Shown: positions 1 through 64,000 of the stretch, in pieces
How positions within the stretch are numbered: position 1 is the stretch's first letter
Layout: each line of letters begins with the position of its first letter
DNA from: Armatimonadota bacterium
GTDB taxonomy: Bacteria > Armatimonadota > HRBIN16
Assembly: GCA_026003195.1 (NCBI GenBank)
Contig: BPGU01000004.1
Span: 196,317 to 260,316, forward strand
Length of the DNA: 64,000 nt
Direction of reading: 5' to 3'
The notes under the pieces: generated by a model
Seen by the model: the letters and a program-made list of their open reading frames with translations, nothing else
Databases searched by the model: none
Told to the model about the DNA's origin: nothing
Program-made: the position numbers and the translations under genes

Positions 1-630
1 GTAGCCCAGCCAGGGCTCGCTGGTGGCGGGATAGGGAGCACGGGCGAGCAGAATCTTGCTGGGGAAGGCGCGACGGTACGCCTGCACCACCGCCCGCTGG
101 GTGGCTTCGCTGGCGAACAGCTCGGTGCGCGGCCAGGTATGCCACTCGCCCCAGAAGCCCAGCGTGCCCAGTGCGACAAACGCCACACGCGGATTGCGGT
201 TGTATCGCTCGCCGAACGCCGCGATGAACTCCAGCAGCGGGTTCAGCAAACGTGAGTCGTCGTAATCGGGCGACAGTCCCTTGCCGATTTCGGGAATATC
301 GTACGGGCGCATGGCCACCCCGCTATCTATCACCCACTGAGGCACACCCGTAGGCAAGTTGGGGTAGTCCAGATACAGCCGGAAGACGATATGCTTACCG
401 CGTGCGTTGGCGCTCTCCCATCGGTTGGCTTCCCATTCGGCGAAGCGGTATCTGCCGCGCTCGGGTTCCAGCTCGCGCCAGGAGACGTAGAAGTACGCCA
501 TGCGTGTGGGCAGGGCATACCGGTTCCACTGCTCGCTGTACGCTGCCCAGCCTTTGAGTGGGTTGTCTAACGCGCCGTCCGCTGGGACAGGGCGCACCGT
601 TCGCGATTGCACAGCACGACGTTGTGACAT
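1..630 (-). CDS. DUF4832-like TIM-barrel protein (3' end cut by window edge)
   Basis: I translated this frame directly: it is open from the ATG at 628-630 to the left edge, 210 codons, with no stop. An in-frame TGA lies 12 codons upstream of the ATG, so the start is bounded. The N-terminus has NPLKGW (residues 23-28), SWRELEPERG (50-59) and GFWGEWH (158-164). That succession is typical of DUF4832/DUF4874 proteins, which are predicted clan GH-A-like barrels. No signal peptide is visible. It is divergent from alanine dehydrogenase. The enzymatic activity is unknown, and the family assignment rests on motif memory, not a search. Confidence 0.72.
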   Translation of the reverse strand, partial: MSQRRAVQSRTVRPVPADGALDNPLKGWAAYSEQWNRYALPTRMAYFYVSWRELEPERGRYRFAEWEANRWESANARGKHIVFRLYLDYPNLPTGVPQWVIDSGVAMRPYDIPEIGKGLSPDYDDSRLLNPLLEFIAAFGERYNRNPRVAFVALGTLGFWGEWHTWPRTELFASEATQRAVVQAYRRAFPSKILLARAPYPATSEPWLGY

Positions 631-795
631 GGGACGACCAGTCTCCGTAAAGCAGTGTGTTCATTGTATTGCCTTCTGGAGAGGATTGTCAACCGTCTTT
701 TGCCCTTGTAAAGGAGAATCTCTGTGGGAAAGGGAATTATCGCAAGGGCGCGGTGAGCCTTGCGCCCGACTAACAACGGCGTTAGGAGGTATGCA

Positions 796-1908
796 ATGGT
801 TATCGGAGTACCCAGGGAAATCAAAGACAGCGAGTTCCGTGTGGCAATGGTGCCCGCGGGTGTGGAGATATTGACGAAGGCAGGGCATACGGTGCTTATC
901 GAGACGGAGGCAGGTAAGGGCACCGGCATCAGTGATGAGGAGTATGCTCAGGCAGGGGCGCGCATCGCTCCTGATGCGCGGACGGTGTATGCCGAGTCAG
1001 ACATGATAGTCAAGGTCAAAGAGCCCTTACCGCAGGAGTACCCGTTGATACGCCCCGGACAGGTCCTCTTCACCTACTTCCACTTCGCCGCCGACGAGGG
1101 GCTGACGCAGGCGATGGTGCAAAGCGGCGCGGTGTGTATCGCTTATGAAACCCTGCAAATGGACGACGGCTCTCTGCCTCTGCTGATCCCGATGAGCGAG
1201 ATTGCTGGGCGCATGGCGATCCAGGAGGGGGCAAAGTATCTGGAGCGCCCGATGGAAGGCAGGGGTATCCTGTTGTCGGGCGTACCGGGGGTGCGTCCGG
1301 CGCATGTGGTGGTGCTCGGCGGTGGCGTTGCGGGCACGAACGCTGCCAAAATCGCCGCTGGAATCGGGGCAAACGTCACCGTGCTGGACATCAACACCGC
1401 ACGCCTGCGCGTGCTGGAGGACATCCTGCCCAAGAACGTGGATACGCTGATGTCCAACGCCTACAACATTCGCGACGAGCTGCGTCGTGCGGACCTGGTA
1501 ATCGGCGCTGCGCTGCGCCCGGGAGCGCGTGCACCCATCCTGATACCCCGCGACATGCTGTCGCTGATGAAGCCGGGTGCAGTGATTGTGGATATCAGTA
1601 TTGACCAGGGCGGTATCGCGGAAACATCCCGACCAACCACCCATTCCCACCCTACCTACACGGTGGACGGCATCATCCATTACTGCGTTGCGAATATGCC
1701 AGGAGCTGTTCCCGGCACCAGCACCTATGCGCTGACCAACGAGACCACACGCTGGGTACTGGAGCTGGCGAACCTGGGATGGAAAGAGGCGGCGCGCAAA
1801 CATCGCCCCTTGCAACATGCGCTCAACGTCGTGGAAGGCAAGGTCACCTACGCAGCCATTGCGGAGCTGTTCGCGATGCCTTATACGCCGGTGGAAGCGG
1901 TGCTGTAG
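796..1908 (+). CDS. ald: Alanine dehydrogenase
   Basis: 370 aa, the usual length for the family. It catalyses reversible NAD-dependent oxidative deamination of L-alanine to pyruvate and ammonia in the cytoplasm. The start is taken at 796 because AGGAGG at 784-789 lies 6 nt upstream; a longer frame to 760 lacks such a site. Residues expected for substrate binding and catalysis are present at the canonical numbers: R15, K75 and H96. The Rossmann motif VVVLGGGVAG follows at about residues 173-182, and VDISIDQGG carries the expected active-site Asp. It is a single gene, divergent from the DUF4832-like gene, and ends about 40 nt before a decayed toxin remnant. Confidence 0.95.
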   Translation: MVIGVPREIKDSEFRVAMVPAGVEILTKAGHTVLIETEAGKGTGISDEEYAQAGARIAPDARTVYAESDMIVKVKEPLPQEYPLIRPGQVLFTYFHFAADEGLTQAMVQSGAVCIAYETLQMDDGSLPLLIPMSEIAGRMAIQEGAKYLERPMEGRGILLSGVPGVRPAHVVVLGGGVAGTNAAKIAAGIGANVTVLDINTARLRVLEDILPKNVDTLMSNAYNIRDELRRADLVIGAALRPGARAPILIPRDMLSLMKPGAVIVDISIDQGGIAETSRPTTHSHPTYTVDGIIHYCVANMPGAVPGTSTYALTNETTRWVLELANLGWKEAARKHRPLQHALNVVEGKVTYAAIAELFAMPYTPVEAVL

Positions 1909-1950
1909 GATGTTGCTTGCTCTCTCGCTGGCACTGTGAGAGGGGACGAT

Positions 1951-2205
1951 CTAACCCCGCGTCCAGTCTTGCACGGTTAGCCCATCTATGTAGTGGAAAC
2001 GCTCGTCACTCGTGACGAGGATGAGGTTATGCGCGAGGGCGACGGAAGCAATCCAGATATCGTTGACAGGCAGAGGTCGCCCTTTGCGCCAGAGAGCGGC
2101 TCTTACCTCCGCAAATCTCTCGGCGACCACACTATCTACTGCCAAAATATCTGCAATACTATAGAGAAACTGCTCATGCTGAGTGTGCCCACCAATTGGA
2201 GCCAC
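1951..2205 (-). pseudogene. VapC-like PIN toxin, C-terminal remnant
   Basis: The frame encodes only the C-terminal half of a PIN-domain ribonuclease: RFAEVRAALWRKGRPLPVND, then IWIASVALAHNLILVTSDERF and the terminal W. The first PIN Asp (the LLDTN-like N-terminus) and roughly 50-60 residues are absent. The 5' end of the frame runs out of phase into the 3' end of the adjacent antitoxin frame, so a deletion joining the two genes is the simplest reading. It is most likely inactive, because a PIN toxin needs the N-terminal acidic residue. Confidence 0.7.
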
Positions 2206-2339
2206 GCTTGTGGCGAGTTGCGTCGAGGGACGTTCTCCTCTGGTGCTACCGTAACCTCTACCCGCGTGCCATCGGCAAAGGGCAGAGGTTCATCCAGCTC
2301 TATCACGTTACCCCGAACAGCGCCTTTCACGCTCATCAA
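2136..2339 (-). pseudogene. Antitoxin-like N-terminal fragment (DUF104-like)
   Basis: The first 50 or so codons read as a small beta-strand antitoxin (VRGNVIELDEPLPFADG, then RVEVTVAPEE) of the kind that precedes VapC toxins. After about residue 53 the frame reads SMSSFSIVLQIFWQ, which is the PIN toxin DNA in the wrong phase. The intact antitoxin C-terminus and the toxin start have therefore been lost together. It is the partner of the toxin remnant at 1951-2205. The family name is from recognition of the pattern only. Confidence 0.55.
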
Positions 2340-2448
2340 ATCTCACCTCCTCGTGGGGTTTCCGTGCTGATGATAACACGCTGTGCTGTGGCGCGACTCG
2401 GCGGAACCCCCGAACGGTGAGGTTCGCAGCGCAAGTCACCTCCTTTCC

Positions 2449-2525
2449 AACGAAGCCTGCCTGCGCCGGCTGAACCCCTGTGAAGGCAGGGTTTTGTGGG
2501 TGTGGGAACGGCCAAAGCCGTTCCC
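2449..2525. repeat. Dispersed repeat with perfect hairpin
   Basis: ACGAAGCCTGCCTGC followed by a gap and the perfect 9-bp hairpin GGGAACGGC-CAAA-GCCGTTCCC (2504-2525). A related pair (ACGGCTAAAGCCGTTCC and ACGAAGCCAGCCTGC) occurs at 46080-46119 in the opposite order. The hairpin may help end transcription from the oxidoreductase gene, but no T-tract follows on that strand. Confidence 0.45.
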
Positions 2526-2560
2526 TTATCGTGCTTTGCCCTTCAGCGGCACGGAAAAAG

Positions 2561-3550
2561 TCACACCGTCATCGGCATTCCACCCTGTGCGGCGGATTTC
2601 CACGCCGCCTCGGTCATTTCAATCACGCGCAAGCCACACTCCGGCGGCGACTCTACCGGCGCACCCTTCAGGATAGCGTCCACGAAGTTGCGTCCGGGAC
2701 TGCTACCGGCAGGCATGTCCTTCTCGGTCAGGTCGTGTCGTTTGCCTGCGGCGTCCACGAACTGCAGATGACCGTTGCGATAGAGGAACATGCCCTCGCT
2801 ACACCAGATAGAGATGTCCTCATGCCAGGTGGGGGCGTTGCCCACGATGGAGATGTTGCCCAGCGCACCGTTCTGGAAGCGGATGGACAGCGCGCTGTTG
2901 ATGTCTACTTTCGACTCAAAGTTCTCCATGAAGGCGGTCACCGCCTGGGCGTTCAACCCTGTCGTCCACAGGATGATATCCACCAGGTGACTGCCCGAGT
3001 CGTTCAGCTGACCACCGCCTGACAGCTCAGGGTCCTGCCGCCAGGTGCCCATGGTGCCTTTGTACCAGCCCTGGCACTGTAGCGCAGAGACAAACTGCAC
3101 CTCGCCAACTTTGCCCGATTCGATGCTCTGCTTGATGTATCGGAACTGCGGGGCGTAGTGACGCTGGTAAGAGACCAATCCGACCTTGCCCGTCTCCTTG
3201 AAGCGGTTGACCAGTATCTTCGCGTGCTCGGTGGTGCACACCATCGGCTTTTCAATCAGCACGTGTAGCCCTTTATCCAGAGCATCCATCGCCTGCTGGA
3301 AGTGCTGCGTGTGCGGGGTAATAATGGCTACCGCGTCCATCGCCACCTTTTCCAGCATCTCGCGGTAGTCTTTGAAGACAGGCACACCCTTGAGGGTAGG
3401 GAAAGCCTCCAGGCATCGCTGGATTTGTTCCTCACTGGGGTCGCACAGGGCGACGATTTGTGCTTCGGGAACGTTGGTGAAGAAGTTTTTCATGTGGGAG
3501 CGAGCCATGCCGCCGCACCCGATAAAACCGATGCGTACCTTCTCTGCCAT
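2561..3550 (-). CDS. Gfo/Idh/MocA family oxidoreductase
   Basis: 329 aa, standard for the family of NAD(P)-dependent sugar or cyclitol dehydrogenases. The N-terminal Rossmann motif is GFIGCGGMARSH (residues 7-18), and the family EKP motif is present in HVLIEKPMVC near residue 100. The C-terminal half is the beta-sheet substrate domain (AVTAFMENFESKVDINSALS region). The start at 3550 is chosen because the Rossmann fold begins 6 residues later and GGAGG lies 11 nt upstream; a longer frame to 3655 adds 35 uncharacteristic residues. The substrate cannot be told. It is a single gene; a 265-bp gap without recognisable genes separates it from kdsA. Confidence 0.88.
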   Translation of the reverse strand: MAEKVRIGFIGCGGMARSHMKNFFTNVPEAQIVALCDPSEEQIQRCLEAFPTLKGVPVFKDYREMLEKVAMDAVAIITPHTQHFQQAMDALDKGLHVLIEKPMVCTTEHAKILVNRFKETGKVGLVSYQRHYAPQFRYIKQSIESGKVGEVQFVSALQCQGWYKGTMGTWRQDPELSGGGQLNDSGSHLVDIILWTTGLNAQAVTAFMENFESKVDINSALSIRFQNGALGNISIVGNAPTWHEDISIWCSEGMFLYRNGHLQFVDAAGKRHDLTEKDMPAGSSPGRNFVDAILKGAPVESPPECGLRVIEMTEAAWKSAAQGGMPMTV

Positions 3551-3815
3551 CTGTTGTTTAGCCTCCAAAAGCGAAGCGTTGGGTACTTCTGTGTTACTAC
3601 CAGAATTACTGAGGGCGGGGGAGAATATCCTGCGTTGCAAAGTGTACAGGGTCAACGAAGCAGCCGCTCTTCAGCCAGCAGGGCGGTGTCATAGTCATTG
3701 CCTGTTCGGAAGGCAGTCGGTTCGGGTGGATGATGCAGGCTATTGTGCCGAAGTAGGCTCTGGCTCCTGCGCGTGGGAGCAGAGCACGTATCTGCTTTCG
3801 CTCAGGGGGAACCCT

Positions 3816-7731
<3,916 letters not shown>

Positions 7732-7739
<8 letters not shown>

Positions 7740-8469
7740 GCGGTATGCCAATCCCCCTATTGTCGAGGCAGTTTGTGAATTCAGGCTGACATCGGACACT
7801 CCATGGGACCTGACGATACCTGGATTGTTGTACGAGAAGGTGAAAGCGACGTTTCCTCAAAAAGAGCAACGGGTGATTCAGGAGGTGGAGCTTACGCAAG
7901 GGCTGGAAAGTTTTCAGCAGCAGATCCGTACCAGCGATCGGGTTTTGTTGTTCAAGAAAGACAGAACAATGCTGATTCAATTGGGAAGTCGTTTGTTGGT
8001 CATTAATGCGCTCAAACCCTATCCTACGTGGGAAGGCTTTAAACCCCACGTTAAGATGGCTTGGGAAGCCGTGCAAGAAGCCGTGGAAGTTAAGGGACTT
8101 GAGCGCATAGGCCTGCGCTACATTAATAGGATTGAACTGCCCGCACAGAGGATGGAGTTAGCGGAGTTTTTTGAGTTTTATCCATTCGTGGGTCAGCGAC
8201 TTCCTCAAGAGATGGCGTCTTTCCTCGTAGGGGCGGTATTTTCGTACGCGGATGACAGAGATCGCTGTCGTGTTCAGCTTGCTCCCATTATAGGTCCAGA
8301 AGACAAGAGCGCGTTCATGCTGGACATAGATTACTTTCTGAACCGTCCACGCGCAGTGGAGGTTTCAAATGCTCTTGACTGGCTTGAGGAAGCCCATGGT
8401 CGGGTGGAAGAACTCTTTGAAGGATGCATAACAGATCGCTTGCGGGAGATCTTTCAGGAGGTGAAATAG
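7732..8469 (+). CDS. TIGR04255 family protein
   Basis: 245 aa, cytoplasmic, with no membrane segment. The N-terminus (YANPPIVEAVCEF), the central LERIGLRYINRIELP and the late MLDIDYFLNRPR match the pattern I know for TIGR04255. This sporadically distributed family of unknown function is often found among defence or mobile genes. The start overlaps the methyltransferase end by 8 nt, with AAAGGAGG just upstream. Codon usage looks more AT-rich than in the flanking mod and res genes, as it does for the next two genes, consistent with separate acquisition of a three-gene module. The function is unknown. Confidence 0.75.
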
Positions 8470-8470
8470 C

Positions 8471-9007
8471 ATGGCTACTACCGAAACCTTTCCGATGTCG
8501 CCCATGCCGATCTCCCCGGGCTGGATGGGACGTTTTGAAACGTCACGAATCTCAAGCACTACTCCTCAGGTTAGAGCATGGCGTTGGCGAGCGTCTCTCA
8601 CGGCGTCCGGGACGCTCTCCGACCCTATAGAGCCCATACGGTCCACAGAATTCTCTTCTCTTTTGGTTGACATCGAGCGGCTTTTGAATGAATTACAACA
8701 GTCCGGTATTCGTCTGAGAAAACACGATGAGCTTCGAGATTACCTTCTTCGGTTCCCCGCCATGCTGGATGTCGTTGACAGGGTCGTGCAGGTGGCCGGA
8801 GAGCACATACCCGAAGCGGAGCTTTGGCTTGAAGTTTATCATGATCCTGAGAGCGAAGATAAACATTTGGTGATTTACGCCCGGTTTCATGAATATGATG
8901 AGGCGACTATGGAACGGATTAGGTCTACAAGAAGGGCATACAGGCCTTTCCTTGCTGGGAAATCCGGTTGGTTAATCCTCACGACAGACTTTGGAAAGCC
9001 GGAGTAG
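8471..9007 (+). CDS. Uncharacterised protein of the embedded three-gene module
   Basis: 178 aa. AGGAGGTGA at 8457-8465 sets the start at 8471, immediately after the TIGR04255 stop. The N-terminal 60 residues are low-complexity and Ser/Thr/Pro-rich. The C-terminal 110 form a compact alpha/beta segment (ELWLEVYHDPESEDKHLVIY, then SGWLILTTDF) that resembles small proteins encoded next to TIGR04255 genes. I recognise no catalytic motif. It could be an adaptor or immunity partner of its neighbours; that is inference from position. Confidence 0.6.
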   Translation: MATTETFPMSPMPISPGWMGRFETSRISSTTPQVRAWRWRASLTASGTLSDPIEPIRSTEFSSLLVDIERLLNELQQSGIRLRKHDELRDYLLRFPAMLDVVDRVVQVAGEHIPEAELWLEVYHDPESEDKHLVIYARFHEYDEATMERIRSTRRAYRPFLAGKSGWLILTTDFGKPE

Positions 9008-9013
9008 AGTGAG

Positions 9014-9382
9014 ATGTCCTTTGATTGGGTTGAATTCTTAGCTCTAGCGCGTAATTTACAGGGACGCTCGGGTGCATCCTACTCAACTGAGGCGGCAAAC
9101 CGAACGGCTGTGAGTCGTGCCTATTACGCCGCATTTTGTCATGCGCGCAACTATGCCGAAAACAGGTTAGGCTTTCGGCGCACCGGAACTGGACGGGACC
9201 ATAAGTTGCTCAGAGATCATCTGAGAACCCGTGGCACACCTTGGGACGAAATCTGCGAATATTTAGAAGACCTACAGAAATGGCGCGGGCAGTGTGATTA
9301 TGATGACATGATTCAAAACATGGGCATCCTCGTCTCAAACGCTATAGATACGGCCGAAAAGATTATCGAACAGTGTAGGTGA
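9014..9382 (+). CDS. HEPN-like domain protein
   Basis: 122 aa, all-helical by appearance. The segment AVSRAYYAAFCHARNYAENR (residues 32-51) is the hallmark first helix of one HEPN subgroup, and the later RGQCDYDDM segment fits its last helices. HEPN proteins are frequently RNases of toxin-antitoxin or abortive systems. A clean R-X4-6-H motif is not obvious here, so RNase activity is uncertain. It sits 6 nt before the helicase-nuclease gene and 6 nt after the previous gene, inside the same operon. Confidence 0.65.
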   Translation: MSFDWVEFLALARNLQGRSGASYSTEAANRTAVSRAYYAAFCHARNYAENRLGFRRTGTGRDHKLLRDHLRTRGTPWDEICEYLEDLQKWRGQCDYDDMIQNMGILVSNAIDTAEKIIEQCR

Positions 9383-9388
9383 TGAACT

Positions 9389-12166
9389 ATGTCGCTCCTT
9401 GTAGACAACCCCATCGTCAGCTCCCCCTTTGAAGAGCCCACCCGCTACTGGGCTTACGAAGCGGGGCAGCCGGTGCTGAAAGAGGGCCGCCGTCCAGCAG
9501 GGTATTATCTCAAGGCGCGCACGCGCGGTCCGCAGATGGCTCTGCTCGAAGAGGAGTTCGTCCCGCTCGACCTGGTCAACACGATCCGGGAACGGGTAAA
9601 AGCATGGCGGGAACGGGGATACCCGGGCGTGACGCCCATCACCCGGCAACTGCTCAACCACTGGAACAATTCCGATAGGGAGCGCAAGCTCTTCTTCTGC
9701 CAGCGGGAAGCAGCCGAAACCCTCATCTGGCTGGTGGAAGCCTCGCCTGCCGAAAAACAAGGGATCACCATTGCCAGGGACAACGGGCTGGTGCGCTATG
9801 CCTGCAAGATGGCCACCGGCTCCGGCAAGACGGTAGTGATGGGCATGGTGATTGCCTGGCAGGTGCTCAACAAACTGGCGAACCCTCAGGACCGGCGGTT
9901 TTCCGACGCCGTGCTGCTTGTCTGTCCCAACCTCACCATCCGCGAGCGCCTGCAGGTGCTGCTCCCCTGGAAGCCCGGCAATTACTATGAGAAATTTGAC
10001 ATGGTGCCCCACGGGTTGCTCGAACGGATGCAGCAGGGCAAACTCGAGATTACGAACTGGCATCTCTTCCAGCCGCAGGACGACAGCCGTTCCCGCAGTG
10101 TGGTACAGCGGGGTGTGGAAGGCGATTCCGCCTTCTGTCGCCGGGTGCTCAAAGAGCTGGGAAGCAAGCAAAACATCCTTGTCATCAACGACGAAGCGCA
10201 CCATGCGTACCGCCCCGCGCCGCTTGCGGAAGAGGTGAAGGAGACGCTCTCGGCAGAGGAGATCAAAGAGCGGGAAGAAGCCACAGTTTGGGTCAGCGGG
10301 CTGGACAAAATCAACGCCGTGCGCGGCATCAACTTCTGCGCCGATTTTTCGGCAACGCCTTTCTACATCAAAGGCAGTGGCTACGAGGAAGGTGCCCCGT
10401 TCCCCTGGATTGTCTCGGATTTTGGCTTGGTGGACGCCATCGAGTCGGGCATTGTGAAGATTCCGCGTGTGCCGGTGGACGACAACACCGGCGCGCTCAT
10501 CCCCAAATACTTCCGCTTGTGGGAGGCAATTAACCAGGCGTTGCCTGCTTCCGAGCGGCAGACCGCCCGCCGTCGCGCCAAGCCCGAGTCGGTGCTGCGG
10601 GAGGCAGAGGGGGCACTGGCGACCCTCGCATCGGAGTGGAAGAAAACCTTCGACGAATTCCAGCGCGCCGCATCGCCCGTGCCCCCTGTGATAATCGTGG
10701 TCTGCGACAACACCGACTTATCCAAACTCGTTCATGAGCACATTGCTGGAGGCAATGTGCTGCCGGAGCTCGCCAACAGCCCCAACGGCGAGGTGACATT
10801 CCGGATCGATACCAGACTTCTCGCTGAAGCCGAGACGGCGAGCGAGGGTGAGACAAAGGCGGAGGCGGCGGAGCGGCTGCGCAAGGTTGTGGATACCATC
10901 GGCAAGCTCGAGTGGGATGGCGAAGGCGATCCGCCAGGCAAACACATCCGGTGCGTGGTGTCCGTCGGGATGCTGAACGAAGGCTGGGATGCCCAGAATG
11001 TCACGCAAATACTGGGCTTGCGTGCCTTCACGTCGCAACTGCTGTGTGAGCAGGTGGTGGGGCGAGGCTTGAGGCGGCTCAACGTGGACGACTTCTCGGA
11101 GCCGGAGTATGTGGACGTCTATGGTGTCCCCTTTGAGGTGATCCCGGTCAAAAAGAAGCCTGTGAGCCGCGCCGAGGTAGCGAAGGTCTCCACGCTCGTG
11201 AGGGCGCTGCCTGAAAGGAAAGACCTCGAAATCACCTTCCCCCGTGTGGAAGGGTACGTTGTCGATGTCCGAAGTCGTATCCGCCTCAACTTGGAAGGTG
11301 TTCCTTATCTGGAAATCACCCCGGGCAGCGAGCCTACGGAAGTGACAGCCAAGCCAGCGGTAGGGTATCGCATCGGCCGCCCCGACCGTTTCGGTCCCGG
11401 AACGGAGGTGGTACACGACCGCAATCCGTTCCACAGGGAGAAGCGGCTCCAGGCGACGGTGTACGAAATCGCTGCCGAACTTACGCAACGTCTCAAAGAA
11501 CGGCGCGAGGACTGGAGCGCACGGCACGTGCTCTTTCCACAGGTACTCAACGCCGTGTGGCAGTATCTGGAAGAGCGTGTTGTGCTTAAGCAGGATGCTC
11601 CTCTCGAGGAAGTTGCCCTGCTCAAGTATAAGCAGCGCATCATCGAACGGCTGACCGAAGCCATCGAACCCGATACGCAAGCTGGAGAACCGCCCATTCT
11701 CCCCGTCATCGAGCGCTTCCGTCCGACGGGTTCCACCGCACAGGTGCTGTTTCGTACCGTGCGACCCTGTGTGGGCACGACCAAAAGCCACATCAGCCAC
11801 GTCGTGCTCGATGCGCCCAGATGGGAGCACAGTGTGGCGTATCAGCTGGAGCGGATACCAGAGGTGGTCGCCTACGCCCGCAACGATCATCTGGACTTCA
11901 CCATTCCCTACGAGTGGCAGGGGGCTCGACATGAATACCGTCCCGATTACATCGTCCGCTGGCGTCGCCCGAATGGTCGGGAGATCCGGGTAATCCTGGA
12001 GGTCAAGGGCTTCGAAACGGAACAAGACCGCCAGAAGGAGGCTGCCGCCAGGCGGTGGGTGCGGGCGGTGAACCATCACGGGGAGTTCGGGGGCTGGGCG
12101 TTCGTTGTATGCGAAGAGCCTTCGCGGCTGAAAACCGTTCTGATGCATTCATGCGCCTCTGCGTAA
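9389..12166 (+). CDS. Type III-like restriction subunit (DEAD/DEAH helicase-nuclease, Res)
   Basis: 925 aa. It is predicted to be an ATP-dependent DNA translocase and endonuclease acting with the methyltransferase at 4965. Walker A MATGSGKTVVMG is at about residues 140-151, the DEAH-type box INDEAHHAYRP near 265, and helicase motif VI-like QVVGRGLRR near 555. A PD-(D/E)XK-like C-terminus (YRPDYIVRW, then VILEVKG) lies at about 850-872. The last residues LKTVLMHSCASA look atypical, and the stop lies 8 nt before an R2 repeat, so a few C-terminal residues may have been altered by repeat insertion. Mod and Res are separated by three small genes, unlike classical Type III pairs. Confidence 0.88.
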   Translation: MSLLVDNPIVSSPFEEPTRYWAYEAGQPVLKEGRRPAGYYLKARTRGPQMALLEEEFVPLDLVNTIRERVKAWRERGYPGVTPITRQLLNHWNNSDRERKLFFCQREAAETLIWLVEASPAEKQGITIARDNGLVRYACKMATGSGKTVVMGMVIAWQVLNKLANPQDRRFSDAVLLVCPNLTIRERLQVLLPWKPGNYYEKFDMVPHGLLERMQQGKLEITNWHLFQPQDDSRSRSVVQRGVEGDSAFCRRVLKELGSKQNILVINDEAHHAYRPAPLAEEVKETLSAEEIKEREEATVWVSGLDKINAVRGINFCADFSATPFYIKGSGYEEGAPFPWIVSDFGLVDAIESGIVKIPRVPVDDNTGALIPKYFRLWEAINQALPASERQTARRRAKPESVLREAEGALATLASEWKKTFDEFQRAASPVPPVIIVVCDNTDLSKLVHEHIAGGNVLPELANSPNGEVTFRIDTRLLAEAETASEGETKAEAAERLRKVVDTIGKLEWDGEGDPPGKHIRCVVSVGMLNEGWDAQNVTQILGLRAFTSQLLCEQVVGRGLRRLNVDDFSEPEYVDVYGVPFEVIPVKKKPVSRAEVAKVSTLVRALPERKDLEITFPRVEGYVVDVRSRIRLNLEGVPYLEITPGSEPTEVTAKPAVGYRIGRPDRFGPGTEVVHDRNPFHREKRLQATVYEIAAELTQRLKERREDWSARHVLFPQVLNAVWQYLEERVVLKQDAPLEEVALLKYKQRIIERLTEAIEPDTQAGEPPILPVIERFRPTGSTAQVLFRTVRPCVGTTKSHISHVVLDAPRWEHSVAYQLERIPEVVAYARNDHLDFTIPYEWQGARHEYRPDYIVRWRRPNGREIRVILEVKGFETEQDRQKEAAARRWVRAVNHHGEFGGWAFVVCEEPSRLKTVLMHSCASA

Positions 12167-12173
12167 CACAGGC

Positions 12174-12244
12174 GGGAGATTGCTTCGGCACTGCGTGCCT
12201 CGCAAGGACACGGGAAAACGGCTCGGCGGGAGCCTCGCCCTCCA
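12174..12244 (+). repeat. R2 and R1 dispersed repeats in tandem
   Basis: R2 (GGGAGATTGCTTCGGCACTG and onward to GCAAGGACACG, 12174-12212) is followed by an R1 arm (12218-12244). R2-like sequence recurs, with an inverted half, at 49923-50012. The 225-bp gap between the Res gene and the ACT gene holds these repeats and the promoter at 12326. Confidence 0.6.
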
Positions 12245-12325
12245 CAGAGGGACCAGTGCAGGACCACAACAGGGCGTGCCCCTCCACAAGTGTGTGTTCG
12301 GAATTCGGAACACCCACCTTTCACC

Positions 12326-12355
12326 TTGACACCCTCCTCTCTCTTTCGGTATACT
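12326..12355 (+). promoter_or_regulatory. Sigma70-type promoter upstream of ACT/aspartokinase genes
   Basis: TTGACA (12326-12331), 18-nt spacer, TATACT (12350-12355). The consensus -35 and near-consensus -10 lie 36 nt before the ATG at 12392. It is likely to drive the ACT protein and aspartokinase, and may read on into the ATP synthase genes, because no terminator is visible between them. Confidence 0.72.
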
Positions 12356-12391
12356 AATGGGCGATTGAGAAATCCTTCGCGAACTGGCACG

Positions 12392-12916
12392 ATGAAGAAG
12401 AGCCGGCGCATGTATGAACATCTTCCGCAGCCGCGTGGCAGGCGGTTTTTTATTGAGCAGGAGCGCGGGGTTACCGATGTCCGGGTGGAGGTCGGGCTGG
12501 CGCACGTGCGCGTGCGTGCAGGCTCCGGCGAAAAAGGTTTGCATAACCACCTTAAGGTGCTCGAAACCATCGCCGAACAAGGGGTCAGCGTTTCACTGGT
12601 GAAGATTCACCACGACTGGATTACCTTCGCAGTGAACCAGACGGACGTGCCGAAGGTGGCACCGTGTCTGGAAACGCTGGGCATCGAGTACAAAATAGTG
12701 CCTGACCTCGCGCTGGTGATCACCGTTGCCTCCAACATGCGCGAGTCGGCGGGGGTGATGGCACAGATTGCCGAGTGTTTGTGGGAAGCCAATGCGACCA
12801 TCATCGAAACAGGCGACTCCCATAATACGGTGCAGTGCCTTGTGCCTGAATCGCGCGCCTTTGCCGCCGCACAAGCGCTGCGTCGCCGGTTTCGCCTGAC
12901 GGAGGTGGCATCGTGA
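12392..12916 (+). CDS. ACT-domain regulatory protein
   Basis: 174 aa with two ACT-like repeats (about 60-110 and 115-170): HLKVLETIAEQGVSVSLVKI and SAGVMAQIAECLWEANATI. ACT pairs bind amino acids. Together with the 4-nt overlap (GTGA) with aspartokinase, this suggests sensing of an aspartate-family amino acid, possibly as a detached regulatory subunit. That is inference. The start at 12392 gives the promoter-proximal ATG; an internal ATG at 12410 is possible, and neither has a strong Shine-Dalgarno. A longer frame to 12290 would pass through the promoter and is rejected. Confidence 0.8.
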   Translation: MKKSRRMYEHLPQPRGRRFFIEQERGVTDVRVEVGLAHVRVRAGSGEKGLHNHLKVLETIAEQGVSVSLVKIHHDWITFAVNQTDVPKVAPCLETLGIEYKIVPDLALVITVASNMRESAGVMAQIAECLWEANATIIETGDSHNTVQCLVPESRAFAAAQALRRRFRLTEVAS

Positions 12917-14286
12917 AGATTCTGGTGATGAAATTCGGAGGTACCTCCGTCGATTCGCCGGAACATCGCGAAATCGCCGCCCGCAAGGTCATCCGCGCGA
13001 AGGAGAACGGCTTCGCCCCCGTGGTAGTGGTATCCGCCATCGGCAGGCGCGGTGCCCCCTACGCCACCGACACGCTGATAGAGTTCCTGCGCAGTATCGA
13101 TCCGTCCGTCCCTCCCAATCCCCGTGAGCAGGACCTGATGATGGCGTGTGGGGAGATTATCTCCACCGTGGTGATGGCACACACGCTCAAGACGATGGGC
13201 TACGATGCGGTCGCCCTGACCGGCGGGCAGGCGGGCATCATTACCGACAACGAATACGGCAACGCCCGGGTGCTGCAGATACATCCTCAGGCGATTCGCC
13301 ATCATCTGGAGGCGGGCAGGATTGTGGTGGTAGCCGGTTTTCAGGGCGTCGCCGAAGATAAGCTGGGCTTCCATCCCGACATCACCACACTTGGGCGAGG
13401 GGGTAGCGACACGACTGCCTCCGCACTGGGTGCCGCTTTGAACGCTGTGGCGGTGGAAATCTACACCGACGTGGACGGTGTGAAGACCGCTGACCCCGAT
13501 ATCATCCCCGATGCCAAGACGCTACCCGTCATCAGCTACGAAGAGGTGGCGGAAATCGCTCACCAGGGTGCGAAGGTGCTTCATCCTCGTGCTGCCGAAA
13601 TCGCTATGCTCCATAACATCCCCCTGTGGGTCAAGTGCACCTTTACCGAGGAACCCGGCACGCTGGTTACCTCTGCCGAGGGCGCAGAAGGGGTAGACCT
13701 GCCGGAAGTGACCGGCGTTACCCATATCACCGGCAAAATCGTGTACCTGATTTTCCATATCGGGGAGGTGCCAGAGAAACCGGAGATAGAACTGCAGCTC
13801 TACCGGCTGATGGCGCAGGCGAACATCAACCTCTATCTGAACAGTTACAGCCATGATACTCTCAGCTTTGCAGTGCCTCGCGACCGCTGGAACCTGGTAC
13901 AGAGCCTGCTGGACGGGCTGGTGATGCCGGCGGGTAATCCTGCTCAGCGCCTGTTCCTCTTTCGAGTGGGCGAGAAGCCCTCGCGGGAGTACCTGTTGCA
14001 GAAGCAGATGCTGAGTGCTCTGGGGGAGACTATCCCCCTGCAGGAGGTTCCGGTGGACGTGCTCGAAAACTGCACGATGGTTTCCCTGATTGCTGCCAAA
14101 CTCAGCCGCCGTCCCGGCGTGATGGCACTGTTCCTGCGCACACTGTATGAGGCGGGGATACAGGTGTTGCAGACGGCGGACTCGGAGATGTCGCTATCCT
14201 GTCTGGTCAACGAGAGCGACGTAGAGAAGGCGGTGCGCGTCTTACATGAGCGGTTCGTCACCGAGCGAGCGTACGCCCGACAGTGA
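12913..14286 (+). CDS. lysC: Aspartate kinase
   Basis: 457 aa, GTG start with GGAGGTGG upstream. It phosphorylates L-aspartate, the first step to lysine, threonine and methionine. The kinase motif KFGGTSVDSPEH (residues 7-18) and GRGGSDTTASALG (about 162-174) are intact, followed by VEIYTDVDGVKTADP. The C-terminal region (about 290-457) contains two ACT domains, the last reading CTMVSLIAAKLSRRPGVMA. It forms a translationally overlapping pair with the preceding ACT protein. The last 41 nt overlap the start of atpZ in another frame, tying amino-acid metabolism to the ATP synthase operon. Confidence 0.93.
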   Translation: MKILVMKFGGTSVDSPEHREIAARKVIRAKENGFAPVVVVSAIGRRGAPYATDTLIEFLRSIDPSVPPNPREQDLMMACGEIISTVVMAHTLKTMGYDAVALTGGQAGIITDNEYGNARVLQIHPQAIRHHLEAGRIVVVAGFQGVAEDKLGFHPDITTLGRGGSDTTASALGAALNAVAVEIYTDVDGVKTADPDIIPDAKTLPVISYEEVAEIAHQGAKVLHPRAAEIAMLHNIPLWVKCTFTEEPGTLVTSAEGAEGVDLPEVTGVTHITGKIVYLIFHIGEVPEKPEIELQLYRLMAQANINLYLNSYSHDTLSFAVPRDRWNLVQSLLDGLVMPAGNPAQRLFLFRVGEKPSREYLLQKQMLSALGETIPLQEVPVDVLENCTMVSLIAAKLSRRPGVMALFLRTLYEAGIQVLQTADSEMSLSCLVNESDVEKAVRVLHERFVTERAYARQ

Positions 14287-14620
14287 CCGGGAAGAGCGAG
14301 AGCCAGAGTTACCAAAGGCTCCCGAACTTCCCGAGCCGCCGGAGATACCCGCGCCCGACTTTCGCCTGCCCGGCGAGCCTCACCGAAGAGAGGCTCCCAT
14401 AGACAAAGGCATGCGGGCGATGGCGCTGGCAAGCACCATCGGGCTGTCGCTGGTGATACCGCCTGTGCTGGGCTATTTCGCCGGCCGCTGGCTGGATGGA
14501 AAGTTTGGCACCGAACCGGTGCTTTCGATGATGGGTCTGGTAGTCGGTATCGTGCTGGGGTTTGTGGAGATGGTGCATATCCTGCACCAGATTGAGCGGG
14601 AGGAGCGCAAGGGAAAGTAG
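14246..14620 (+). CDS. atpZ: AtpZ/AtpI-family ATP synthase accessory protein
   Basis: 124 aa. A 55-residue hydrophilic, Pro/Glu-rich N-terminus precedes two membrane helices (about 60-80 and 90-112). Between them is the family signature GYFAGRWLDGKFGTEP. AtpZ proteins precede the Fo genes and are linked to cation handling or assembly of the complex. The start lies within the 3' end of aspartokinase (41-nt overlap). A shorter start at ATG 14411 would drop the N-terminal tail. Confidence 0.8.
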   Translation: MSGSSPSERTPDSDREEREPELPKAPELPEPPEIPAPDFRLPGEPHRREAPIDKGMRAMALASTIGLSLVIPPVLGYFAGRWLDGKFGTEPVLSMMGLVVGIVLGFVEMVHILHQIEREERKGK

Positions 14621-14622
14621 CG

Positions 14623-15036
14623 ATGCAGGAACTGCGCGTTGCCTACAGAAGCATGGCATGGATGGCTGCGCTGGGAGGGTATCTGCTGTTGCATTACCGG
14701 CAATGGCAAATGGCAGCGGGCTATCTGGCAGGCGCGGTACTGGCAGCGTTGATGCTGTGGAGCTTGCAGCAGCTGGCAGGTGGGCTTAGTACGAGTGTTA
14801 CCAGACCTGGGCGCTGGTGGTGGAAACATGCGCTCTGGCGCTACCCTGTGCTGTTGCTGGTCTTGTGGGCCGTTTCGCGACAGCCGATCATGTGGATAGC
14901 GGGGTTTGTGATGGGGGTTACTTTGTTACCGTTATCGGTAGGGATGCTGGCGATGCGCCGGGCATGGCGTCGCCCGGCGTGGTGGAGCGTCGAGTACTGG
15001 GCGCCTCGCACCGTTCGCAAATCACGAGAGTTATAA
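14623..15036 (+). CDS. AtpI-like membrane protein
   Basis: 137 aa with four hydrophobic segments (about 10-28, 30-50, 72-88 and 90-110) and a basic tail. Position directly between atpZ and subunit a, and its size, match the AtpI-type Fo assembly factor that helps form the c-ring. Sequence conservation in this family is weak, so the assignment is mostly by context and topology. It starts 2 nt after the atpZ stop. Confidence 0.65.
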   Translation: MQELRVAYRSMAWMAALGGYLLLHYRQWQMAAGYLAGAVLAALMLWSLQQLAGGLSTSVTRPGRWWWKHALWRYPVLLLVLWAVSRQPIMWIAGFVMGVTLLPLSVGMLAMRRAWRRPAWWSVEYWAPRTVRKSREL

Positions 15037-15057
15037 GGGAGGTCATCGGAGGAGGAA

Positions 15058-15759
15058 TTGGAAGGCCATCACGCCAGTCCATGGTTGTTTGTCGCCAACG
15101 CAGGGTTCGTCGCATTTCTTCTGCTGCTGGCGGCGATAACGGGCACGCGCCGGATGGAGAAGATTCCCCGCAGATTCTGGCAGAACGTCGCCGAGCAGGC
15201 GGTCGAATCGTTCCGTCATTTCGCGGTGAACGTCATCGGACACGGCGGGGAAAAGCATGTTCCTTTTCTGGGCACGCTATTCATCTTCATTCTGGCATCC
15301 AACCTGATTGGTCTGGTGCCTGTTTTCAGTGCAGCCGCCCCGACGGCAAACCTCAACACAACCATTGCGCTGGCGTTGATCACGTTCTTCTATGTGCAGT
15401 GGCAGGGCATTCGCGCCAACGGTGTGCTGGGGTATCTGAAACACTTCACCATGGGCACTCACCCATTACTCTGGCCGCTGATGGTGCCTCTGGAGATTAT
15501 CAGCGAGCTGGCAAAGCCTCTGTCTCTGGCGATACGTTTGTATGGTAACATGTACGGGAAGGAACAGGTGATTATCGTGCTGGTGGGGCTGGCGGCGTCG
15601 TTGTTGCCCATCTGGCTGCCTATTCCCTTCCAGTTTCCAATACTGGTTTTCGGAGTGTTCGTCGGCTTCGTGCAGGCGCTGGTGTTCACCTTGCTGGCAG
15701 GGATTTACATTTCCCTGATGACGCAACACGAGGAGGCGCATGCCCATGAGGTTCGGTAG
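15058..15759 (+). CDS. atpB: ATP synthase Fo subunit a
   Basis: 233 aa, TTG start preceded by GGAGGAGGA. It forms the proton or sodium channel half-sites against the c-ring. Conserved segments are seen: FLGTLFIFILASNLIGLVPV and, in the essential helix, ELAKPLSLAIRLYGNMYGKE, whose Arg is the key channel residue. There are five to six membrane helices. It is separated by 55 nt from subunit c. Confidence 0.93.
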   Translation: MEGHHASPWLFVANAGFVAFLLLLAAITGTRRMEKIPRRFWQNVAEQAVESFRHFAVNVIGHGGEKHVPFLGTLFIFILASNLIGLVPVFSAAAPTANLNTTIALALITFFYVQWQGIRANGVLGYLKHFTMGTHPLLWPLMVPLEIISELAKPLSLAIRLYGNMYGKEQVIIVLVGLAASLLPIWLPIPFQFPILVFGVFVGFVQALVFTLLAGIYISLMTQHEEAHAHEVR

Positions 15760-15814
15760 TCATCGCGGCACACTGTGCCGCTTTCTATAACACTTGAGTA
15801 CAAGGAGGAAGAGC

Positions 15815-16081
15815 GTGGGTCTGTATCTATTCGGGTTAGCGCTGGCGGTTGGCTTCGGCTTGCCGGTGGCGGTATTGTCGGCGGCGATTGCGCAGGGGCG
15901 TGCAGCCGCAGCAGCGCTGGAAGGCATGGCTCGTCAGCCAGAGGCGGCGGGGAACATCCGAACCGCGATGATTATCGCTCTGGCGTTCATCGAGTCGCTG
16001 GTGATTTACGCCCTGCTCATGTTCTTCATGCTGCAGGGCAAGCTGCCCGGCATCGATGCGCTCGCGCAGCTACCCAAGTAG
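15815..16081 (+). CDS. atpE: ATP synthase Fo subunit c
   Basis: 88 aa, two-helix hairpin. GTG at 15815 is preferred over TTG at 15794 because AAGGAGGAA (15802-15810) lies 4 nt before the GTG and would fall inside the longer frame. The loop ARQPEA (39-44) is canonical, and the ion-binding Glu is E60 in AFIESLVIYALL. Q27, E60, S61 and Y65 fall at the same spacing as Q32, E65, S66 and Y70 of the Ilyobacter tartaricus sodium c-ring, so sodium coupling is possible. Confidence 0.93.
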   Translation: MGLYLFGLALAVGFGLPVAVLSAAIAQGRAAAAALEGMARQPEAAGNIRTAMIIALAFIESLVIYALLMFFMLQGKLPGIDALAQLPK

Positions 16082-16086
16082 TTGCT

Positions 16087-16108
16087 GGCGGGGTGCTGAC
16101 ACACCCCG
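16087..16108 (+). terminator. Intercistronic hairpin after atpE
   Basis: GGCGGGGTG-CTGA-CACCCCGCC: a perfect 9-bp stem with a 4-nt loop, starting 6 nt after the atpE stop and followed by TCTCTACAC. It probably acts as an mRNA stabiliser or partial terminator that raises subunit c output relative to the downstream genes. Confidence 0.6.
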
Positions 16109-16152
16109 CCTCTCTACACACATCCAAGGATAGCGAGGCGTAGAAGCGACAC

Positions 16153-16659
16153 ATGGGCAAAATCATGCATCAACTGGGCATCGAACCGGCGACCATCGTC
16201 GTCGAGATGGTGGGGTTCGTGCTGTTGCTGTTGCTGCTCAAACGTTTCCTGTGGGTTCCGGTGACGAACTATCTGGAGCAGCGTCAGAAGGACATCGCGC
16301 AGACATACGACAAGGTCGAGCAAACTCGTCAGGAGATGGAGCGACTTCGCAGCGAGTACGAGCAACGCCTTGCGAACATCGAGGCGGAAGCCCGTGCTCA
16401 GATTCAAGAGGCTGTCAAAGAAGCACAACAGTTGCGGGAACATATTCTGGCGGAAGCCCGGCAGCAAGCGGAAAAGATGGTACGCGACGCGGAAGAGACC
16501 ATTCGCTATGAGCGCGAGCGGGCGCTGTCGGAGATGCGGACACAGGTGGTGGAGCTGACCCTGCTGGCGACCTCCCGAATCCTGCAGGAGAGCGTGGATG
16601 ACGCCAGGCATCGCAAGATGGTAGAGGACTTTGTGGAGCAGGTGGCGAGCAACGGATGA
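16153..16659 (+). CDS. atpF: ATP synthase Fo subunit b
   Basis: 168 aa. One N-terminal membrane helix (about 12-30, VVEMVGFVLLLLLLKRFLW) is followed by a long charged coiled-coil that forms the peripheral stalk. Only one b gene is present, so a homodimer is expected. The start could be residue 1 or the Met at codon 5. The stop overlaps the delta start by 4 nt (ATGA). The 70-nt gap after subunit c contains GGCGGGGTG/CACCCCGCC (16087-16108), an inverted repeat that could set the usual high c-to-b ratio. Confidence 0.92.
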   Translation: MGKIMHQLGIEPATIVVEMVGFVLLLLLLKRFLWVPVTNYLEQRQKDIAQTYDKVEQTRQEMERLRSEYEQRLANIEAEARAQIQEAVKEAQQLREHILAEARQQAEKMVRDAEETIRYERERALSEMRTQVVELTLLATSRILQESVDDARHRKMVEDFVEQVASNG

Positions 16660-17201
16660 GGGAAGAACGCGTCGCTAAACGATATGCTCGTGCTCTGTTT
16701 CAGGCAGCAGTACGCGCTCAGGCAGTGGATGCGGTAAACGAGGCGTTGCAGCAACTGCTGGCTACACTGCACGAGCAGCCGCCTCTGCGATACCTGCTGC
16801 TCAACCCTCTGGTTCCGCGAGAGCGCAAGCAGCAGATGGTGCAGGAATCCATCGGGCGCCGCACGCATCCCCTGCTGGCATCCTTGCTCAGCGTTCTGGT
16901 AGACAAGCGACGGGAACGCTTGCTACCTGAGGTGGCGCGCGGGTTCAGCGAGCTGCGCGATGAGCACCTAGGCATCATGCGGGTGCAGGCCGTCACCGCC
17001 TATCCGCTGGATAGCCAGCAGGAACAGGCGCTGATCCGCAGCTTGGAACGGCGCACCGGCAAAACGGTGCTTCTGGAGACACAGGTAGACCCGTCGCTGA
17101 TTGGTGGTATCCTGGTGCGCATCGGCGACACGATTATCGACGGCAGTGTGCGTGGGCAGCTGCAGCGACTGAAGCAGTATTTGCTAAATGCTTGGGGATG
17201 A
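16656..17201 (+). CDS. atpH: ATP synthase F1 subunit delta
   Basis: 181 aa, typical for delta/OSCP, which links the peripheral stalk to the top of F1. The N-terminal [14 protein letters not shown] motif and the C-terminal [20 protein letters not shown], then [20 protein letters not shown] are characteristic. The start overlaps atpF by 4 nt. The end overlaps the long atpA frame, but the chosen atpA start at 17215 leaves a short gap instead. Confidence 0.93.
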
Positions 17202-17214
17202 GGAGGCAGGAGCC

Positions 17215-18738
<1,524 letters not shown>

Positions 18739-18741
18739 GCG

Positions 18742-19614
18742 ATGGCGACACTGAGGCAGATACGACAGCGGATCCGTATCGCGCGCAACATCCAGCAAAT
18801 CACCCGCGCGATGAAGCTGATCGCAGCCGCACGCCTGAAGCGGGCGCAAGACCGCGTGCTGGCATCGCGTCCCTATTCCGAGAAGATGCAGACGCTCATC
18901 GGTACGCTGGCACTGGCGAGCGGTGCCGTAGAACATCCGCTTCTGCAGAGCCGAGAACAGGTGCGCCGTGTGGGCGTTTTGCTCATCACCGCCGACAGGG
19001 GGCTGTGCGGCAGCTATAACACCAACATCATCCGTCGCTGCATGGATTTTGTGCGTCAGTACGAGCCCGATCAGGTGCGTCTGTTGACAGTGGGCAAGAA
19101 GGGAATGCAGTTCCTGCAGCGGCGAGGTTACCCCTCTGTACAGCATTTCAGCATCCCCCTGTCGGGACCCACCATCGCACACGCCCAGGAGATAGCGAAC
19201 GTCGCCCAGCAAATGTTCCTATCGGAGGAGGTGGATGAGTTCTATCTGGTATTCAGCCGTTTTCGCAGTGCGCTGGTGCAGATACCGACGGTGCAGCGCC
19301 TTCTGCCTGTGGAGCGTGCGGAGGCAGAAAACGGACGGGTGGAGTACCTGGATTTCCTTTTCGAGCCATCCTCCGAAGATTTGCTCAAGAGGCTGTTGCC
19401 TCGCTATGTGCTGAATCTGGTGTACCAGGCGTTACTGGAGTCTGCCGCTAGCGAGCATGGCGCGCGCATGACCGCTATGTCCGCCGCAACCGACAATGCG
19501 GGTAAAATGATATCGACACTCACTCTCAACCTGAACCGCGCCCGACAGGCAGCGATTACCAAAGAGATACTGGAGGTCGTGTCGGGAGCGGAGGCGTTGA
19601 AGGAGGGCGAGTAA
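18742..19614 (+). CDS. atpG: ATP synthase F1 subunit gamma
   Basis: 290 aa central-stalk subunit. The N-terminal coiled-coil RIRIARNIQQITRAMKLIAA and the C-terminal MSAATDNAGKMISTLTLNLN are the family hallmarks. It starts 3 nt after the atpA stop. In most bacteria atpD follows directly; here the next ATP synthase gene starts 3.8 kb later, after five unrelated genes on the same strand. Confidence 0.95.
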   Translation: MATLRQIRQRIRIARNIQQITRAMKLIAAARLKRAQDRVLASRPYSEKMQTLIGTLALASGAVEHPLLQSREQVRRVGVLLITADRGLCGSYNTNIIRRCMDFVRQYEPDQVRLLTVGKKGMQFLQRRGYPSVQHFSIPLSGPTIAHAQEIANVAQQMFLSEEVDEFYLVFSRFRSALVQIPTVQRLLPVERAEAENGRVEYLDFLFEPSSEDLLKRLLPRYVLNLVYQALLESAASEHGARMTAMSAATDNAGKMISTLTLNLNRARQAAITKEILEVVSGAEALKEGE

Positions 19615-19638
19615 CCCGTTCGCCCGGAGGTGATGGTA

Positions 19639-20991
19639 ATGTTGCGCCGTGTCTCGTTGCCCCTGCTGGCAGCATCGTGTGGGGTGTTGACGATAGGATG
19701 GGGGCTGGCACAGTCCCCGGACGTGGTGCGCCTGCCGGTGGTCTTTACCGAGCGCGAGGCGGTGATGGTGGCTCCGCCCGACTTCGTAGCTCCACCGGAG
19801 GTAGTGGACGGCAAATGGTCATCCGATGGGCGTTATGCTATCGTCGTGCGGCGGTATGCGCGCCTTGTCGACCCGCAGAACCTACCGGAGCAGTTTCAGT
19901 GGTCTCTTCTGGTGTGGGATAACCGCCAGAAGCGAGCTGTAGAGGTTTGGAAAAGCACCGGAGGGCAAAAGCTGGTGTCTGAGATACAGTGGATGGCAGG
20001 TGCACCCGTTGCGTTGCTGAAGATGCACGGCGGTGTGCGCGAGGTCGTAGAGGACGTTTGGGAAGAAACTATCGTCTTTGCGCGTGTACACGCCGCAAGC
20101 GGCACCTTGAAAATGTTAGGAGAACCCGACCGCTGGAAGGAAATGAACGTCTCGCCAGTGAAGCCGTTCGCTCTGCTACTGGGCGAGCAGGCTTACCAGG
20201 TGCTTCGGGCGGATGGCACGCTCAGTGCGCCCATCCCGTATGAGCAGGTATTCTCAGCAGGTGAATCCCGACGCCCTTCGTGGACGTGGATGTTCGGAGC
20301 AACATGGACGGCAGACGGCACGAAACTGGTAGTCGAGCTGCTCGACAAGACGCCTGAAGGCAAAACGGAGAAAAAGTTCATCATGGTAGACCCGCTTGCG
20401 AGAACGAGCCAGTCTGTTTCGCAGGAGCCTCCGCTGTATGAGCCTGCTCCGCGCCGTCTCCCTCTGCGGGTGGAGATGGTAGAGGGCGAGCTGAAGGCGG
20501 GGGATAGCGTGGCAGAGGTGCGCTCGGCATGGCTGGTGGGTAGCAAAGGGCGTACCTTGATATGCGCGGATGTGCAAGCGGCAGACTTGACTCCCACAGG
20601 GGAGGCAGTATGGTATATCTCGCAGGGAGCGGCATGGGTAACGCCTCTGCGAAAGCTCACGCAGAAGCAGTACGATGCGCTACATCGCGAGGCGTTGCGC
20701 GAAACGGTCATGTCCAACGCTAAGCAGATTGGACTGGCGCTGCTGATGTACGTGCAGGACTACGACGAGACCTTCCCACCCAACACGGGCAATGTACAGG
20801 ATATTCTGATGCCCTACGTCCAGAATCAGCAGGTATTCAACTTGCCCGGCACCAGCTTCTTCTACCTGATGAACGCACACACTCTGCCGAGCATCGACCG
20901 ACCTGCAGAGACGATGGCAGGCTACATCCAGACCCCATACGGACGCGCGGTCATCTGGGTAGACGGGCACGTGACGTGGCAGAGCGATTAA
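19639..20991 (+). CDS. Secreted propeller-like protein with pseudopilin-type C-terminus
   Basis: 450 aa. The start at ATG 19639 has CGGAGG 8 nt upstream; in-frame GTG 19630 and ATG 19633 are alternatives. A signal peptide is visible (LPLLAASCGVLTIGWGLAQ), then about 300 residues of WD/TolB-like beta repeats (WSSDGRYAIVVRR, TWTADGTKLVVELLD). The last 100 residues (SNAKQIGLALLMYVQDYDET, then YGRAVIWVDGHVTW) look like the C-terminal part of DUF1559/H-X9-DG prepilins, without the prepilin leader. It is likely periplasmic or surface-located. The function is unknown. It lies between atpG and the Uma2 array and ends 14 nt before it. Confidence 0.75.
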   Translation: MLRRVSLPLLAASCGVLTIGWGLAQSPDVVRLPVVFTEREAVMVAPPDFVAPPEVVDGKWSSDGRYAIVVRRYARLVDPQNLPEQFQWSLLVWDNRQKRAVEVWKSTGGQKLVSEIQWMAGAPVALLKMHGGVREVVEDVWEETIVFARVHAASGTLKMLGEPDRWKEMNVSPVKPFALLLGEQAYQVLRADGTLSAPIPYEQVFSAGESRRPSWTWMFGATWTADGTKLVVELLDKTPEGKTEKKFIMVDPLARTSQSVSQEPPLYEPAPRRLPLRVEMVEGELKAGDSVAEVRSAWLVGSKGRTLICADVQAADLTPTGEAVWYISQGAAWVTPLRKLTQKQYDALHREALRETVMSNAKQIGLALLMYVQDYDETFPPNTGNVQDILMPYVQNQQVFNLPGTSFFYLMNAHTLPSIDRPAETMAGYIQTPYGRAVIWVDGHVTWQSD

Positions 20992-21005
20992 GGCAGGGAG
21001 AGCCG

Positions 21006-21569
21006 ATGGCTGTCACCGCTGGGAAAAAGACGTACACGATAGACGACCTGTGGGAACTGTCGCACAGGGTAAAGGACAGGCGTCTGGAACTGGTGAGGGG
21101 AGAACTGAGGGAATTGGCACCAGCAAACGACGAGCACGGGTACCTGGCAAGCCAGCTATTACTGATTGTCGCGCAGTTTGTCAAGCAACACGGTCTGGGC
21201 TACACTTTCGCTGCGGAGACGGGCTTTGTGCTTTTGGAGAACCCTGCCACCGTGCGGGCGCCTGATTTTGCCTTCGTCTCGCGGGAGCGTGTGCCCAGGC
21301 AATGGACACGCCATTTTGCTCGTTATGTGCCCGACCTGGTAGCGGAGGTGGTCTCTCCCAGCGATACCTTCAGCGAAGTGACGGAGAAAGTAGACGACTG
21401 GTTGCAGGCGGGGGTAAGGATGGTGTGGGTGGTGGATCCGTCCAGTCGGGTAGTATATGTGTATCGTGCAGGACAGCCTGTGCGTGTGTTGCATGAGGAA
21501 GACGTGCTGCAAGGCGAAGAGGTGTTGCCCGGTTTCCAGTGCAAGGTGTCCGAGATTTTCGCGCGATAG
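21006..21569 (+). CDS. Uma2 family endonuclease-like protein, array copy 1
   Basis: 187 aa. Uma2 (DUF820) has a PD-(D/E)XK nuclease-like fold; the biological role is generally unknown. The acidic residues expected at the active site are in VRAPDFAFVSRE and PDLVAEVVSPSDTFSE, followed by EKVDDWLQAG and VWVVDP. The start at 21006 is set by conservation with the other copies and AGGCAGGGAG upstream; a frame to 20976 would overlap the preceding gene. It is the first of four tandem copies. Its 3' end and the 15-nt gap are almost identical to those of copies 2 and 3. Confidence 0.85.
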   Translation: MAVTAGKKTYTIDDLWELSHRVKDRRLELVRGELRELAPANDEHGYLASQLLLIVAQFVKQHGLGYTFAAETGFVLLENPATVRAPDFAFVSRERVPRQWTRHFARYVPDLVAEVVSPSDTFSEVTEKVDDWLQAGVRMVWVVDPSSRVVYVYRAGQPVRVLHEEDVLQGEEVLPGFQCKVSEIFAR

Positions 21570-21690
21570 AGGCAGGGAAAGCAGATGGCTGTAGCCACGG
21601 CAAAGAAGACATACACGATAGACGACCTGTGGGAACTGTCGCATCGCACAGGCAAACGCCTGGAACTGGTAAAAGGAGAACTGAGAGAGT
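21480..21690 (+). repeat. Uma2 array connector repeat (instance between copies 1 and 2)
   Basis: About 200 bp spanning the 3' end of one Uma2 gene, the 15-nt gap and the 5' end of the next. Near-identical instances lie at about 22060-22280 and 22640-22860. The perfectly shared core includes GAGGCAGGGAAAGCAGATGG at the junction (GGGATGGCAG in the last one). Such homogenised joints around divergent cores favour unequal recombination and gene conversion. Confidence 0.75.
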
Positions 21691-22151
21691 TGACCCCGAG
21701 TGGATGGGAGCACGGCAGGTTATGTGCGCGGATAGCGCGTTTGCTGGACGAATACGCTGAGCGCGAGGAAACGGGTATCGTACTGGGAGCGGAGGCGGGG
21801 TGTATCTTGCAAGGCGGTGACCATCCCACAGTACGTGCGGCGGATGCAGCATATGTGCGTACAGAGCGTCTACCGCAAGGTGTCGTGCCGCAGCGTTTCG
21901 GGGAGGTGCCTCCCGACCTGGTGGTGGAGGTGCTGTCTCCGTCTGATACCTTCTCAGAGGTAGCAGAGAAGGTGAGTGACTGGCTGCAGGCAGGAGTGCA
22001 GCTGGTATGGGTGGTGGACCCTGCAGATCACACGGTGAGCGTGCACCGTGCGGGGCATCCTGTGCGTGTGTTGCATGAGGAGGACGTGCTGCAAGGCGAA
22101 GAGGTATTGCCCGGTTTCCAGTGCAAGGTGTCGGAGATTTTCGCACGATAG
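21585..22151 (+). CDS. Uma2 family endonuclease-like protein, array copy 2 (divergent core)
   Basis: 188 aa. The first 24 residues and last 30 are nearly the same as in the other copies at both DNA and protein level. The core (about residues 37-155) is clearly divergent: SGWEHGRLCARIARLLDEYA, VRAADAAYVRTERLP, PDLVVEVLSPSDTFSE. The active-site Asp (RAAD) and Glu (VVEV) are retained. It therefore looks like a different Uma2 paralogue carried on the same connector DNA. It starts 15 nt after copy 1. Confidence 0.85.
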   Translation: MAVATAKKTYTIDDLWELSHRTGKRLELVKGELRELTPSGWEHGRLCARIARLLDEYAEREETGIVLGAEAGCILQGGDHPTVRAADAAYVRTERLPQGVVPQRFGEVPPDLVVEVLSPSDTFSEVAEKVSDWLQAGVQLVWVVDPADHTVSVHRAGHPVRVLHEEDVLQGEEVLPGFQCKVSEIFAR

Positions 22152-22166
22152 AGGCAGGGAAAGCAG

Positions 22167-22730
22167 ATGGCTGTAGCCACGGCAAAGAGGACATACACGA
22201 TAGACGACCTGTGGGAGCTGTCGCACAGGGTGAGGGACAAGCGTCTGGAGCTGGTCAGGGGGGAACTGAGAGAGTTGGCGCCGGCAAACGAAGAACACGG
22301 GTATCTCACGATGCGCCTCGGGACGCTGGTGACGGTATTCGTCATGCAACACCAGTTGGGCTACACTTTTGCAGCGGAGACGGGCTTTGTGTTGTCGGAG
22401 GAGCCTGCCACCGTTCGTGCGCCCGATTTTGCGTTTCTTTCTCGCGAGCGCGCTCCGCAGGAGTGGAGCCGCCACTTTGCCCGCTATGTTCCCGACCTGG
22501 TGGCGGAGGTGGTCTCTCCGAATGATACCTTCAGCGAAGTGGCGGAGAAAGTGAACGACTGGTTACAGGCGGGGGTAAGGATGGTGTGGGTGGTGGATCC
22601 GTCCAGTCGGGTAGTATATGTGTATCGTGCAGGACAGCCTGTGCGTGTGTTGCATGAGGAGGACGTGCTGCAAGGCGAAGAGGTATTGCCCGGTTTCCAG
22701 TGCAAGGTGTCGGAGATTTTCGCACGATAG
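22167..22730 (+). CDS. Uma2 family endonuclease-like protein, array copy 3
   Basis: 187 aa. It is almost identical to copy 4 at DNA level apart from a block at 22305-22357 coding LTMRLGTLVTVFVMQHQ, where copy 4 has an unrelated sequence of equal length. Active-site segments VRAPDFAFLSRE and PDLVAEVVSPNDTFSE are intact. The 15-nt gap (GAGGCAGGGAAAGCAG-type) and the first codons match copy 2 exactly or nearly so. It is expected to be co-transcribed with the array and possibly with the ATP synthase genes. Confidence 0.85.
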   Translation: MAVATAKRTYTIDDLWELSHRVRDKRLELVRGELRELAPANEEHGYLTMRLGTLVTVFVMQHQLGYTFAAETGFVLSEEPATVRAPDFAFLSRERAPQEWSRHFARYVPDLVAEVVSPNDTFSEVAEKVNDWLQAGVRMVWVVDPSSRVVYVYRAGQPVRVLHEEDVLQGEEVLPGFQCKVSEIFAR

Positions 22731-22745
22731 AGGCAGGGATGGCAG

Positions 22746-23309
22746 ATGGCTGTAGCCACGGCAAAGAGGACATACACGATAGACGACCTGTGGGAGCTGT
22801 CGCACAGGGTGAGGGACAAGCGTCTGGAGCTGGTCAGGGGGGAACTGAGAGAGTTGGCGCCGGCAAACGAAGAACACGGGTATGTCGCAGGAAGGATGTT
22901 TTATGTGGTGACGCATTATGTGGCAACGCATCGTCTGGGCTACACTTTTGCAGCGGAGACGGGCTTTGTGTTGTCGGAGGAGCCTGCCACCGTTCGTGCG
23001 CCCGATTTTGCGTTTCTTTCTCGCGAGCGCGCTCCGCAGGAGTGGAGCCGCCATTTTGCCCGCTATGTGCCCGACCTGGTGGCGGAGGTGGTCTCTCCGA
23101 ATGATACCTTCAGCGAAGTGGCGGAGAAAGTGAACGACTGGTTGCAGGCGGGGGTAAGGATGGTGTGGGTGGTGGATCCGTCCAGTCGGGTAGTGTATGT
23201 GTATCGTGCGGGACAGCCTGTGCGTGTGCTGCATGAGGAGGACGTGCTAACAGGTGAAGAGGTGTTGCCCGGTTTCCAGTGCAAGGTGTCGGAGATTTTC
23301 GCGCGGTAG
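22746..23309 (+). CDS. Uma2 family endonuclease-like protein, array copy 4
   Basis: 187 aa, last of the array. It matches copy 3 closely except for 22884-22936, coding VAGRMFYVVTHYVATHR, and a small change near the end (LTGEEVLPG for LQGEEVLPG). Active-site residues are intact. It is followed by a 139-bp gap containing an R3 repeat before atpD; no terminator is seen there, so read-through to atpD is plausible. Confidence 0.85.
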   Translation: MAVATAKRTYTIDDLWELSHRVRDKRLELVRGELRELAPANEEHGYVAGRMFYVVTHYVATHRLGYTFAAETGFVLSEEPATVRAPDFAFLSRERAPQEWSRHFARYVPDLVAEVVSPNDTFSEVAEKVNDWLQAGVRMVWVVDPSSRVVYVYRAGQPVRVLHEEDVLTGEEVLPGFQCKVSEIFAR

Positions 23310-23320
23310 CTGAGTAGAGA

Positions 23321-23360
23321 GAAGCATCTCGGAGATCCTTCGCTTCGCTCAGAATGACAC
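23321..23360 (+). repeat. Dispersed repeat R3 between the Uma2 array and atpD
   Basis: GAAGCATCTCGGAGATCCTT continuing through CGCTTCGCTCAGAATGACAC. A degraded relative is at 4748-4803. The end CTCAGAATGACA is a motif I know from dispersed repeats in many environmental bacteria; whether it is mobile is unknown. Confidence 0.5.
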
Positions 23361-23424
23361 GAATGTTGGGAATGTCAGGGCGCCAGAACGACAGCCTGGC
23401 AGATGTGACAAATATTCTTTCTGA

Positions 23425-24852
<1,428 letters not shown>

Positions 24853-24864
24853 CGGGGGCAAACG

Positions 24865-25290
24865 ATGGCGAAGAGCTTCCATCTGGAAATTGTAACCCCG
24901 GACCGCGCACTGCTGTCCGAGGAGGCGGTCAGCATCGTTGCGCCCGGAGTGGAGGGGTACCTGGGCGTGCTGCCGAACCACGCGCCTCTGGTGACCGAAC
25001 TGAAGGTGGGCATTCTGCGCATCCGGTACCCGGATGATACCGAGGAGAACGTGGCGGTTTCGGGCGGGTTTATGGAGGTCGTGAACAACCGGGTGTTGGT
25101 GCTGGCAGATGCCGCCGAACGTCCACAGGATATCGACATCCAGCGGGCGAAAGAGGCACTCCTCCGCGCCCGACAGAGGCTGCAAGACCCTACCACAGAC
25201 CATGAGCACGCCCGAGTGGCACTGGAGCGTGCCATCAATCGGCTGAAGGCAGCCGGAGTAGAGTTCACCAGAGAATTAGAAGAAGGTTAA
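24865..25290 (+). CDS. atpC: ATP synthase F1 subunit epsilon
   Basis: 141 aa. The N-terminal beta-sandwich (FHLEIVTPDRALLSEEAVSI, GYLGVLPNHAPLVTELK) is followed by a C-terminal helical hairpin (RAKEALLRARQRL) that can inhibit ATP hydrolysis. It starts 12 nt after the atpD stop and closes the operon before a strong hairpin. Confidence 0.94.
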   Translation: MAKSFHLEIVTPDRALLSEEAVSIVAPGVEGYLGVLPNHAPLVTELKVGILRIRYPDDTEENVAVSGGFMEVVNNRVLVLADAAERPQDIDIQRAKEALLRARQRLQDPTTDHEHARVALERAINRLKAAGVEFTRELEEG

Positions 25291-25294
25291 GCTC

Positions 25295-25324
25295 CATCGC
25301 CCCCGCCGGATGGCGGGGGCGATG
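25295..25324. terminator. Bidirectional-looking hairpin after atpC
   Basis: CATCGCCCCCGCC-GGAT-GGCGGGGGCGATG: a perfect 13-bp stem with a 4-nt loop, 4 nt after the atpC stop and 11 nt before the end of the convergent prepilin gene. No T-tract follows on the plus strand. It is probably the shared end of both transcripts. Confidence 0.7.
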
Positions 25325-25335
25325 TGGGGAAAGAC

Positions 25336-26040
25336 CTACGGACATCCCATCGCAGCGCGGTCGCTGGTGTAGGGGTAACCAGGTTCGGGCGCGCCAAAGT
25401 CTGCGGTGGTGATGCTGCGTAGCTGCCGCCACTTGACATGTCCGTCCACAAACACGGCGTTCAAGCCGTTGTTATGCGGGGAGCGCAGGCGGTCGAACAG
25501 CGAACATCCTTGCTCGATCCCCCAGTCCCACAACCAGACGTTGTTCGATTCAGCAATGATAATGGTTCCTGCGGCGCCGCGCGGCGAGGCATCAGCAATG
25601 CGATGCAGGGTCTTCTGTCTTTCGCCCCAGTCGGTGCAGTAGTAGTCGTAGCTCATACCGACCGTAGGGTTCCATACCAGCTGCCCATAGGAAACATGTT
25701 CGCCGGTGCTGGGGCACAGGTAGATTTGAGCGTTCTTGATGTAAGGGTAGTATGCGCTCAAAGCTTGCCACACCCATTCGTTCTGATAGGTAGGCAAAGC
25801 GGGCACCTGCGGATTACAGAAGTAGGTACTGATTGCCTGTACCTTGCCATCGTAATCCTCGGCGTACATCAGCATGGCTAATCCCAGCTGCTTCATGTTG
25901 CTCAAACAGGCAGTCGCTCGTGCCTTTTCGCGCGCCTGGGCGAACACCGGGAACAGAATCGCCGCCAGTATCGCGATAATCGCGATAACCACGAGCAATT
26001 CAATGAGCGTAAAGCCTTTTGCGTGAGTGAGTCGTTTCAT
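25336..26040 (-). CDS. Type IV prepilin-like protein (DUF1559/H-X9-DG-like)
   Basis: 234 aa. The N-terminus [20 protein letters not shown] is a classical class III prepilin leader with Glu5 and the hydrophobic helix, cleaved after Gly by prepilin peptidase. [19 protein letters not shown] and the C-terminal [18 protein letters not shown] give the H-X9-DG motif of this large family in Planctomycetota and Armatimonadota. GAAGGAGG lies 9 nt upstream of the ATG. It may form a surface pseudopilus, but the exact role is unknown. Its C-terminal domain resembles the end of the secreted protein at 19639-20991. Confidence 0.9.
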
Positions 26041-26066
26041 CGCCTTAACCTCCTTCTGAAGTGAAT

Positions 26067-26414
26067 TTAACGTGCCATGCCTCCGACATCGCTGGGGGGA
26101 AAGCCACCCCCACCCGTTGGAGGCATACCACCGGGAGCTGCAGGAGCTGCGGGGATACGCGCACCAGGTACTGCTGCCGCGGGCACCAAACCCCGTGATA
26201 CCGCTTCATCGAACACCTTCTTCTCTTCGGGAGTCATCATCTGCACGTTACCGCCTGTGCGCTTCAGAATCTCCATCGCCCGCTTGCTCAGGTCGCCAGC
26301 TTCATCGTGCTTTCTGCCGCCTGCTGAGTACTGCCAGCCGAGTAATGCTCCCAGAATCACCAGCACCACGAGGATCACCACAATGGCGGTCGTTTTGGGT
26401 ATCTCTTTCTGCAT
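26067..26414 (-). CDS. Small single-span membrane protein
   Basis: 115 aa. A short basic start (MQKEIPKTT) and one membrane helix (about 10-27, [18 protein letters not shown]) precede an outer part with [19 protein letters not shown] and a Gly/Pro/Ala-rich tail. The start at ATG 26414 has GAGGGGGTGG upstream; the GTG at 26423 is an alternative. It lies 26 nt upstream of the prepilin gene, so the two are probably co-transcribed. Function unknown. A MITE-like element ends about 20 nt upstream of the start. Confidence 0.65.
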
Positions 26415-26433
26415 GGTTCCCACCCCCTCTGTG

Positions 26434-26607
26434 CTAGTACGTCAAAGTTGCCATAGACCACCCGGCGACTGGAAGTCGCGGGCAACGTGGACACCCCCCT
26501 TCGGGGGTTGATAACCTGCGTAAGCAGGTTTCGTGTTCTGTTGCCCGCGATTTTCCATCGCTGGGACAACTACAGAGTGTGAAGAAACAGCCTTGACAGA
26601 CTACCAG
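26434..26607. mobile_element. MITE-like element, copy A
   Basis: 174 bp. The left end CTAGTACGTCAAAGTT and right end AGCCTTGACAGACTACCAG form imperfect terminal inverted repeats. Inside lies a long palindrome (TGGAAGTCGCGGGCAAC paired with GTTGCCCGCGATTTTCCA) holding two smaller hairpins (CCCCCTTCGGGGG and AACCTGCGTAAGCAGGTT). The same core is at 57023-57163. It carries no ORF. Both termini contain an outward TTGAC hexamer. It fills most of the gap between the genes at 26414 and 26703. Confidence 0.65.
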
Positions 26608-26702
26608 TTAGTAGTGTAATCGTTATGCTGCGATGTGTCAATACACAAATTACCTGAATCTCGGGCTGGCAGAAGCGGTTTTCCGCTTCCGCCAAGCTGT
26701 GG

Positions 26703-27458
26703 TCACTTGCCCATTCGCTTCAGGTTCTGCAGGCACAACTCGATGGTCTTCAGTGGTGGATGGGCATAGGTCTCTTGCTCTACGATGTACCACTCGGTCT
26801 TGCCGATGGTCTCGCACAGTTCGAAAATCTCTTTCCAGTTGATGTCCCCCTCGCCAAGCACGGCGTTGGGGTTGCTCTTGGAGAACTCTTTCAGGTGCAC
26901 CGTCGCGGCGCGCCCCGGATATTTGCGCAGGAAATCCGCCGCCTTCGCTCCGGCGTGCATGGCGTTGCCGGTGTCGAACTGCATCACCACGTCCTTCACG
27001 GTGTTGCCGAAGAAGGTGTCCCAGGGCAGCTCGCCGTCCAGCGGCTTGAACTCGATGGTGTGGTTATGGTAGCCCACACGCATCTTGTAGGGCTTCACCT
27101 TTGCCGCGATCTCGTTGAACAGCTTAGCGGTATCCAGCCATGCCTTGCGCGAGCTGGTATACTCGCCGGGCAGCCCGGGCACAATCAGGAACTTGTTGCC
27201 CAGAATCTGGTTAAACTCGATGGTGCGCGGCAGCTCATCGCCCAGCAGGGTGTTGATGCCGATATGTGTGCCACAGCACTTCAGCCCGTTGTCGTCCAGC
27301 ATCTTTCGCAGCTCTTTGGCGCCGTAGCCATAGTAACCGGCAAACTCCACGCCCTCATAGCCCATCTTGGCGATGGCAGCAAGGGTGCCTGGCAAGTCCT
27401 TGGCGCAATCATCGCGCACGGAGTACAGTTGAACCGCAATCGGAATCCGTTTTGCCAT
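26703..27458 (-). CDS. Sugar phosphate isomerase/epimerase family protein (AP-endonuclease-2-like barrel)
   Basis: 251 aa TIM-barrel of the xylose isomerase-like superfamily. Segments IAVQLYSVRDDCAKDLPGTL, GYEGVEFAGYYG, RVGYHNHTIEF and VMQFDTGNAMHAG supply the usual metal ligands (Glu, His, Asp). The start is taken at ATG 27458, with GGGGAAGAAG upstream; a GTG 15 nt earlier is possible. These enzymes often act with Gfo/Idh/MocA dehydrogenases in cyclitol or sugar catabolism, but none is adjacent here. The exact substrate is unknown. Confidence 0.85.
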   Translation of the reverse strand: MAKRIPIAVQLYSVRDDCAKDLPGTLAAIAKMGYEGVEFAGYYGYGAKELRKMLDDNGLKCCGTHIGINTLLGDELPRTIEFNQILGNKFLIVPGLPGEYTSSRKAWLDTAKLFNEIAAKVKPYKMRVGYHNHTIEFKPLDGELPWDTFFGNTVKDVVMQFDTGNAMHAGAKAADFLRKYPGRAATVHLKEFSKSNPNAVLGEGDINWKEIFELCETIGKTEWYIVEQETYAHPPLKTIELCLQNLKRMGK

Positions 27459-27529
27459 CTTCTTCCCCCACACTTACGAAAAGTTGTACTCTCCCTTTCC
27501 CTGTGCAGGCACAAGACTCCTGCGAATTT

Positions 27530-28840
27530 TCAGCGTTGCGCCGATTCTCTGCTGTGTGCCGGCTGCACATACACCCGGTGCACCCGCCTGCCGCGCATCT
27601 CTACCACCTGCATTTCGTAATTCCCAAAGGTCACGCGATCGCCCACGCGCGGGATAGAGGTGAGCTTGCCCATCACATAACCGGCGACGGTCTCGAAGGC
27701 GCTGTCCTCTTTCGAAACCTCCACCTCCAGCTGTTTCGCCAGCTCGTCCAGTTCCACATTAGCCTCCACCAGATAACGGTTGTCGCCGAGCTTCTGGATG
27801 CGCGGCTGGATCGGTTCGAACTCGTCGTAAATCTCACCCACTATCTCCTCAATCACGTCCTCGATGGTCACCAGCCCAGAGGTGCCGCCGTATTCGTCTA
27901 CCACAATCGCCATATGCATCTTTTGCTTCTGGAACTCGCGCAGCAATTCATCGATGGGCTTGCTTTCGGGCACAATCAGGCAATCGCGGGCGATATGCTT
28001 CAGCGAGTCGATGCCATGCTGGCGGGCACGATACAGGTCTTTCACGTGTACGATACCGATCACCTTGTCGGGATCGCCCTCGCACAGCGGAAAACGGGTG
28101 AAGCCGTACTGTTCAGCGATGCGCAGGTTTTCCTCCATCGACCACGTCGTGGACAGATACACCATGTCTACGCGGGGAACCATGATGTCTTTCGCTCGCT
28201 TATCGCCGAACGAGAAGACGTGCTCCATCAGCTCCGCCTCGGTGTCTTTCAATGCGCCCGAGCGCCGCGAAGAGGCGAGCAGAAGACGCAATTCCTCCTG
28301 CGAGTACGCCTCCTCCGGAGAGGCGGGTGGAATGCGCAGCAGACGCAGCACCAGCGACGCACAACCGGTCATCAACCAGGTGAGAGGAAACAGCAGGCGA
28401 TGAAACAGGTTCAGTGGAGGAGCCGTCCACAAGGCGGCAGGCTCCGTACAGCGGATCGCGATGCTCTTGGGGACCATCTCACCCAGCACCACGTGCAGAA
28501 AGGTGATGGTGAGGTATCCGATGAGGAAGGCGGTCAGGTGTACGCTGCGAGGGGAGGTGATGCCCAAGAGCGTTAACAGAGGTTGTAACTGCTTCGCTGC
28601 CCAGGGTTCCGCCACCCATCCCAATCCGATGCTGGCGAGGGTGATGCCCACCTGCACTGTGTTGAGGTAGGCGTCGATATGTTGCTGGGCGTGCTTGGCG
28701 ATGCGGGCACGCCAGTTCTGCTGCTGTACCAGCTCCTCCAACCGGGTGGCACGGACGCGCACCAGAGCGAACTCCGCAACCACAAAAAAGGCATTGAGCA
28801 CAATGAGCGCGACAATAAGCAGCGCTTCTGCAGAGAACAT
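27530..28840 (-). CDS. CorC/HlyC-type CNNM-CBS membrane protein
   Basis: 436 aa. An N-terminal CNNM/DUF21 membrane domain (about 1-190, with NAFFVVAEFALVRVRATRLE and GEMVPKSIAI) is followed by a CBS pair (about 210-335, RAKDIMVPRVDMVYL, MAIVVDEYGGTSGLVTIEDV) and a C-terminal CorC_HlyC domain. Members are implicated in magnesium or cobalt efflux. It is complete. The start has a moderate AGGTGAAACAGG upstream. Confidence 0.9.
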   Translation of the reverse strand: MFSAEALLIVALIVLNAFFVVAEFALVRVRATRLEELVQQQNWRARIAKHAQQHIDAYLNTVQVGITLASIGLGWVAEPWAAKQLQPLLTLLGITSPRSVHLTAFLIGYLTITFLHVVLGEMVPKSIAIRCTEPAALWTAPPLNLFHRLLFPLTWLMTGCASLVLRLLRIPPASPEEAYSQEELRLLLASSRRSGALKDTEAELMEHVFSFGDKRAKDIMVPRVDMVYLSTTWSMEENLRIAEQYGFTRFPLCEGDPDKVIGIVHVKDLYRARQHGIDSLKHIARDCLIVPESKPIDELLREFQKQKMHMAIVVDEYGGTSGLVTIEDVIEEIVGEIYDEFEPIQPRIQKLGDNRYLVEANVELDELAKQLEVEVSKEDSAFETVAGYVMGKLTSIPRVGDRVTFGNYEMQVVEMRGRRVHRVYVQPAHSRESAQR

Positions 28841-28883
28841 CCTGTTTCACCTGCGAGGCGTTTCTCAGGGTGGGACGAGCGCA

Positions 28884-28909
28884 ACGGCTCGGCGGGAGCC
28901 TTTCCCTCA
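28884..28909 (+). repeat. Dispersed repeat R1 arm
   Basis: ACGGCTCGGCGGGAGCC followed by TTTCCCTCA; two changes from the 4698 copy. It lies in the 133-bp gap between the CorC-like gene and amrB. Confidence 0.55.
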
Positions 28910-28973
28910 CCGGTAACAAGGTTTGACCGGCTTGCCTCGCGAGTGTTGCTTTCACCGTGGGCAGGCTGAAATC

Positions 28974-29846
28974 CTACGCGGGAGCATAGAACGCACAGGC
29001 GGCGTAGCCGACCACATGCCGGGTGTCCGCACCGGGTACATCGCCGGAGGTGTAATGGCACAGCACCTCACCCTGCTGAATGCCCAGATGGCGCATGGCG
29101 AACAGCAGGACCGCAGTGGGCATCACGCCGCACATGCTGATATCGCGACGGAATACCTCCTCTATCAGTCGCTCGCCGTCCACCTCGCGCACCGCCTGCA
29201 GAGCGATCTCGTCCATGCGGTATGCCTCATCGCGCGGCACGTAGTGCATCAGGTCGGTGCTGGCTATCAGCAGACGGTGGTGCATCGGGTCACCCAGCAA
29301 GGACGCCATTGCCTTGCCCAGCTCTTTCAGAACCTCCACGGTCTCGCGGTCGTAGTACACCCTGCCGAAAACGATGGGCACTATGCGAGCGCGCGGCGCG
29401 ACTGTTTGCAGGAAGGGCAGCTGCACCTCCAGGGAATGTTCTGGAGCATGGGCGTTTTCGTCCTCGCGCACCACAGGAGCCAGCTGCTTGATGGTTTCGG
29501 CAGTGGGGGTGTCTATGGGAATTTCGCCCAGCGGCGTCTTAAACGTCCCGTGAGAGACCATCGCAATGGGGGCGCCGATGGCGCGGTGGTTGGGTCCCAT
29601 CAGGATGACCGTTTCAGGCGCGCCGTCTTCAGCGAGGCGGGCGTAGGCATGTGCGGCAGCGGCTCCTGAGTAGCGATAGCCCGCGTGGGGACACATGAAT
29701 CCGCGCAAGGAGCGTTTTCCGTCCGCTACTGTTTCGGGGAAACGCCCCGGTCCCAGGGGAGACAGGAAGCATTCGCGTATCTCCTCGCGCAGTTCGGAGG
29801 CACTACCGGCGTAGAACATTCCCGCAACGGCAGGTGGGCGTATCAT
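28974..29846 (-). CDS. amrB: MEMO1 family protein (AmmeMemoRadiSam system protein B)
   Basis: 290 aa, full length. Motifs CPHAGYRYSGAAAAHAYA, ILMGPNHRAIG, APEHSLEVQLPFLQ and ASTDLMHYV match MEMO/AmrB proteins, which resemble extradiol dioxygenases and contain conserved His/Cys residues. In many bacteria amrB sits with amrA and a radical SAM gene; neither is within this window near it. Its start overlaps the preceding small gene by 4 nt (ATGA on the minus strand). Confidence 0.9.
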   Translation of the reverse strand: MIRPPAVAGMFYAGSASELREEIRECFLSPLGPGRFPETVADGKRSLRGFMCPHAGYRYSGAAAAHAYARLAEDGAPETVILMGPNHRAIGAPIAMVSHGTFKTPLGEIPIDTPTAETIKQLAPVVREDENAHAPEHSLEVQLPFLQTVAPRARIVPIVFGRVYYDRETVEVLKELGKAMASLLGDPMHHRLLIASTDLMHYVPRDEAYRMDEIALQAVREVDGERLIEEVFRRDISMCGVMPTAVLLFAMRHLGIQQGEVLCHYTSGDVPGADTRHVVGYAACAFYAPA

Positions 29847-30067
29847 GGCTCTCCCTCCTTCTTGCCGAGCAGCTTCTGAAGCTGCTCTAGAGGATTCGTC
29901 TGTTGCTGGGAACCTTCCTGCAGCTTTTCAATATCCTCTATCGGAATGACAATGGAGTTCACGCCGTCCAGGTCCAGCCCACGCACGTCCAGCACCAGCC
30001 AGCCCTTCTCGGACTGCCTGCCCTCATGGGAATGGATGACGCGCATCCGACCCTTGGGAAAGTTCAT
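29843..30067 (-). CDS. Small conserved-looking protein upstream of amrB
   Basis: 74 aa, soluble. VIHSHEGRQSEKGWLVLDVR begins a probable beta-rich half, followed by a Gln-rich helical tail ending LLGKKEGEP. GGGGGATAGAGG precedes the ATG, and the 4-nt overlap with amrB implies translational coupling. I do not recognise a family. It could be a regulator or partner of AmrB by context only. Confidence 0.65.
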   Translation of the reverse strand: MNFPKGRMRVIHSHEGRQSEKGWLVLDVRGLDLDGVNSIVIPIEDIEKLQEGSQQQTNPLEQLQKLLGKKEGEP

Positions 30068-30081
30068 CCTCTATCCCCCCT

Positions 30082-31008
30082 TCACCGCTTCGAGCTGTTC
30101 ACCGCCCGCACGATGTCGCCCTCTTGGACCTCTTCGGCGTCCTTCGCGCGGCGAGTAAAGCGCAGCTTCGCCCGTTCGTCCTGTAAGTCGGTGACCTTCG
30201 CCGTGCCCAGCGAAACGGTGTCTGTCCACACCACTTGCCCCTTCGAGTTGCGCACGGTGGAGACGCGGAACACCTCGTAGGTATCGCCCACGCGCACGCC
30301 CTGAAACCGCCCGCGGTCGATAATGAACTCATCGGGCGACATCACCGCGATCACCTCCGCCTCCGAGGGGAAGTAGATGGCGATTTTCTTCGCGATGTCG
30401 TCCACTGCCTTGCGGGTGGCGCGCCCAATCTGGCTTTCCGCCCATTCGCGGCTGCCGAAGTCCACGCCAGCCAGCCAGTCGAACAGCTTCGCGCCCACCA
30501 GTGTGAGGTCATTGCGCGTCTCGCGCCCTTCACCCGTTTCCGCCATCAGGATGCGTCCGGTGCGCACGTCAATCAGGCGAACATCCGCCTTCACACGAGC
30601 GGTGCTGCGCTTGACCCGCACGCCCACCGAGAACTGCGCAATCACTCCTCCCAGCTGGCTCTCGTCGCGGATGCCGAACTCGGTGATGCGCCCGCCCAGG
30701 ATGTAGTCTACGCCCAGAATCTTGCCCATCTCCACGGCGGTCGCGGGGTCAATGATGCCCGAACGCGCCAACTGCTGCTCACGCAGAACCGCCTCCAGCT
30801 GCGAACGTTCGATGACCTCCAGCCCCATTTTCACCAGTGCGGTGGTGAGCATATCACCGATGACGTTGCCCAGTTGTGCGGTGCGATACTCCATCGGTGC
30901 GTCAAAGGACAGTACTGCAATACGCTTGCGGGCACGCGTCGGCTCCTGCGCCCACGCACCCAGCGCCAGGAGCAGCGCCAGCAGGATAAGTGCGAACCTG
31001 ATTCTCAT
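30082..31008 (-). CDS. CsgG/curli-assembly-like secreted protein
   Basis: 308 aa. The ATG at 31008 has GGAGG 8 nt upstream; ATGs at 31014 and 31059 are less well placed. The signal peptide MRIRFALILLALLLALGAWA is followed by RIAVLSFDAP, MLTTALVKMGLEVIERSQLE and MGKILGVDYILGGRITEFG, typical of the CsgG-type periplasmic fold. A C-terminal segment (about 225-300) reads as a small beta domain (FQGVRVGDTYEVFRV). Curli genes are absent nearby, so a general outer-membrane lipoprotein-like or flagellar-assembly-like role is possible; no lipobox Cys is seen. Confidence 0.82.
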   Translation of the reverse strand: MRIRFALILLALLLALGAWAQEPTRARKRIAVLSFDAPMEYRTAQLGNVIGDMLTTALVKMGLEVIERSQLEAVLREQQLARSGIIDPATAVEMGKILGVDYILGGRITEFGIRDESQLGGVIAQFSVGVRVKRSTARVKADVRLIDVRTGRILMAETGEGRETRNDLTLVGAKLFDWLAGVDFGSREWAESQIGRATRKAVDDIAKKIAIYFPSEAEVIAVMSPDEFIIDRGRFQGVRVGDTYEVFRVSTVRNSKGQVVWTDTVSLGTAKVTDLQDERAKLRFTRRAKDAEEVQEGDIVRAVNSSKR

Positions 31009-31071
31009 CGCCATCGCCTCCGATTGTCCGGGTTGTTTTGCATCATCCGCCGAAGTCATGACCCCAAATGG

Positions 31072-31087
31072 ACGGCTCGGCGGGAGC
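31072..31087 (+). repeat. Short R1 arm
   Basis: ACGGCTCGGCGGGAGC, the first 16 bases of R1, in the gap between the CsgG-like gene and the 416-aa gene. Confidence 0.4.
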
Positions 31088-31131
31088 TGCGATCCATTTT
31101 TATAGACGCTTCTGGCACGGCGAATGCATCA

Positions 31132-32382
31132 CTATTTCATCCATACCGGCGGGGCCGGCGGCAGAGATTGCTGTGCTGGCGCAGAAGTTGGCGGATTGTA
31201 AGGTATCAGCCCGATATCGCCCGGCGGGCGGTCGCTTGCCGCGCGTTTACCGCCGTCGTCGCGCCCGTCTTCTCCGACCGAATAGACGAGAAAACCTTTC
31301 TCCGAGGTTTGATAGACGAACTCGCCACCAGTGAAGGGGTCTTTGTTCAGGTCAGCGACGCCAGCCTCCGCCAGTGTTTTCGGATACCTGCCATGCCTCA
31401 GCCGGTATGCTCGTACCGCCGCTGAGATGGCAAGAAGGCGGTTCCGTGCCAGCTGCTCGGCTTTTGCGCGGTAAAACCCATTTGCCGATATAACAGGAAA
31501 TGCGAACACCAGTACCGGATGCCTTGCCTCAGGTATCTTTGCTTGCAGGACGATAGGCTTGTTTGCTTGTTGCCTGATCATCTCGTAAAGATGTTGATAC
31601 TCACGCGCTGCAGATCGCAGATTGAGCAGCCTGCCGGGCACATTTCGCCATTGCAACCTGCCATCGTAAAGGTCGTGCAGGAAATTGAGAGCGGCTATCC
31701 GCTGGTGTTCCCATGCCTGATCGGGAGGTACTCTGATTTGCTCCCACTGGCGAGTGATTGCGACCAGTTTGTCACACCCTTCGGGTGGCATCTTTTCGAG
31801 CGAATGGACAACTACCCGACGAATATTGCTCACACATACTCCGGCTACCATGTGGTGCACCACGAGACCGCCATGGCATATCTTTTCGCTAACACGGAGT
31901 ACGGTTTCATAGTTGTCCAGCACCCGTTGGTAGTCACCAGCGCGCATCGCCAGCAGCCCATCTGCCGCCTCTGTATAAGCCCACAAACGGAAGCCTTTCA
32001 GATACGGAAAGTCCTCCCTGATGTCGTAGGAGAGCACGATCATGCAGGGTTCGTCCAGGTGCCTGCGATATGCACGGCGGACTGGTTCCCAGAGCTGGAT
32101 GTAACGGCGTATCTCCGCATTATCGGTGATCTGCCCAGAATCAATATCGCGTCTCAGGCGATCGGCGGTCAACCGGATCTGGGTGTCTTTGTCATGCCTC
32201 TCCGCCATCTCTTCCGCCATCTTGTGGTATATCGCGAAGGCATTCGGGGTGGGATAAGTCGGCGGGGACACGCGCAGGATGTCTATCGGTGCGGTCCACC
32301 ACCGCACCAGCAACACGGCGGCAACCACCGTTGCGGGGAATAACATACCGCAACCTGTAAAGCAGGCTCGCAGGTTTCGCAT
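31132..32382 (-). CDS. Membrane-anchored protein with pseudopilin-like C-terminal segment
   Basis: 416 aa. One N-terminal hydrophobic segment (about 12-28) and a large extracytoplasmic region. The late segment LARNRLLAISAAVRAYRLRH, GRYPKTLAEAGVADLNKDPF, then YSVGEDGRDDGG resembles the C-terminal part of Planctomycetes-type secreted proteins with general-secretion-like repeats. The C-terminus is Pro-rich. Function unknown. It is preceded by about 250 bp without a convincing gene. Confidence 0.7.
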   Translation of the reverse strand: MRNLRACFTGCGMLFPATVVAAVLLVRWWTAPIDILRVSPPTYPTPNAFAIYHKMAEEMAERHDKDTQIRLTADRLRRDIDSGQITDNAEIRRYIQLWEPVRRAYRRHLDEPCMIVLSYDIREDFPYLKGFRLWAYTEAADGLLAMRAGDYQRVLDNYETVLRVSEKICHGGLVVHHMVAGVCVSNIRRVVVHSLEKMPPEGCDKLVAITRQWEQIRVPPDQAWEHQRIAALNFLHDLYDGRLQWRNVPGRLLNLRSAAREYQHLYEMIRQQANKPIVLQAKIPEARHPVLVFAFPVISANGFYRAKAEQLARNRLLAISAAVRAYRLRHGRYPKTLAEAGVADLNKDPFTGGEFVYQTSEKGFLVYSVGEDGRDDGGKRAASDRPPGDIGLIPYNPPTSAPAQQSLPPAPPVWMK

Positions 32383-32409
32383 ACGCTCACCGGTTCTCGC
32401 TCACGACCA

Positions 32410-32517
32410 TTACCACGCGCCACGCTCCACAGAGTCCGTGCCCAGCAGTTCGCCGCCCCTGTCGAGGATTTCTATCGCCTCCTGCGGGGTGGCAGATTGC
32501 TGTCTTGTCTGGTTCAT
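32410..32517 (-). other. Possible 35-aa ORF in an otherwise empty gap
   Basis: ATG at 32517 to TAA at 32410, reading TPQEAIEILDRGGELLGTDS in the middle. No good ribosome site was seen. It may be chance or a gene remnant. The rest of 32383-32618 shows nothing recognisable. Confidence 0.2.
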
Positions 32518-32632
32518 CTTTGTTTTTCACCGTTCAGTTCGCCTGCAATGCCTGCCTTCCCTGCGCAAACAGGAAATCGCCCTTCTCATGCGGAAGTGAA
32601 AGGAGCAGTATTCCCACCAGGAGGTTGACCCG

Positions 32633-33886
32633 ATGGCAGCATCTTCCGAAACCCGCAAGGCGATTGTGCTTATCGGCGACGGGATGGCGGACCGACCGCA
32701 TCCCGCCTTAGGCGGCAAGACCCCTATCGAAGCCGCGCATACACCCCACATGGACCGTCTCGCCGCCGAGGGCGAGACGGGTTTGATGGACCTGATTGCG
32801 CCCGGCGTGCGCGTGGGCAGCGACACGGGGCATCTCGCCCTGCTGGGCTACGATCCCTACGCCGTATACACCGGACGCGGACCTTTCGAAGCACTCGGCG
32901 TAGGCATGGAGGTGCGTGGAGGCGACATCGCCTTCCGCTGTAACTTCAGCACGGTGGACGAGAACATGGTGGTGCTGGACCGCCGCGCCGGACGCATTAC
33001 CGAAGGAACCGACCAGCTGGCGGCAGAGGTGAACGGCATCTTTATCGAAGACGTGCAGGTGTTCTTCAAGGAGTCGGTGGCGCACCGTGGCGCACTCATT
33101 CTGCGCGGACCGGGACTATCACCCAAAATCACCGACGCCGACCCACATGCCGAAGGCGAAAAGGTGCATGAGGTGCAGGCGATAGACCCCGATGATGCCG
33201 CTGCACGTCGCACCGCCCGAATCGTAAACCAGTTCGTGCGCCTCAGCTATGAGAAGCTGAACAACCACCCTGTCAACCAGAAGCGACGCGAGCAGGGCTT
33301 GAATCCAGCCAATATCATTCTGCCGCGCGGTGCGGGTGTTGCGCCCAGCATCCCCGACTTCAACACGCATCACCAGCTGGTTGGAGCATGTGTGGCGGAA
33401 ACGGGACTGATTAAGGGTATCGCCCGCTTCGTGGGGCTGAAGGTGCTGGAGGTACCCGAAGCCACCGGTGGGCTGGATAGCGACGTGATGGCGATGGGGC
33501 GCAAGGTGGTGGAAGCTCTGCAGGAGCATACCTTCGTGCTGTGCAACGTGAAGGGACCCGATGTGGCTGCACACGACCACAACCCGCAGGCGAAGGTGGA
33601 CATCATCCAGCGCATCGATGCCATGCTGGGCTGGCTGCTGACGCAGATTGACCCCGCCACCACCTTTATCGTGGTCTCCGCCGACCATACCACCGCCTGC
33701 TCCTTCGGCGACCATACGGGCGAGCCGGTTCCGATAGTGCTGTGGGGACCGGAAGTGCGCACCGATGAGGTCACACAGTTCGGCGAGCGGGCGTGTGCAC
33801 GCGGTGGTTTGGGACGCATCCGGGGCAAAGACCTCGTGCCGATGCTGACCAGCCTGATGAACGTGCAGGAGAAGTTCGGTGCCTGA
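32633..33886 (+). CDS. apgM: Cofactor-independent phosphoglycerate mutase, archaeal-type
   Basis: 417 aa, the ApgM length. It interconverts 2- and 3-phosphoglycerate in glycolysis with two metal ions. Metal and active-site segments are visible: LIGDGMADRPHP (residues 12-23), SDTGHLALLGYDP with the phospho-Ser position, LCNVKGPDVAAHDH and VSADHTTACSFGDHTGEPVP. AGGAGG is well placed upstream. It ends by overlapping gpsA by 8 nt, so carbon and lipid-precursor genes are translationally linked. Confidence 0.93.
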   Translation: MAASSETRKAIVLIGDGMADRPHPALGGKTPIEAAHTPHMDRLAAEGETGLMDLIAPGVRVGSDTGHLALLGYDPYAVYTGRGPFEALGVGMEVRGGDIAFRCNFSTVDENMVVLDRRAGRITEGTDQLAAEVNGIFIEDVQVFFKESVAHRGALILRGPGLSPKITDADPHAEGEKVHEVQAIDPDDAAARRTARIVNQFVRLSYEKLNNHPVNQKRREQGLNPANIILPRGAGVAPSIPDFNTHHQLVGACVAETGLIKGIARFVGLKVLEVPEATGGLDSDVMAMGRKVVEALQEHTFVLCNVKGPDVAAHDHNPQAKVDIIQRIDAMLGWLLTQIDPATTFIVVSADHTTACSFGDHTGEPVPIVLWGPEVRTDEVTQFGERACARGGLGRIRGKDLVPMLTSLMNVQEKFGA

Positions 33887-34907
33887 GTTGCCGTCGGTAG
33901 CGGTTTTGGGAGCAGGGAGCTGGGGCACTGCGCTGGCTCTGCTGCTCGGCAAGAAAGGGGTGCAGGTAGCGTTGTGGGCGCGCGATGCTGATCTGGCAGA
34001 AGCCATTCAGCGCGAAGGTCAGAACCCGCGCTACCTGCCCGGCTTTGCTCTCCCCCCTTCGGTGAACCCCACCAGCGATATGCAGCGCGCCGTGCACGAG
34101 GCGGAGGTGCTGGTTTTCGCCGTACCTGCAGGCGCATTGCGCGAGGTGGCATCCGCTGTCCGGGAATGCCTGTCTGCTCCGCGGCTGATTATCTCCGCCG
34201 CGAAAGGACTGGAAGCAGACGGCAGTCGTCCTTCTCAGGTATTGCAGGCGACGTTAGGTGATCGCTGTGGCGACCTCGTGGTGCTGTCCGGTCCCAACCT
34301 CGCACTGGAGCTGGCTCGCGAAATACCCACGGCAACGGTGGTAGCGTCTTCTTCCCCCGAAGCAGCGAAACAGGCGCAAATGCTGTTGATGCATCCTTCC
34401 TTCCGCGTGTATACCAATCGCGATGTGACGGGTGTGGAGCTGGGCGGCGCGCTGAAGAACGTGCTCGCCATCGGTGCAGGCATCAGCGATGGCATGGGCT
34501 TCGGCGACAATTCCAAAGCGGCGTTCGTCACGCGCGGTTTAGCGGAGATGGTGCGGCTGGGCGTGGCGCTAGGGGCGGAGGAGCGTACCTTCATGGGGCT
34601 ATCGGGCGTCGGTGACCTGTTCGCCACCGCCTCCAGTCACCTGAGCCGCAACTGGCGGGTGGGGCATGGACTGGCGCAGGGCAAACCGCTGGCACAAATC
34701 CTGCAGGAGCTCCAGCAGGTTGCGGAAGGTGTGCCGACCACCTTCGCGGTGTGCGGGCTGGCGGAACGGCTGGGCATCGAGATGCCTATCGCACAGACCA
34801 TCCGCGCCGTGCTGGATGGGCGACTGAACCCCCGTGACGCCATCCGCGGGCTGATGCTGCGTACCCCGAAAGAGGAATGGTGGGGCGGTAAGCTGGAGGA
34901 GGTGTGA
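33879..34907 (+). CDS. gpsA: Glycerol-3-phosphate dehydrogenase [NAD(P)+]
   Basis: 342 aa, GTG start. It reduces dihydroxyacetone phosphate to sn-glycerol-3-phosphate for phospholipid synthesis. VAVLGAGSWGTALA is the dinucleotide-binding loop, and VLSGPNLALELA, ELGGALKNVLAIGAGISDGM and NSKAAFVTRGLAEM carry the conserved catalytic Lys and substrate site. It overlaps apgM by 8 nt. Confidence 0.95.
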   Translation: MPELPSVAVLGAGSWGTALALLLGKKGVQVALWARDADLAEAIQREGQNPRYLPGFALPPSVNPTSDMQRAVHEAEVLVFAVPAGALREVASAVRECLSAPRLIISAAKGLEADGSRPSQVLQATLGDRCGDLVVLSGPNLALELAREIPTATVVASSSPEAAKQAQMLLMHPSFRVYTNRDVTGVELGGALKNVLAIGAGISDGMGFGDNSKAAFVTRGLAEMVRLGVALGAEERTFMGLSGVGDLFATASSHLSRNWRVGHGLAQGKPLAQILQELQQVAEGVPTTFAVCGLAERLGIEMPIAQTIRAVLDGRLNPRDAIRGLMLRTPKEEWWGGKLEEV

Positions 34908-35016
34908 GCGGGTCAGCAAGTGGCGTGTTGGGGGACACCCTTTCCTCCGCGGTGCAACGGGGAATCCTGTATACTTTTTCATGGAGGAAAATCATGCACA
35001 AGGAGGTGGTCGCAGG

Positions 35017-36429
35017 GTGAGCAAGGTGGAGATTCGTTTTGGAACCGACGGCTGGCGTGGAGTGATTGATGAAGATTTCAACGAGGCGAATGTGCGGCTG
35101 GTGGCGCGAGCGGTCGCAGAGTATCTGCACAGCGCAAAACCCGACGGGCACGGCGTGCTCGTGGGGTATGACAACCGCCTCAAGTCGGAGGTATTCGCGC
35201 GGGTAGCAGCGGAGGAGCTGGCACGGTGCGGATTGCCTGCTGTGCTCTCCGAAAGCTCGCTGTCATCGCCTGCGCTGTCGTTCGCAGTGCATCACCGTCA
35301 AGCGCAGGGCGGTGTGATGATTACCGCCAGCCACAACCCGCCACAGTTCAACGGCTTCAAGTTCAAGGCGAACTACGGCGGTTCCGCCCTGCCGGAAATC
35401 ACCGAGCAGATCGAAGCGCACCTGCAGCGGATACTGGCAGGCGAACGAACGGCGGAGTACCCCCCTGCCGAGCTACGTACCGAGAACCTGACCACCGAGT
35501 ATCTGCAGCACCTGAAGACGCTGGTGGATATGCCACGTATCCTGGACGCGGGCTGGAAGGTGGTCACCGACGCCATGCACGGTTCCGGCGCAGGCTATCT
35601 ACGCACGCTGTTGCAAGGTGGACACTTGCAGGTGCTTGCCATTCGGGAGGAGCGCGACACGCAGTTCGGCGGCGTCAACCCCGAGCCGATTGCGCCCAAT
35701 CTGGGTTTGCTGAGGGAGACGGTTGTTCGCGAGGGGGCAGACATCGGTATCGCGCTGGACGGCGACGCCGACCGCGTGGGCGCAGTGGACGAGCAGGGCT
35801 GTTTTGTCGATAGCCACCGCATCTTTGCGATCATCCTGTACCATCTGGTGCAACGGCGAGGCTGGCGTGGGCGCGTGGTGAAAACCCTTTCCACCACCAA
35901 CATGATTGACGCCCTCTGCCGACACTTCGGACTGCCCTTGACCGTGACGCCTATCGGCTTCAAGTATATCTGTGAGAACATGCTGCAGGGCGACGTGCTG
36001 ATAGGCGGCGAGGAGAGTGGAGGTATTGGCATCCAGCACCACATTCCCGAGCGGGATGGTGTGTTGATGGGGCTGATGCTGCTGGAGGCGATGACACTGA
36101 GTGGCAAGAAGCTCAGTGAGCTGGTGCAGGAAATCTTCGAACTGGTGGGAGAGCACCACTATAACCGAATCGATTTGCATTTGGAGCGCGAGGAGATGCC
36201 CGCTGCCCGCGAGCGCGTGGCGCAAACCGAAGCGCGTGAGGTTGCCGGATTACCGGTGAAGGCAATGGATCGCATGGACGGCACCAAGTTCCTGTTGGAG
36301 AACGGCGCGTGGCTATTGCTGCGGGCGTCGGGCACAGAACCAGTGGTGCGCGTGTACGCCGAAGCGTCCTCGCCGGAGCTGGTGCAACGCCTCCTGGCTG
36401 CTGGCGAGGCGCTGGTGCGGGGGAATTAG
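35017..36429 (+). CDS. Phosphoglucomutase/phosphomannomutase family protein
   Basis: 470 aa. The GTG at 35017 is chosen because AGGAGGT (35001-35007) lies 9 nt upstream and the product begins with the family's VEIRFGTDGWRG. A frame from ATG 34981 would include the ribosome site. The phosphoserine loop is TASHNPPQFNG, metal loop DGDADRVGAVD, sugar-binding loop GGEESGGIG and phosphate-binding RASGTEPVVRVY, so all four active-site parts are intact. A -10-like TATACT is at 34970-34975. It probably makes hexose-1-phosphates for envelope or glycogen synthesis. Confidence 0.92.
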   Translation: MSKVEIRFGTDGWRGVIDEDFNEANVRLVARAVAEYLHSAKPDGHGVLVGYDNRLKSEVFARVAAEELARCGLPAVLSESSLSSPALSFAVHHRQAQGGVMITASHNPPQFNGFKFKANYGGSALPEITEQIEAHLQRILAGERTAEYPPAELRTENLTTEYLQHLKTLVDMPRILDAGWKVVTDAMHGSGAGYLRTLLQGGHLQVLAIREERDTQFGGVNPEPIAPNLGLLRETVVREGADIGIALDGDADRVGAVDEQGCFVDSHRIFAIILYHLVQRRGWRGRVVKTLSTTNMIDALCRHFGLPLTVTPIGFKYICENMLQGDVLIGGEESGGIGIQHHIPERDGVLMGLMLLEAMTLSGKKLSELVQEIFELVGEHHYNRIDLHLEREEMPAARERVAQTEAREVAGLPVKAMDRMDGTKFLLENGAWLLLRASGTEPVVRVYAEASSPELVQRLLAAGEALVRGN

Positions 36430-36437
36430 CGCTGGCA

Positions 36438-36461
36438 GGGGCGGTCCTTTGGGTCCGCCCC
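36438..36461. terminator. Hairpin between convergent genes
   Basis: GGGGCGG and CCGCCCC (7-bp stem) around a 10-nt loop, within the 37-nt gap between the mutase and the minus-strand GNAT gene. No T-tract follows on the plus strand; it is likely to serve both directions. Confidence 0.55.
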
Positions 36462-36466
36462 CGCTG

Positions 36467-37450
36467 TCATATCTGGCGCGAGGCAGGATGGTAACGCTTC
36501 CACACGCGGAAGCCGATTTTGCCGTAAAAGTCCACCAGGTCTGTCCAGTCAATTGCCATGCGCTCTGCGCCCTGCAGCTTCACATACTCCACGCCCTTGC
36601 AGAGCAAAGCCAGTCCCAATCCCTTTCCGCGTGTGCTTTCCGCTAGACCGATAGGTCCCAAGCCTCCGTACGCCTCGCCCAGTAGTTTGCGCCAGTAGAT
36701 GGAGGGCCCGATGCGCTTCGAGCCACGATGGAAGGTGTGGCAGAAGCCTACTACCTCCTCCCCGTGTGTGAGGAGAAGGATGTCTCGCGGGGTATCCTCC
36801 ACCTCCAGCCGTTTGACCGTCTCGTAGTACCACCTGCCGGGGAACTCCTTCTGCAGAAAGCGCAGCAGGGCAGGCACATCATCGGGAGTGCAAGAGCGGA
36901 TAGTATACTCCTCGCGCAGGCGGTGCAGATTCTGCTCCACCTCGTCGGGCACGCGGTAGTCCGCCAGGTCTCGCACCAGGTCCACGGCGATATGCTCGCT
37001 GATGGTGAACCCCATTTGCTGCAAGAGCTGCTGATGGAGTGTCTGCTCCGCAGGAACGCCGGGGAACAGGTGTGCCGGATCGGAGCCGTAGCTCACGCGC
37101 TTTCTCCCCTGCGCCTTCAGCCAGTCCAACGCGGTCTGTAGAATCTGGCGCGCTGCGTGCAGTCCTTCGTCGCCGGGAAGGAAAGCCAGTGCGCCTATCC
37201 AGCCCTGCTCGGGCATCATGCCTGCCGATCCGAGCGGCTCCTTGCACACTTTGGCGTGTGCATACGCCAGCAGGTTTCCTCCAGCGTCCTCCACTACCCA
37301 AATCGCTTGCGGGTCGAAATGGGCATCTCTCAGCACATTCTGTTCGAACAGGGAGGAATCCAGGGGGAAGTGTGCTCCCATACACCTGTTCCACAAGTTC
37401 AATACCGCAGGTTCATCGTCCATACGCAACAGACGTATCTGCATCTTCAA
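36467..37450 (-). CDS. Double GNAT-domain acetyltransferase
   Basis: 327 aa with two GNAT-like halves. The first, about 1-150, has IRLLRMDDEPAVLNLWNRCM and GWIGALAFLPGDEG. The second, about 175-320, has TIRSCTPDDVPALLRFLQ and GPIGLAESTRGKGLGLALL, where RGKGLG is the acetyl-CoA pyrophosphate loop. Only the second half shows a clear CoA loop, so the first may be structural. The substrate is unknown. The start overlaps the preceding 188-aa gene by 4 nt. Confidence 0.82.
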   Translation of the reverse strand: MKMQIRLLRMDDEPAVLNLWNRCMGAHFPLDSSLFEQNVLRDAHFDPQAIWVVEDAGGNLLAYAHAKVCKEPLGSAGMMPEQGWIGALAFLPGDEGLHAARQILQTALDWLKAQGRKRVSYGSDPAHLFPGVPAEQTLHQQLLQQMGFTISEHIAVDLVRDLADYRVPDEVEQNLHRLREEYTIRSCTPDDVPALLRFLQKEFPGRWYYETVKRLEVEDTPRDILLLTHGEEVVGFCHTFHRGSKRIGPSIYWRKLLGEAYGGLGPIGLAESTRGKGLGLALLCKGVEYVKLQGAERMAIDWTDLVDFYGKIGFRVWKRYHPASRQI

Positions 37451-38013
37451 TGCCCCACTCGTCTGGCGTATTTTTCCAGCTGCGCCCGCAGGTGCGCGTC
37501 GTAGCGTGCCACGATGTTGCGCGTGAGAATGATGCGCCCCAGCAGGTCGCCTCCGTCCGCCTCGATCACCTGCATCACGTGCGCCTGCTCAAACAGCTTC
37601 TCGAAGGGGTCTTCTCGTAGGTTGCCCTCTCCTTCGGAGAGCACCTGGTGGATAAAGGGAGCCATGGCGCGGCGCACAGGAGCGTAGTGTTTCTGCATCC
37701 AGCTTCGCAACTGCTGGTACTTTTCATCACAGCCATCGTGCACGGTATCGCGTGCCGCCCAGCACAGCACGTCTACCAGCTGCTCATACTGCTCGTAGAA
37801 AGCCAGGAACTGCTCACGCTGGCGTCGGCATTGCGCCAAAGGGTCGGTACGTTCCAGTACCCAGTGCGCCACCAGAGACATCCCGTCTCGTACCCATGCG
37901 GTGAATGTCTTCACCCCGCGAACTGCCCACAGATAACAGCGTCGGATGAGATAATAGCGTGCCCATTGCGCGCGTAACCAGCGAACCTCCGCGCCCTCTT
38001 GCGAACGATGCAT
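37447..38013 (-). CDS. Uncharacterised helical protein
   Basis: 188 aa. ATG 38013 is set by GAGGAGG 6 nt upstream; the frame is open to 38232, but those codons overlap the DUF1844 gene and look non-coding. It is rich in Trp, Tyr, Arg and Gln and predicted all-helical (WLRAQWARYYLIRRCYLWAV, CRRQREQFLAFYEQYEQLVD). No membrane helix or catalytic motif recognised. It is coupled to the GNAT gene (4-nt overlap) and 20 nt after DUF1844. Confidence 0.65.
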   Translation of the reverse strand: MHRSQEGAEVRWLRAQWARYYLIRRCYLWAVRGVKTFTAWVRDGMSLVAHWVLERTDPLAQCRRQREQFLAFYEQYEQLVDVLCWAARDTVHDGCDEKYQQLRSWMQKHYAPVRRAMAPFIHQVLSEGEGNLREDPFEKLFEQAHVMQVIEADGGDLLGRIILTRNIVARYDAHLRAQLEKYARRVGH

Positions 38014-38033
38014 GGTCGCCTCCTCTCTTTCTG

Positions 38034-38351
38034 TTACTCCGCAGTACGCTGCACGAAATTGAGCCTCAAATCGGTGAGCAAACGCTCTAAATCGCGACGC
38101 TGGGAGTCTGCGAGATGCGGTTGGAGCACCTCTGCCAGCGCCGCCACGCAATCGATGGCGATTTTCGCCTGAGGCAGGTCTGTGTGCAACTCCCCCGATA
38201 CAGGGTCTTTCCACAAGCCCAGTTTCACCCACGCCTGAGCCTGCATCTCCTCAATCATCCACAACGCCACGGTGATGACGTCCACAGGTTGCTTTTGGCG
38301 TTGCTCTTCCGCCTGTGTGCTTTGTTCGGATCGCGGCTGCTGTTCCTCCAT
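38034..38351 (-). CDS. DUF1844 family protein
   Basis: 105 aa, the usual small size. The Gln/Glu-rich start is followed by VDVITVALWMIEEMQAQAWV, KLGLWKDPVSGEL, DLPQAKIAIDCVAALAEVLQ and LLTDLRLNFVQR, which together define DUF1844. ATG 38351 has GGAGGG 8 nt upstream. Function unknown; the family is widespread in diderm bacteria. Confidence 0.88.
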   Translation of the reverse strand: MEEQQPRSEQSTQAEEQRQKQPVDVITVALWMIEEMQAQAWVKLGLWKDPVSGELHTDLPQAKIAIDCVAALAEVLQPHLADSQRRDLERLLTDLRLNFVQRTAE

Positions 38352-38410
38352 ACCGGTACCCTCCAGCAGTGTCACCGATTATATCACACCTTGTGCGGGA
38401 CAGCAACTGT

Positions 38411-41400
38411 TCATCTGTCTGCCTGTAGCTTGAAATGATAGTCTCCAGAGCCGATTTCCACCACCATCCAGTCGCCTTCGTCACGCACGCTTTGGACTCC
38501 TGGCACCCTGGACAGGAACGTGCCGTTGCGCCACACCTTGCCCTCCGCCTCAGTGAGAACGGGTTTGGTAATGCCCAGTTTGGGGATGTACACCGTCGCC
38601 GAGCTATTTGGGGGCACCAGTACACTGAGCAGAAAGGCGTCGGGGCGCTTCTCCCAGCGCACCCCTGCCCTTCCGCGAACGGTATCCACGGACGCTTGTG
38701 CCCAGCGCAGGTCGCCCACAGGGTGCGGACGCACGGTAAAACGCTCCCAGTCGCCTCGTGAGGCATCGGGCTGGATGCCTGCCAACGCCTCGTAGAACCA
38801 CCCGCTAATCAGCCCGAAGGCGGGATGGTTGTGCGAGTTCATGCCTGGACCCACTTCATACTTCCACAGTTCCCAGATCGTGGTGGCGCCCATACGCACC
38901 ATATAACCCCAGCTGGGGTAGGTGTCCTGCGACGCCACCAGATAGGCAATATCGGCACGTCCGAGCATGGTGAGCGTATCCAGCAGGTAGCGTGTGCCGA
39001 TAAAGCCTGTGCTGAGATGCCCCTTGTGGTTGACGGTGATGTCATGTATCACATGATCCAGCACCTTCTGCTGGTGCTCTTTGGGTACGATACCCAGATA
39101 GAGCGGGAAGATGTGGGAAAACTGACTGCCGTTGCCGTATTGACCCGTCTCAGCGCTCCAGAATCGCCTGTTAAAGGCGTCGGCGATGCGCTGACACAGT
39201 TCACGGTATTGCCTTTCATCGGCGCGTTTGCCCAGTACATGCGCGATGTCCGCCAGTCGTTTCACGCTCAGGTAGTAGGTGCCGGTGGAAATGAGGTCTT
39301 TGGGGGTATCCACCACCGCCACCCAGTCGCCGTAGTTGTTGCGGGTGAGGATGCAGCTTTCTCCCGCCTCACGACGCAACATCTCCACATAGCGCTGCAT
39401 GCCTTCGTAGTGCTCTTCCAGCAGATGCTTTGCGCCCGTATGCCGATACATATCCCAGCAGATGAAGAGATATGCTCCTGCCCACTGCGGGTCGCCCGGA
39501 TTGGTTCCCCACACATGGGGCACGGTATCGGGGATACGTCCATCCTCGCCCTGCGCGTCGGCGATGTCGCGCAGGAATTTGACGTAGGCGGACTCGGCGG
39601 TGAAATTGTACAAGCCCATGTTGGCGGTCATCTGTGCGTCGCCCATCCAGCCCTGTCGCTCGTCGCGCTGGGGGCAGTCGGTGGGAATACTGTGCCAGTT
39701 GGTGCGATAACCCCACTGGGCGTTGCGCTGAATCTGGTTCAGCAGCTCGTTGGAGCACTCGAACTGCCCACGTTGCACAAAGGAGGTGTGCACCACTCGT
39801 CCCTCGATGTCTTCGGGTTTCAGCACCCCCGGATAGCCTTCCACCTGCACGTAGCGAAAACCGTGATAGGTGAAGCGCGGCTCGTATATCTCCACTCCCT
39901 CGCCTTTGAGGATGTAGGTGTCGGTGGCTCTGGCGGTGCGCAGGTTCTCCTGGTTCACCAGCCCGTTTTCGTAAAGTACTTCGGCGTGCTTCAGCGTGAT
40001 GGTGGTGCCCGCACTGCCCTTTACTTTCAGCCGACACCACCCGGAGAAGTTCTGTCCGAAGTCCACCACAAACACGCCCGGGCGCGGCTCTGAAATCCAT
40101 CTGGGTTTGAGGGTTTGTGTGACCTTGATGGGCGGCATCATCTGCGCGGAGAGGGCAACGCCTGGCATCTCGCTCGTCAGCACCGGTTGCCACTGTTCTG
40201 CTGCGACAAAACCGGGTTCGCTCCAGCGAGGCTGTTCCAGTCGGGCATCATAAGTTTCGCCGTGATACAGGCTGTTGTCCAGAAGGGGGCTTTTCGCCCA
40301 GCGCCACTCTCCGTCGCTGGTGATGACCTGTTCCCTGCCGTCGGCGTATTCGATGTGCATTTGCAGCAGGAAGTGTGGTTTGCCTTTCCACCAGCCGTTG
40401 CCCAGTATAGCACCCACGCAGTTATCGCCGCGACGGAGCAGGGGAGTGACATCGTAGGTGCTGTAATAGATGCGCTTCAGGAAGTTCGTATATGGCGGGT
40501 CGAGCACGCGGTCGCCCACCCTCTGCCCGTTGAGATAGAGTTCGTAGTAGCCCAGACCGGTCACGTAGGCGCGGGCGCGTTTGACCCTGCCTTCCACCCG
40601 AAACTCTCGTCGGAGCAAGGGAGCATAGGTATCGGAAGGGCGCGATTCGCGCACGCCGTCGGTGAGCATCGCTCTGCCCCAGTCGTTCTCTTCGATGCTA
40701 TCCTGGTTCAGCCCGGCGGTGGTGACGGGAGCATTCAGGGCGAGGTTGTGCCCGGCAGAGTCCAGTACCTCCAGTTCCGCCAGTGCTGCCAGCGGGCGCG
40801 TATCAGCAGGGTGGTGCAGTTTGGTGATAACCAGCCGCACATAACGCGCTTTCTGGGTACCCACATCGATGGGGAACGGTCTTGCGCCAGGGTTCGGCAC
40901 ATCCGCTTGCGTGTAGTCGGCAAGCACGCGCAGGTGAGCAAAATCGGGATCGTCGCTGGCTTCAAGGCGGAATCGCACGGGAAAGCCAAAGCCGGGCTCA
41001 TCGCGCACCCAGTTATGTGGGCGCGCAGGATAGAGTACCATCCGCTGAAACTCCACCGACTGGCGCAAGTCCACCTGAACCCATTTGGTCACATTCACGC
41101 TATCTGCAAACTGCGAATGCCAGCCGTTTCCACCCCCTCGAGGCACGGCAATCCACTTTGCCTGCCATTCGCTGGCGTTCATCAGAGCGGTTTCGAAGGT
41201 GGCGGTCTGGCTGTAGGGACTGGTCACACCGTTGTGGTCCCACACCCGCACGCGCCAGTAGTAGGTGGTGCGGCTCCGCAGTGGTTTTCCTTCGTAGCGG
41301 ATGTGCAGGCTTTGCGATGAATCCACCCTGCCACTGTCCCACATATCCACCTTGCCGTCACGCAGCAGGTCCGGTCTGCTGGCGACCTGAATCTGGTAGG

Positions 41401-41593
41401 CGCTCTGGCTGGCGCCACGGTCTGCATGTTGCATCTGCCAGCCAAAATGCGGTTGAGGGCTATCGATGCCCAGAGGGTTCTCCAGCCACTCCGTCAGAAG
41501 ATGAGTCACGCTCAGACGGCGCTTCGACTCGCCGGGTAGTGCAAACACCAAGAGAAACACCAGCACCAAGAACCAGTCGGTTCGCAACTTCAC
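38411..41593 (-). CDS. Alpha-L-rhamnosidase, GH78, secreted
   Basis: 1060 aa. Signal peptide (WFLVLVFLLVFALPGES), an N-terminal Fn3-like domain (about 30-135), and an inserted discoidin-like (F5/8 C) segment (about 150-300, WVQVDLRQSVEFQRMVLYPA). Then come the Bac_rhamnosid N domain (ARAYVTGLGYYELYLNGQRV), the (alpha/alpha)6 catalytic domain and the C-terminal beta domain. The catalytic region PTDCPQRDERQGWMGD near residue 645 has the expected Asp/Glu/Asp, and the late Glu is in GATTIWELWKYEVG. It cleaves terminal rhamnose from plant or microbial polysaccharides outside the cytoplasm. The discoidin-like insertion is less usual in GH78. Confidence 0.92.
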   Translation of the reverse strand: MKLRTDWFLVLVFLLVFALPGESKRRLSVTHLLTEWLENPLGIDSPQPHFGWQMQHADRGASQSAYQIQVASRPDLLRDGKVDMWDSGRVDSSQSLHIRYEGKPLRSRTTYYWRVRVWDHNGVTSPYSQTATFETALMNASEWQAKWIAVPRGGGNGWHSQFADSVNVTKWVQVDLRQSVEFQRMVLYPARPHNWVRDEPGFGFPVRFRLEASDDPDFAHLRVLADYTQADVPNPGARPFPIDVGTQKARYVRLVITKLHHPADTRPLAALAELEVLDSAGHNLALNAPVTTAGLNQDSIEENDWGRAMLTDGVRESRPSDTYAPLLRREFRVEGRVKRARAYVTGLGYYELYLNGQRVGDRVLDPPYTNFLKRIYYSTYDVTPLLRRGDNCVGAILGNGWWKGKPHFLLQMHIEYADGREQVITSDGEWRWAKSPLLDNSLYHGETYDARLEQPRWSEPGFVAAEQWQPVLTSEMPGVALSAQMMPPIKVTQTLKPRWISEPRPGVFVVDFGQNFSGWCRLKVKGSAGTTITLKHAEVLYENGLVNQENLRTARATDTYILKGEGVEIYEPRFTYHGFRYVQVEGYPGVLKPEDIEGRVVHTSFVQRGQFECSNELLNQIQRNAQWGYRTNWHSIPTDCPQRDERQGWMGDAQMTANMGLYNFTAESAYVKFLRDIADAQGEDGRIPDTVPHVWGTNPGDPQWAGAYLFICWDMYRHTGAKHLLEEHYEGMQRYVEMLRREAGESCILTRNNYGDWVAVVDTPKDLISTGTYYLSVKRLADIAHVLGKRADERQYRELCQRIADAFNRRFWSAETGQYGNGSQFSHIFPLYLGIVPKEHQQKVLDHVIHDITVNHKGHLSTGFIGTRYLLDTLTMLGRADIAYLVASQDTYPSWGYMVRMGATTIWELWKYEVGPGMNSHNHPAFGLISGWFYEALAGIQPDASRGDWERFTVRPHPVGDLRWAQASVDTVRGRAGVRWEKRPDAFLLSVLVPPNSSATVYIPKLGITKPVLTEAEGKVWRNGTFLSRVPGVQSVRDEGDWMVVEIGSGDYHFKLQADR

Positions 41594-41637
41594 GCTTCCT
41601 CCTCGCCGTTGATGATATGGCTATTCGCTCCTGCTGG

Positions 41638-42387
41638 TCAGGTTCCTGCAACCTCCGATTCCAGTGCGAAGATGGTTTGCAGCTGGCGAGCATTATCGGG
41701 AGCATAGCCGCTGGTATCGTTGTTCAAATACACGAACACCTGCTGTACGTCCCGAGGCAGATTGCGGATCTGTCGGGCGAGTTCGCGCAGTTCCTCCATA
41801 CTGTAGCAATAGTCATACGCCTGCGTCACCCCGTGCAGGCGCACGTAGGCAAAGGGAGCGGTCACCGTCCAGTTCATCGGATAACGAGGGTAGCTGATGG
41901 TGCAGTGCGCCACCCCCAGCGTGCGGAGCATGTCGTACACCTCGTCGCACTCCCAGGAGGAATGGCGAAACTCCACCGCGAGGCGTGTGCCTTTGGGGAA
42001 CAGTTGGAGAAAAGCCTCCAGCAGTGGCACGTCCTTGTGCAAGCCGGGGGGCAGCTGTATCAACACCACACCCAATTTGTCCTTCAGCAAACTCAGTCGC
42101 TCCATCCATCGCTGTACGATGGGCTGGCAGTCGCGCAGGCGTTGCACATGCGTCGCCTGTCTGGAAAACTTGGCAGCAAATACAAAGCTTTCTGGTGTGC
42201 GCTGATGCCAGCTGAGCACTATGTTCTCGAAGGGCAAACGGTAGAAGCTGCTGTTAATCTCCACGGTGGGAAACACCCGCGCGTAGAAGGCAAGCCATCC
42301 TTCTCGCTCCAGCTCCGGCGGATAGAAGATGCTCCGCCAGTGGTCGTAGCTCCATCCAGAAGTGCCGATAAGCACACGCTGTGCCAT
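41638..42387 (-). CDS. DUF72 family protein
   Basis: 249 aa. ATG 42387 has AGGAGG 7 nt upstream; the longer frame to 42465 is not needed. VLIGTSGWSYDHWRSIFYP, INSSFYRLPFENIVLSWHQR, LIQLPPGLHKD, LAVEFRHSSW and YVRLHGV are the family markers. The fold is a TIM barrel of unknown activity. It is divergent from the gmhB-like gene with a gap of about 90 nt. Confidence 0.92.
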   Translation of the reverse strand: MAQRVLIGTSGWSYDHWRSIFYPPELEREGWLAFYARVFPTVEINSSFYRLPFENIVLSWHQRTPESFVFAAKFSRQATHVQRLRDCQPIVQRWMERLSLLKDKLGVVLIQLPPGLHKDVPLLEAFLQLFPKGTRLAVEFRHSSWECDEVYDMLRTLGVAHCTISYPRYPMNWTVTAPFAYVRLHGVTQAYDYCYSMEELRELARQIRNLPRDVQQVFVYLNNDTSGYAPDNARQLQTIFALESEVAGT

Positions 42388-42479
42388 ACGCGCCCTCCTT
42401 ACACTCCTGGTATCCTCTTGACGATTCGCCCCCAGCTCCGATATAGTCCTTGTGAAGAAGAGCAAACGGGGGTGAACGG

Positions 42480-43058
42480 TTGAGCGAAAAAAAGGTTCGT
42501 CCTGCCGTGTTTCTGGACAGAGACGGTGTGATTAACGTGGATCCGGTGGAGTTTGTGACGCGACCGGAGGAATTGCATCTGCTCCCTACCTCCGCGCAGG
42601 CGATAGCCCGTTTCAATGAGGCGGGAGTGCCGATCATCGTCTGCTCGAACCAGTCGGGGGTAGCCAAAGGACTGTACACCTTGCAAACACTGGAGCAGAT
42701 TAGCGAGAGGCTCCAGCAGATGCTGCGCGATTACGGAGCGCACATCGACGCCTTCTACTACTGTCCCCACGACGACGCCGATGGCTGTGAGTGCCGGAAG
42801 CCCAAGCCGGGGTTGCTTCTGCGGGCAGCGCAGGAACACGCCATCGCGCTGGAGCGTTCGGTGTTTGTGGGGGATTCCTGGCGGGACGTTGTGGCAGGTC
42901 GCGCGGCGGGGGTGAAGACCGTGCTGGTGCTGAGCGGACATGTGAAGCCAGAGATGCTCGATTCTGCCGAAATGCAGCAACACCCTCCAGACCACGTTGC
43001 TGCAGACCTGCAGGGGGCAACAGAGTGGATTCTGCATCAGCTGAACCGCTGCGAATAG
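42480..43058 (+). CDS. gmhB: D,D-heptose-1,7-bisphosphate phosphatase-like HAD phosphatase
   Basis: 192 aa, TTG start with GGGGGTGAA upstream. HAD motif I FLDRDGVIN (nucleophile Asp), motif II CSNQSG, the zinc loop CPHDDADGCECRKPKPG and motif III/IV VGDSWRDV identify the GmhB/histidinol-phosphatase subfamily. It probably dephosphorylates heptose bisphosphate for LPS inner core. Other heptose genes are not in the window, so the substrate is inferred. Its stop shares one base with the start of the LptD-like gene. Confidence 0.87.
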   Translation: MSEKKVRPAVFLDRDGVINVDPVEFVTRPEELHLLPTSAQAIARFNEAGVPIIVCSNQSGVAKGLYTLQTLEQISERLQQMLRDYGAHIDAFYYCPHDDADGCECRKPKPGLLLRAAQEHAIALERSVFVGDSWRDVVAGRAAGVKTVLVLSGHVKPEMLDSAEMQQHPPDHVAADLQGATEWILHQLNRCE

Positions 43059-44524
43059 TGTGTGCCCGCTGGATTACCGCCCTGCTGGTGCTGGGGATGC
43101 TGGGCAGTCGCAGCTTTTCTGCGCCTTCGCCTGTCGAGGAGGAGCCGTGGCGACTGCTGGCACAGCGTGTGGAGGCACAGGAGTTTCAGCGTTTTCTTGC
43201 CGAAGGGGATGCCGAGGTGCAATGGGGTAACCGGCGTGTGCGGGCACAACGGATGGAAGGCGACCTGCAAACCGGCTGGATCACAGCCACCGGCGATGTG
43301 CTCTTCTCCGACGAACGGGGAACGTTTCGCGCTTCGCGAATGCGCCTGAACCTGAAAACCCGTGCGGGCGACTTGTACGATGTGCAGGGGGAGGTCGAGG
43401 GCATTTTCGTCACCGCCGCGTTGTTACACTCCGATGGAAATACCCTGACCATGCAGGAGGTGAACCTGACCACTTGCGACAAACAGCCCCCCGATTTCCT
43501 GCTGTCTGCCAGTGAGCTGAGCCTCAGTACCGCTCTGCGCCTGCGCGCTCGCAGGGTATCTCTGTCTGCCTGGGGACGTCGGTGGATCACAGTGCCGTAT
43601 CTGAGCCGGCGAATCGGCAGGCGTGCGCCGGGCGAACCTCTCCTCCCGCAAGTTGGCTACTCGCGCCGAAGAGGGGTGCAGTTATCGCATGGAGACCTGC
43701 TGCCGCAAAGGTGGGGGCAGATACGCTATGGCGCACGGGTGTTCACCCGTCACGACCCCGAGATTCAGATAGACTTGCTGCGCCGGCTGGATAACGTCGG
43801 CGATCAGGAGCCTCTCCGTCGCCTAGAACCGACAGAGCGTTCGGGCGACTCTTTCTTGGAAACGGTGAACACCCCGTACTGGCGTCACTCGCCGGACGCA
43901 CGGGCGAAGCAGGCAGTGTTTCTTTCTCTGCGGGCGAATTCACCGGTGGAAAACCTGCAGCGTACCGACCTCTACTTGCGGGGAGCCGAGCTGGGTTACC
44001 AGACGGTTGCCTCCTGGGGAGGCGGTTTACTGGAAACGGAGTGGAAAATAGGTCGGTTCCGGGAGAGCCCGACGCTGGTAACCGCTACTCGAACCGTTGC
44101 TCTCGTGCGGTGGCAGTCTCCAACCGTGCAGATAGGCAAACAGTTGGGTGCGGACGTCGTTCTGGATGCGCGAGCCAGTGCGTATACGGGTGCAGAGGGC
44201 TATAGCTGGGCACGGGCGCTGTGGGGCGTGTACTGGGACGCGGGAGAGCGGCTGCAAGCAGGGGTCGGACTATCGCTGGCTGCGACGAGTGGCAAAAGCC
44301 CATTGGCATCAGACCAGCTGGAGACGCGAAGAGAGGCACGCTTTCGGCTGCGCTGGACGGCGAAATGGGGGGTGGACGTGCTGGGAGTATGGGACATCGA
44401 GCACCACCGCTGGCGCGACTGGCAGATTGCTTTGACGCCCCCTGCACACTGCATTCAGCCACAGTTAGTATGGAGCTCTCAGCAGCGACAGCTTCAGGTG
44501 TATCTGAGCCTGGTCAGCAGATAA
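43058..44524 (+). CDS. LptD/OstA-like outer-membrane protein
   Basis: 488 aa. The GTG at 43058 follows the gmhB stop directly and gives a signal peptide (ARWITALLVLGMLGSRSFSA). The N-terminal OstA-like domain has AEGDAEVQWGNRRVRAQRME and ATGDVLFSDERGTFRASRMR. The remainder alternates as beta strands of a barrel. It is well short of proteobacterial LptD (over 750 aa), so it may be a reduced LptD or a relative in the same transport family. Coupling to gmhB supports an LPS role. The frame is open back to 42791 inside gmhB, but those codons are out of phase with that gene and are rejected. Confidence 0.75.
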   Translation: MCARWITALLVLGMLGSRSFSAPSPVEEEPWRLLAQRVEAQEFQRFLAEGDAEVQWGNRRVRAQRMEGDLQTGWITATGDVLFSDERGTFRASRMRLNLKTRAGDLYDVQGEVEGIFVTAALLHSDGNTLTMQEVNLTTCDKQPPDFLLSASELSLSTALRLRARRVSLSAWGRRWITVPYLSRRIGRRAPGEPLLPQVGYSRRRGVQLSHGDLLPQRWGQIRYGARVFTRHDPEIQIDLLRRLDNVGDQEPLRRLEPTERSGDSFLETVNTPYWRHSPDARAKQAVFLSLRANSPVENLQRTDLYLRGAELGYQTVASWGGGLLETEWKIGRFRESPTLVTATRTVALVRWQSPTVQIGKQLGADVVLDARASAYTGAEGYSWARALWGVYWDAGERLQAGVGLSLAATSGKSPLASDQLETRREARFRLRWTAKWGVDVLGVWDIEHHRWRDWQIALTPPAHCIQPQLVWSSQQRQLQVYLSLVSR

Positions 44525-44607
44525 AGGGTTTTTCCTCAAAAAGGGTAAACCTCTTCCCTTGCTGAATCGTCAGAGGGTAACGAAAGAAGAGAAACGGAGG
44601 TACTCCA

Positions 44608-45891
44608 ATGTTCCGCTGGTTATGCATCTCTCTGCTGGTCGCGCTGGGGACATGGGTGGCGTCGGCAACGCCGCTGGATGATTATGTGTCTGCCGAGGAT
44701 AACACCTACGGCTGGCAAATCGTCAATAGCCGTGAAATAGCCGGCGTCACCGCGCTGGAGGTGAGCCTCACTTCGCAAAAATGGCGCGATCTCGTGTGGA
44801 AGCACAGGGTGTACATCCTGAAACCGGCGCAGTTAAAGACACCTGAGTTCGCTGTGCTCTATATTACCGGCAGCAGCGGTATGGCGGAACTGGCGGCGTT
44901 TGGGCAGGTGGCGAGCAAGGTGGGCGCGTTGTGTGTTATCCTGAACGACGTGCCCAATCAACCACTCTTTGGTGGCTTGAGCGAGGATGCGCTGATCTCT
45001 TACACCTTCGTGGAATTCGCCAAATCGGGTGACAAGACCTGGCCCGCCCTGCTGCCCATGACCAAGAGCGCGGTGCGCGCCATGACCGCCGTACAGGAAA
45101 TCGCCAAAAAGCAGTGGGATATCGGCGTGAAGGAGTTCATAGTCACGGGTGGCTCCAAGCGCGGCTGGACTACATGGCTCACGGCAGCGGTGGATAAGCG
45201 CGTGCGCGCTATTGCCCCCATGGTGTACGACATCCTCAACTTCCCCAAGCAACTGCCCCATCAAGTGGCTACCTGGGGCAAGTACAGCGAGATGATCGCC
45301 GACTACTCCACCAAAGGGTTGACGGAGATGCTCTCCACTACGGAAGGGCAGACGCTTACCGCCATCGTTGACCCTTACTCCTACCGCGAGCGGTTCAAGA
45401 TGCCCAAGATGATTATCAACGGCGCGAATGACCGCTACTGGGTGATAGACGCCGCGCAGTTCTACTTCAACGACCTGCCGGGCGAGAAGTACCTGATGTA
45501 CGTGCCGAACGCCGGGCACAGTCTGCAGGAGGGTCTGCAGCGCGTGGTCAATAACCTGACCGCATTCTACCTGGCGGTGGCGTCCAAACAACCACTGGCA
45601 CAAATCCAGGCGGACGTCCAGCGGCAGGGGAACAAACTGCTGGTCACTGTGACCACAAAAGGCAAGGTGGGGGGCGTGCAAATCTGGACGGCACAGTCCA
45701 GCACCAAAGACCTGCGCAGCTCAAAGTGGACGGCTCTGGACGCCAAACCCGCCGGCAACGGCAAGTACACTGCCGAAATCGCCCTGCCCACCGATGCAAC
45801 CGCCTTTGCGCTATTCGCGGACGCCCAGGGCAGCGTCAACGGCACAGAGTACCACGTGTGCACCGTTCCGGTGGTGACGGTGATTCAGTAA
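44608..45891 (+). CDS. PhoPQ-activated pathogenicity-related (PqaA-like) alpha/beta hydrolase
   Basis: 427 aa. Signal peptide (MFRWLCISLLVALGTWVASA), then PLDDYVSAEDNTYGW, typical of the PhoPQ_related family. The nucleophile Ser is in GGSKRGWTTWL, the acid in NGANDRYW and the His in PNAGHS, so the triad is intact. A C-terminal beta domain (about 330-427) follows. The physiological substrate is unknown; it is probably periplasmic. GGAGGT precedes the ATG. A strong hairpin follows. Confidence 0.88.
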   Translation: MFRWLCISLLVALGTWVASATPLDDYVSAEDNTYGWQIVNSREIAGVTALEVSLTSQKWRDLVWKHRVYILKPAQLKTPEFAVLYITGSSGMAELAAFGQVASKVGALCVILNDVPNQPLFGGLSEDALISYTFVEFAKSGDKTWPALLPMTKSAVRAMTAVQEIAKKQWDIGVKEFIVTGGSKRGWTTWLTAAVDKRVRAIAPMVYDILNFPKQLPHQVATWGKYSEMIADYSTKGLTEMLSTTEGQTLTAIVDPYSYRERFKMPKMIINGANDRYWVIDAAQFYFNDLPGEKYLMYVPNAGHSLQEGLQRVVNNLTAFYLAVASKQPLAQIQADVQRQGNKLLVTVTTKGKVGGVQIWTAQSSTKDLRSSKWTALDAKPAGNGKYTAEIALPTDATAFALFADAQGSVNGTEYHVCTVPVVTVIQ

Positions 45892-45901
45892 GAAGGTGTA
45901 T

Positions 45902-45932
45902 GCTTACCCGCCGCTGCGTGCGGCGGGTAAGC
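45902..45932 (+). terminator. Terminator-like hairpin
   Basis: GCTTACCCGCCGC-TGCGT-GCGGCGGGTAAGC: a perfect 13-bp stem with a 5-nt loop, 10 nt after the preceding stop, followed by GTCATTCTCATCC. Confidence 0.72.
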
Positions 45933-45941
45933 GTCATTCTC

Positions 45942-46169
45942 ATCCTGTAGCAGCCGCTGAGATAAAGGTTCTGCACTGACGAACCGCCTGTTCCACCGAT
46001 TGCGTCATCGCCGTTGCCACCTGATATGCTGCTGATGAGCACAAACGATCAGCAGTTTGCCGCTGCTGCAGGCTACGTTGACGGCTAAAGCCGTTCCCCT
46101 TCAGACGAAGCCAGCCTGCAACACCACACAGTAACAAGGTAACACGTTCCAGCACGCGCCGTCAAGAGA
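45942..46169 (-). pseudogene. Decayed duplicate of the toxin-antitoxin module
   Basis: At 45942-45966 the DNA matches the last codons of the toxin gene (46293-46317) at 23 of 25 bases. At 46136-46169 it matches the promoter-side 34 bp of the antitoxin (46890-46923) exactly. Between them only about 170 bp remain, including a repeat-type hairpin (ACGGCTAAAGCCGT, 46081-46094). The best reading is a tandem copy of the module with most coding sequence deleted. The remaining 46170-46289 shows no gene. Confidence 0.5.
46136..46169. repeat. 34-bp direct repeat, copy 1
   Basis: Starts AAGGTAACACGTTCCAGCAC and ends CGTCAAGAGA. It is identical to 46890-46923. On the minus strand it contains TTGACG and TACCTT with an 18-nt spacer, a plausible promoter. 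Confidence 0.85.
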
Positions 46170-46289
46170 GGCCGCAGCAAACACCTACCCAGCCGCACGT
46201 GATGGTTTGGATGTCAGCGGAGCGGTTCCACTGTTATGTCCTGATGCAGCCGCAACCTTCAGTCCGCGTGTCTGTGGCTACAAGGGTTA

Positions 46290-46637
46290 CTAATCCTGTA
46301 GTAGCCACTGAGATAAACGCTGCTTGATGCGTCGGAGGCGTTGCGTGGAGACTTCGCCAATTGCTCCCAGCAGAATATCTTCCGACACCACTGCCAGCCG
46401 CCCGATCCTTATCACACTTTCCACCTTCAGTCCGCTGAGAACAAAATCATCGTCCTCAGGGCGTACTATTTCGTCGAAACCGGTAATGTAATGTCGCATT
46501 TGGGACGAAACCATGCATATCAGCCAGTCTGGAAACTCGCCCGGAACCCGACACAAAAGTAAGGCGGGGCGCAGTTTACCCTCTTCCATGTCAGCGTGTG
46601 GAAAACGCAACAGAACAACCTGGCCCGAGTGTATCAT
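46290..46637 (-). CDS. MazF/PemK-like toxin
   Basis: 115 aa, the MazF size. It begins SGQVVLLRFPHADMEEGKLRP and then PALLLCRVPGEFPDWLICMV, the N-terminal strands of the MazF/PemK SH3-like fold. Such toxins cleave mRNA. Its start overlaps the upstream antitoxin by 4 nt, so the two are translated together. Confidence 0.8.
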   Translation of the reverse strand: MIHSGQVVLLRFPHADMEEGKLRPALLLCRVPGEFPDWLICMVSSQMRHYITGFDEIVRPEDDDFVLSGLKVESVIRIGRLAVVSEDILLGAIGEVSTQRLRRIKQRLSQWLLQD

Positions 46638-46846
46638 TTGAAGACAACCTTCAGGTCAGCAGTATCGTACAACGTTTCCTCCTCTTCCATTCCGCGCATC
46701 GCGCTCTCCAGCGAAAGGTCAGACCATTCCGCCAGCTCGCGCCGTTCTGCCTTCAGGAGCAGGTAGCGGATGAAATCCAGAAGTTCTTCCTGATAGGGTT
46801 CGGGTAGCCTCTGCATATAGTCAATCAGTTTCGGGTCGAGAGCCAT
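46634..46846 (-). CDS. Antitoxin, DUF2281-like
   Basis: 70 aa. LPEPYQEELLDFIRYLLLKA is the amphipathic DUF2281-type helix, followed by an acidic C-terminus suited to binding a toxin. It is the first gene of the pair and is preceded by the 34-bp repeat that carries a promoter-like sequence; autoregulation is likely by analogy with other modules. Confidence 0.75.
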   Translation of the reverse strand: MALDPKLIDYMQRLPEPYQEELLDFIRYLLLKAERRELAEWSDLSLESAMRGMEEEETLYDTADLKVVFK

Positions 46847-46889
46847 GTGCTACACCTCTCAGGATTTTGTGGTCTCTCAGGCAAGTATA

Positions 46890-46923
46890 AAGGTAACACG
46901 TTCCAGCACGCGCCGTCAAGAGA
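46890..46923. repeat. 34-bp direct repeat, copy 2 (toxin-antitoxin promoter region)
   Basis: Identical to 46136-46169, 754 bp away. It lies 43 nt upstream of the antitoxin start. On the minus strand TTGACG, an 18-nt spacer and TACCTT suggest the module promoter. Confidence 0.8.
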
Positions 46924-47009
46924 TGCAGGTGGTGTTTCGCAAGCGGAGAAATGGGCTTGAACAGGATAGCCTCGTCTCTGCGTATAACTGAATACACCGG
47001 TGAGATACA

Positions 47010-47540
47010 ATGGCAATCCTGATGCCTCATCTGGTGATAGAGCCGATGCGGGCGGAGGACATCCCTGAAATCATGCAGATGGAGCGGATGTGCTTCCGTA
47101 CCCCCTGGCACGAGAACGCTTTTTACAACGAGCTGTACCACCAGCCCGCCTGCTACCTGGTGGCAAAAAGCAACGGTCGTGTGGTGGGCTACGGCGGTAT
47201 GTGGGTGATTATGGACGAGGCGCATATCACCACGCTGGCGGTGCATCCGCACTATCGCCGACAGCACATCGGCGAGAAGCTGCTGCTGGCGTTGCTGGAA
47301 TGCGCCATTGCCCGGCGAGCACGTCATGCCACCCTGGAGGTGCGCGAAACCAACCTTGCTGCCCAGAGGCTCTACACCAAGTACGGCTTCTATACCGTTG
47401 CTATCCGTAAGGGCTACTATGCCGACACCGGCGAGAACGCGCTCATCATGTGGACGCCGGATATGCAAACGCCAGAATACCAGCAGCTGTTGAGAACCAA
47501 CCGATGGAAACTGCTGAAAGGGGGAGGCTCGGAGCCATGA
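47010..47540 (+). CDS. rimI: Ribosomal protein S18-alanine N-acetyltransferase-like GNAT
   Basis: 176 aa. IEPMRAEDIPEIMQMERMCF, the acetyl-CoA loop VHPHYRRQHIGEKLLLALL and EVRETNLAAQRLYTKYGFYT are RimI hallmarks, and YYADTGENALIMW is the usual ending. Location directly before tsaD with a 4-nt overlap is the classic rimI-tsaD arrangement, which strengthens the call. It has an extra tail of about 20 residues. Confidence 0.88.
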   Translation: MAILMPHLVIEPMRAEDIPEIMQMERMCFRTPWHENAFYNELYHQPACYLVAKSNGRVVGYGGMWVIMDEAHITTLAVHPHYRRQHIGEKLLLALLECAIARRARHATLEVRETNLAAQRLYTKYGFYTVAIRKGYYADTGENALIMWTPDMQTPEYQQLLRTNRWKLLKGGGSEP

Positions 47541-48535
47541 ACGTTCTGGGCATCGAAACCAGCTGTGACGAAACCTCCGTCGCCGTGGTGCGCGATGGGG
47601 TGGAGATATTGTCCAACCTGATCGCCTCGCAGGTGGATATCCATGCGCTCACGGGGGGCGTCGTGCCCGAGGTGGCGGCGCGTAAACACGTGGAGCGGTT
47701 GGGTGTGCTCATCGAGGAAGCATTGCATCGAGCAAACGTTGGCTATGCGGATATCGACCTCATCGCGGTCACCAACCGTCCTGGGTTGGTAGGTGCGCTG
47801 ATGGTGGGGGTGTCCGCAGGCAAGGCGCTGGCGTATGCGCTGGGCAAACCCATCGTAGCAGTACATCATCTGGAGGGGCATATTGCTTCTAATTTCCTCA
47901 CCGCGCCCGACCTGCAGTTCCCGTTTATCTGCCTGATTGTATCGGGCGGGCATACCGACCTGCACATCGTGGAAGCGCATGGACGCCGGCGCCGGCTGGG
48001 TAGCACGCGCGACGATGCCGCCGGCGAAGCCTTCGACAAAGCCGCCCGCCTGCTGGGGCTGGGCTACCCCGGCGGTCCGGTCATCGATCGCGTCGCCAAG
48101 CAGGGCAACCCTCAGGCTATCCCCTTCCCGCGCGCCTGGCTGGAGGAGGACAGCTATGACTTCAGCTTCAGCGGGTTGAAGACGGCTTTACTCCGCTATG
48201 TGCAGGCTACCGGCGAATCGCTAAACGTTGCAGACACCGCCGCCAGCTTTCAGGAAGCGATAGTGGACGTGCTGGTAGGCAAGACATTACGCGCTGCCGA
48301 AGAGCATGGCATCCCGCGCGTTGCCGTGTGCGGAGGCGTTGCCGCCAACTCGCGCTTGAAAGCAGTGCTGAGTGAGGAGGCGGGCAGGCGCGGCTACCAG
48401 CTGGTGATCCCACCGCTCATCCTCTGCACCGACAACGCCGCCATGATCGCCGCGGCAGGATACTTCCAGTACCTCACCTTCGGCGCCAGTGAGATGGACT
48501 TCGACACCATCGCCAGCGAGGCTCTGGCAGGGTAG
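47537..48535 (+). CDS. tsaD: tRNA N6-adenosine threonylcarbamoyltransferase
   Basis: 332 aa. It transfers threonylcarbamoyl to A37 of ANN-decoding tRNAs with TsaB and TsaE. NVLGIETSCDETSVAVV begins the ASKHA fold; HHLEGHIAS gives the metal-binding histidines; CLIVSGGHTDL and CGGVAANSRLK follow. The start at 47537 overlaps the rimI stop (ATGA), with GGAGG upstream. Confidence 0.96.
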   Translation: MNVLGIETSCDETSVAVVRDGVEILSNLIASQVDIHALTGGVVPEVAARKHVERLGVLIEEALHRANVGYADIDLIAVTNRPGLVGALMVGVSAGKALAYALGKPIVAVHHLEGHIASNFLTAPDLQFPFICLIVSGGHTDLHIVEAHGRRRRLGSTRDDAAGEAFDKAARLLGLGYPGGPVIDRVAKQGNPQAIPFPRAWLEEDSYDFSFSGLKTALLRYVQATGESLNVADTAASFQEAIVDVLVGKTLRAAEEHGIPRVAVCGGVAANSRLKAVLSEEAGRRGYQLVIPPLILCTDNAAMIAAAGYFQYLTFGASEMDFDTIASEALAG

Positions 48536-48543
48536 ATGGCAAT

Positions 48544-49893
48544 ATGCGACGAGTGATTATCTTCCGGCGTGAACTGCGCCTCACCGACAACCCGCTGCTG
48601 CAAGACGCCCAACAGGGAGAAACCATACCCGTCTTCTTTTTAGACGAATACAACCAGCAGGAACATGGCGACAACCTGCGCGCCCTCTTCTTCCACGCCC
48701 TGCGCGAACTGCAAAGAGGCATCGAATCGCGAGGGGGCAGGCTGTACGTCGTCCCGCTGGAGCAACAGGAACAATTTTTCGACATCGCCCGCCCCGATGA
48801 AGTGCGATTCTGCGAAGATGTGGAACCCCACTCGCGGGAGCGGGATGGGCAGCTGAAGAGGTTGCTGGAGCGCAAGGGTATCCGCTACCGTGTGCTGCGC
48901 GATAGCCTGCTCAGCCCCTTGCCCGACAGCACCTATCCCAGCTTCACGCAGTTCTACAAGCGACACTTCACCCAGCACGTGCAGCCGGAGCCACCTGTGC
49001 CTGCTCCATCCCGACTGCATACGCTCGTTATGGATGTGCCCACTGTCGCCATCCCCGAGGTGGATACTGAACCCGCCCGCAAATGGTATGCCACCGAGCG
49101 GGAAGTGCAGGCGCAGTGGCAACAGTTCGTTGGAACCACTCTGCCGCGCTACAGTAGCCTGCGCAACCTGCCCTCGGTGGAAGGGGTATCGCGCATGAGC
49201 CCTTATATCCGTTGCGGAATGATTTCTCTGCGTCAAATGCTGCGCGAGGCATGGGGCGTCAGCGAGCAGTTCGTGAAAGAGCTGGCATGGCGCGACTTCT
49301 ACACGCACATCCTGTATCATCACCCCGAAACGGTGCACATGGAACTGCGTCCCGAATGGCGCGGTTTTCCCTGGAGGCACCATGAAGAGCAGTTTGAACG
49401 GTGGGCGCAGGGACGCACGGGTATCCCGCTGGTGGATGCCGGGATGCGCCAGCTGCTGTGTGAAGGTTGGATGCACAACCGCACGCGCATGGTGGTCGCC
49501 AGCTACCTGACGAAACACCTGCTCATCGACTGGAGATGGGGCGAGCGGTGGTTCTATCTACACCTGGTAGACGCCGACCTCGCGCAGAACGTGGGCAACT
49601 GGCAGTGGGCGGCGGGGTGCGGCGCGGACGCCCTGCCCTACTTCCGCATTTTCAATCCCATCCTGCAGGCGCAAAAGTTCGACCCGAAAGCCGAGTACAT
49701 CCACCGCTACGTGCCCGAGCTGCAAGGGGCAACCGACGAGCAGCTGAGTGACCTGCACCATCTCAGTCGCGCCTGTCCCGATTACCCATCTCCTCTGGTA
49801 CATCCCGAAGAAGGGCGCAAGCGTTTCCTGCAGGTAGCCCAGCAGTTCTTCGGCGAGAGTGTGCAGGGAAAGCTCCCTCTAGAACAAGAATAA
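48544..49893 (+). CDS. phrB: Deoxyribodipyrimidine (CPD) photolyase, class I
   Basis: 449 aa. It repairs UV-induced cyclobutane dimers using FADH and blue light. The N-terminal antenna domain (FRRELRLTDNPLL) and FAD domain (ELAWRDFYTHILYHHP, GIPLVDAGMRQLLCEGWMHN, QNVGNWQWAAGCGADALPYF) are complete, including the Trp residues used in electron transfer. It begins 8 nt after tsaD. Confidence 0.94.
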   Translation: MRRVIIFRRELRLTDNPLLQDAQQGETIPVFFLDEYNQQEHGDNLRALFFHALRELQRGIESRGGRLYVVPLEQQEQFFDIARPDEVRFCEDVEPHSRERDGQLKRLLERKGIRYRVLRDSLLSPLPDSTYPSFTQFYKRHFTQHVQPEPPVPAPSRLHTLVMDVPTVAIPEVDTEPARKWYATEREVQAQWQQFVGTTLPRYSSLRNLPSVEGVSRMSPYIRCGMISLRQMLREAWGVSEQFVKELAWRDFYTHILYHHPETVHMELRPEWRGFPWRHHEEQFERWAQGRTGIPLVDAGMRQLLCEGWMHNRTRMVVASYLTKHLLIDWRWGERWFYLHLVDADLAQNVGNWQWAAGCGADALPYFRIFNPILQAQKFDPKAEYIHRYVPELQGATDEQLSDLHHLSRACPDYPSPLVHPEEGRKRFLQVAQQFFGESVQGKLPLEQE

Positions 49894-49922
49894 GGGATGG
49901 AAGTGACGCAGCGAGACCTGCA

Positions 49923-50012
49923 GGGGGATTGCTTCGCTGCCTCGTGATTTGTGAGGACACCTGTGTGCTCAACCTTTCATGCAGAGGTTGAAAGTGCCGA
50001 AGCAATCTCCCC
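49923..50012. repeat. R2 repeat with inverted half
   Basis: GGGGGATTGCTTCG (49923-49936) and its inverse GCCGAAGCAATCTCCCC (49996-50012) enclose about 60 bp. It is related to the R2 copy at 12174. It occupies the gap before the Uma2 gene at 50044. Confidence 0.55.
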
Positions 50013-50043
50013 TGTGGATACAATCACGCAGGTGGTGAGAGAG

Positions 50044-50622
50044 ATGGCTCTGCCAGAAGCGCTTCGTTCACGGCTCACATGGGAACAATATGTGCAAACG
50101 CCCGAAAGCATGGAGCGCGTGGAGATTGAAGACGGTGAGGTAAAGCTGATGGCATCCCCCACGGGAACACATCAACTGATTCTGGGCAATCTGCATCTCA
50201 TGTTGGCTGGCAATTCCTTCGTTCGGGCACAGGGCATCGTGCTCATGGCGCCGTTCGATGTGGTGATTTCCCGCCGTCCTCTTCGAGTGCGCCAGCCTGA
50301 CCTGCTGTATATCAGCAAACAACGCCTGCAGGCAGATGACCTCCGACCTCTACAGCGGCTGGAGATAGCTCCCGAACTGGTCGTGGAAGTGCTTTCACCC
50401 AGCGACACCTTTGTGCATCTGTCTCGCAAGCTGGCAGACTATCACCTTATCGGCGTGCAAGAGGTGTGGCTCGTAGATGCAGAGCAGAGTCAGGTGTTCC
50501 TGTTATCTCGCGAAGAACGAGGCTGGCTCTGGCAAGGACCTCTGACGGGTGAAGAGGAGATACCCTCTGCTGTGCTACCCGAAGCACGGATTGCCGTCCA
50601 GACAATCTTTGAAGGAGGATAA
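50044..50622 (+). CDS. Uma2 family endonuclease-like protein
   Basis: 192 aa. The start at 50044 has AGGTGGTGA 5 nt upstream; the frame is open to 49951 but that part is R2 repeat DNA. GTHQLILGNLHLMLAGNSFV is the variable helix, VRQPDLLYIS holds the active-site Asp, and PELVVEVLSPSDTFVHLSRK the Glu. It is distinct in sequence from the four-copy array. It is followed after 3 nt by a cupin gene, whose ribosome site GAAGGAGG lies in the last codons. Confidence 0.85.
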   Translation: MALPEALRSRLTWEQYVQTPESMERVEIEDGEVKLMASPTGTHQLILGNLHLMLAGNSFVRAQGIVLMAPFDVVISRRPLRVRQPDLLYISKQRLQADDLRPLQRLEIAPELVVEVLSPSDTFVHLSRKLADYHLIGVQEVWLVDAEQSQVFLLSREERGWLWQGPLTGEEEIPSAVLPEARIAVQTIFEGG

Positions 50623-50625
50623 GCG

Positions 50626-50973
50626 ATGCAGATACGTTCTTTTGACCCCAATGCGCTCTTTCCAGCGCATGAGGGCACTATACTCGCACAGGGCGTGTTC
50701 GCCTCCGAAGAGATAGGCGCGCCGTTCGGGTGCGCCTTCGGCGTTTTGAAGCCGGGCATGGCGCAGAAGCCCGAGCGCGTGCCCGTCGCCAAGCTCTACT
50801 ACGTCCGCTATGGCGAAGCCACCCTGCGCATTGAGGACGAAGAGCAGGTCATCCGCGAAGGGGATGTGGTCTTCATCCCTGCCAACGCCTGGCACACCGT
50901 GCGCAATCATACCGACAGGGATTTCAGCACCTTTGCCCTGTGGTGGACTCCCGCAGGAGGTGCAGAGCCATGA
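50626..50973 (+). CDS. Cupin domain protein
   Basis: 115 aa single cupin. Motif 1-like YYVRYGEATLRIEDEEQVI and motif 2-like GDVVFIPANAWHTVRN are visible; one His is in AWHTV, while the usual HxH of motif 1 reads YYVRYG, so metal binding may be altered. Its stop overlaps the next gene (ATGA). It is probably an accessory to the sugar oxidoreductase and sulfatase-like genes downstream. Confidence 0.82.
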   Translation: MQIRSFDPNALFPAHEGTILAQGVFASEEIGAPFGCAFGVLKPGMAQKPERVPVAKLYYVRYGEATLRIEDEEQVIREGDVVFIPANAWHTVRNHTDRDFSTFALWWTPAGGAEP

Positions 50974-52004
50974 GCCAGCCTTTGCGTATCGGCTTGATAG
51001 GCTGTGGAGGCATCTCGCGGGCGCACGTGCACGCTATGCAGGAGCTGGGGGCGGAGACGGTGCGCGTGGTTGCTACCTGTGACGTGGAAGAGTCTCTCGC
51101 GCAGGAGCGGGCGCGTGAATCGGGTGCTCAGGTTGTGCTCACCGACTGGCGCGAGGTGCTGGAGCGCAAGGATGTCGACGCGGTGGACATCTGCCTGCCG
51201 CACGACCTGCACGCGGAAGTAGCTATCGCCGCCGCGCAAGCGGGCAAGCATATTCTGGTGGAGAAGCCGATAGCCACCACCTTAGTGGATGGCTGGGCGA
51301 TGGTGCGCGCCGCCAGACAGGCTGGTGTGGTGCTGATGACCGCCTTCGTAGAGCGCTTTGAGGCGGAGAACTGGCGCACCAAGCAACTGCTGGACGAGGG
51401 CTGGCTCGGCGTGCCCATTCTGGCGCAGCTGGACCACTTGCAGAACGTAGCGGTTCCCCCCGGGCACTGGGTGCGCAGTCGCCAAAGACTGGGAGGGGGC
51501 GCGATCGCCAGCGCAGGCTGCCACCGCCTGGACCTGCTCCGCTGGTTCATCGGCGAGGTGGAATGGGTCTCCGCCGAGACCTACTACGACCCCGACCGCA
51601 TGGAGGGCGAAGTGGCGGGCGTGGTCAACCTGCAGTTTACCACTGGCGCGATTGCCACCATGAGCATCAGCTGGCTGTCGCCCTATCGTGCTTTCTACCG
51701 CAAACTGTGGTTGGAAGGCACCGAAGGTTGTGTGCACAACTGGAACGGCTTGCACGTCTTCTCGCGCAAGAAACCGGAGTGGTCGGAGGGGTTCGTGAAG
51801 CTGGAGCTGGAGCCGGTGAACCCCTTCGCTGCCGAGATACGCCACTTTGCGGAGTGTGTGCGGGAGGGCAAAGAGCCTCTCACCAGTGGAGAGGATTCGC
51901 TGCGCTCGCAGGCGGTGGCGATTGCCGCTAACGTCTCGGAGCAAACGGGCTGTCGTGTACGCCCCGCGGAACTACTCTCACAGGCACTGGAGGATTCGGA
52001 ATGA
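50970..52004 (+). CDS. Gfo/Idh/MocA family oxidoreductase
   Basis: 344 aa. ATG 50970 follows AGGAGGTG; the longer frame to 50940 lies within the cupin gene. RIGLIGCGGISRAHVHAM is the Rossmann loop, GKHILVEKPIAT holds the EKP motif, and GGAIASAGCHRLDLLRWFIG the substrate-domain His and Asp. It is coupled at both ends by 4-nt overlaps to the cupin and sulfatase-like genes, implying one sugar-processing operon. Confidence 0.9.
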   Translation: MSQPLRIGLIGCGGISRAHVHAMQELGAETVRVVATCDVEESLAQERARESGAQVVLTDWREVLERKDVDAVDICLPHDLHAEVAIAAAQAGKHILVEKPIATTLVDGWAMVRAARQAGVVLMTAFVERFEAENWRTKQLLDEGWLGVPILAQLDHLQNVAVPPGHWVRSRQRLGGGAIASAGCHRLDLLRWFIGEVEWVSAETYYDPDRMEGEVAGVVNLQFTTGAIATMSISWLSPYRAFYRKLWLEGTEGCVHNWNGLHVFSRKKPEWSEGFVKLELEPVNPFAAEIRHFAECVREGKEPLTSGEDSLRSQAVAIAANVSEQTGCRVRPAELLSQALEDSE

Positions 52005-53425
52005 AACCCCTGAATATCGTGCTTTTCATCTCGGATACCTTCCGTCGTGATAACCTCACGATTCACGGTGGTAAGGAGATACACACGCCGTATCTGGACC
52101 GCTTCGCGCAAACCGCGCAGGTGTTCGAGCGAGCGTACTGCGGTTCGTTCCCAACGGTTCCCTCGCGTACCGACCTGTTCACAGGCAAATGGACGTTTCC
52201 CCACCGCGACTGGTCGCCCCTGCCGCGCGAGGAGAAGGTGCTGGCGCAACTGCTTTCCGAAGCGGGCTACACGACGATGATGATTATCGACACCCCGCAC
52301 CTGCTGAACTACGGTTACCACTTTGATCGCGGCTTTACCGCCTTCGAGTGGATACGCGGACAGGAAAATGACCGCTGGCGCACCGATCCGGTGGAGGTGG
52401 AGTACCCCTTCAACCTGAACAAATGCCGGTTGGGCGAGCGCACCCTGCGCCAGTACCTGCGCAACGTTGCGGACCGCCGAAGCGAAGAGGACTATTTCCC
52501 TGCCCGCACAGTGAAAGCCGCGATGCGCTGGCTGGAACGTAACGCCAAACAGACCCCCTTCTTCCTGTATATCGACACCTTTGACCCGCATGAGCCTTGG
52601 GACCCCCCACAACACTACACCGACCTGTATGACCCCGACTACGAGGGCGAGGAGGTCATCTACCCGCAATACTGGTACTGGCGCGAGTTCCTCACCGAGG
52701 CGGAGCTGAACCACTGCCGCGCCCTCTACCGTGGGGAAGTGACGATGGTGGACTACTGGTTCGGCAGGCTAATGGCGCGGTTAGAGAGCCTGAACCTGCT
52801 GGACAATACGGTAGTCATCTTCACCGCCGACCACGGTTTCTACATCGGCGAGCACGGCATCATCGGCAAGGCGCTGTTCGAAGAGCGCGACGGCAAACAC
52901 ATCTTCCACCGCTCGCCTATCTACGACGAGGTGGCGCGTATCCCGTTGCTCCTGTACATGCCCGGCATGAAGCCCGCCACGCACGATGCCTTCACTGGCT
53001 TTGTGGACTTGATGCCCACCCTGCTGGAGCTGGCGGGTGTGGAGATACCTGCGGAGGTGCAGGGAAAGTCGCTCGTGCCCCTCTTACACGGTGAACAAAC
53101 GGGATGGCGCGACTTCTTCGTCACCTCGTGGGCGATTGTGCACCAGCCGGGCGAAACCGTCAGTCGGGCGGTAGACGGCACCGAGCGCGTGGTGCTTTCA
53201 CCGCGTCCCTCCACTATTCACGAGCGCGACTGGACATTGATTTACAGCGTCGCCGGCGATGAGGTGGAGCTGTACCATACCGCCACCGACCCGGGGCAGA
53301 CGCACAACGTGGCGTCGGAACATCCTGACGTAGCGCGCCGCTTGCACGCTAAATTGCTGAATCTGCTGGAGGAGTGCGGCACACGCGAGGAGTACCTGCA
53401 ACCGAGGAGAGAGATACAGGTGTAG
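52001..53425 (+). CDS. Sulfatase-like hydrolase lacking the formylglycine Cys/Ser
   Basis: 474 aa, alkaline phosphatase superfamily, no signal peptide. NIVLFISDTFRRDNL gives the first metal Asp residues, and TVVIFTADHGFYIGEHG the later Asp-His pair. At the position of the formylglycine-forming Cys or Ser in C/S-x-P-S-R it reads TVPSR (T52), with a neighbouring DLFTG as usual. Classical sulfatase maturation therefore cannot occur. A phosphodiesterase, phosphonate or phosphatase-type activity using Thr is possible. It is the last gene of the cupin-dehydrogenase operon. Confidence 0.85.
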   Translation: MKPLNIVLFISDTFRRDNLTIHGGKEIHTPYLDRFAQTAQVFERAYCGSFPTVPSRTDLFTGKWTFPHRDWSPLPREEKVLAQLLSEAGYTTMMIIDTPHLLNYGYHFDRGFTAFEWIRGQENDRWRTDPVEVEYPFNLNKCRLGERTLRQYLRNVADRRSEEDYFPARTVKAAMRWLERNAKQTPFFLYIDTFDPHEPWDPPQHYTDLYDPDYEGEEVIYPQYWYWREFLTEAELNHCRALYRGEVTMVDYWFGRLMARLESLNLLDNTVVIFTADHGFYIGEHGIIGKALFEERDGKHIFHRSPIYDEVARIPLLLYMPGMKPATHDAFTGFVDLMPTLLELAGVEIPAEVQGKSLVPLLHGEQTGWRDFFVTSWAIVHQPGETVSRAVDGTERVVLSPRPSTIHERDWTLIYSVAGDEVELYHTATDPGQTHNVASEHPDVARRLHAKLLNLLEECGTREEYLQPRREIQV

Positions 53426-53438
53426 AGGCTCTCTGTGC

Positions 53439-53444
53439 TATAAT
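53439..53444 (+). promoter_or_regulatory. -10 element before the Uma2 gene at 53464
   Basis: TATAAT, consensus, 19 nt before the ATG. No good -35 hexamer is visible 16-18 nt upstream. Confidence 0.45.
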
Positions 53445-53463
53445 GAGAGCGAGGTGATGCCCG

Positions 53464-54090
53464 ATGGCACAGCAAACGCTCATACCACCTGCACGCCCGT
53501 TGCCCAGAGGCAAAATCAGCTATGAACAGTTCCTGGAGTGGCTGGACGAAGACACCTGGGCAGAGTGGGTGGACGGAGAGGTAGAACTGATGAGTCCGGT
53601 TTCTCTGGAACACGACAGGATATACGGTTTCCTGTTTTCTATTCTTCGAATATTCGTCTCGGCGCACGATATGGGCACAGTACACTCGGAGCCTTTCCAG
53701 ATGAAGACGGGACGTGAACTTCCCGGTCGCTCGCCAGACATTCTGTTCGTGAGCAGAGAAAACCAGCATCGCCTGAAGCCCACCTATCTGGATGGACCTG
53801 CCGACTTGGTGGTGGAAATTGTCAGCCCCGATAGCGAAGAGCGCGACCGCGTGCAGAAGTTCGCCGAATACCAGCAGGGCGGTGTGCGCGAATACTGGTT
53901 GATAGACCCTCAGAAGCAGCAGGCGGAGTTCTACGTGCTGGACGCAGCGGGGAGGTATGCGCTGCAGGCGAAGGGCGGTTCGGGTGAGTATCGGAGTAAG
54001 GTGCTGGAGGGTTTATGGCTGAGGATAGAGTGGTTGTGGAACCCGCCGCCGGAGATCGAGGTGCTCAAGAAGTGGGGAATGGTGTCGTAA
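53464..54090 (+). CDS. Uma2 family endonuclease-like protein
   Basis: 208 aa. KISYEQFLEWLDEDTWAEWV, GRSPDILFVSRENQHRL (active-site Asp), ADLVVEIVSPDSEERDRVQK (Glu and Lys) and REYWLIDPQKQQAEFY are typical, so all PD-(D/E)XK-like parts are present. It belongs to the SPDS-type subgroup, unlike the SPSD/SPND-type array copies. GAGGTGATG lies just upstream of the ATG. Confidence 0.87.
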   Translation: MAQQTLIPPARPLPRGKISYEQFLEWLDEDTWAEWVDGEVELMSPVSLEHDRIYGFLFSILRIFVSAHDMGTVHSEPFQMKTGRELPGRSPDILFVSRENQHRLKPTYLDGPADLVVEIVSPDSEERDRVQKFAEYQQGGVREYWLIDPQKQQAEFYVLDAAGRYALQAKGGSGEYRSKVLEGLWLRIEWLWNPPPEIEVLKKWGMVS

Positions 54091-54110
54091 GTCCGTAGAG
54101 GAGAGTAGAG

Positions 54111-54263
54111 ATGGCAGATAGATTACAGTCGCTCATCGAGAATCTTCCTCCGGAAGCACAGCGGGAGGTGCAGGACTTCGTAGAGTTCCTGCACGCGAAG
54201 TATGTCAGGAAAACGGAAAAGCCCTTCCGCTTTGACTGGGAGGGTGCTTTCGCCCATCTGTGA
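54111..54263 (+). CDS. Short DUF2281-like antitoxin
   Basis: 50 aa, read directly from sequence. LQSLIENLPPEAQREVQDFV, then EFLHAKYVRK, is the DUF2281-type helix, and FRFDWEGAFAHL the usual Trp-containing tail. GAGGAGAGTAGAG precedes the ATG at 54111. It pairs with the PIN gene that starts 57 nt later but is now broken, so it may be an orphan antitoxin. Confidence 0.75.
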   Translation: MADRLQSLIENLPPEAQREVQDFVEFLHAKYVRKTEKPFRFDWEGAFAHL

Positions 54264-54319
54264 GAGGAGTACACCTCTGTGCAGCTACAGCACGAAACCT
54301 TGAGCCTCTGGGGGGATTG

Positions 54320-54745
54320 ATGTATCTGCTGGATACCAATCTGCTGCTGGAGATCCTGCTGGCTCAGGAGAGAGCGGAAGAGGTGAAAGAGTTTCTCCAG
54401 AGGTCGCCACGTGACCATCTTTTCCTCAACAACTTCTCGCTATACTCCATCGGTATTCAGGCTGTTCGACGCGGATGATCTGACGCTTTCCTGCAGATGA
54501 TAGACGACCTGATTCTGCAAGGAGGTATCCGTGTCCTCAGTCTCTCCCCGGGTGATATGCCGTTGCTGGTGCAGATTGCACAGCAGTTCCGGCTGGATTT
54601 CGATGATGCTTACCAGTACTCTGTCAAGGCTCCATCTTCTGGAGGGCGAGGCTCCTGCCGAGCCGTTGTGGATGTGATGTTCGGCTCACCGGGAGGTTCG
54701 CCCTCCAGAGCAGCAAAGCGAAGATTCACGTTGGACAAACCAGTA
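54320..54745 (+). pseudogene. VapC-like PIN toxin, frameshifted and interrupted
   Basis: It begins MYLLDTNLLLEILLAQERAE with the PIN Asp, then shifts frame near 54455 (stop at 54476-54478) and again near 54490. It resumes as LQMIDDLILQGGIRVLSLSP and FRLDFDDAYQYSV. At 54615 a 90-bp repeat enters; PIN-like codons AKRRFTL reappear after about 54710 but the domain end is missing. At least three lesions are present, so it is inactive. Confidence 0.72.
54615..54704. mobile_element. Repeat inserted in the PIN gene (left part of MITE-like copy B)
   Basis: 90 bp identical to 56931-57020 at 88 positions. It starts AGTACTCTGTCAAGGCT (the terminal repeat) and contains two R1 arms in inverted order (54639-54666 and its partner ending near 54707), which form a long imperfect hairpin around a loop of about 16 nt. 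Confidence 0.7.
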
Positions 54746-54773
54746 GTAGCACACTATAGTGCGCTACTCATGT

Positions 54774-56306
54774 TTACGGCCCGGGCGGCGGTACCACGTT
54801 CATATACAGGGTCACCGTCGGCGGAGCGCCTTCAGCCGGAACGTTGGCTTGAAACTGTTCTGTGCTTTCCAAAAGAAACCGATACCTCCAACCTTTGCCC
54901 AGCCTGAACAGTTTGCCTTCAGGCGGCACGATAACCTGATAATATGCCGGTGCTGGTGGCGGACCTGGTTGCAAAAGGGGCTGGACAGGTTCTATGGTTA
55001 CCGTACCGCTTGTTGGTTCCTCCCTGCCGTCAGGGAACCTTGCTTTCACATATACCAGCCACTCCTGAACAGTGTTCACCACACGCGGGACGCTCATCGT
55101 GCCATCGGTGAGCACCGAGTACACATCCCCCCATGCCACCACCTCACCCGGCTTCAAACCGGATGCCTGTTGATTCTGTATATCCTGAAGCCACTGGTTC
55201 GCTGCGTTTGCGGCAAGCACAGACAGAAAACCCCGCTGTGGAGCAAGCAGGGTGTGAATGGTGTTCAGAAAAGCCTCCAGCGATCTTTGCCGCTTCTTGC
55301 GCTCGTAGGGAATAGCCAGCACCGCCGTCGCCTGACCGGTAAACCCCACACGCCACCGCGCGCAACCTTCCGAATAGGGCAACGCCTGCGCAGGCGACAG
55401 TGGAGGAGATGGGTCCTCTGCCGCCGCCGTACTGACTGCCTGTACGAGCTGTGCCATTGCCTGCGGGTCGGCTACCCTGAACCGCCCAAAGTTTACTGTG
55501 TTCGCAATGGTCTTCTTCCGGTATAGCCCCCTAAACGGGTCGGGGGGACATACATCAGTGATCACCACTGGGCTGTCGTTCATGAAGTCATGATACGCTG
55601 TGGAGTAGCTGCGCCCCATACCATTGCCTGCATAGGTTTTCGCGCCCGGTGGATTGTACGGGTTACCAGACCGGCTGCCCCCGGCATCGCCAGGCTGTTC
55701 CCCAAAGTGAGAGCAGTACACCGGTTCAATATAGTAGGGTTCAAAGTTGCCCCCTACCAGCACCGGCACCACCGCGTCAAACTCGCCCACGTCTACCGCG
55801 ATGCGAGCTAGCACCCGACCGGTGTCGTTCAATACCTCCGCCACCATTTCTCGCAGGTCTGCGGGAATGGAGAACACGCCCGCCGCCTCTGTGCGATAAG
55901 TGTTCGCCCAAATGCTACCGACCAGCTGCCACGTCTCGGCGTTGCGGAACTCCACCCGACCCAGCCTGCCCTGCCGGTCGGTGACCCGCACCTGTATCTC
56001 CAGAGAGTTGCCAGATGGTGCAAACAGTCCCCAACCGGGCTCTTCGGGCAGTTCCAGATCGCTGAACGACCGGCTGAGCAGTTGTTCGAAGTCCACCTGT
56101 TCGTTTGGTGAAAAGTCCGCTGCCCACACCCGCATGGTGATCTGCCGTTGCTCGTCTACGATGAGGCTGGTGAACTGCCCACGCACAGCGATGAGCGCAG
56201 CCAGACTGGGGTCGGTGTGCAGCGGTTTTGGCGAGAGCGATTGCGCGCTGGACAGTTGCACGCAAGCCAGAGCGATGATAATCAGAGAGGCGAAACGAAA
56301 CATCAT
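54774..56306 (-). CDS. Secreted protein of unknown function
   Basis: 510 aa. ATG 56306 has GGAGGAGG 7 nt upstream; the same frame is open to 56894, but those 196 codons are transposase remnant and repeat. Signal peptide (FASLIIIALACVQLSSAQS), then LHTDPSLAALIAVRGQFTSL and a beta-rich region; the middle has GNPYNPPGAKTYAGNGMGRS and the end is Pro-rich (QPLLQPGPPPAPAYYQVIVP). I recognise no enzyme motif. It is probably a surface or periplasmic protein. It is isolated between decayed elements and faces the broken PIN gene. Confidence 0.65.
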   Translation of the reverse strand: MMFRFASLIIIALACVQLSSAQSLSPKPLHTDPSLAALIAVRGQFTSLIVDEQRQITMRVWAADFSPNEQVDFEQLLSRSFSDLELPEEPGWGLFAPSGNSLEIQVRVTDRQGRLGRVEFRNAETWQLVGSIWANTYRTEAAGVFSIPADLREMVAEVLNDTGRVLARIAVDVGEFDAVVPVLVGGNFEPYYIEPVYCSHFGEQPGDAGGSRSGNPYNPPGAKTYAGNGMGRSYSTAYHDFMNDSPVVITDVCPPDPFRGLYRKKTIANTVNFGRFRVADPQAMAQLVQAVSTAAAEDPSPPLSPAQALPYSEGCARWRVGFTGQATAVLAIPYERKKRQRSLEAFLNTIHTLLAPQRGFLSVLAANAANQWLQDIQNQQASGLKPGEVVAWGDVYSVLTDGTMSVPRVVNTVQEWLVYVKARFPDGREEPTSGTVTIEPVQPLLQPGPPPAPAYYQVIVPPEGKLFRLGKGWRYRFLLESTEQFQANVPAEGAPPTVTLYMNVVPPPGP

Positions 56307-56423
56307 CCCAAACCTCCTCCTTTGAGAGTTTTCTACCTCTATTCTACTCTGTCCCCCCCGTGTCAATAGTCCATTTTTGCCATTTTGGTACCCAATTGGT
56401 ACTAGACGGAGCGGTTCATACAC

Positions 56424-56894
56424 CCAACACCCGCGCCACGTGCACCAACTGCGCCACGTTCTGCGCACCCACCCGCGCTCGCGCCGCCGCCAAAGGATCG
56501 GCTGACGGTTTGCCTGTGATATAACATGAACGACGGACGGCAACACTTCCTTGCATCTGCCCACCGATTTGCCCCACACCGTTTGCACCACGCTTATCAA
56601 CAGGATGGTCGTGTCCGTATATCGGGGTGGTCTTCCCCCGGCGTGACGGGTCAGACGGCGTCTGGGATAGAAGCGTTGGCTCAGATGCAGAGCATACTGT
56701 GCCAGTTGGTGTGCATGGATGGCTTGCAGGAACTGCACGGGTGTGAGGCGCAGTTTGCCTTTGGGTTTGGTGGGCAGGGGGGAGATATCCACCAGCCGAA
56801 GCATTCGGCTATTGCTTTGGGCAGGTATTGGGTGATAGAATACATGTGCACCACTCCTTGCGTAGGGATGCGTTTGGGTACTTTTTGCAACCAT
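56424..56894 (-). pseudogene. Transposase remnant
   Basis: GGRPPRYTDTTILLISVVQT and VWGKSVGRCKEVL read as the N-terminal part of an IS4/IS5-type transposase. About 25 codons later another frame reads AKPSADPLAAARARVGAQNV, which looks like a transposase C-terminus ending at TGA near 56425. The catalytic centre is thus deleted. Upstream codons also break frame (RQWLQKVPKRIPTQGVVHMY in another frame). Family assignment is tentative. Confidence 0.5.
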
Positions 56895-56930
56895 TGACGC
56901 AGGAGTGGTGCGTATTCCTTGCGGTTGCCT

Positions 56931-57164
56931 AGTACTCTGTCAAGGCTCCATCTTCTGGAGGGCGAGGATCCTGCCGAGCCGTTGTGGATGTGATGTTCGG
57001 CTCACCGGGAGGTTCACCCTTCACTGGAAGTCGCGGGCAACGTGCACAAAACCCCCTTCGTGGGTGGATAACCTGTGTAAGCAGGTTTCGTTCCCTGTTG
57101 CCCCGATTTTCAATCGCTGGGACAACACAACATCTTAAGAAAAAGGTTTGACAAAGTACCGGCA
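56931..57164. mobile_element. MITE-like element, copy B
   Basis: 234 bp. Ends AGTACTCTGTCAAGGCT and AGGTTTGACAAAGTACC are terminal inverted repeats. The left third is the R1 inverted pair also found at 54615; the remainder (from about 57023) matches the core and right end of copy A at 26466-26607, including GGAAGTCGCGGGCAACG and the AACCTGTGTAAGCAGGTT hairpin. It carries no ORF. The right end lies 17 nt before the ATG of the sialidase-like gene. Confidence 0.7.
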
Positions 57165-57181
57165 TAAGAGGTGACACCAAG

Positions 57182-58288
57182 ATGTTGCTTTTTCTGCCTT
57201 TGCTGAGCATGCACGAGACAATCACTGCGGATGTCCGCTGGGTGCATCCGCTCTTCCAGCCGCTGGAGGTCTCCAACAGCGGTCCGTTCGTGATTCTAGA
57301 GGATGGCAGCCTCGGCACGGTAGACGATAAAGGCTTCCGCATCAGCAAAGATGACGGCAAAACGTGGTCGGAACCGATTCCCGTCTGCGAAGGTATCAAC
57401 CCTAAGGAGCCTGCTTCGTATTATCTGCTGCGCACGCAGAAGGGCACGCTGGTCATGATGTACCTGAACTTTACAGGACGTCGCTTCGAGTGGGACGAGG
57501 CACGCAAGGAGCCGAAAGAGGGATGCCGGCTGGAGGTATGGGCAATCCGCAGCACCGACGGCGGCAAAACGTGGACGGACAACCAGTGTGTCCTGGACGG
57601 CTACAACCCCAACTTCTTCGCGCTGATACAGACCCGATCAGGCAGAATCGTCGCTCCGCTGCAGCATCTCACCAGCAATCCGGGACGCCTCATCACCTGC
57701 TCGGTGTACTCCGACGACGAAGGCAAGACGTGGCGGCGCAGCAACTGGATTGACCTCGGCGGGCATGGACACCACGACGGCGCGTTTGAACCCACCCTTG
57801 CCGAGCTGAGCGATGGACGCCTGCTCATGCTGATACGCACCAGCCTGGACCAGTTCTGGCAAGCTATCTCTACGGATGGCGGCAGGTACTGGCGCATCAT
57901 CCAGCCCAGCGGAATCGACGCCAGCAACTCGCCGGGATACCTGTTGCGCCTGCAAAGCGGTCGGCTGGTGCTGGTGTGGAACCGCCTGCACCCCGAAGGG
58001 CGAGTGTGGGAAAAGTCAGACTGGAAACAGCACACCGAGTTCCCCTCTTCGTGGCATCGCGAGGAGCTGTCTATCGCCTTCTCGGAAGATGACGGCAAGA
58101 CGTGGACGAAGCCCATCACCTTCGCCAAGCAGCGCGGTGGGCAGCTGAGCTACCCCTACCTCTTCGAACGCCGTCCGGGCGAGCTGTGGATTATCGCGGG
58201 CTTCGCCTTCCAGAAGTTCTGGGAAGAGCCGTTGCCCTTGCGTCTGAAGGTGGACGAAGAGCAGCTGGTGCGCGAGGCGAAACGGTGA
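57182..58288 (+). CDS. Sialidase-like BNR/Asp-box protein
   Basis: 368 aa six-bladed propeller type. Asp-box repeats are visible: SKDDGKTWSEP, STDGGKTWTDN, SDDEGKTWRRS, STDGGRYWRI and SEDDGKTWTKP. The first residues are hydrophobic (MLLFLPLL) but too short for a clear signal peptide. Possible catalytic Arg, Glu and Tyr are present, but true sialidase activity is not assured; many members are other glycan hydrolases or lyases. GAGGTGA is 7 nt upstream. Confidence 0.85.
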   Translation: MLLFLPLLSMHETITADVRWVHPLFQPLEVSNSGPFVILEDGSLGTVDDKGFRISKDDGKTWSEPIPVCEGINPKEPASYYLLRTQKGTLVMMYLNFTGRRFEWDEARKEPKEGCRLEVWAIRSTDGGKTWTDNQCVLDGYNPNFFALIQTRSGRIVAPLQHLTSNPGRLITCSVYSDDEGKTWRRSNWIDLGGHGHHDGAFEPTLAELSDGRLLMLIRTSLDQFWQAISTDGGRYWRIIQPSGIDASNSPGYLLRLQSGRLVLVWNRLHPEGRVWEKSDWKQHTEFPSSWHREELSIAFSEDDGKTWTKPITFAKQRGGQLSYPYLFERRPGELWIIAGFAFQKFWEEPLPLRLKVDEEQLVREAKR

Positions 58289-58314
58289 CTACCAGTACGT
58301 TGAGGTGATGTGCT

Positions 58315-58848
58315 TTGAGAAGCGTGTTGGAAGAAACCTTCTATCCGATACCCCGTGAGTACCGCGCCCTGTCCAGCTGGCGTCTCCAACTACCTGTCCA
58401 GATAGACGCCTCTCCCGACCTGCAAGCACCTGCGCAACTGCTCAGGCATGAGCTGCAACGGCTGATCGACTCGCAGGCTGTCCAGAACAGAGGCAAGACG
58501 GTGGTGCGTTTGCGAGTAGACCGCTCCCGCCTGCGCCGCGAAGAGGAGTATACCCTGCACACGGCTGACCGTCGGATAGAACTCTCCTCGCACGACGTGC
58601 AGGGAGCCTTTTGGGCAGCGCATACCCTGCTCGCATTGCTCGAAAAGGGCGCAGCCCAGCGCATCTCTGCCGATACATGGCTGCTGCCAGGCGTTGCAAT
58701 TCAGGACTATCCGCAATCGACGCATCGAGCCTTCATGATACAGGGCGCATGGGCGGGCAGTGAGGAGGCTTTTCGCCACCACCTGTTGGCGAGTAGCCTT
58801 CCCCACTCGCTCGAAGGTGCAGGAGGTTTCGCTGGGCGTGTCATATGA
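58315..58848 (+). pseudogene. GH20-type N-terminal domain fragment
   Basis: 177 aa from TTG 58315 (GAGGTGAT upstream). FYPIPREYRALSSWRLQLPV, YTLHTADRRIELSSHDVQGA, FWAAHTLLALLEKG and VAIQDYPQSTHRAFMIQGAW are the GH20b-like non-catalytic domain and the first strand of the barrel. The frame then ends within about 30 residues, so the catalytic domain is missing. It may be a truncated gene or could be expressed as a small protein. Confidence 0.6.
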
Positions 58849-58881
58849 AAGGCTCAAAAGGCTTACAGGAGGTTCACCACG

Positions 58882-61800
58882 ATGCGCTATCTCGTTCTGA
58901 TAGCAGCTTTACTGGGCTGTTTGCCACTCTCCGCCCAGCAGACCGTTACCGGTCCCGTCACCATCTACGACACCACCTACGAGCGTGTAGACCCCGGCTC
59001 GCCCTTCACCGAAGCACCACGGCAGGAGGAGAACTGGCAGCCGCCTTCCCCATTGCCAGCAGAAAGCAAAGCAGGTCTCATTCCTTTTACGCGCCCCGAG
59101 CCGTTCGATATCAAACCCTGGAGCAAGCCCAAAGACACCGAACGCCTCCGCGAGCTGCGCTGCTATGCGGCACAGGGGGAAATCTCTGCAATCTGGTTTG
59201 CGGTATACGCGCTGGAGCCGTTGAGAAGCCTGCAAGTGTATGACGATGCAAGGGGTATGGCAGCTGATACCGCATCGAAGATCTCGCTGGACGTTCGATA
59301 TGCGCACTTCTGGGCGCAACGCACCGACTGGCGAGGGCGCACCTACTATATTACCCCAGAACTGATACTGCCTATGCAGGACGGCAAGGCGCAGTTTCCC
59401 GCAAAGGGAGGTACGCTGGAGTGGCGTTCACTGGACATTCCGCAAGGTGAAAGCCGCCTGTTCTGGATACAGGTGCGAGTGATGCCAGACTGTCGCCCGG
59501 GCACGCACACCAGAACCATCGTCATCCGGTCGGAGGGCAGAGAGGCTCTCCGCTTACCCTTGCGCATTCACGTCTACCCCTTCCGCCTGAGCAAACCGCC
59601 CGACAAACGCTGGCTGCTGTACTGTGATAGCTGGTGGCTGAGCAACCTGCCTGACGACAAACTGCTCGCCCTGCTCAAAGAGATAGCCGAGTACGGTATC
59701 GACGGGTTGACAGAGCTACCTTTCGGCGAGGTGGACCTTTCCGAGCTGAAGCAGGGAAGGGTGCGCTACAACCCGGCTCCCTTGCTGCGCTGGCATCGGC
59801 TGATGCAAAAGGCTGGCTTGCGCGGACCGCACACCATCGGCACGTTCATCGAAGAGCGAGTGCCTGCGCAGCTGAGCATAGAGGCTGATGTGAACCGCGA
59901 GTGGACACCGCCCGTGCGCGAGGCGATGCGACAAATCGCCAGAACGGTTATCCAGACACTGCAGCCGCACCGCATTCCCTGGATGTTTTACGGATGGGAC
60001 GAACCTGGACCCGAGACCATCCGTGCGCTGGAACAGTACCGCACCTGGCGTGAGGCAGGCGCGGACACTTACGTCACCTTCTACCAGCGCGGCACCTACG
60101 AGGCTGCAGCGCAGTGGATGACCCACCCCTGTTTCTCTGTCGGACTGGTCGCCTCCCAACAGACCGCACAATGGGCTTTCGAACAGTGTCGGGCGCGTGG
60201 GCAGAAGTTCTACTGGTACGGCAGCGGCTGTTACCTGGGGCAGGAAGGGCGAATGTTCCCCAATCGCTTCCTGGCAGGATGGCTGTTCTGGAAGACCAGG
60301 GCGGACGGACAGGTGTCGTGGACATTCGTACGACCCCACGAAGACCCCTTCAACGACTTCGATGGCGCCGCTGTTAACAGTGTGGAACCCAAAGACCAGT
60401 GCACCGTATATCCTGAGCTCGCCTCCCCGAATGATTACAAGAGCATCCGGGGTATCCTCCCCACCATCCAGTGGGAGGCGCTGCGCGAGGGCGTCAATGA
60501 CTACCGCTACCTGGCGACCCTGCGCAACACCATCGCCTACACGCGCCGTGTGGCATCAACCGCCAGAGCAAGCCGTTGGTCACAGCAACTACGGCAAGCC
60601 GCCGATGAATGCGAGCGCATCCTGAAGGCGGTGGAGGAGAGCGTGCCCTGGCTGAGCGAGACCGGTAGAGTGGGATACACCAATGCCAACCTGCAGGAAG
60701 CACGGCTGGTTGTGGGCAGGTGCATCGAGAAACTGGCGCTGCTGCTGCGGGGGGAGCGCGTTGCCTCTGCCAAACAGGCGCGAGCGGTTACCCTGCGCGT
60801 GCGAGTTGTTCCGCCTGTTTCCTATCCCATCTCTTCCACATACCTGCCGGTGCTGACCCTGCCTCGCTGGAGCCAGCCCCCTGTGATCGACGGCAGGCTG
60901 GATGAACCGCAGTGGGAGATTGCCGCAGTCGCCGCGCCGTTCTATGAAAGCAACAGCAGCGTGCCTATACCAAAGAACCTGAGCACGCAGGCGATGCTGG
61001 CGGTGGACCAAAACGCACTGTACATCGGCTTCCGCTGCCGCGCTCCACGTCCCCAGTTGCTGGTAGCGGAACAAACGCGCCGCGACGCCGACGGCATCTG
61101 GCTGGATGAAGGCGTGGAGATATTCCTGGCGTCGCCCGACGCCCCTGAACGCTATGCGCACTTCGTCATCAACGTGCAAGGCGCAGTCTACGATGAACTG
61201 AACTTCGACTTGGGCTGGAACACCGAGATTCAGGCATCCACTCACACCGACTCTGAGGGCTGGACGCTGGAAGTGGCTATTCCCTGGCGTTCTTTGCCCT
61301 TCGAGGTCAACCTGAATCAACAGGACAAACCGCTCCTTCGCCTGAACCTCGGGCGCAACCATAAAGAGCAGGGGACGGCGGGAACGTCCCACTGGGCATG
61401 GTCGCCCACCTTCGGCTGGTTCCACAATCCGCAGCGGTTCGGCATCGCCACGCCCCAGCAGGGCGATATTCTGGTCAAAGAGGTGATACCTCCTGCCTAT
61501 GTGGACGACTCTCCCATACAGATCACTCTGGTCAACCTTGGGCAGCAGGCACAGTCGGTGGAAGCGAAAGGACGGCGCGTAACTGTAGCTGCCGGACAAC
61601 AGGTCCGGATAACCATCCCCTCCAGTACTCAGCCCGGTGAACACATGGAAACCGTCCGCCTGCGCTGGCAGAATGGGCAGCTGGATATACCTGTGGCGTA
61701 TTCTATCCCATATCCTGTTCAGATGGTGAAACGAGTAGCTGTAGCAACTGCATCCGAGGCTTCCCTCACCACCGCCTTCGCCATGCGCCGCACAGAGGGC

Positions 61801-61968
61801 AGGCGGTTGCGGGTTCGAATCACCGGCGCAGGGTTCTGGAGGAGAGCGTTTTCCCTGCCTCGCGCGATATCATCCTGCGCCTACCTGCTGTGCGCGGCGA
61901 CAGGCTGGATGTCCGAATCAGCCTGGACAAATCACCCCAGTGGGCAGGCTCTGGTGTGGTCTACATAG
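58882..61968 (+). CDS. DUF4091 glycoside hydrolase-like protein with CBM9-like C-terminus (frameshift near the end)
   Basis: 1028 aa as read. Signal peptide (MRYLVLIAALLGCLPLSAQ), beta domain (about 60-240), TIM-barrel-like region with HRIPWMFYGWDEPG, and DUF4091 (about 450-600, NRFLAGWLFWKTRADGQVSW). A CBM9/DUF1083-like domain follows (about 680-880, LPRWSQPPVIDGRLDEPQWE, WLDEGVEIFLASP). Near 61825-61832 the frame leaves the natural reading. The other frame continues VLEESVFPASRDIILRLPAV to a TGA at 62021, as a beta domain should. So the real product is probably about 18 residues longer, with a different C-terminus. AGGAGG precedes the ATG. Confidence 0.82.
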   Translation: MRYLVLIAALLGCLPLSAQQTVTGPVTIYDTTYERVDPGSPFTEAPRQEENWQPPSPLPAESKAGLIPFTRPEPFDIKPWSKPKDTERLRELRCYAAQGEISAIWFAVYALEPLRSLQVYDDARGMAADTASKISLDVRYAHFWAQRTDWRGRTYYITPELILPMQDGKAQFPAKGGTLEWRSLDIPQGESRLFWIQVRVMPDCRPGTHTRTIVIRSEGREALRLPLRIHVYPFRLSKPPDKRWLLYCDSWWLSNLPDDKLLALLKEIAEYGIDGLTELPFGEVDLSELKQGRVRYNPAPLLRWHRLMQKAGLRGPHTIGTFIEERVPAQLSIEADVNREWTPPVREAMRQIARTVIQTLQPHRIPWMFYGWDEPGPETIRALEQYRTWREAGADTYVTFYQRGTYEAAAQWMTHPCFSVGLVASQQTAQWAFEQCRARGQKFYWYGSGCYLGQEGRMFPNRFLAGWLFWKTRADGQVSWTFVRPHEDPFNDFDGAAVNSVEPKDQCTVYPELASPNDYKSIRGILPTIQWEALREGVNDYRYLATLRNTIAYTRRVASTARASRWSQQLRQAADECERILKAVEESVPWLSETGRVGYTNANLQEARLVVGRCIEKLALLLRGERVASAKQARAVTLRVRVVPPVSYPISSTYLPVLTLPRWSQPPVIDGRLDEPQWEIAAVAAPFYESNSSVPIPKNLSTQAMLAVDQNALYIGFRCRAPRPQLLVAEQTRRDADGIWLDEGVEIFLASPDAPERYAHFVINVQGAVYDELNFDLGWNTEIQASTHTDSEGWTLEVAIPWRSLPFEVNLNQQDKPLLRLNLGRNHKEQGTAGTSHWAWSPTFGWFHNPQRFGIATPQQGDILVKEVIPPAYVDDSPIQITLVNLGQQAQSVEAKGRRVTVAAGQQVRITIPSSTQPGEHMETVRLRWQNGQLDIPVAYSIPYPVQMVKRVAVATASEASLTTAFAMRRTEGRRLRVRITGAGFWRRAFSLPRAISSCAYLLCAATGWMSESAWTNHPSGQALVWST

Positions 61969-61995
61969 TGCCTGAGCCTGCACAAAAGGCAAGCC

Positions 61996-62742
61996 TTATC
62001 CCCACGAAGAGCGGTAACTGACGATGAGCCAGACGCAGAACCACAAGGAGCACACTATCTCGATAACGCCGAGCACTATCGACTTGAATCGGTGCTCTTG
62101 CGGGATCGCCATTGCACGCAGGGTGGCAGGAAGATGCGCTACTGCCAGCAAGGGCTGAAGTGCCAGCGCCAGCACGGCAGGCATCACCAGCGCGTAAGCT
62201 ACCGCCAGCGACTTCATCAGGCGGTTGCGTCGCTCACGGATGAGCGATTTCACATGCAACGCGGTGCCGAAGAAATACAGCAAGCATACCGCCCAGAGAA
62301 GCCACGCTTCGGTGTCCCAGCGTCCTTGCCCTGCCACATAACCGGCAACCGCCGCCAGATTCAGCCCAGCCATCGCCACCAAGTCGTTGAGCAGGTTGCG
62401 CTCATTGCGCCGCCAGGCGAACCATGCGTTCACAACGAAAGTGGCAAGAGCCAGTGGAACCAGCCAGAGCAGCTGCGGGCGCATTCCCAGCAGAGGAATG
62501 CCAAAAAACGCGGCGACCACGCCATAGCCAGCTGCCCACCTCAGCCAGTAAAACTTCTGTTCAGGATGGCGCAGTGACTGCAACAGGGGGTAGGAAGCAA
62601 GGTAAGCGAACAGCACTGCCCCTACCAGCGGCAGCTTGGAGGGGTGCCAGGGCGTCACCGCCAGACCTGTCGCCAGCGGTGCCAGCCACATCATCCACGC
62701 ACCGTGCTCGTGCGTTATCACCAGTCGCCGCTGTGCTTTCAT
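61996..62742 (-). CDS. YwiC-like integral membrane protein
   Basis: 248 aa, about seven to eight membrane segments. HEHGAWMMWLAPLATGLAV at the N-terminus is the YwiC-like signature; FGTALHVKSLIRERRN and the closing helix follow. Function unknown in the family. ATG 62742 is only 10 nt from a TATAAT element, implying an almost leaderless mRNA. Its 3' end converges on the DUF4091 gene; the shifted frame of that gene would overlap it by 26 nt. Confidence 0.85.
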   Translation of the reverse strand: MKAQRRLVITHEHGAWMMWLAPLATGLAVTPWHPSKLPLVGAVLFAYLASYPLLQSLRHPEQKFYWLRWAAGYGVVAAFFGIPLLGMRPQLLWLVPLALATFVVNAWFAWRRNERNLLNDLVAMAGLNLAAVAGYVAGQGRWDTEAWLLWAVCLLYFFGTALHVKSLIRERRNRLMKSLAVAYALVMPAVLALALQPLLAVAHLPATLRAMAIPQEHRFKSIVLGVIEIVCSLWFCVWLIVSYRSSWG

Positions 62743-64000
62743 TTCTACGATAATTATACCCGAATATCTTGTTTTGTATCACCTGTTGCAACAAGAGCAC
62801 TGCCAGCTCTTGTTGCCCTTCAGGGGTGATCAGCACGAAGCGTACGGACTGAGTCAACCGGGTTCGCGTCAACCGCTGGCGCACCGGTTCAGGCTGGCGC
62901 TGAAGCCATTCCTCAGGGGATTCGTGACGCAGGGAACGCAGCAAATCCTCCGAAAGGCGCGACATATCTGGCTCTTCCTGTACCGTCTCCTCGAAGCGTA
63001 CGGCGAAAGACCACTGTGCAGGGGTACTCTGCGCTGGGAACCAGCTTGCCCAGCGGATGGCGTACAGAAGATACCGTTGCGCCTGCGGCGTGAGCAGAGG
63101 GAGGGGTATGGGCGTTCCTTTCCACGCACTCTCTTTCTGAGCAGGTGACGCGCTGCCTAAGGCAAGCAAAACCGCTTGCAGGGCGGGGTTATGGGCGAGA
63201 CTGGTCAATGCAGTCAACTCTCTGCTCGCCTGAGGGAGGTTTTGTCTCTTGATTTCCACGCGCTCGATTTGTTCAGGCAGCAAGGCAGCGATTTCAAAGA
63301 AGTCGCTCACAGCGGGCACGCCCTGTCGTCCGGGTTGCAGGAACCACTTTCGAATGCTGGCTTCAGGGATTTCATAGTGCCGGCACAGAGCACGCAACTG
63401 CTGGGTAACCACCACCCAGCGCTCGGAGTCGCGAAGGAGGTAGCGGTTTTGACGCAGGTTTTTCTGCACCGTGTGCCAGTCCAGTGCGGTAGATAGTATC
63501 TTCACCGAGCCGAAAGTGACTTCGCCCGCCTCGAGGTCGCGCGACGGTGCGCTAAGACGCATGCCTTCTCCCATGCCGACAATGGGCAAAGTCTCCGTTC
63601 GGGCTTCTCCTGCATCACCTTCCTCGCGCGGCAGATACGGATACCACTCCGCCACCAGGTCTACCCCGTTTTCACGTGCATACAGGGCGAGCACATTGCC
63701 CGTGACATCCATCGCCGCCGAAGGTTCCAGCGGTACAGCACGAGGCGGCTTTGCCGACAGCCTTTTCACCAGACCCTCATCGTATGGCGGTAGAGAATCT
63801 CCGCCCGCAGGATAGTCGTGCAGTGCGCACGCTACTTCCCACAGTGGAGGTGTCACCCCCTTTCCTCCAGAGCTGAGAACCCTGTTGTCTGCAAACACCA
63901 CCGCAGAATAGTAGAGCCTGCCGGATACAGGATGCAAGGCAAAGCGAAGCAACGCCCTGTCCGCTGCACGGTATTGCTCTATCTGCTCCCGACGAAACCG
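62561..64000 (-). CDS. Unidentified protein (5' end beyond the window)
   Basis: The frame is open from the right edge (RFRREQIEQYRAADRALLRF) to a stop at 62561, 479 codons. The first 400 or so residues look like a real soluble protein (LHPVSGRLYYSAVVFADNRV, DLVAEWYPYLPREEGDAGEA, YLLRDSERWVVVTQQLRALC). The last 60 codons run across the start of the YwiC-like gene in another phase and look non-coding, so the natural stop near LLLQQVIQ was probably lost, or a frameshift lies there. I do not recognise a family. Confidence 0.6.
   Translation of the reverse strand, partial: RFRREQIEQYRAADRALLRFALHPVSGRLYYSAVVFADNRVLSSGGKGVTPPLWEVACALHDYPAGGDSLPPYDEGLVKRLSAKPPRAVPLEPSAAMDVTGNVLALYARENGVDLVAEWYPYLPREEGDAGEARTETLPIVGMGEGMRLSAPSRDLEAGEVTFGSVKILSTALDWHTVQKNLRQNRYLLRDSERWVVVTQQLRALCRHYEIPEASIRKWFLQPGRQGVPAVSDFFEIAALLPEQIERVEIKRQNLPQASRELTALTSLAHNPALQAVLLALGSASPAQKESAWKGTPIPLPLLTPQAQRYLLYAIRWASWFPAQSTPAQWSFAVRFEETVQEEPDMSRLSEDLLRSLRHESPEEWLQRQPEPVRQRLTRTRLTQSVRFVLITPEGQQELAVLLLQQVIQNKIFGYNYRRNESTAATGDNARARCVDDVAGTAGDRSGGDALAPLQAAAGRGSAVRLPCFLPPVAVTAPS
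62753..62758 (-). promoter_or_regulatory. -10 element of the YwiC-like gene
   Basis: TATAAT on the minus strand, 10 nt before the ATG. A weak TGATAC lies 17 nt upstream of it. If used, transcription would start 1-4 nt before the start codon. Confidence 0.45.

Follow-up and report, generated by a model that had tools for sequence, protein, structure and literature searches.

The Uma2 array and its surroundings

In the window (the whole stretch of 64,000 nucleotides analysed here), four Uma2 open reading frames follow one another in tandem on the plus strand, separated by spacers of 15 bases (Table 1). The array is situated between an ORF of 453 residues, which follows atpG, and atpD; in the region from 16656 to 25290, the ATP synthase operon is split between atpG and atpD by the array together with this ORF. 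The 453-residue ORF (19630-20991) had no Pfam match. In those genomes of the same genus whose contigs cover the site, Uma2 copies likewise adjoin atpD, and a comparable placement is described for Synechocystis, whose hox hydrogenase operon contains a DUF820 gene (PMC4963859). For copy 1, an in-frame start at 20976 is also possible and would result in a longer ORF. Single Uma2 genes of other subfamilies are found in the window at 50044-50619 and 53464-54087.

Very large numbers of Uma2 genes occur in some cyanobacteria, Thermus, and Armatimonadota. The genome to which the window belongs contains 36 Uma2 matches, and a DNA-level comparison with copy 4 recovers only the four copies of the array. 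By their profile scores (117-125 bits vs. a curated cut-off of 27), all four copies are members of the Uma2/DUF820/COG4636 family (PF05685) of PD-(D/E)XK putative nucleases. An AlphaFold2 model of copy 4, built from 13 aligned sequences (mean pLDDT 89.8), has the fold of the family: the best PDB match found by Foldseek is 1wdj (E=3.4e-15, TM 0.84), and among solved structures the Uma2 proteins 1wdj, 9y1l, 6okh, and 3ot2 come closest. The active site is kept as well, with H44, D87, E114, and K128 invariant across the four copies and matching the Uma2 layout His - PD - ExX, in which the Lys is relocated to a helix (PMC551604). The conserved His (His44 here) was suggested by Feder and Bujnicki to aid metal or substrate binding (PMC551604), the nuclease activity of the family being itself a prediction.

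Table 1. Positions (in the window) and characteristics of the Uma2 copies and their segments; G numbers denote compared genomes.
Feature	Position	Strand	Helix type or state	Basis and remarks
Uma2 copy 1	21006..21569	+	helix type A	PF05685 E=3.3e-35; ORF; MAV start agrees with other copies
Uma2 copy 2	21585..22151	+	divergent helix type D; both ends homogenised to neighbours	PF05685 E=2.2e-36
Uma2 copy 3	22167..22730	+	helix type B	PF05685 E=5.6e-34; block orthologues in G005, G006, and G009 arrays
Uma2 copy 4	22746..23309	+	helix type C	PF05685 E=2e-34; block elsewhere only in third copy of G005 array
Copy 3 divergence island (block)	22305..22357	+	alpha-1 type B	33/53 differ from copy 4; 1/53 from G005 orthologue
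Copy 4 divergence island (block)	22884..22936	+	alpha-1 type C	0/53 differ from G005 orthologue
Copy 1 equivalent block	21144..21196	+	type A	CDS offset 138-190; type also in G005 and G003
Copy 2 equivalent helix	21711..21776	+	type D	alignment; relative in G002
Copy 4 helix alpha-1, residues 42-62	22869..22931	+		AlphaFold2 model
Copy 3 5' segment	22163..22304	+	identical to copy 4	polarised as probable conversion tract from copy 4 to copy 3, stopping at the block
Copy 3 3' segment	22358..22730	+	homogenised with copy 4	13/373 differ; AU test prefers paralogue tree

One divergent block among homogenised copies

A gapless alignment of copies 3 (22152-22730) and 4 (22731-23309) contains 48 differences in 579 positions, and these are distributed very unequally: 33 fall into the 53 bases of a single block (62%) vs. 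15 into the other 526 (2.9%), whereas 100,000 random placements of 48 differences never brought more than 19 into any run of 53 bases. The 142 bases before the block are identical in both copies; the 373 bases after it contain 13 differences, synonymous except for one codon, and only one residue outside the block (position 169) separates the two copies. The block has the same length in both copies and is in frame, and copy 1 possesses a third version of it, which is around 50% different from both. In the model of copy 4, it comprises residues 47-64, i.e., most of the core helix alpha-1, one long helix (residues 42-62) situated just before GYTFAAETG, and the short turn after it. In all these respects, the description given in an earlier note on this DNA holds: a sharply bounded block of 53 bp between near-identical copies 3 and 4, shared bases before and few changes after, equal length and frame, a third version in copy 1, a single helix ahead of GYTFAAETG, and a concentration of differences which drift cannot produce. 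Copy 2 shows the same pattern with a larger protected core, its identity to copy 3 amounting to 0.97-1.00 in the first 60 columns, 0.90-1.00 in the last 100, and 0.37-0.80 in the middle.

Concerning the codons, residues that are unchanged between the blocks of copies 3 and 4 are differently encoded (R50 by CGC/AGG, and equally V59, H62, and L64), and pS reaches 0.76 in the block vs. 0.00, 0.04, and 0.17 in the segments outside it. Both observations point to an old divergence of the whole DNA segment, for which positive selection on amino acids alone since the duplication is an insufficient explanation.

In a genome of the same genus (G005), an array of three copies occupies the equivalent site between the 453-residue ORF and atpD. 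It carries the helices of copies 1, 3, and 4 of the window, and its blocks differ from theirs at 13, 1, and 0 of 53 nucleotides, respectively; paralogues, in contrast, differ at 32-33 of 53. Outside the block, the relationship is the reverse: over CDS positions 311-564, the G005 copies differ by 0-0.8% among themselves and window copies 3 and 4 by 4.7%, whereas orthologues differ by 10-13%. In the 5' part (138 bases), no difference exists between copies 3 and 4, a single one between copy 4 and its G005 orthologue, but 11 between copy 3 and its own orthologue; most simply, copy 4 was thus copied onto copy 3 as far as the edge of the block. AU tests agree with the distances in placing paralogues closer than orthologues outside the island and the reverse inside it, since the tree with paralogues together is rejected for the helix segment (p=2e-43 for B/C; 8e-4 for A/B) and the tree with orthologues by type for the 3' flank (p=1e-6 and 1e-12). 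The flanks, and not the block, are therefore the recently overwritten part, and they were homogenised separately inside each genome. Judged from these comparisons of sequences, the array has almost certainly undergone concerted evolution, in which gene conversion acted on the copies and one helix was protected from it.

The earlier note had called the block hypervariable, but between species it is the more conserved part, such that the pattern is reversed. Local replacement, templated diversification, or strong selection at one helix had been put forward there as causes; selection is retained, whereas replacement and diversification are not, the versions being old, shared by species, and devoid of donors. 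Searches for donor or template DNA of the block, also considered in that note, found it in the own genome and in nine genomes of the same genus only at orthologous copies, and the viral contigs searched contained no relatives. Homologues in which the surroundings vary like the block had been regarded as speaking against that note's reading; in G005 the surroundings vary even more, which refutes diversification but leaves selection on the helix untouched. Hypermutation was rejected, as the blocks are conserved between species. Active diversification in general, be it by cassette replacement, a diversity-generating retroelement, or hypermutation, could account for blocks that are so different and so sharply edged in copies 3 and 4; the lack of donors in the ten genomes of the genus, the near-identity of blocks between species, and substitutions not limited to adenines make it highly improbable. 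An assembly chimera, to which near-identical tandem repeats are prone and which had likewise been considered, has a negligible probability, for the independent G005 assembly shows both blocks, that of copy 3 and that of copy 4, in unchanged order.

Type B is also found in the same array of G006 and G009 (block DNA 84% and 77% identical), and type A in G003. Across species, block pN within types A and B is 0.06-0.14 at pS 0.5-0.9 when the near-identical pairs of types B and C between the window and G005 are left out, a low divergence which follows partly from the definition of the types by the helix itself; between types A, B, and C, block pN is 0.37-0.54 at similar pS. Flank pN is mostly around 0.06-0.15. 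That the same few discrete versions recur in different species does not follow from the definition of the types. To judge from these values, the versions of the helix are old, having lasted across species to the point at which synonymous divergence is saturated, and their long persistence suggests a maintained function. Between the window and G005, pS in the blocks of types B and C (0-0.14) and in the 453-residue ORF (0.12) lies below the baseline of atpA/atpD/atpC (0.39-0.48), from which some exchange between the two lineages, apparently recent and in or beside the array, is likely; the argument on age therefore leans on G006 and G009 (type B) and on G003.

The same helix in other Uma2 sets

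Tandem sets and a self-comparison of one genome provided further Uma2 pairs, which were selected for adjacency or for similar sequence elsewhere in the gene, irrespective of the helix. The 13 tandem or close sets belong to several families of Armatimonadota and to a cyanobacterium, there on a plasmid; in them, 137 of 280 helix residues differ (49%) vs. 170 of 1970 residues in the rest (8.6%), with a single main divergence peak that is centred on alpha-1. Three examples from the own genome are C4:462k (14/22 helix vs. 4/155 other residues, p=4e-12), C4:268k (16/21 vs. 5/142, p=6e-14), and C2:792k (13/22 vs. 15/149, p=7e-7). Eleven later pairs, with a flank identity of 70% or more, came from loci retrieved in the search for orthologues and from additional genera, several of them being orthologous to earlier sets and not fully independent; eight of these pairs reach p<0.01 (with clear margins or at 0.009) and one p=0.02, one (L134) exhibits no helix excess, and one is a near-exact duplicate with identical helices.

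The opposite grouping of helix and flanks is also found at other loci. Between G001 C71 and G007 C209, helix sites group by type (12 v 0) and flank sites by genome (14 v 0 and 41 v 3); between G001 C66 and G004 C54, the helix again groups by type (20 v 2) and the flanks by genome (22 v 1 and 34 v 3), with AU p<0.001 in each direction. In the comparison of the own C2:792k with G005, grouping is by type in the 5' flank and the helix and mixed in the 3' flank (21 v 29 sites), as would be expected of a partial tract.

A second tandem set (L094 / G000:C2:791700-794100; L123; L122; L120; L121) retains the two types Q and S/D next to each other in several species, the flanks having been homogenised within each genome, and might constitute an obligate pair. 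In the plasmid searches, one multi-copy cyanobacterial record was obtained, the conjugative plasmid of Pseudanabaena sp. PCC 7367 (L111, NC_019690.1:251500-280500), which carries 19 Uma2 matches, many of them among phycobilisome genes. Close Uma2 copies on this plasmid can be divided by their helices into two groups, the bodies being similar, and some pairs also share a helix. The pair at G003 C126 (L113, G003:C126:5500-8200) possesses identical helices and nearly identical bodies, which reflects either recent duplication or conversion across the helix.

Mismatch lowers conversion, an effect put forward for the intron islands in other gene duplicates (PMC3728101). With a neutral barrier of this kind, the helix could have diverged by chance and the mismatch then have stopped conversion without any selection. 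This is very unlikely, however: the same helix forms the island in most of the 13 sets, which belong to different Uma2 subfamilies, nearly always in frame and gapless, the variation tracks the geometry of the helix, and constraint acts on the helix within types. Moreover, the pair at G003 C126 suggests that homogenisation through the helix is mechanically possible. With bodies homogenised and alpha-1 repeatedly spared at the same place, conversion together with selection against overwriting is the established reading. Under this reading, conversion between copies keeps overwriting all but one segment of 53-66 bp, which encodes alpha-1, and selection purges those events that overwrite this segment. 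Gene conversion acts here as a natural experiment, in which unimportant differences between copies are erased and the important one is left, and its pattern points to one face of one helix as what identifies each copy functionally.

The exposed face of alpha-1 and comparison with known systems

The variable positions of alpha-1 recur with a periodicity of 95-100 degrees per residue (permutation p=0.00055) and lie on one face of the helix, which in copy 4 comprises residues 48-49, 52-53, and 56-57 with their neighbours, the opposite face being more conserved and hydrophobic. Among 140 homologues, the central variable positions are 12% charged (K/R 6%) and 33% large hydrophobic, and charge is confined to the C-terminal end of the helix. 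So charge-poor a face would suit contact with another protein better than exposure to solvent or binding of nucleic acid. In the crystal of the relative 1wdj, an extensive A-B contact is recorded (153 residue pairs; PMC7582526).

The exposed face of alpha-1 may thus represent the identity of each copy, and the helix would probably be a homotypic interface, alpha-1 lying against alpha-1 across a two-fold axis. A single change of the helix would then alter both sides of the contact together, such that paralogues with otherwise identical surfaces would stay unmixed. Since residue 169 is the only difference between copies 3 and 4 outside the block and little else is available for co-adaptation, self-contact of the helix is the simplest change of recognition in one place. 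For alpha-1 as a candidate interface of self-pairing in particular, the chances appear to be about even. For the explanation as a whole, i.e., that the alpha-1 spared by conversion gives each copy its identity, most likely via this candidate homotypic interface, we estimate a probability of roughly 55%. A role in dimer pairing or partner recognition, which the earlier note had supposed, is accordingly the function that seems to fit the helix best.

Two other functions are conceivable for alpha-1, and both appear rather unlikely. If its exposed face set substrate specificity, each paralogue recognising its own site or structure in DNA or RNA, selection for distinct targets would likewise shield one element from conversion, and the helix does begin near the active site, at the conserved His44 (PMC551604); the central variable positions, however, poor in charge and rich in hydrophobic and small residues, are unlike a surface that reads DNA, with charge found only at the C-terminal end. 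Scarcely different in probability, and if anything slightly lower, is an obligate hetero-oligomer of the copies, or separate cognate partners encoded elsewhere to which alpha-1 is fitted. Several sets indeed keep exactly two types across species (Q+S in the own C2:792k, G005, G001, and G007; G+T in G001 C66 and G004 C54), but the array of the window contains three to four types, G003 and G005 possess different subsets, and some copies are single, which argues against a fixed stoichiometry, and the spacers within the array are too short for a partner gene between copies.

If self-pairing through alpha-1 is correct, the helix could, as a more tentative extension by analogy, serve as a family-wide modular pairing code, in which the dozens of Uma2 paralogues of a cell would form insulated, self-pairing species with interchangeable bodies, kept by genomes as tandem sets and marked apart by this helix alone. 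No experimental test of Uma2 function was found in the literature, and the helix offers a specific experimental handle on this family of putative nucleases.

Tandem copies and paralogue cassettes of Uma2 were already noted (PMC551604, PMC2701414), and the family was proposed to be a selfish element (PMC551604) or a likely solo toxin forming paralogue cassettes (PMC2701414). Neither idea predicts the protected copy-specific helix of this array, and no report of such a helix with homogenised bodies in Uma2 was found in the open PMC literature.

The arrangement is comparable in its logic to that of the clustered protocadherins, tandem paralogues in which conversion spares EC2-EC3, the domains of homophilic dimer specificity, and homogenises the other ectodomains (PMC4978886). 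Despite this likeness, the protocadherins are unrelated animal cell-surface proteins, and the link to dimer specificity is experimental there, whereas it is inferred for Uma2. In exon 5 of the human red and green opsins, a divergence peak is held by selection against conversion and is read as the target of selection (PMC3924837); the opsins are an unrelated eukaryotic pair, in which two residues matter, whereas in Uma2 the whole face of a helix would be concerned. Islands are likewise described in other duplicated genes (PMC3728101). A divergence peak kept by selection against conversion is therefore known as such, and the copy-specific helix of Uma2 appears to be a new instance of it: the array would constitute a bacterial case, with parallels in several gene sets, in which selection holds one protein element against conversion and, should the pairing code prove true, a bacterial counterpart of the recognition arrangement of protocadherins.
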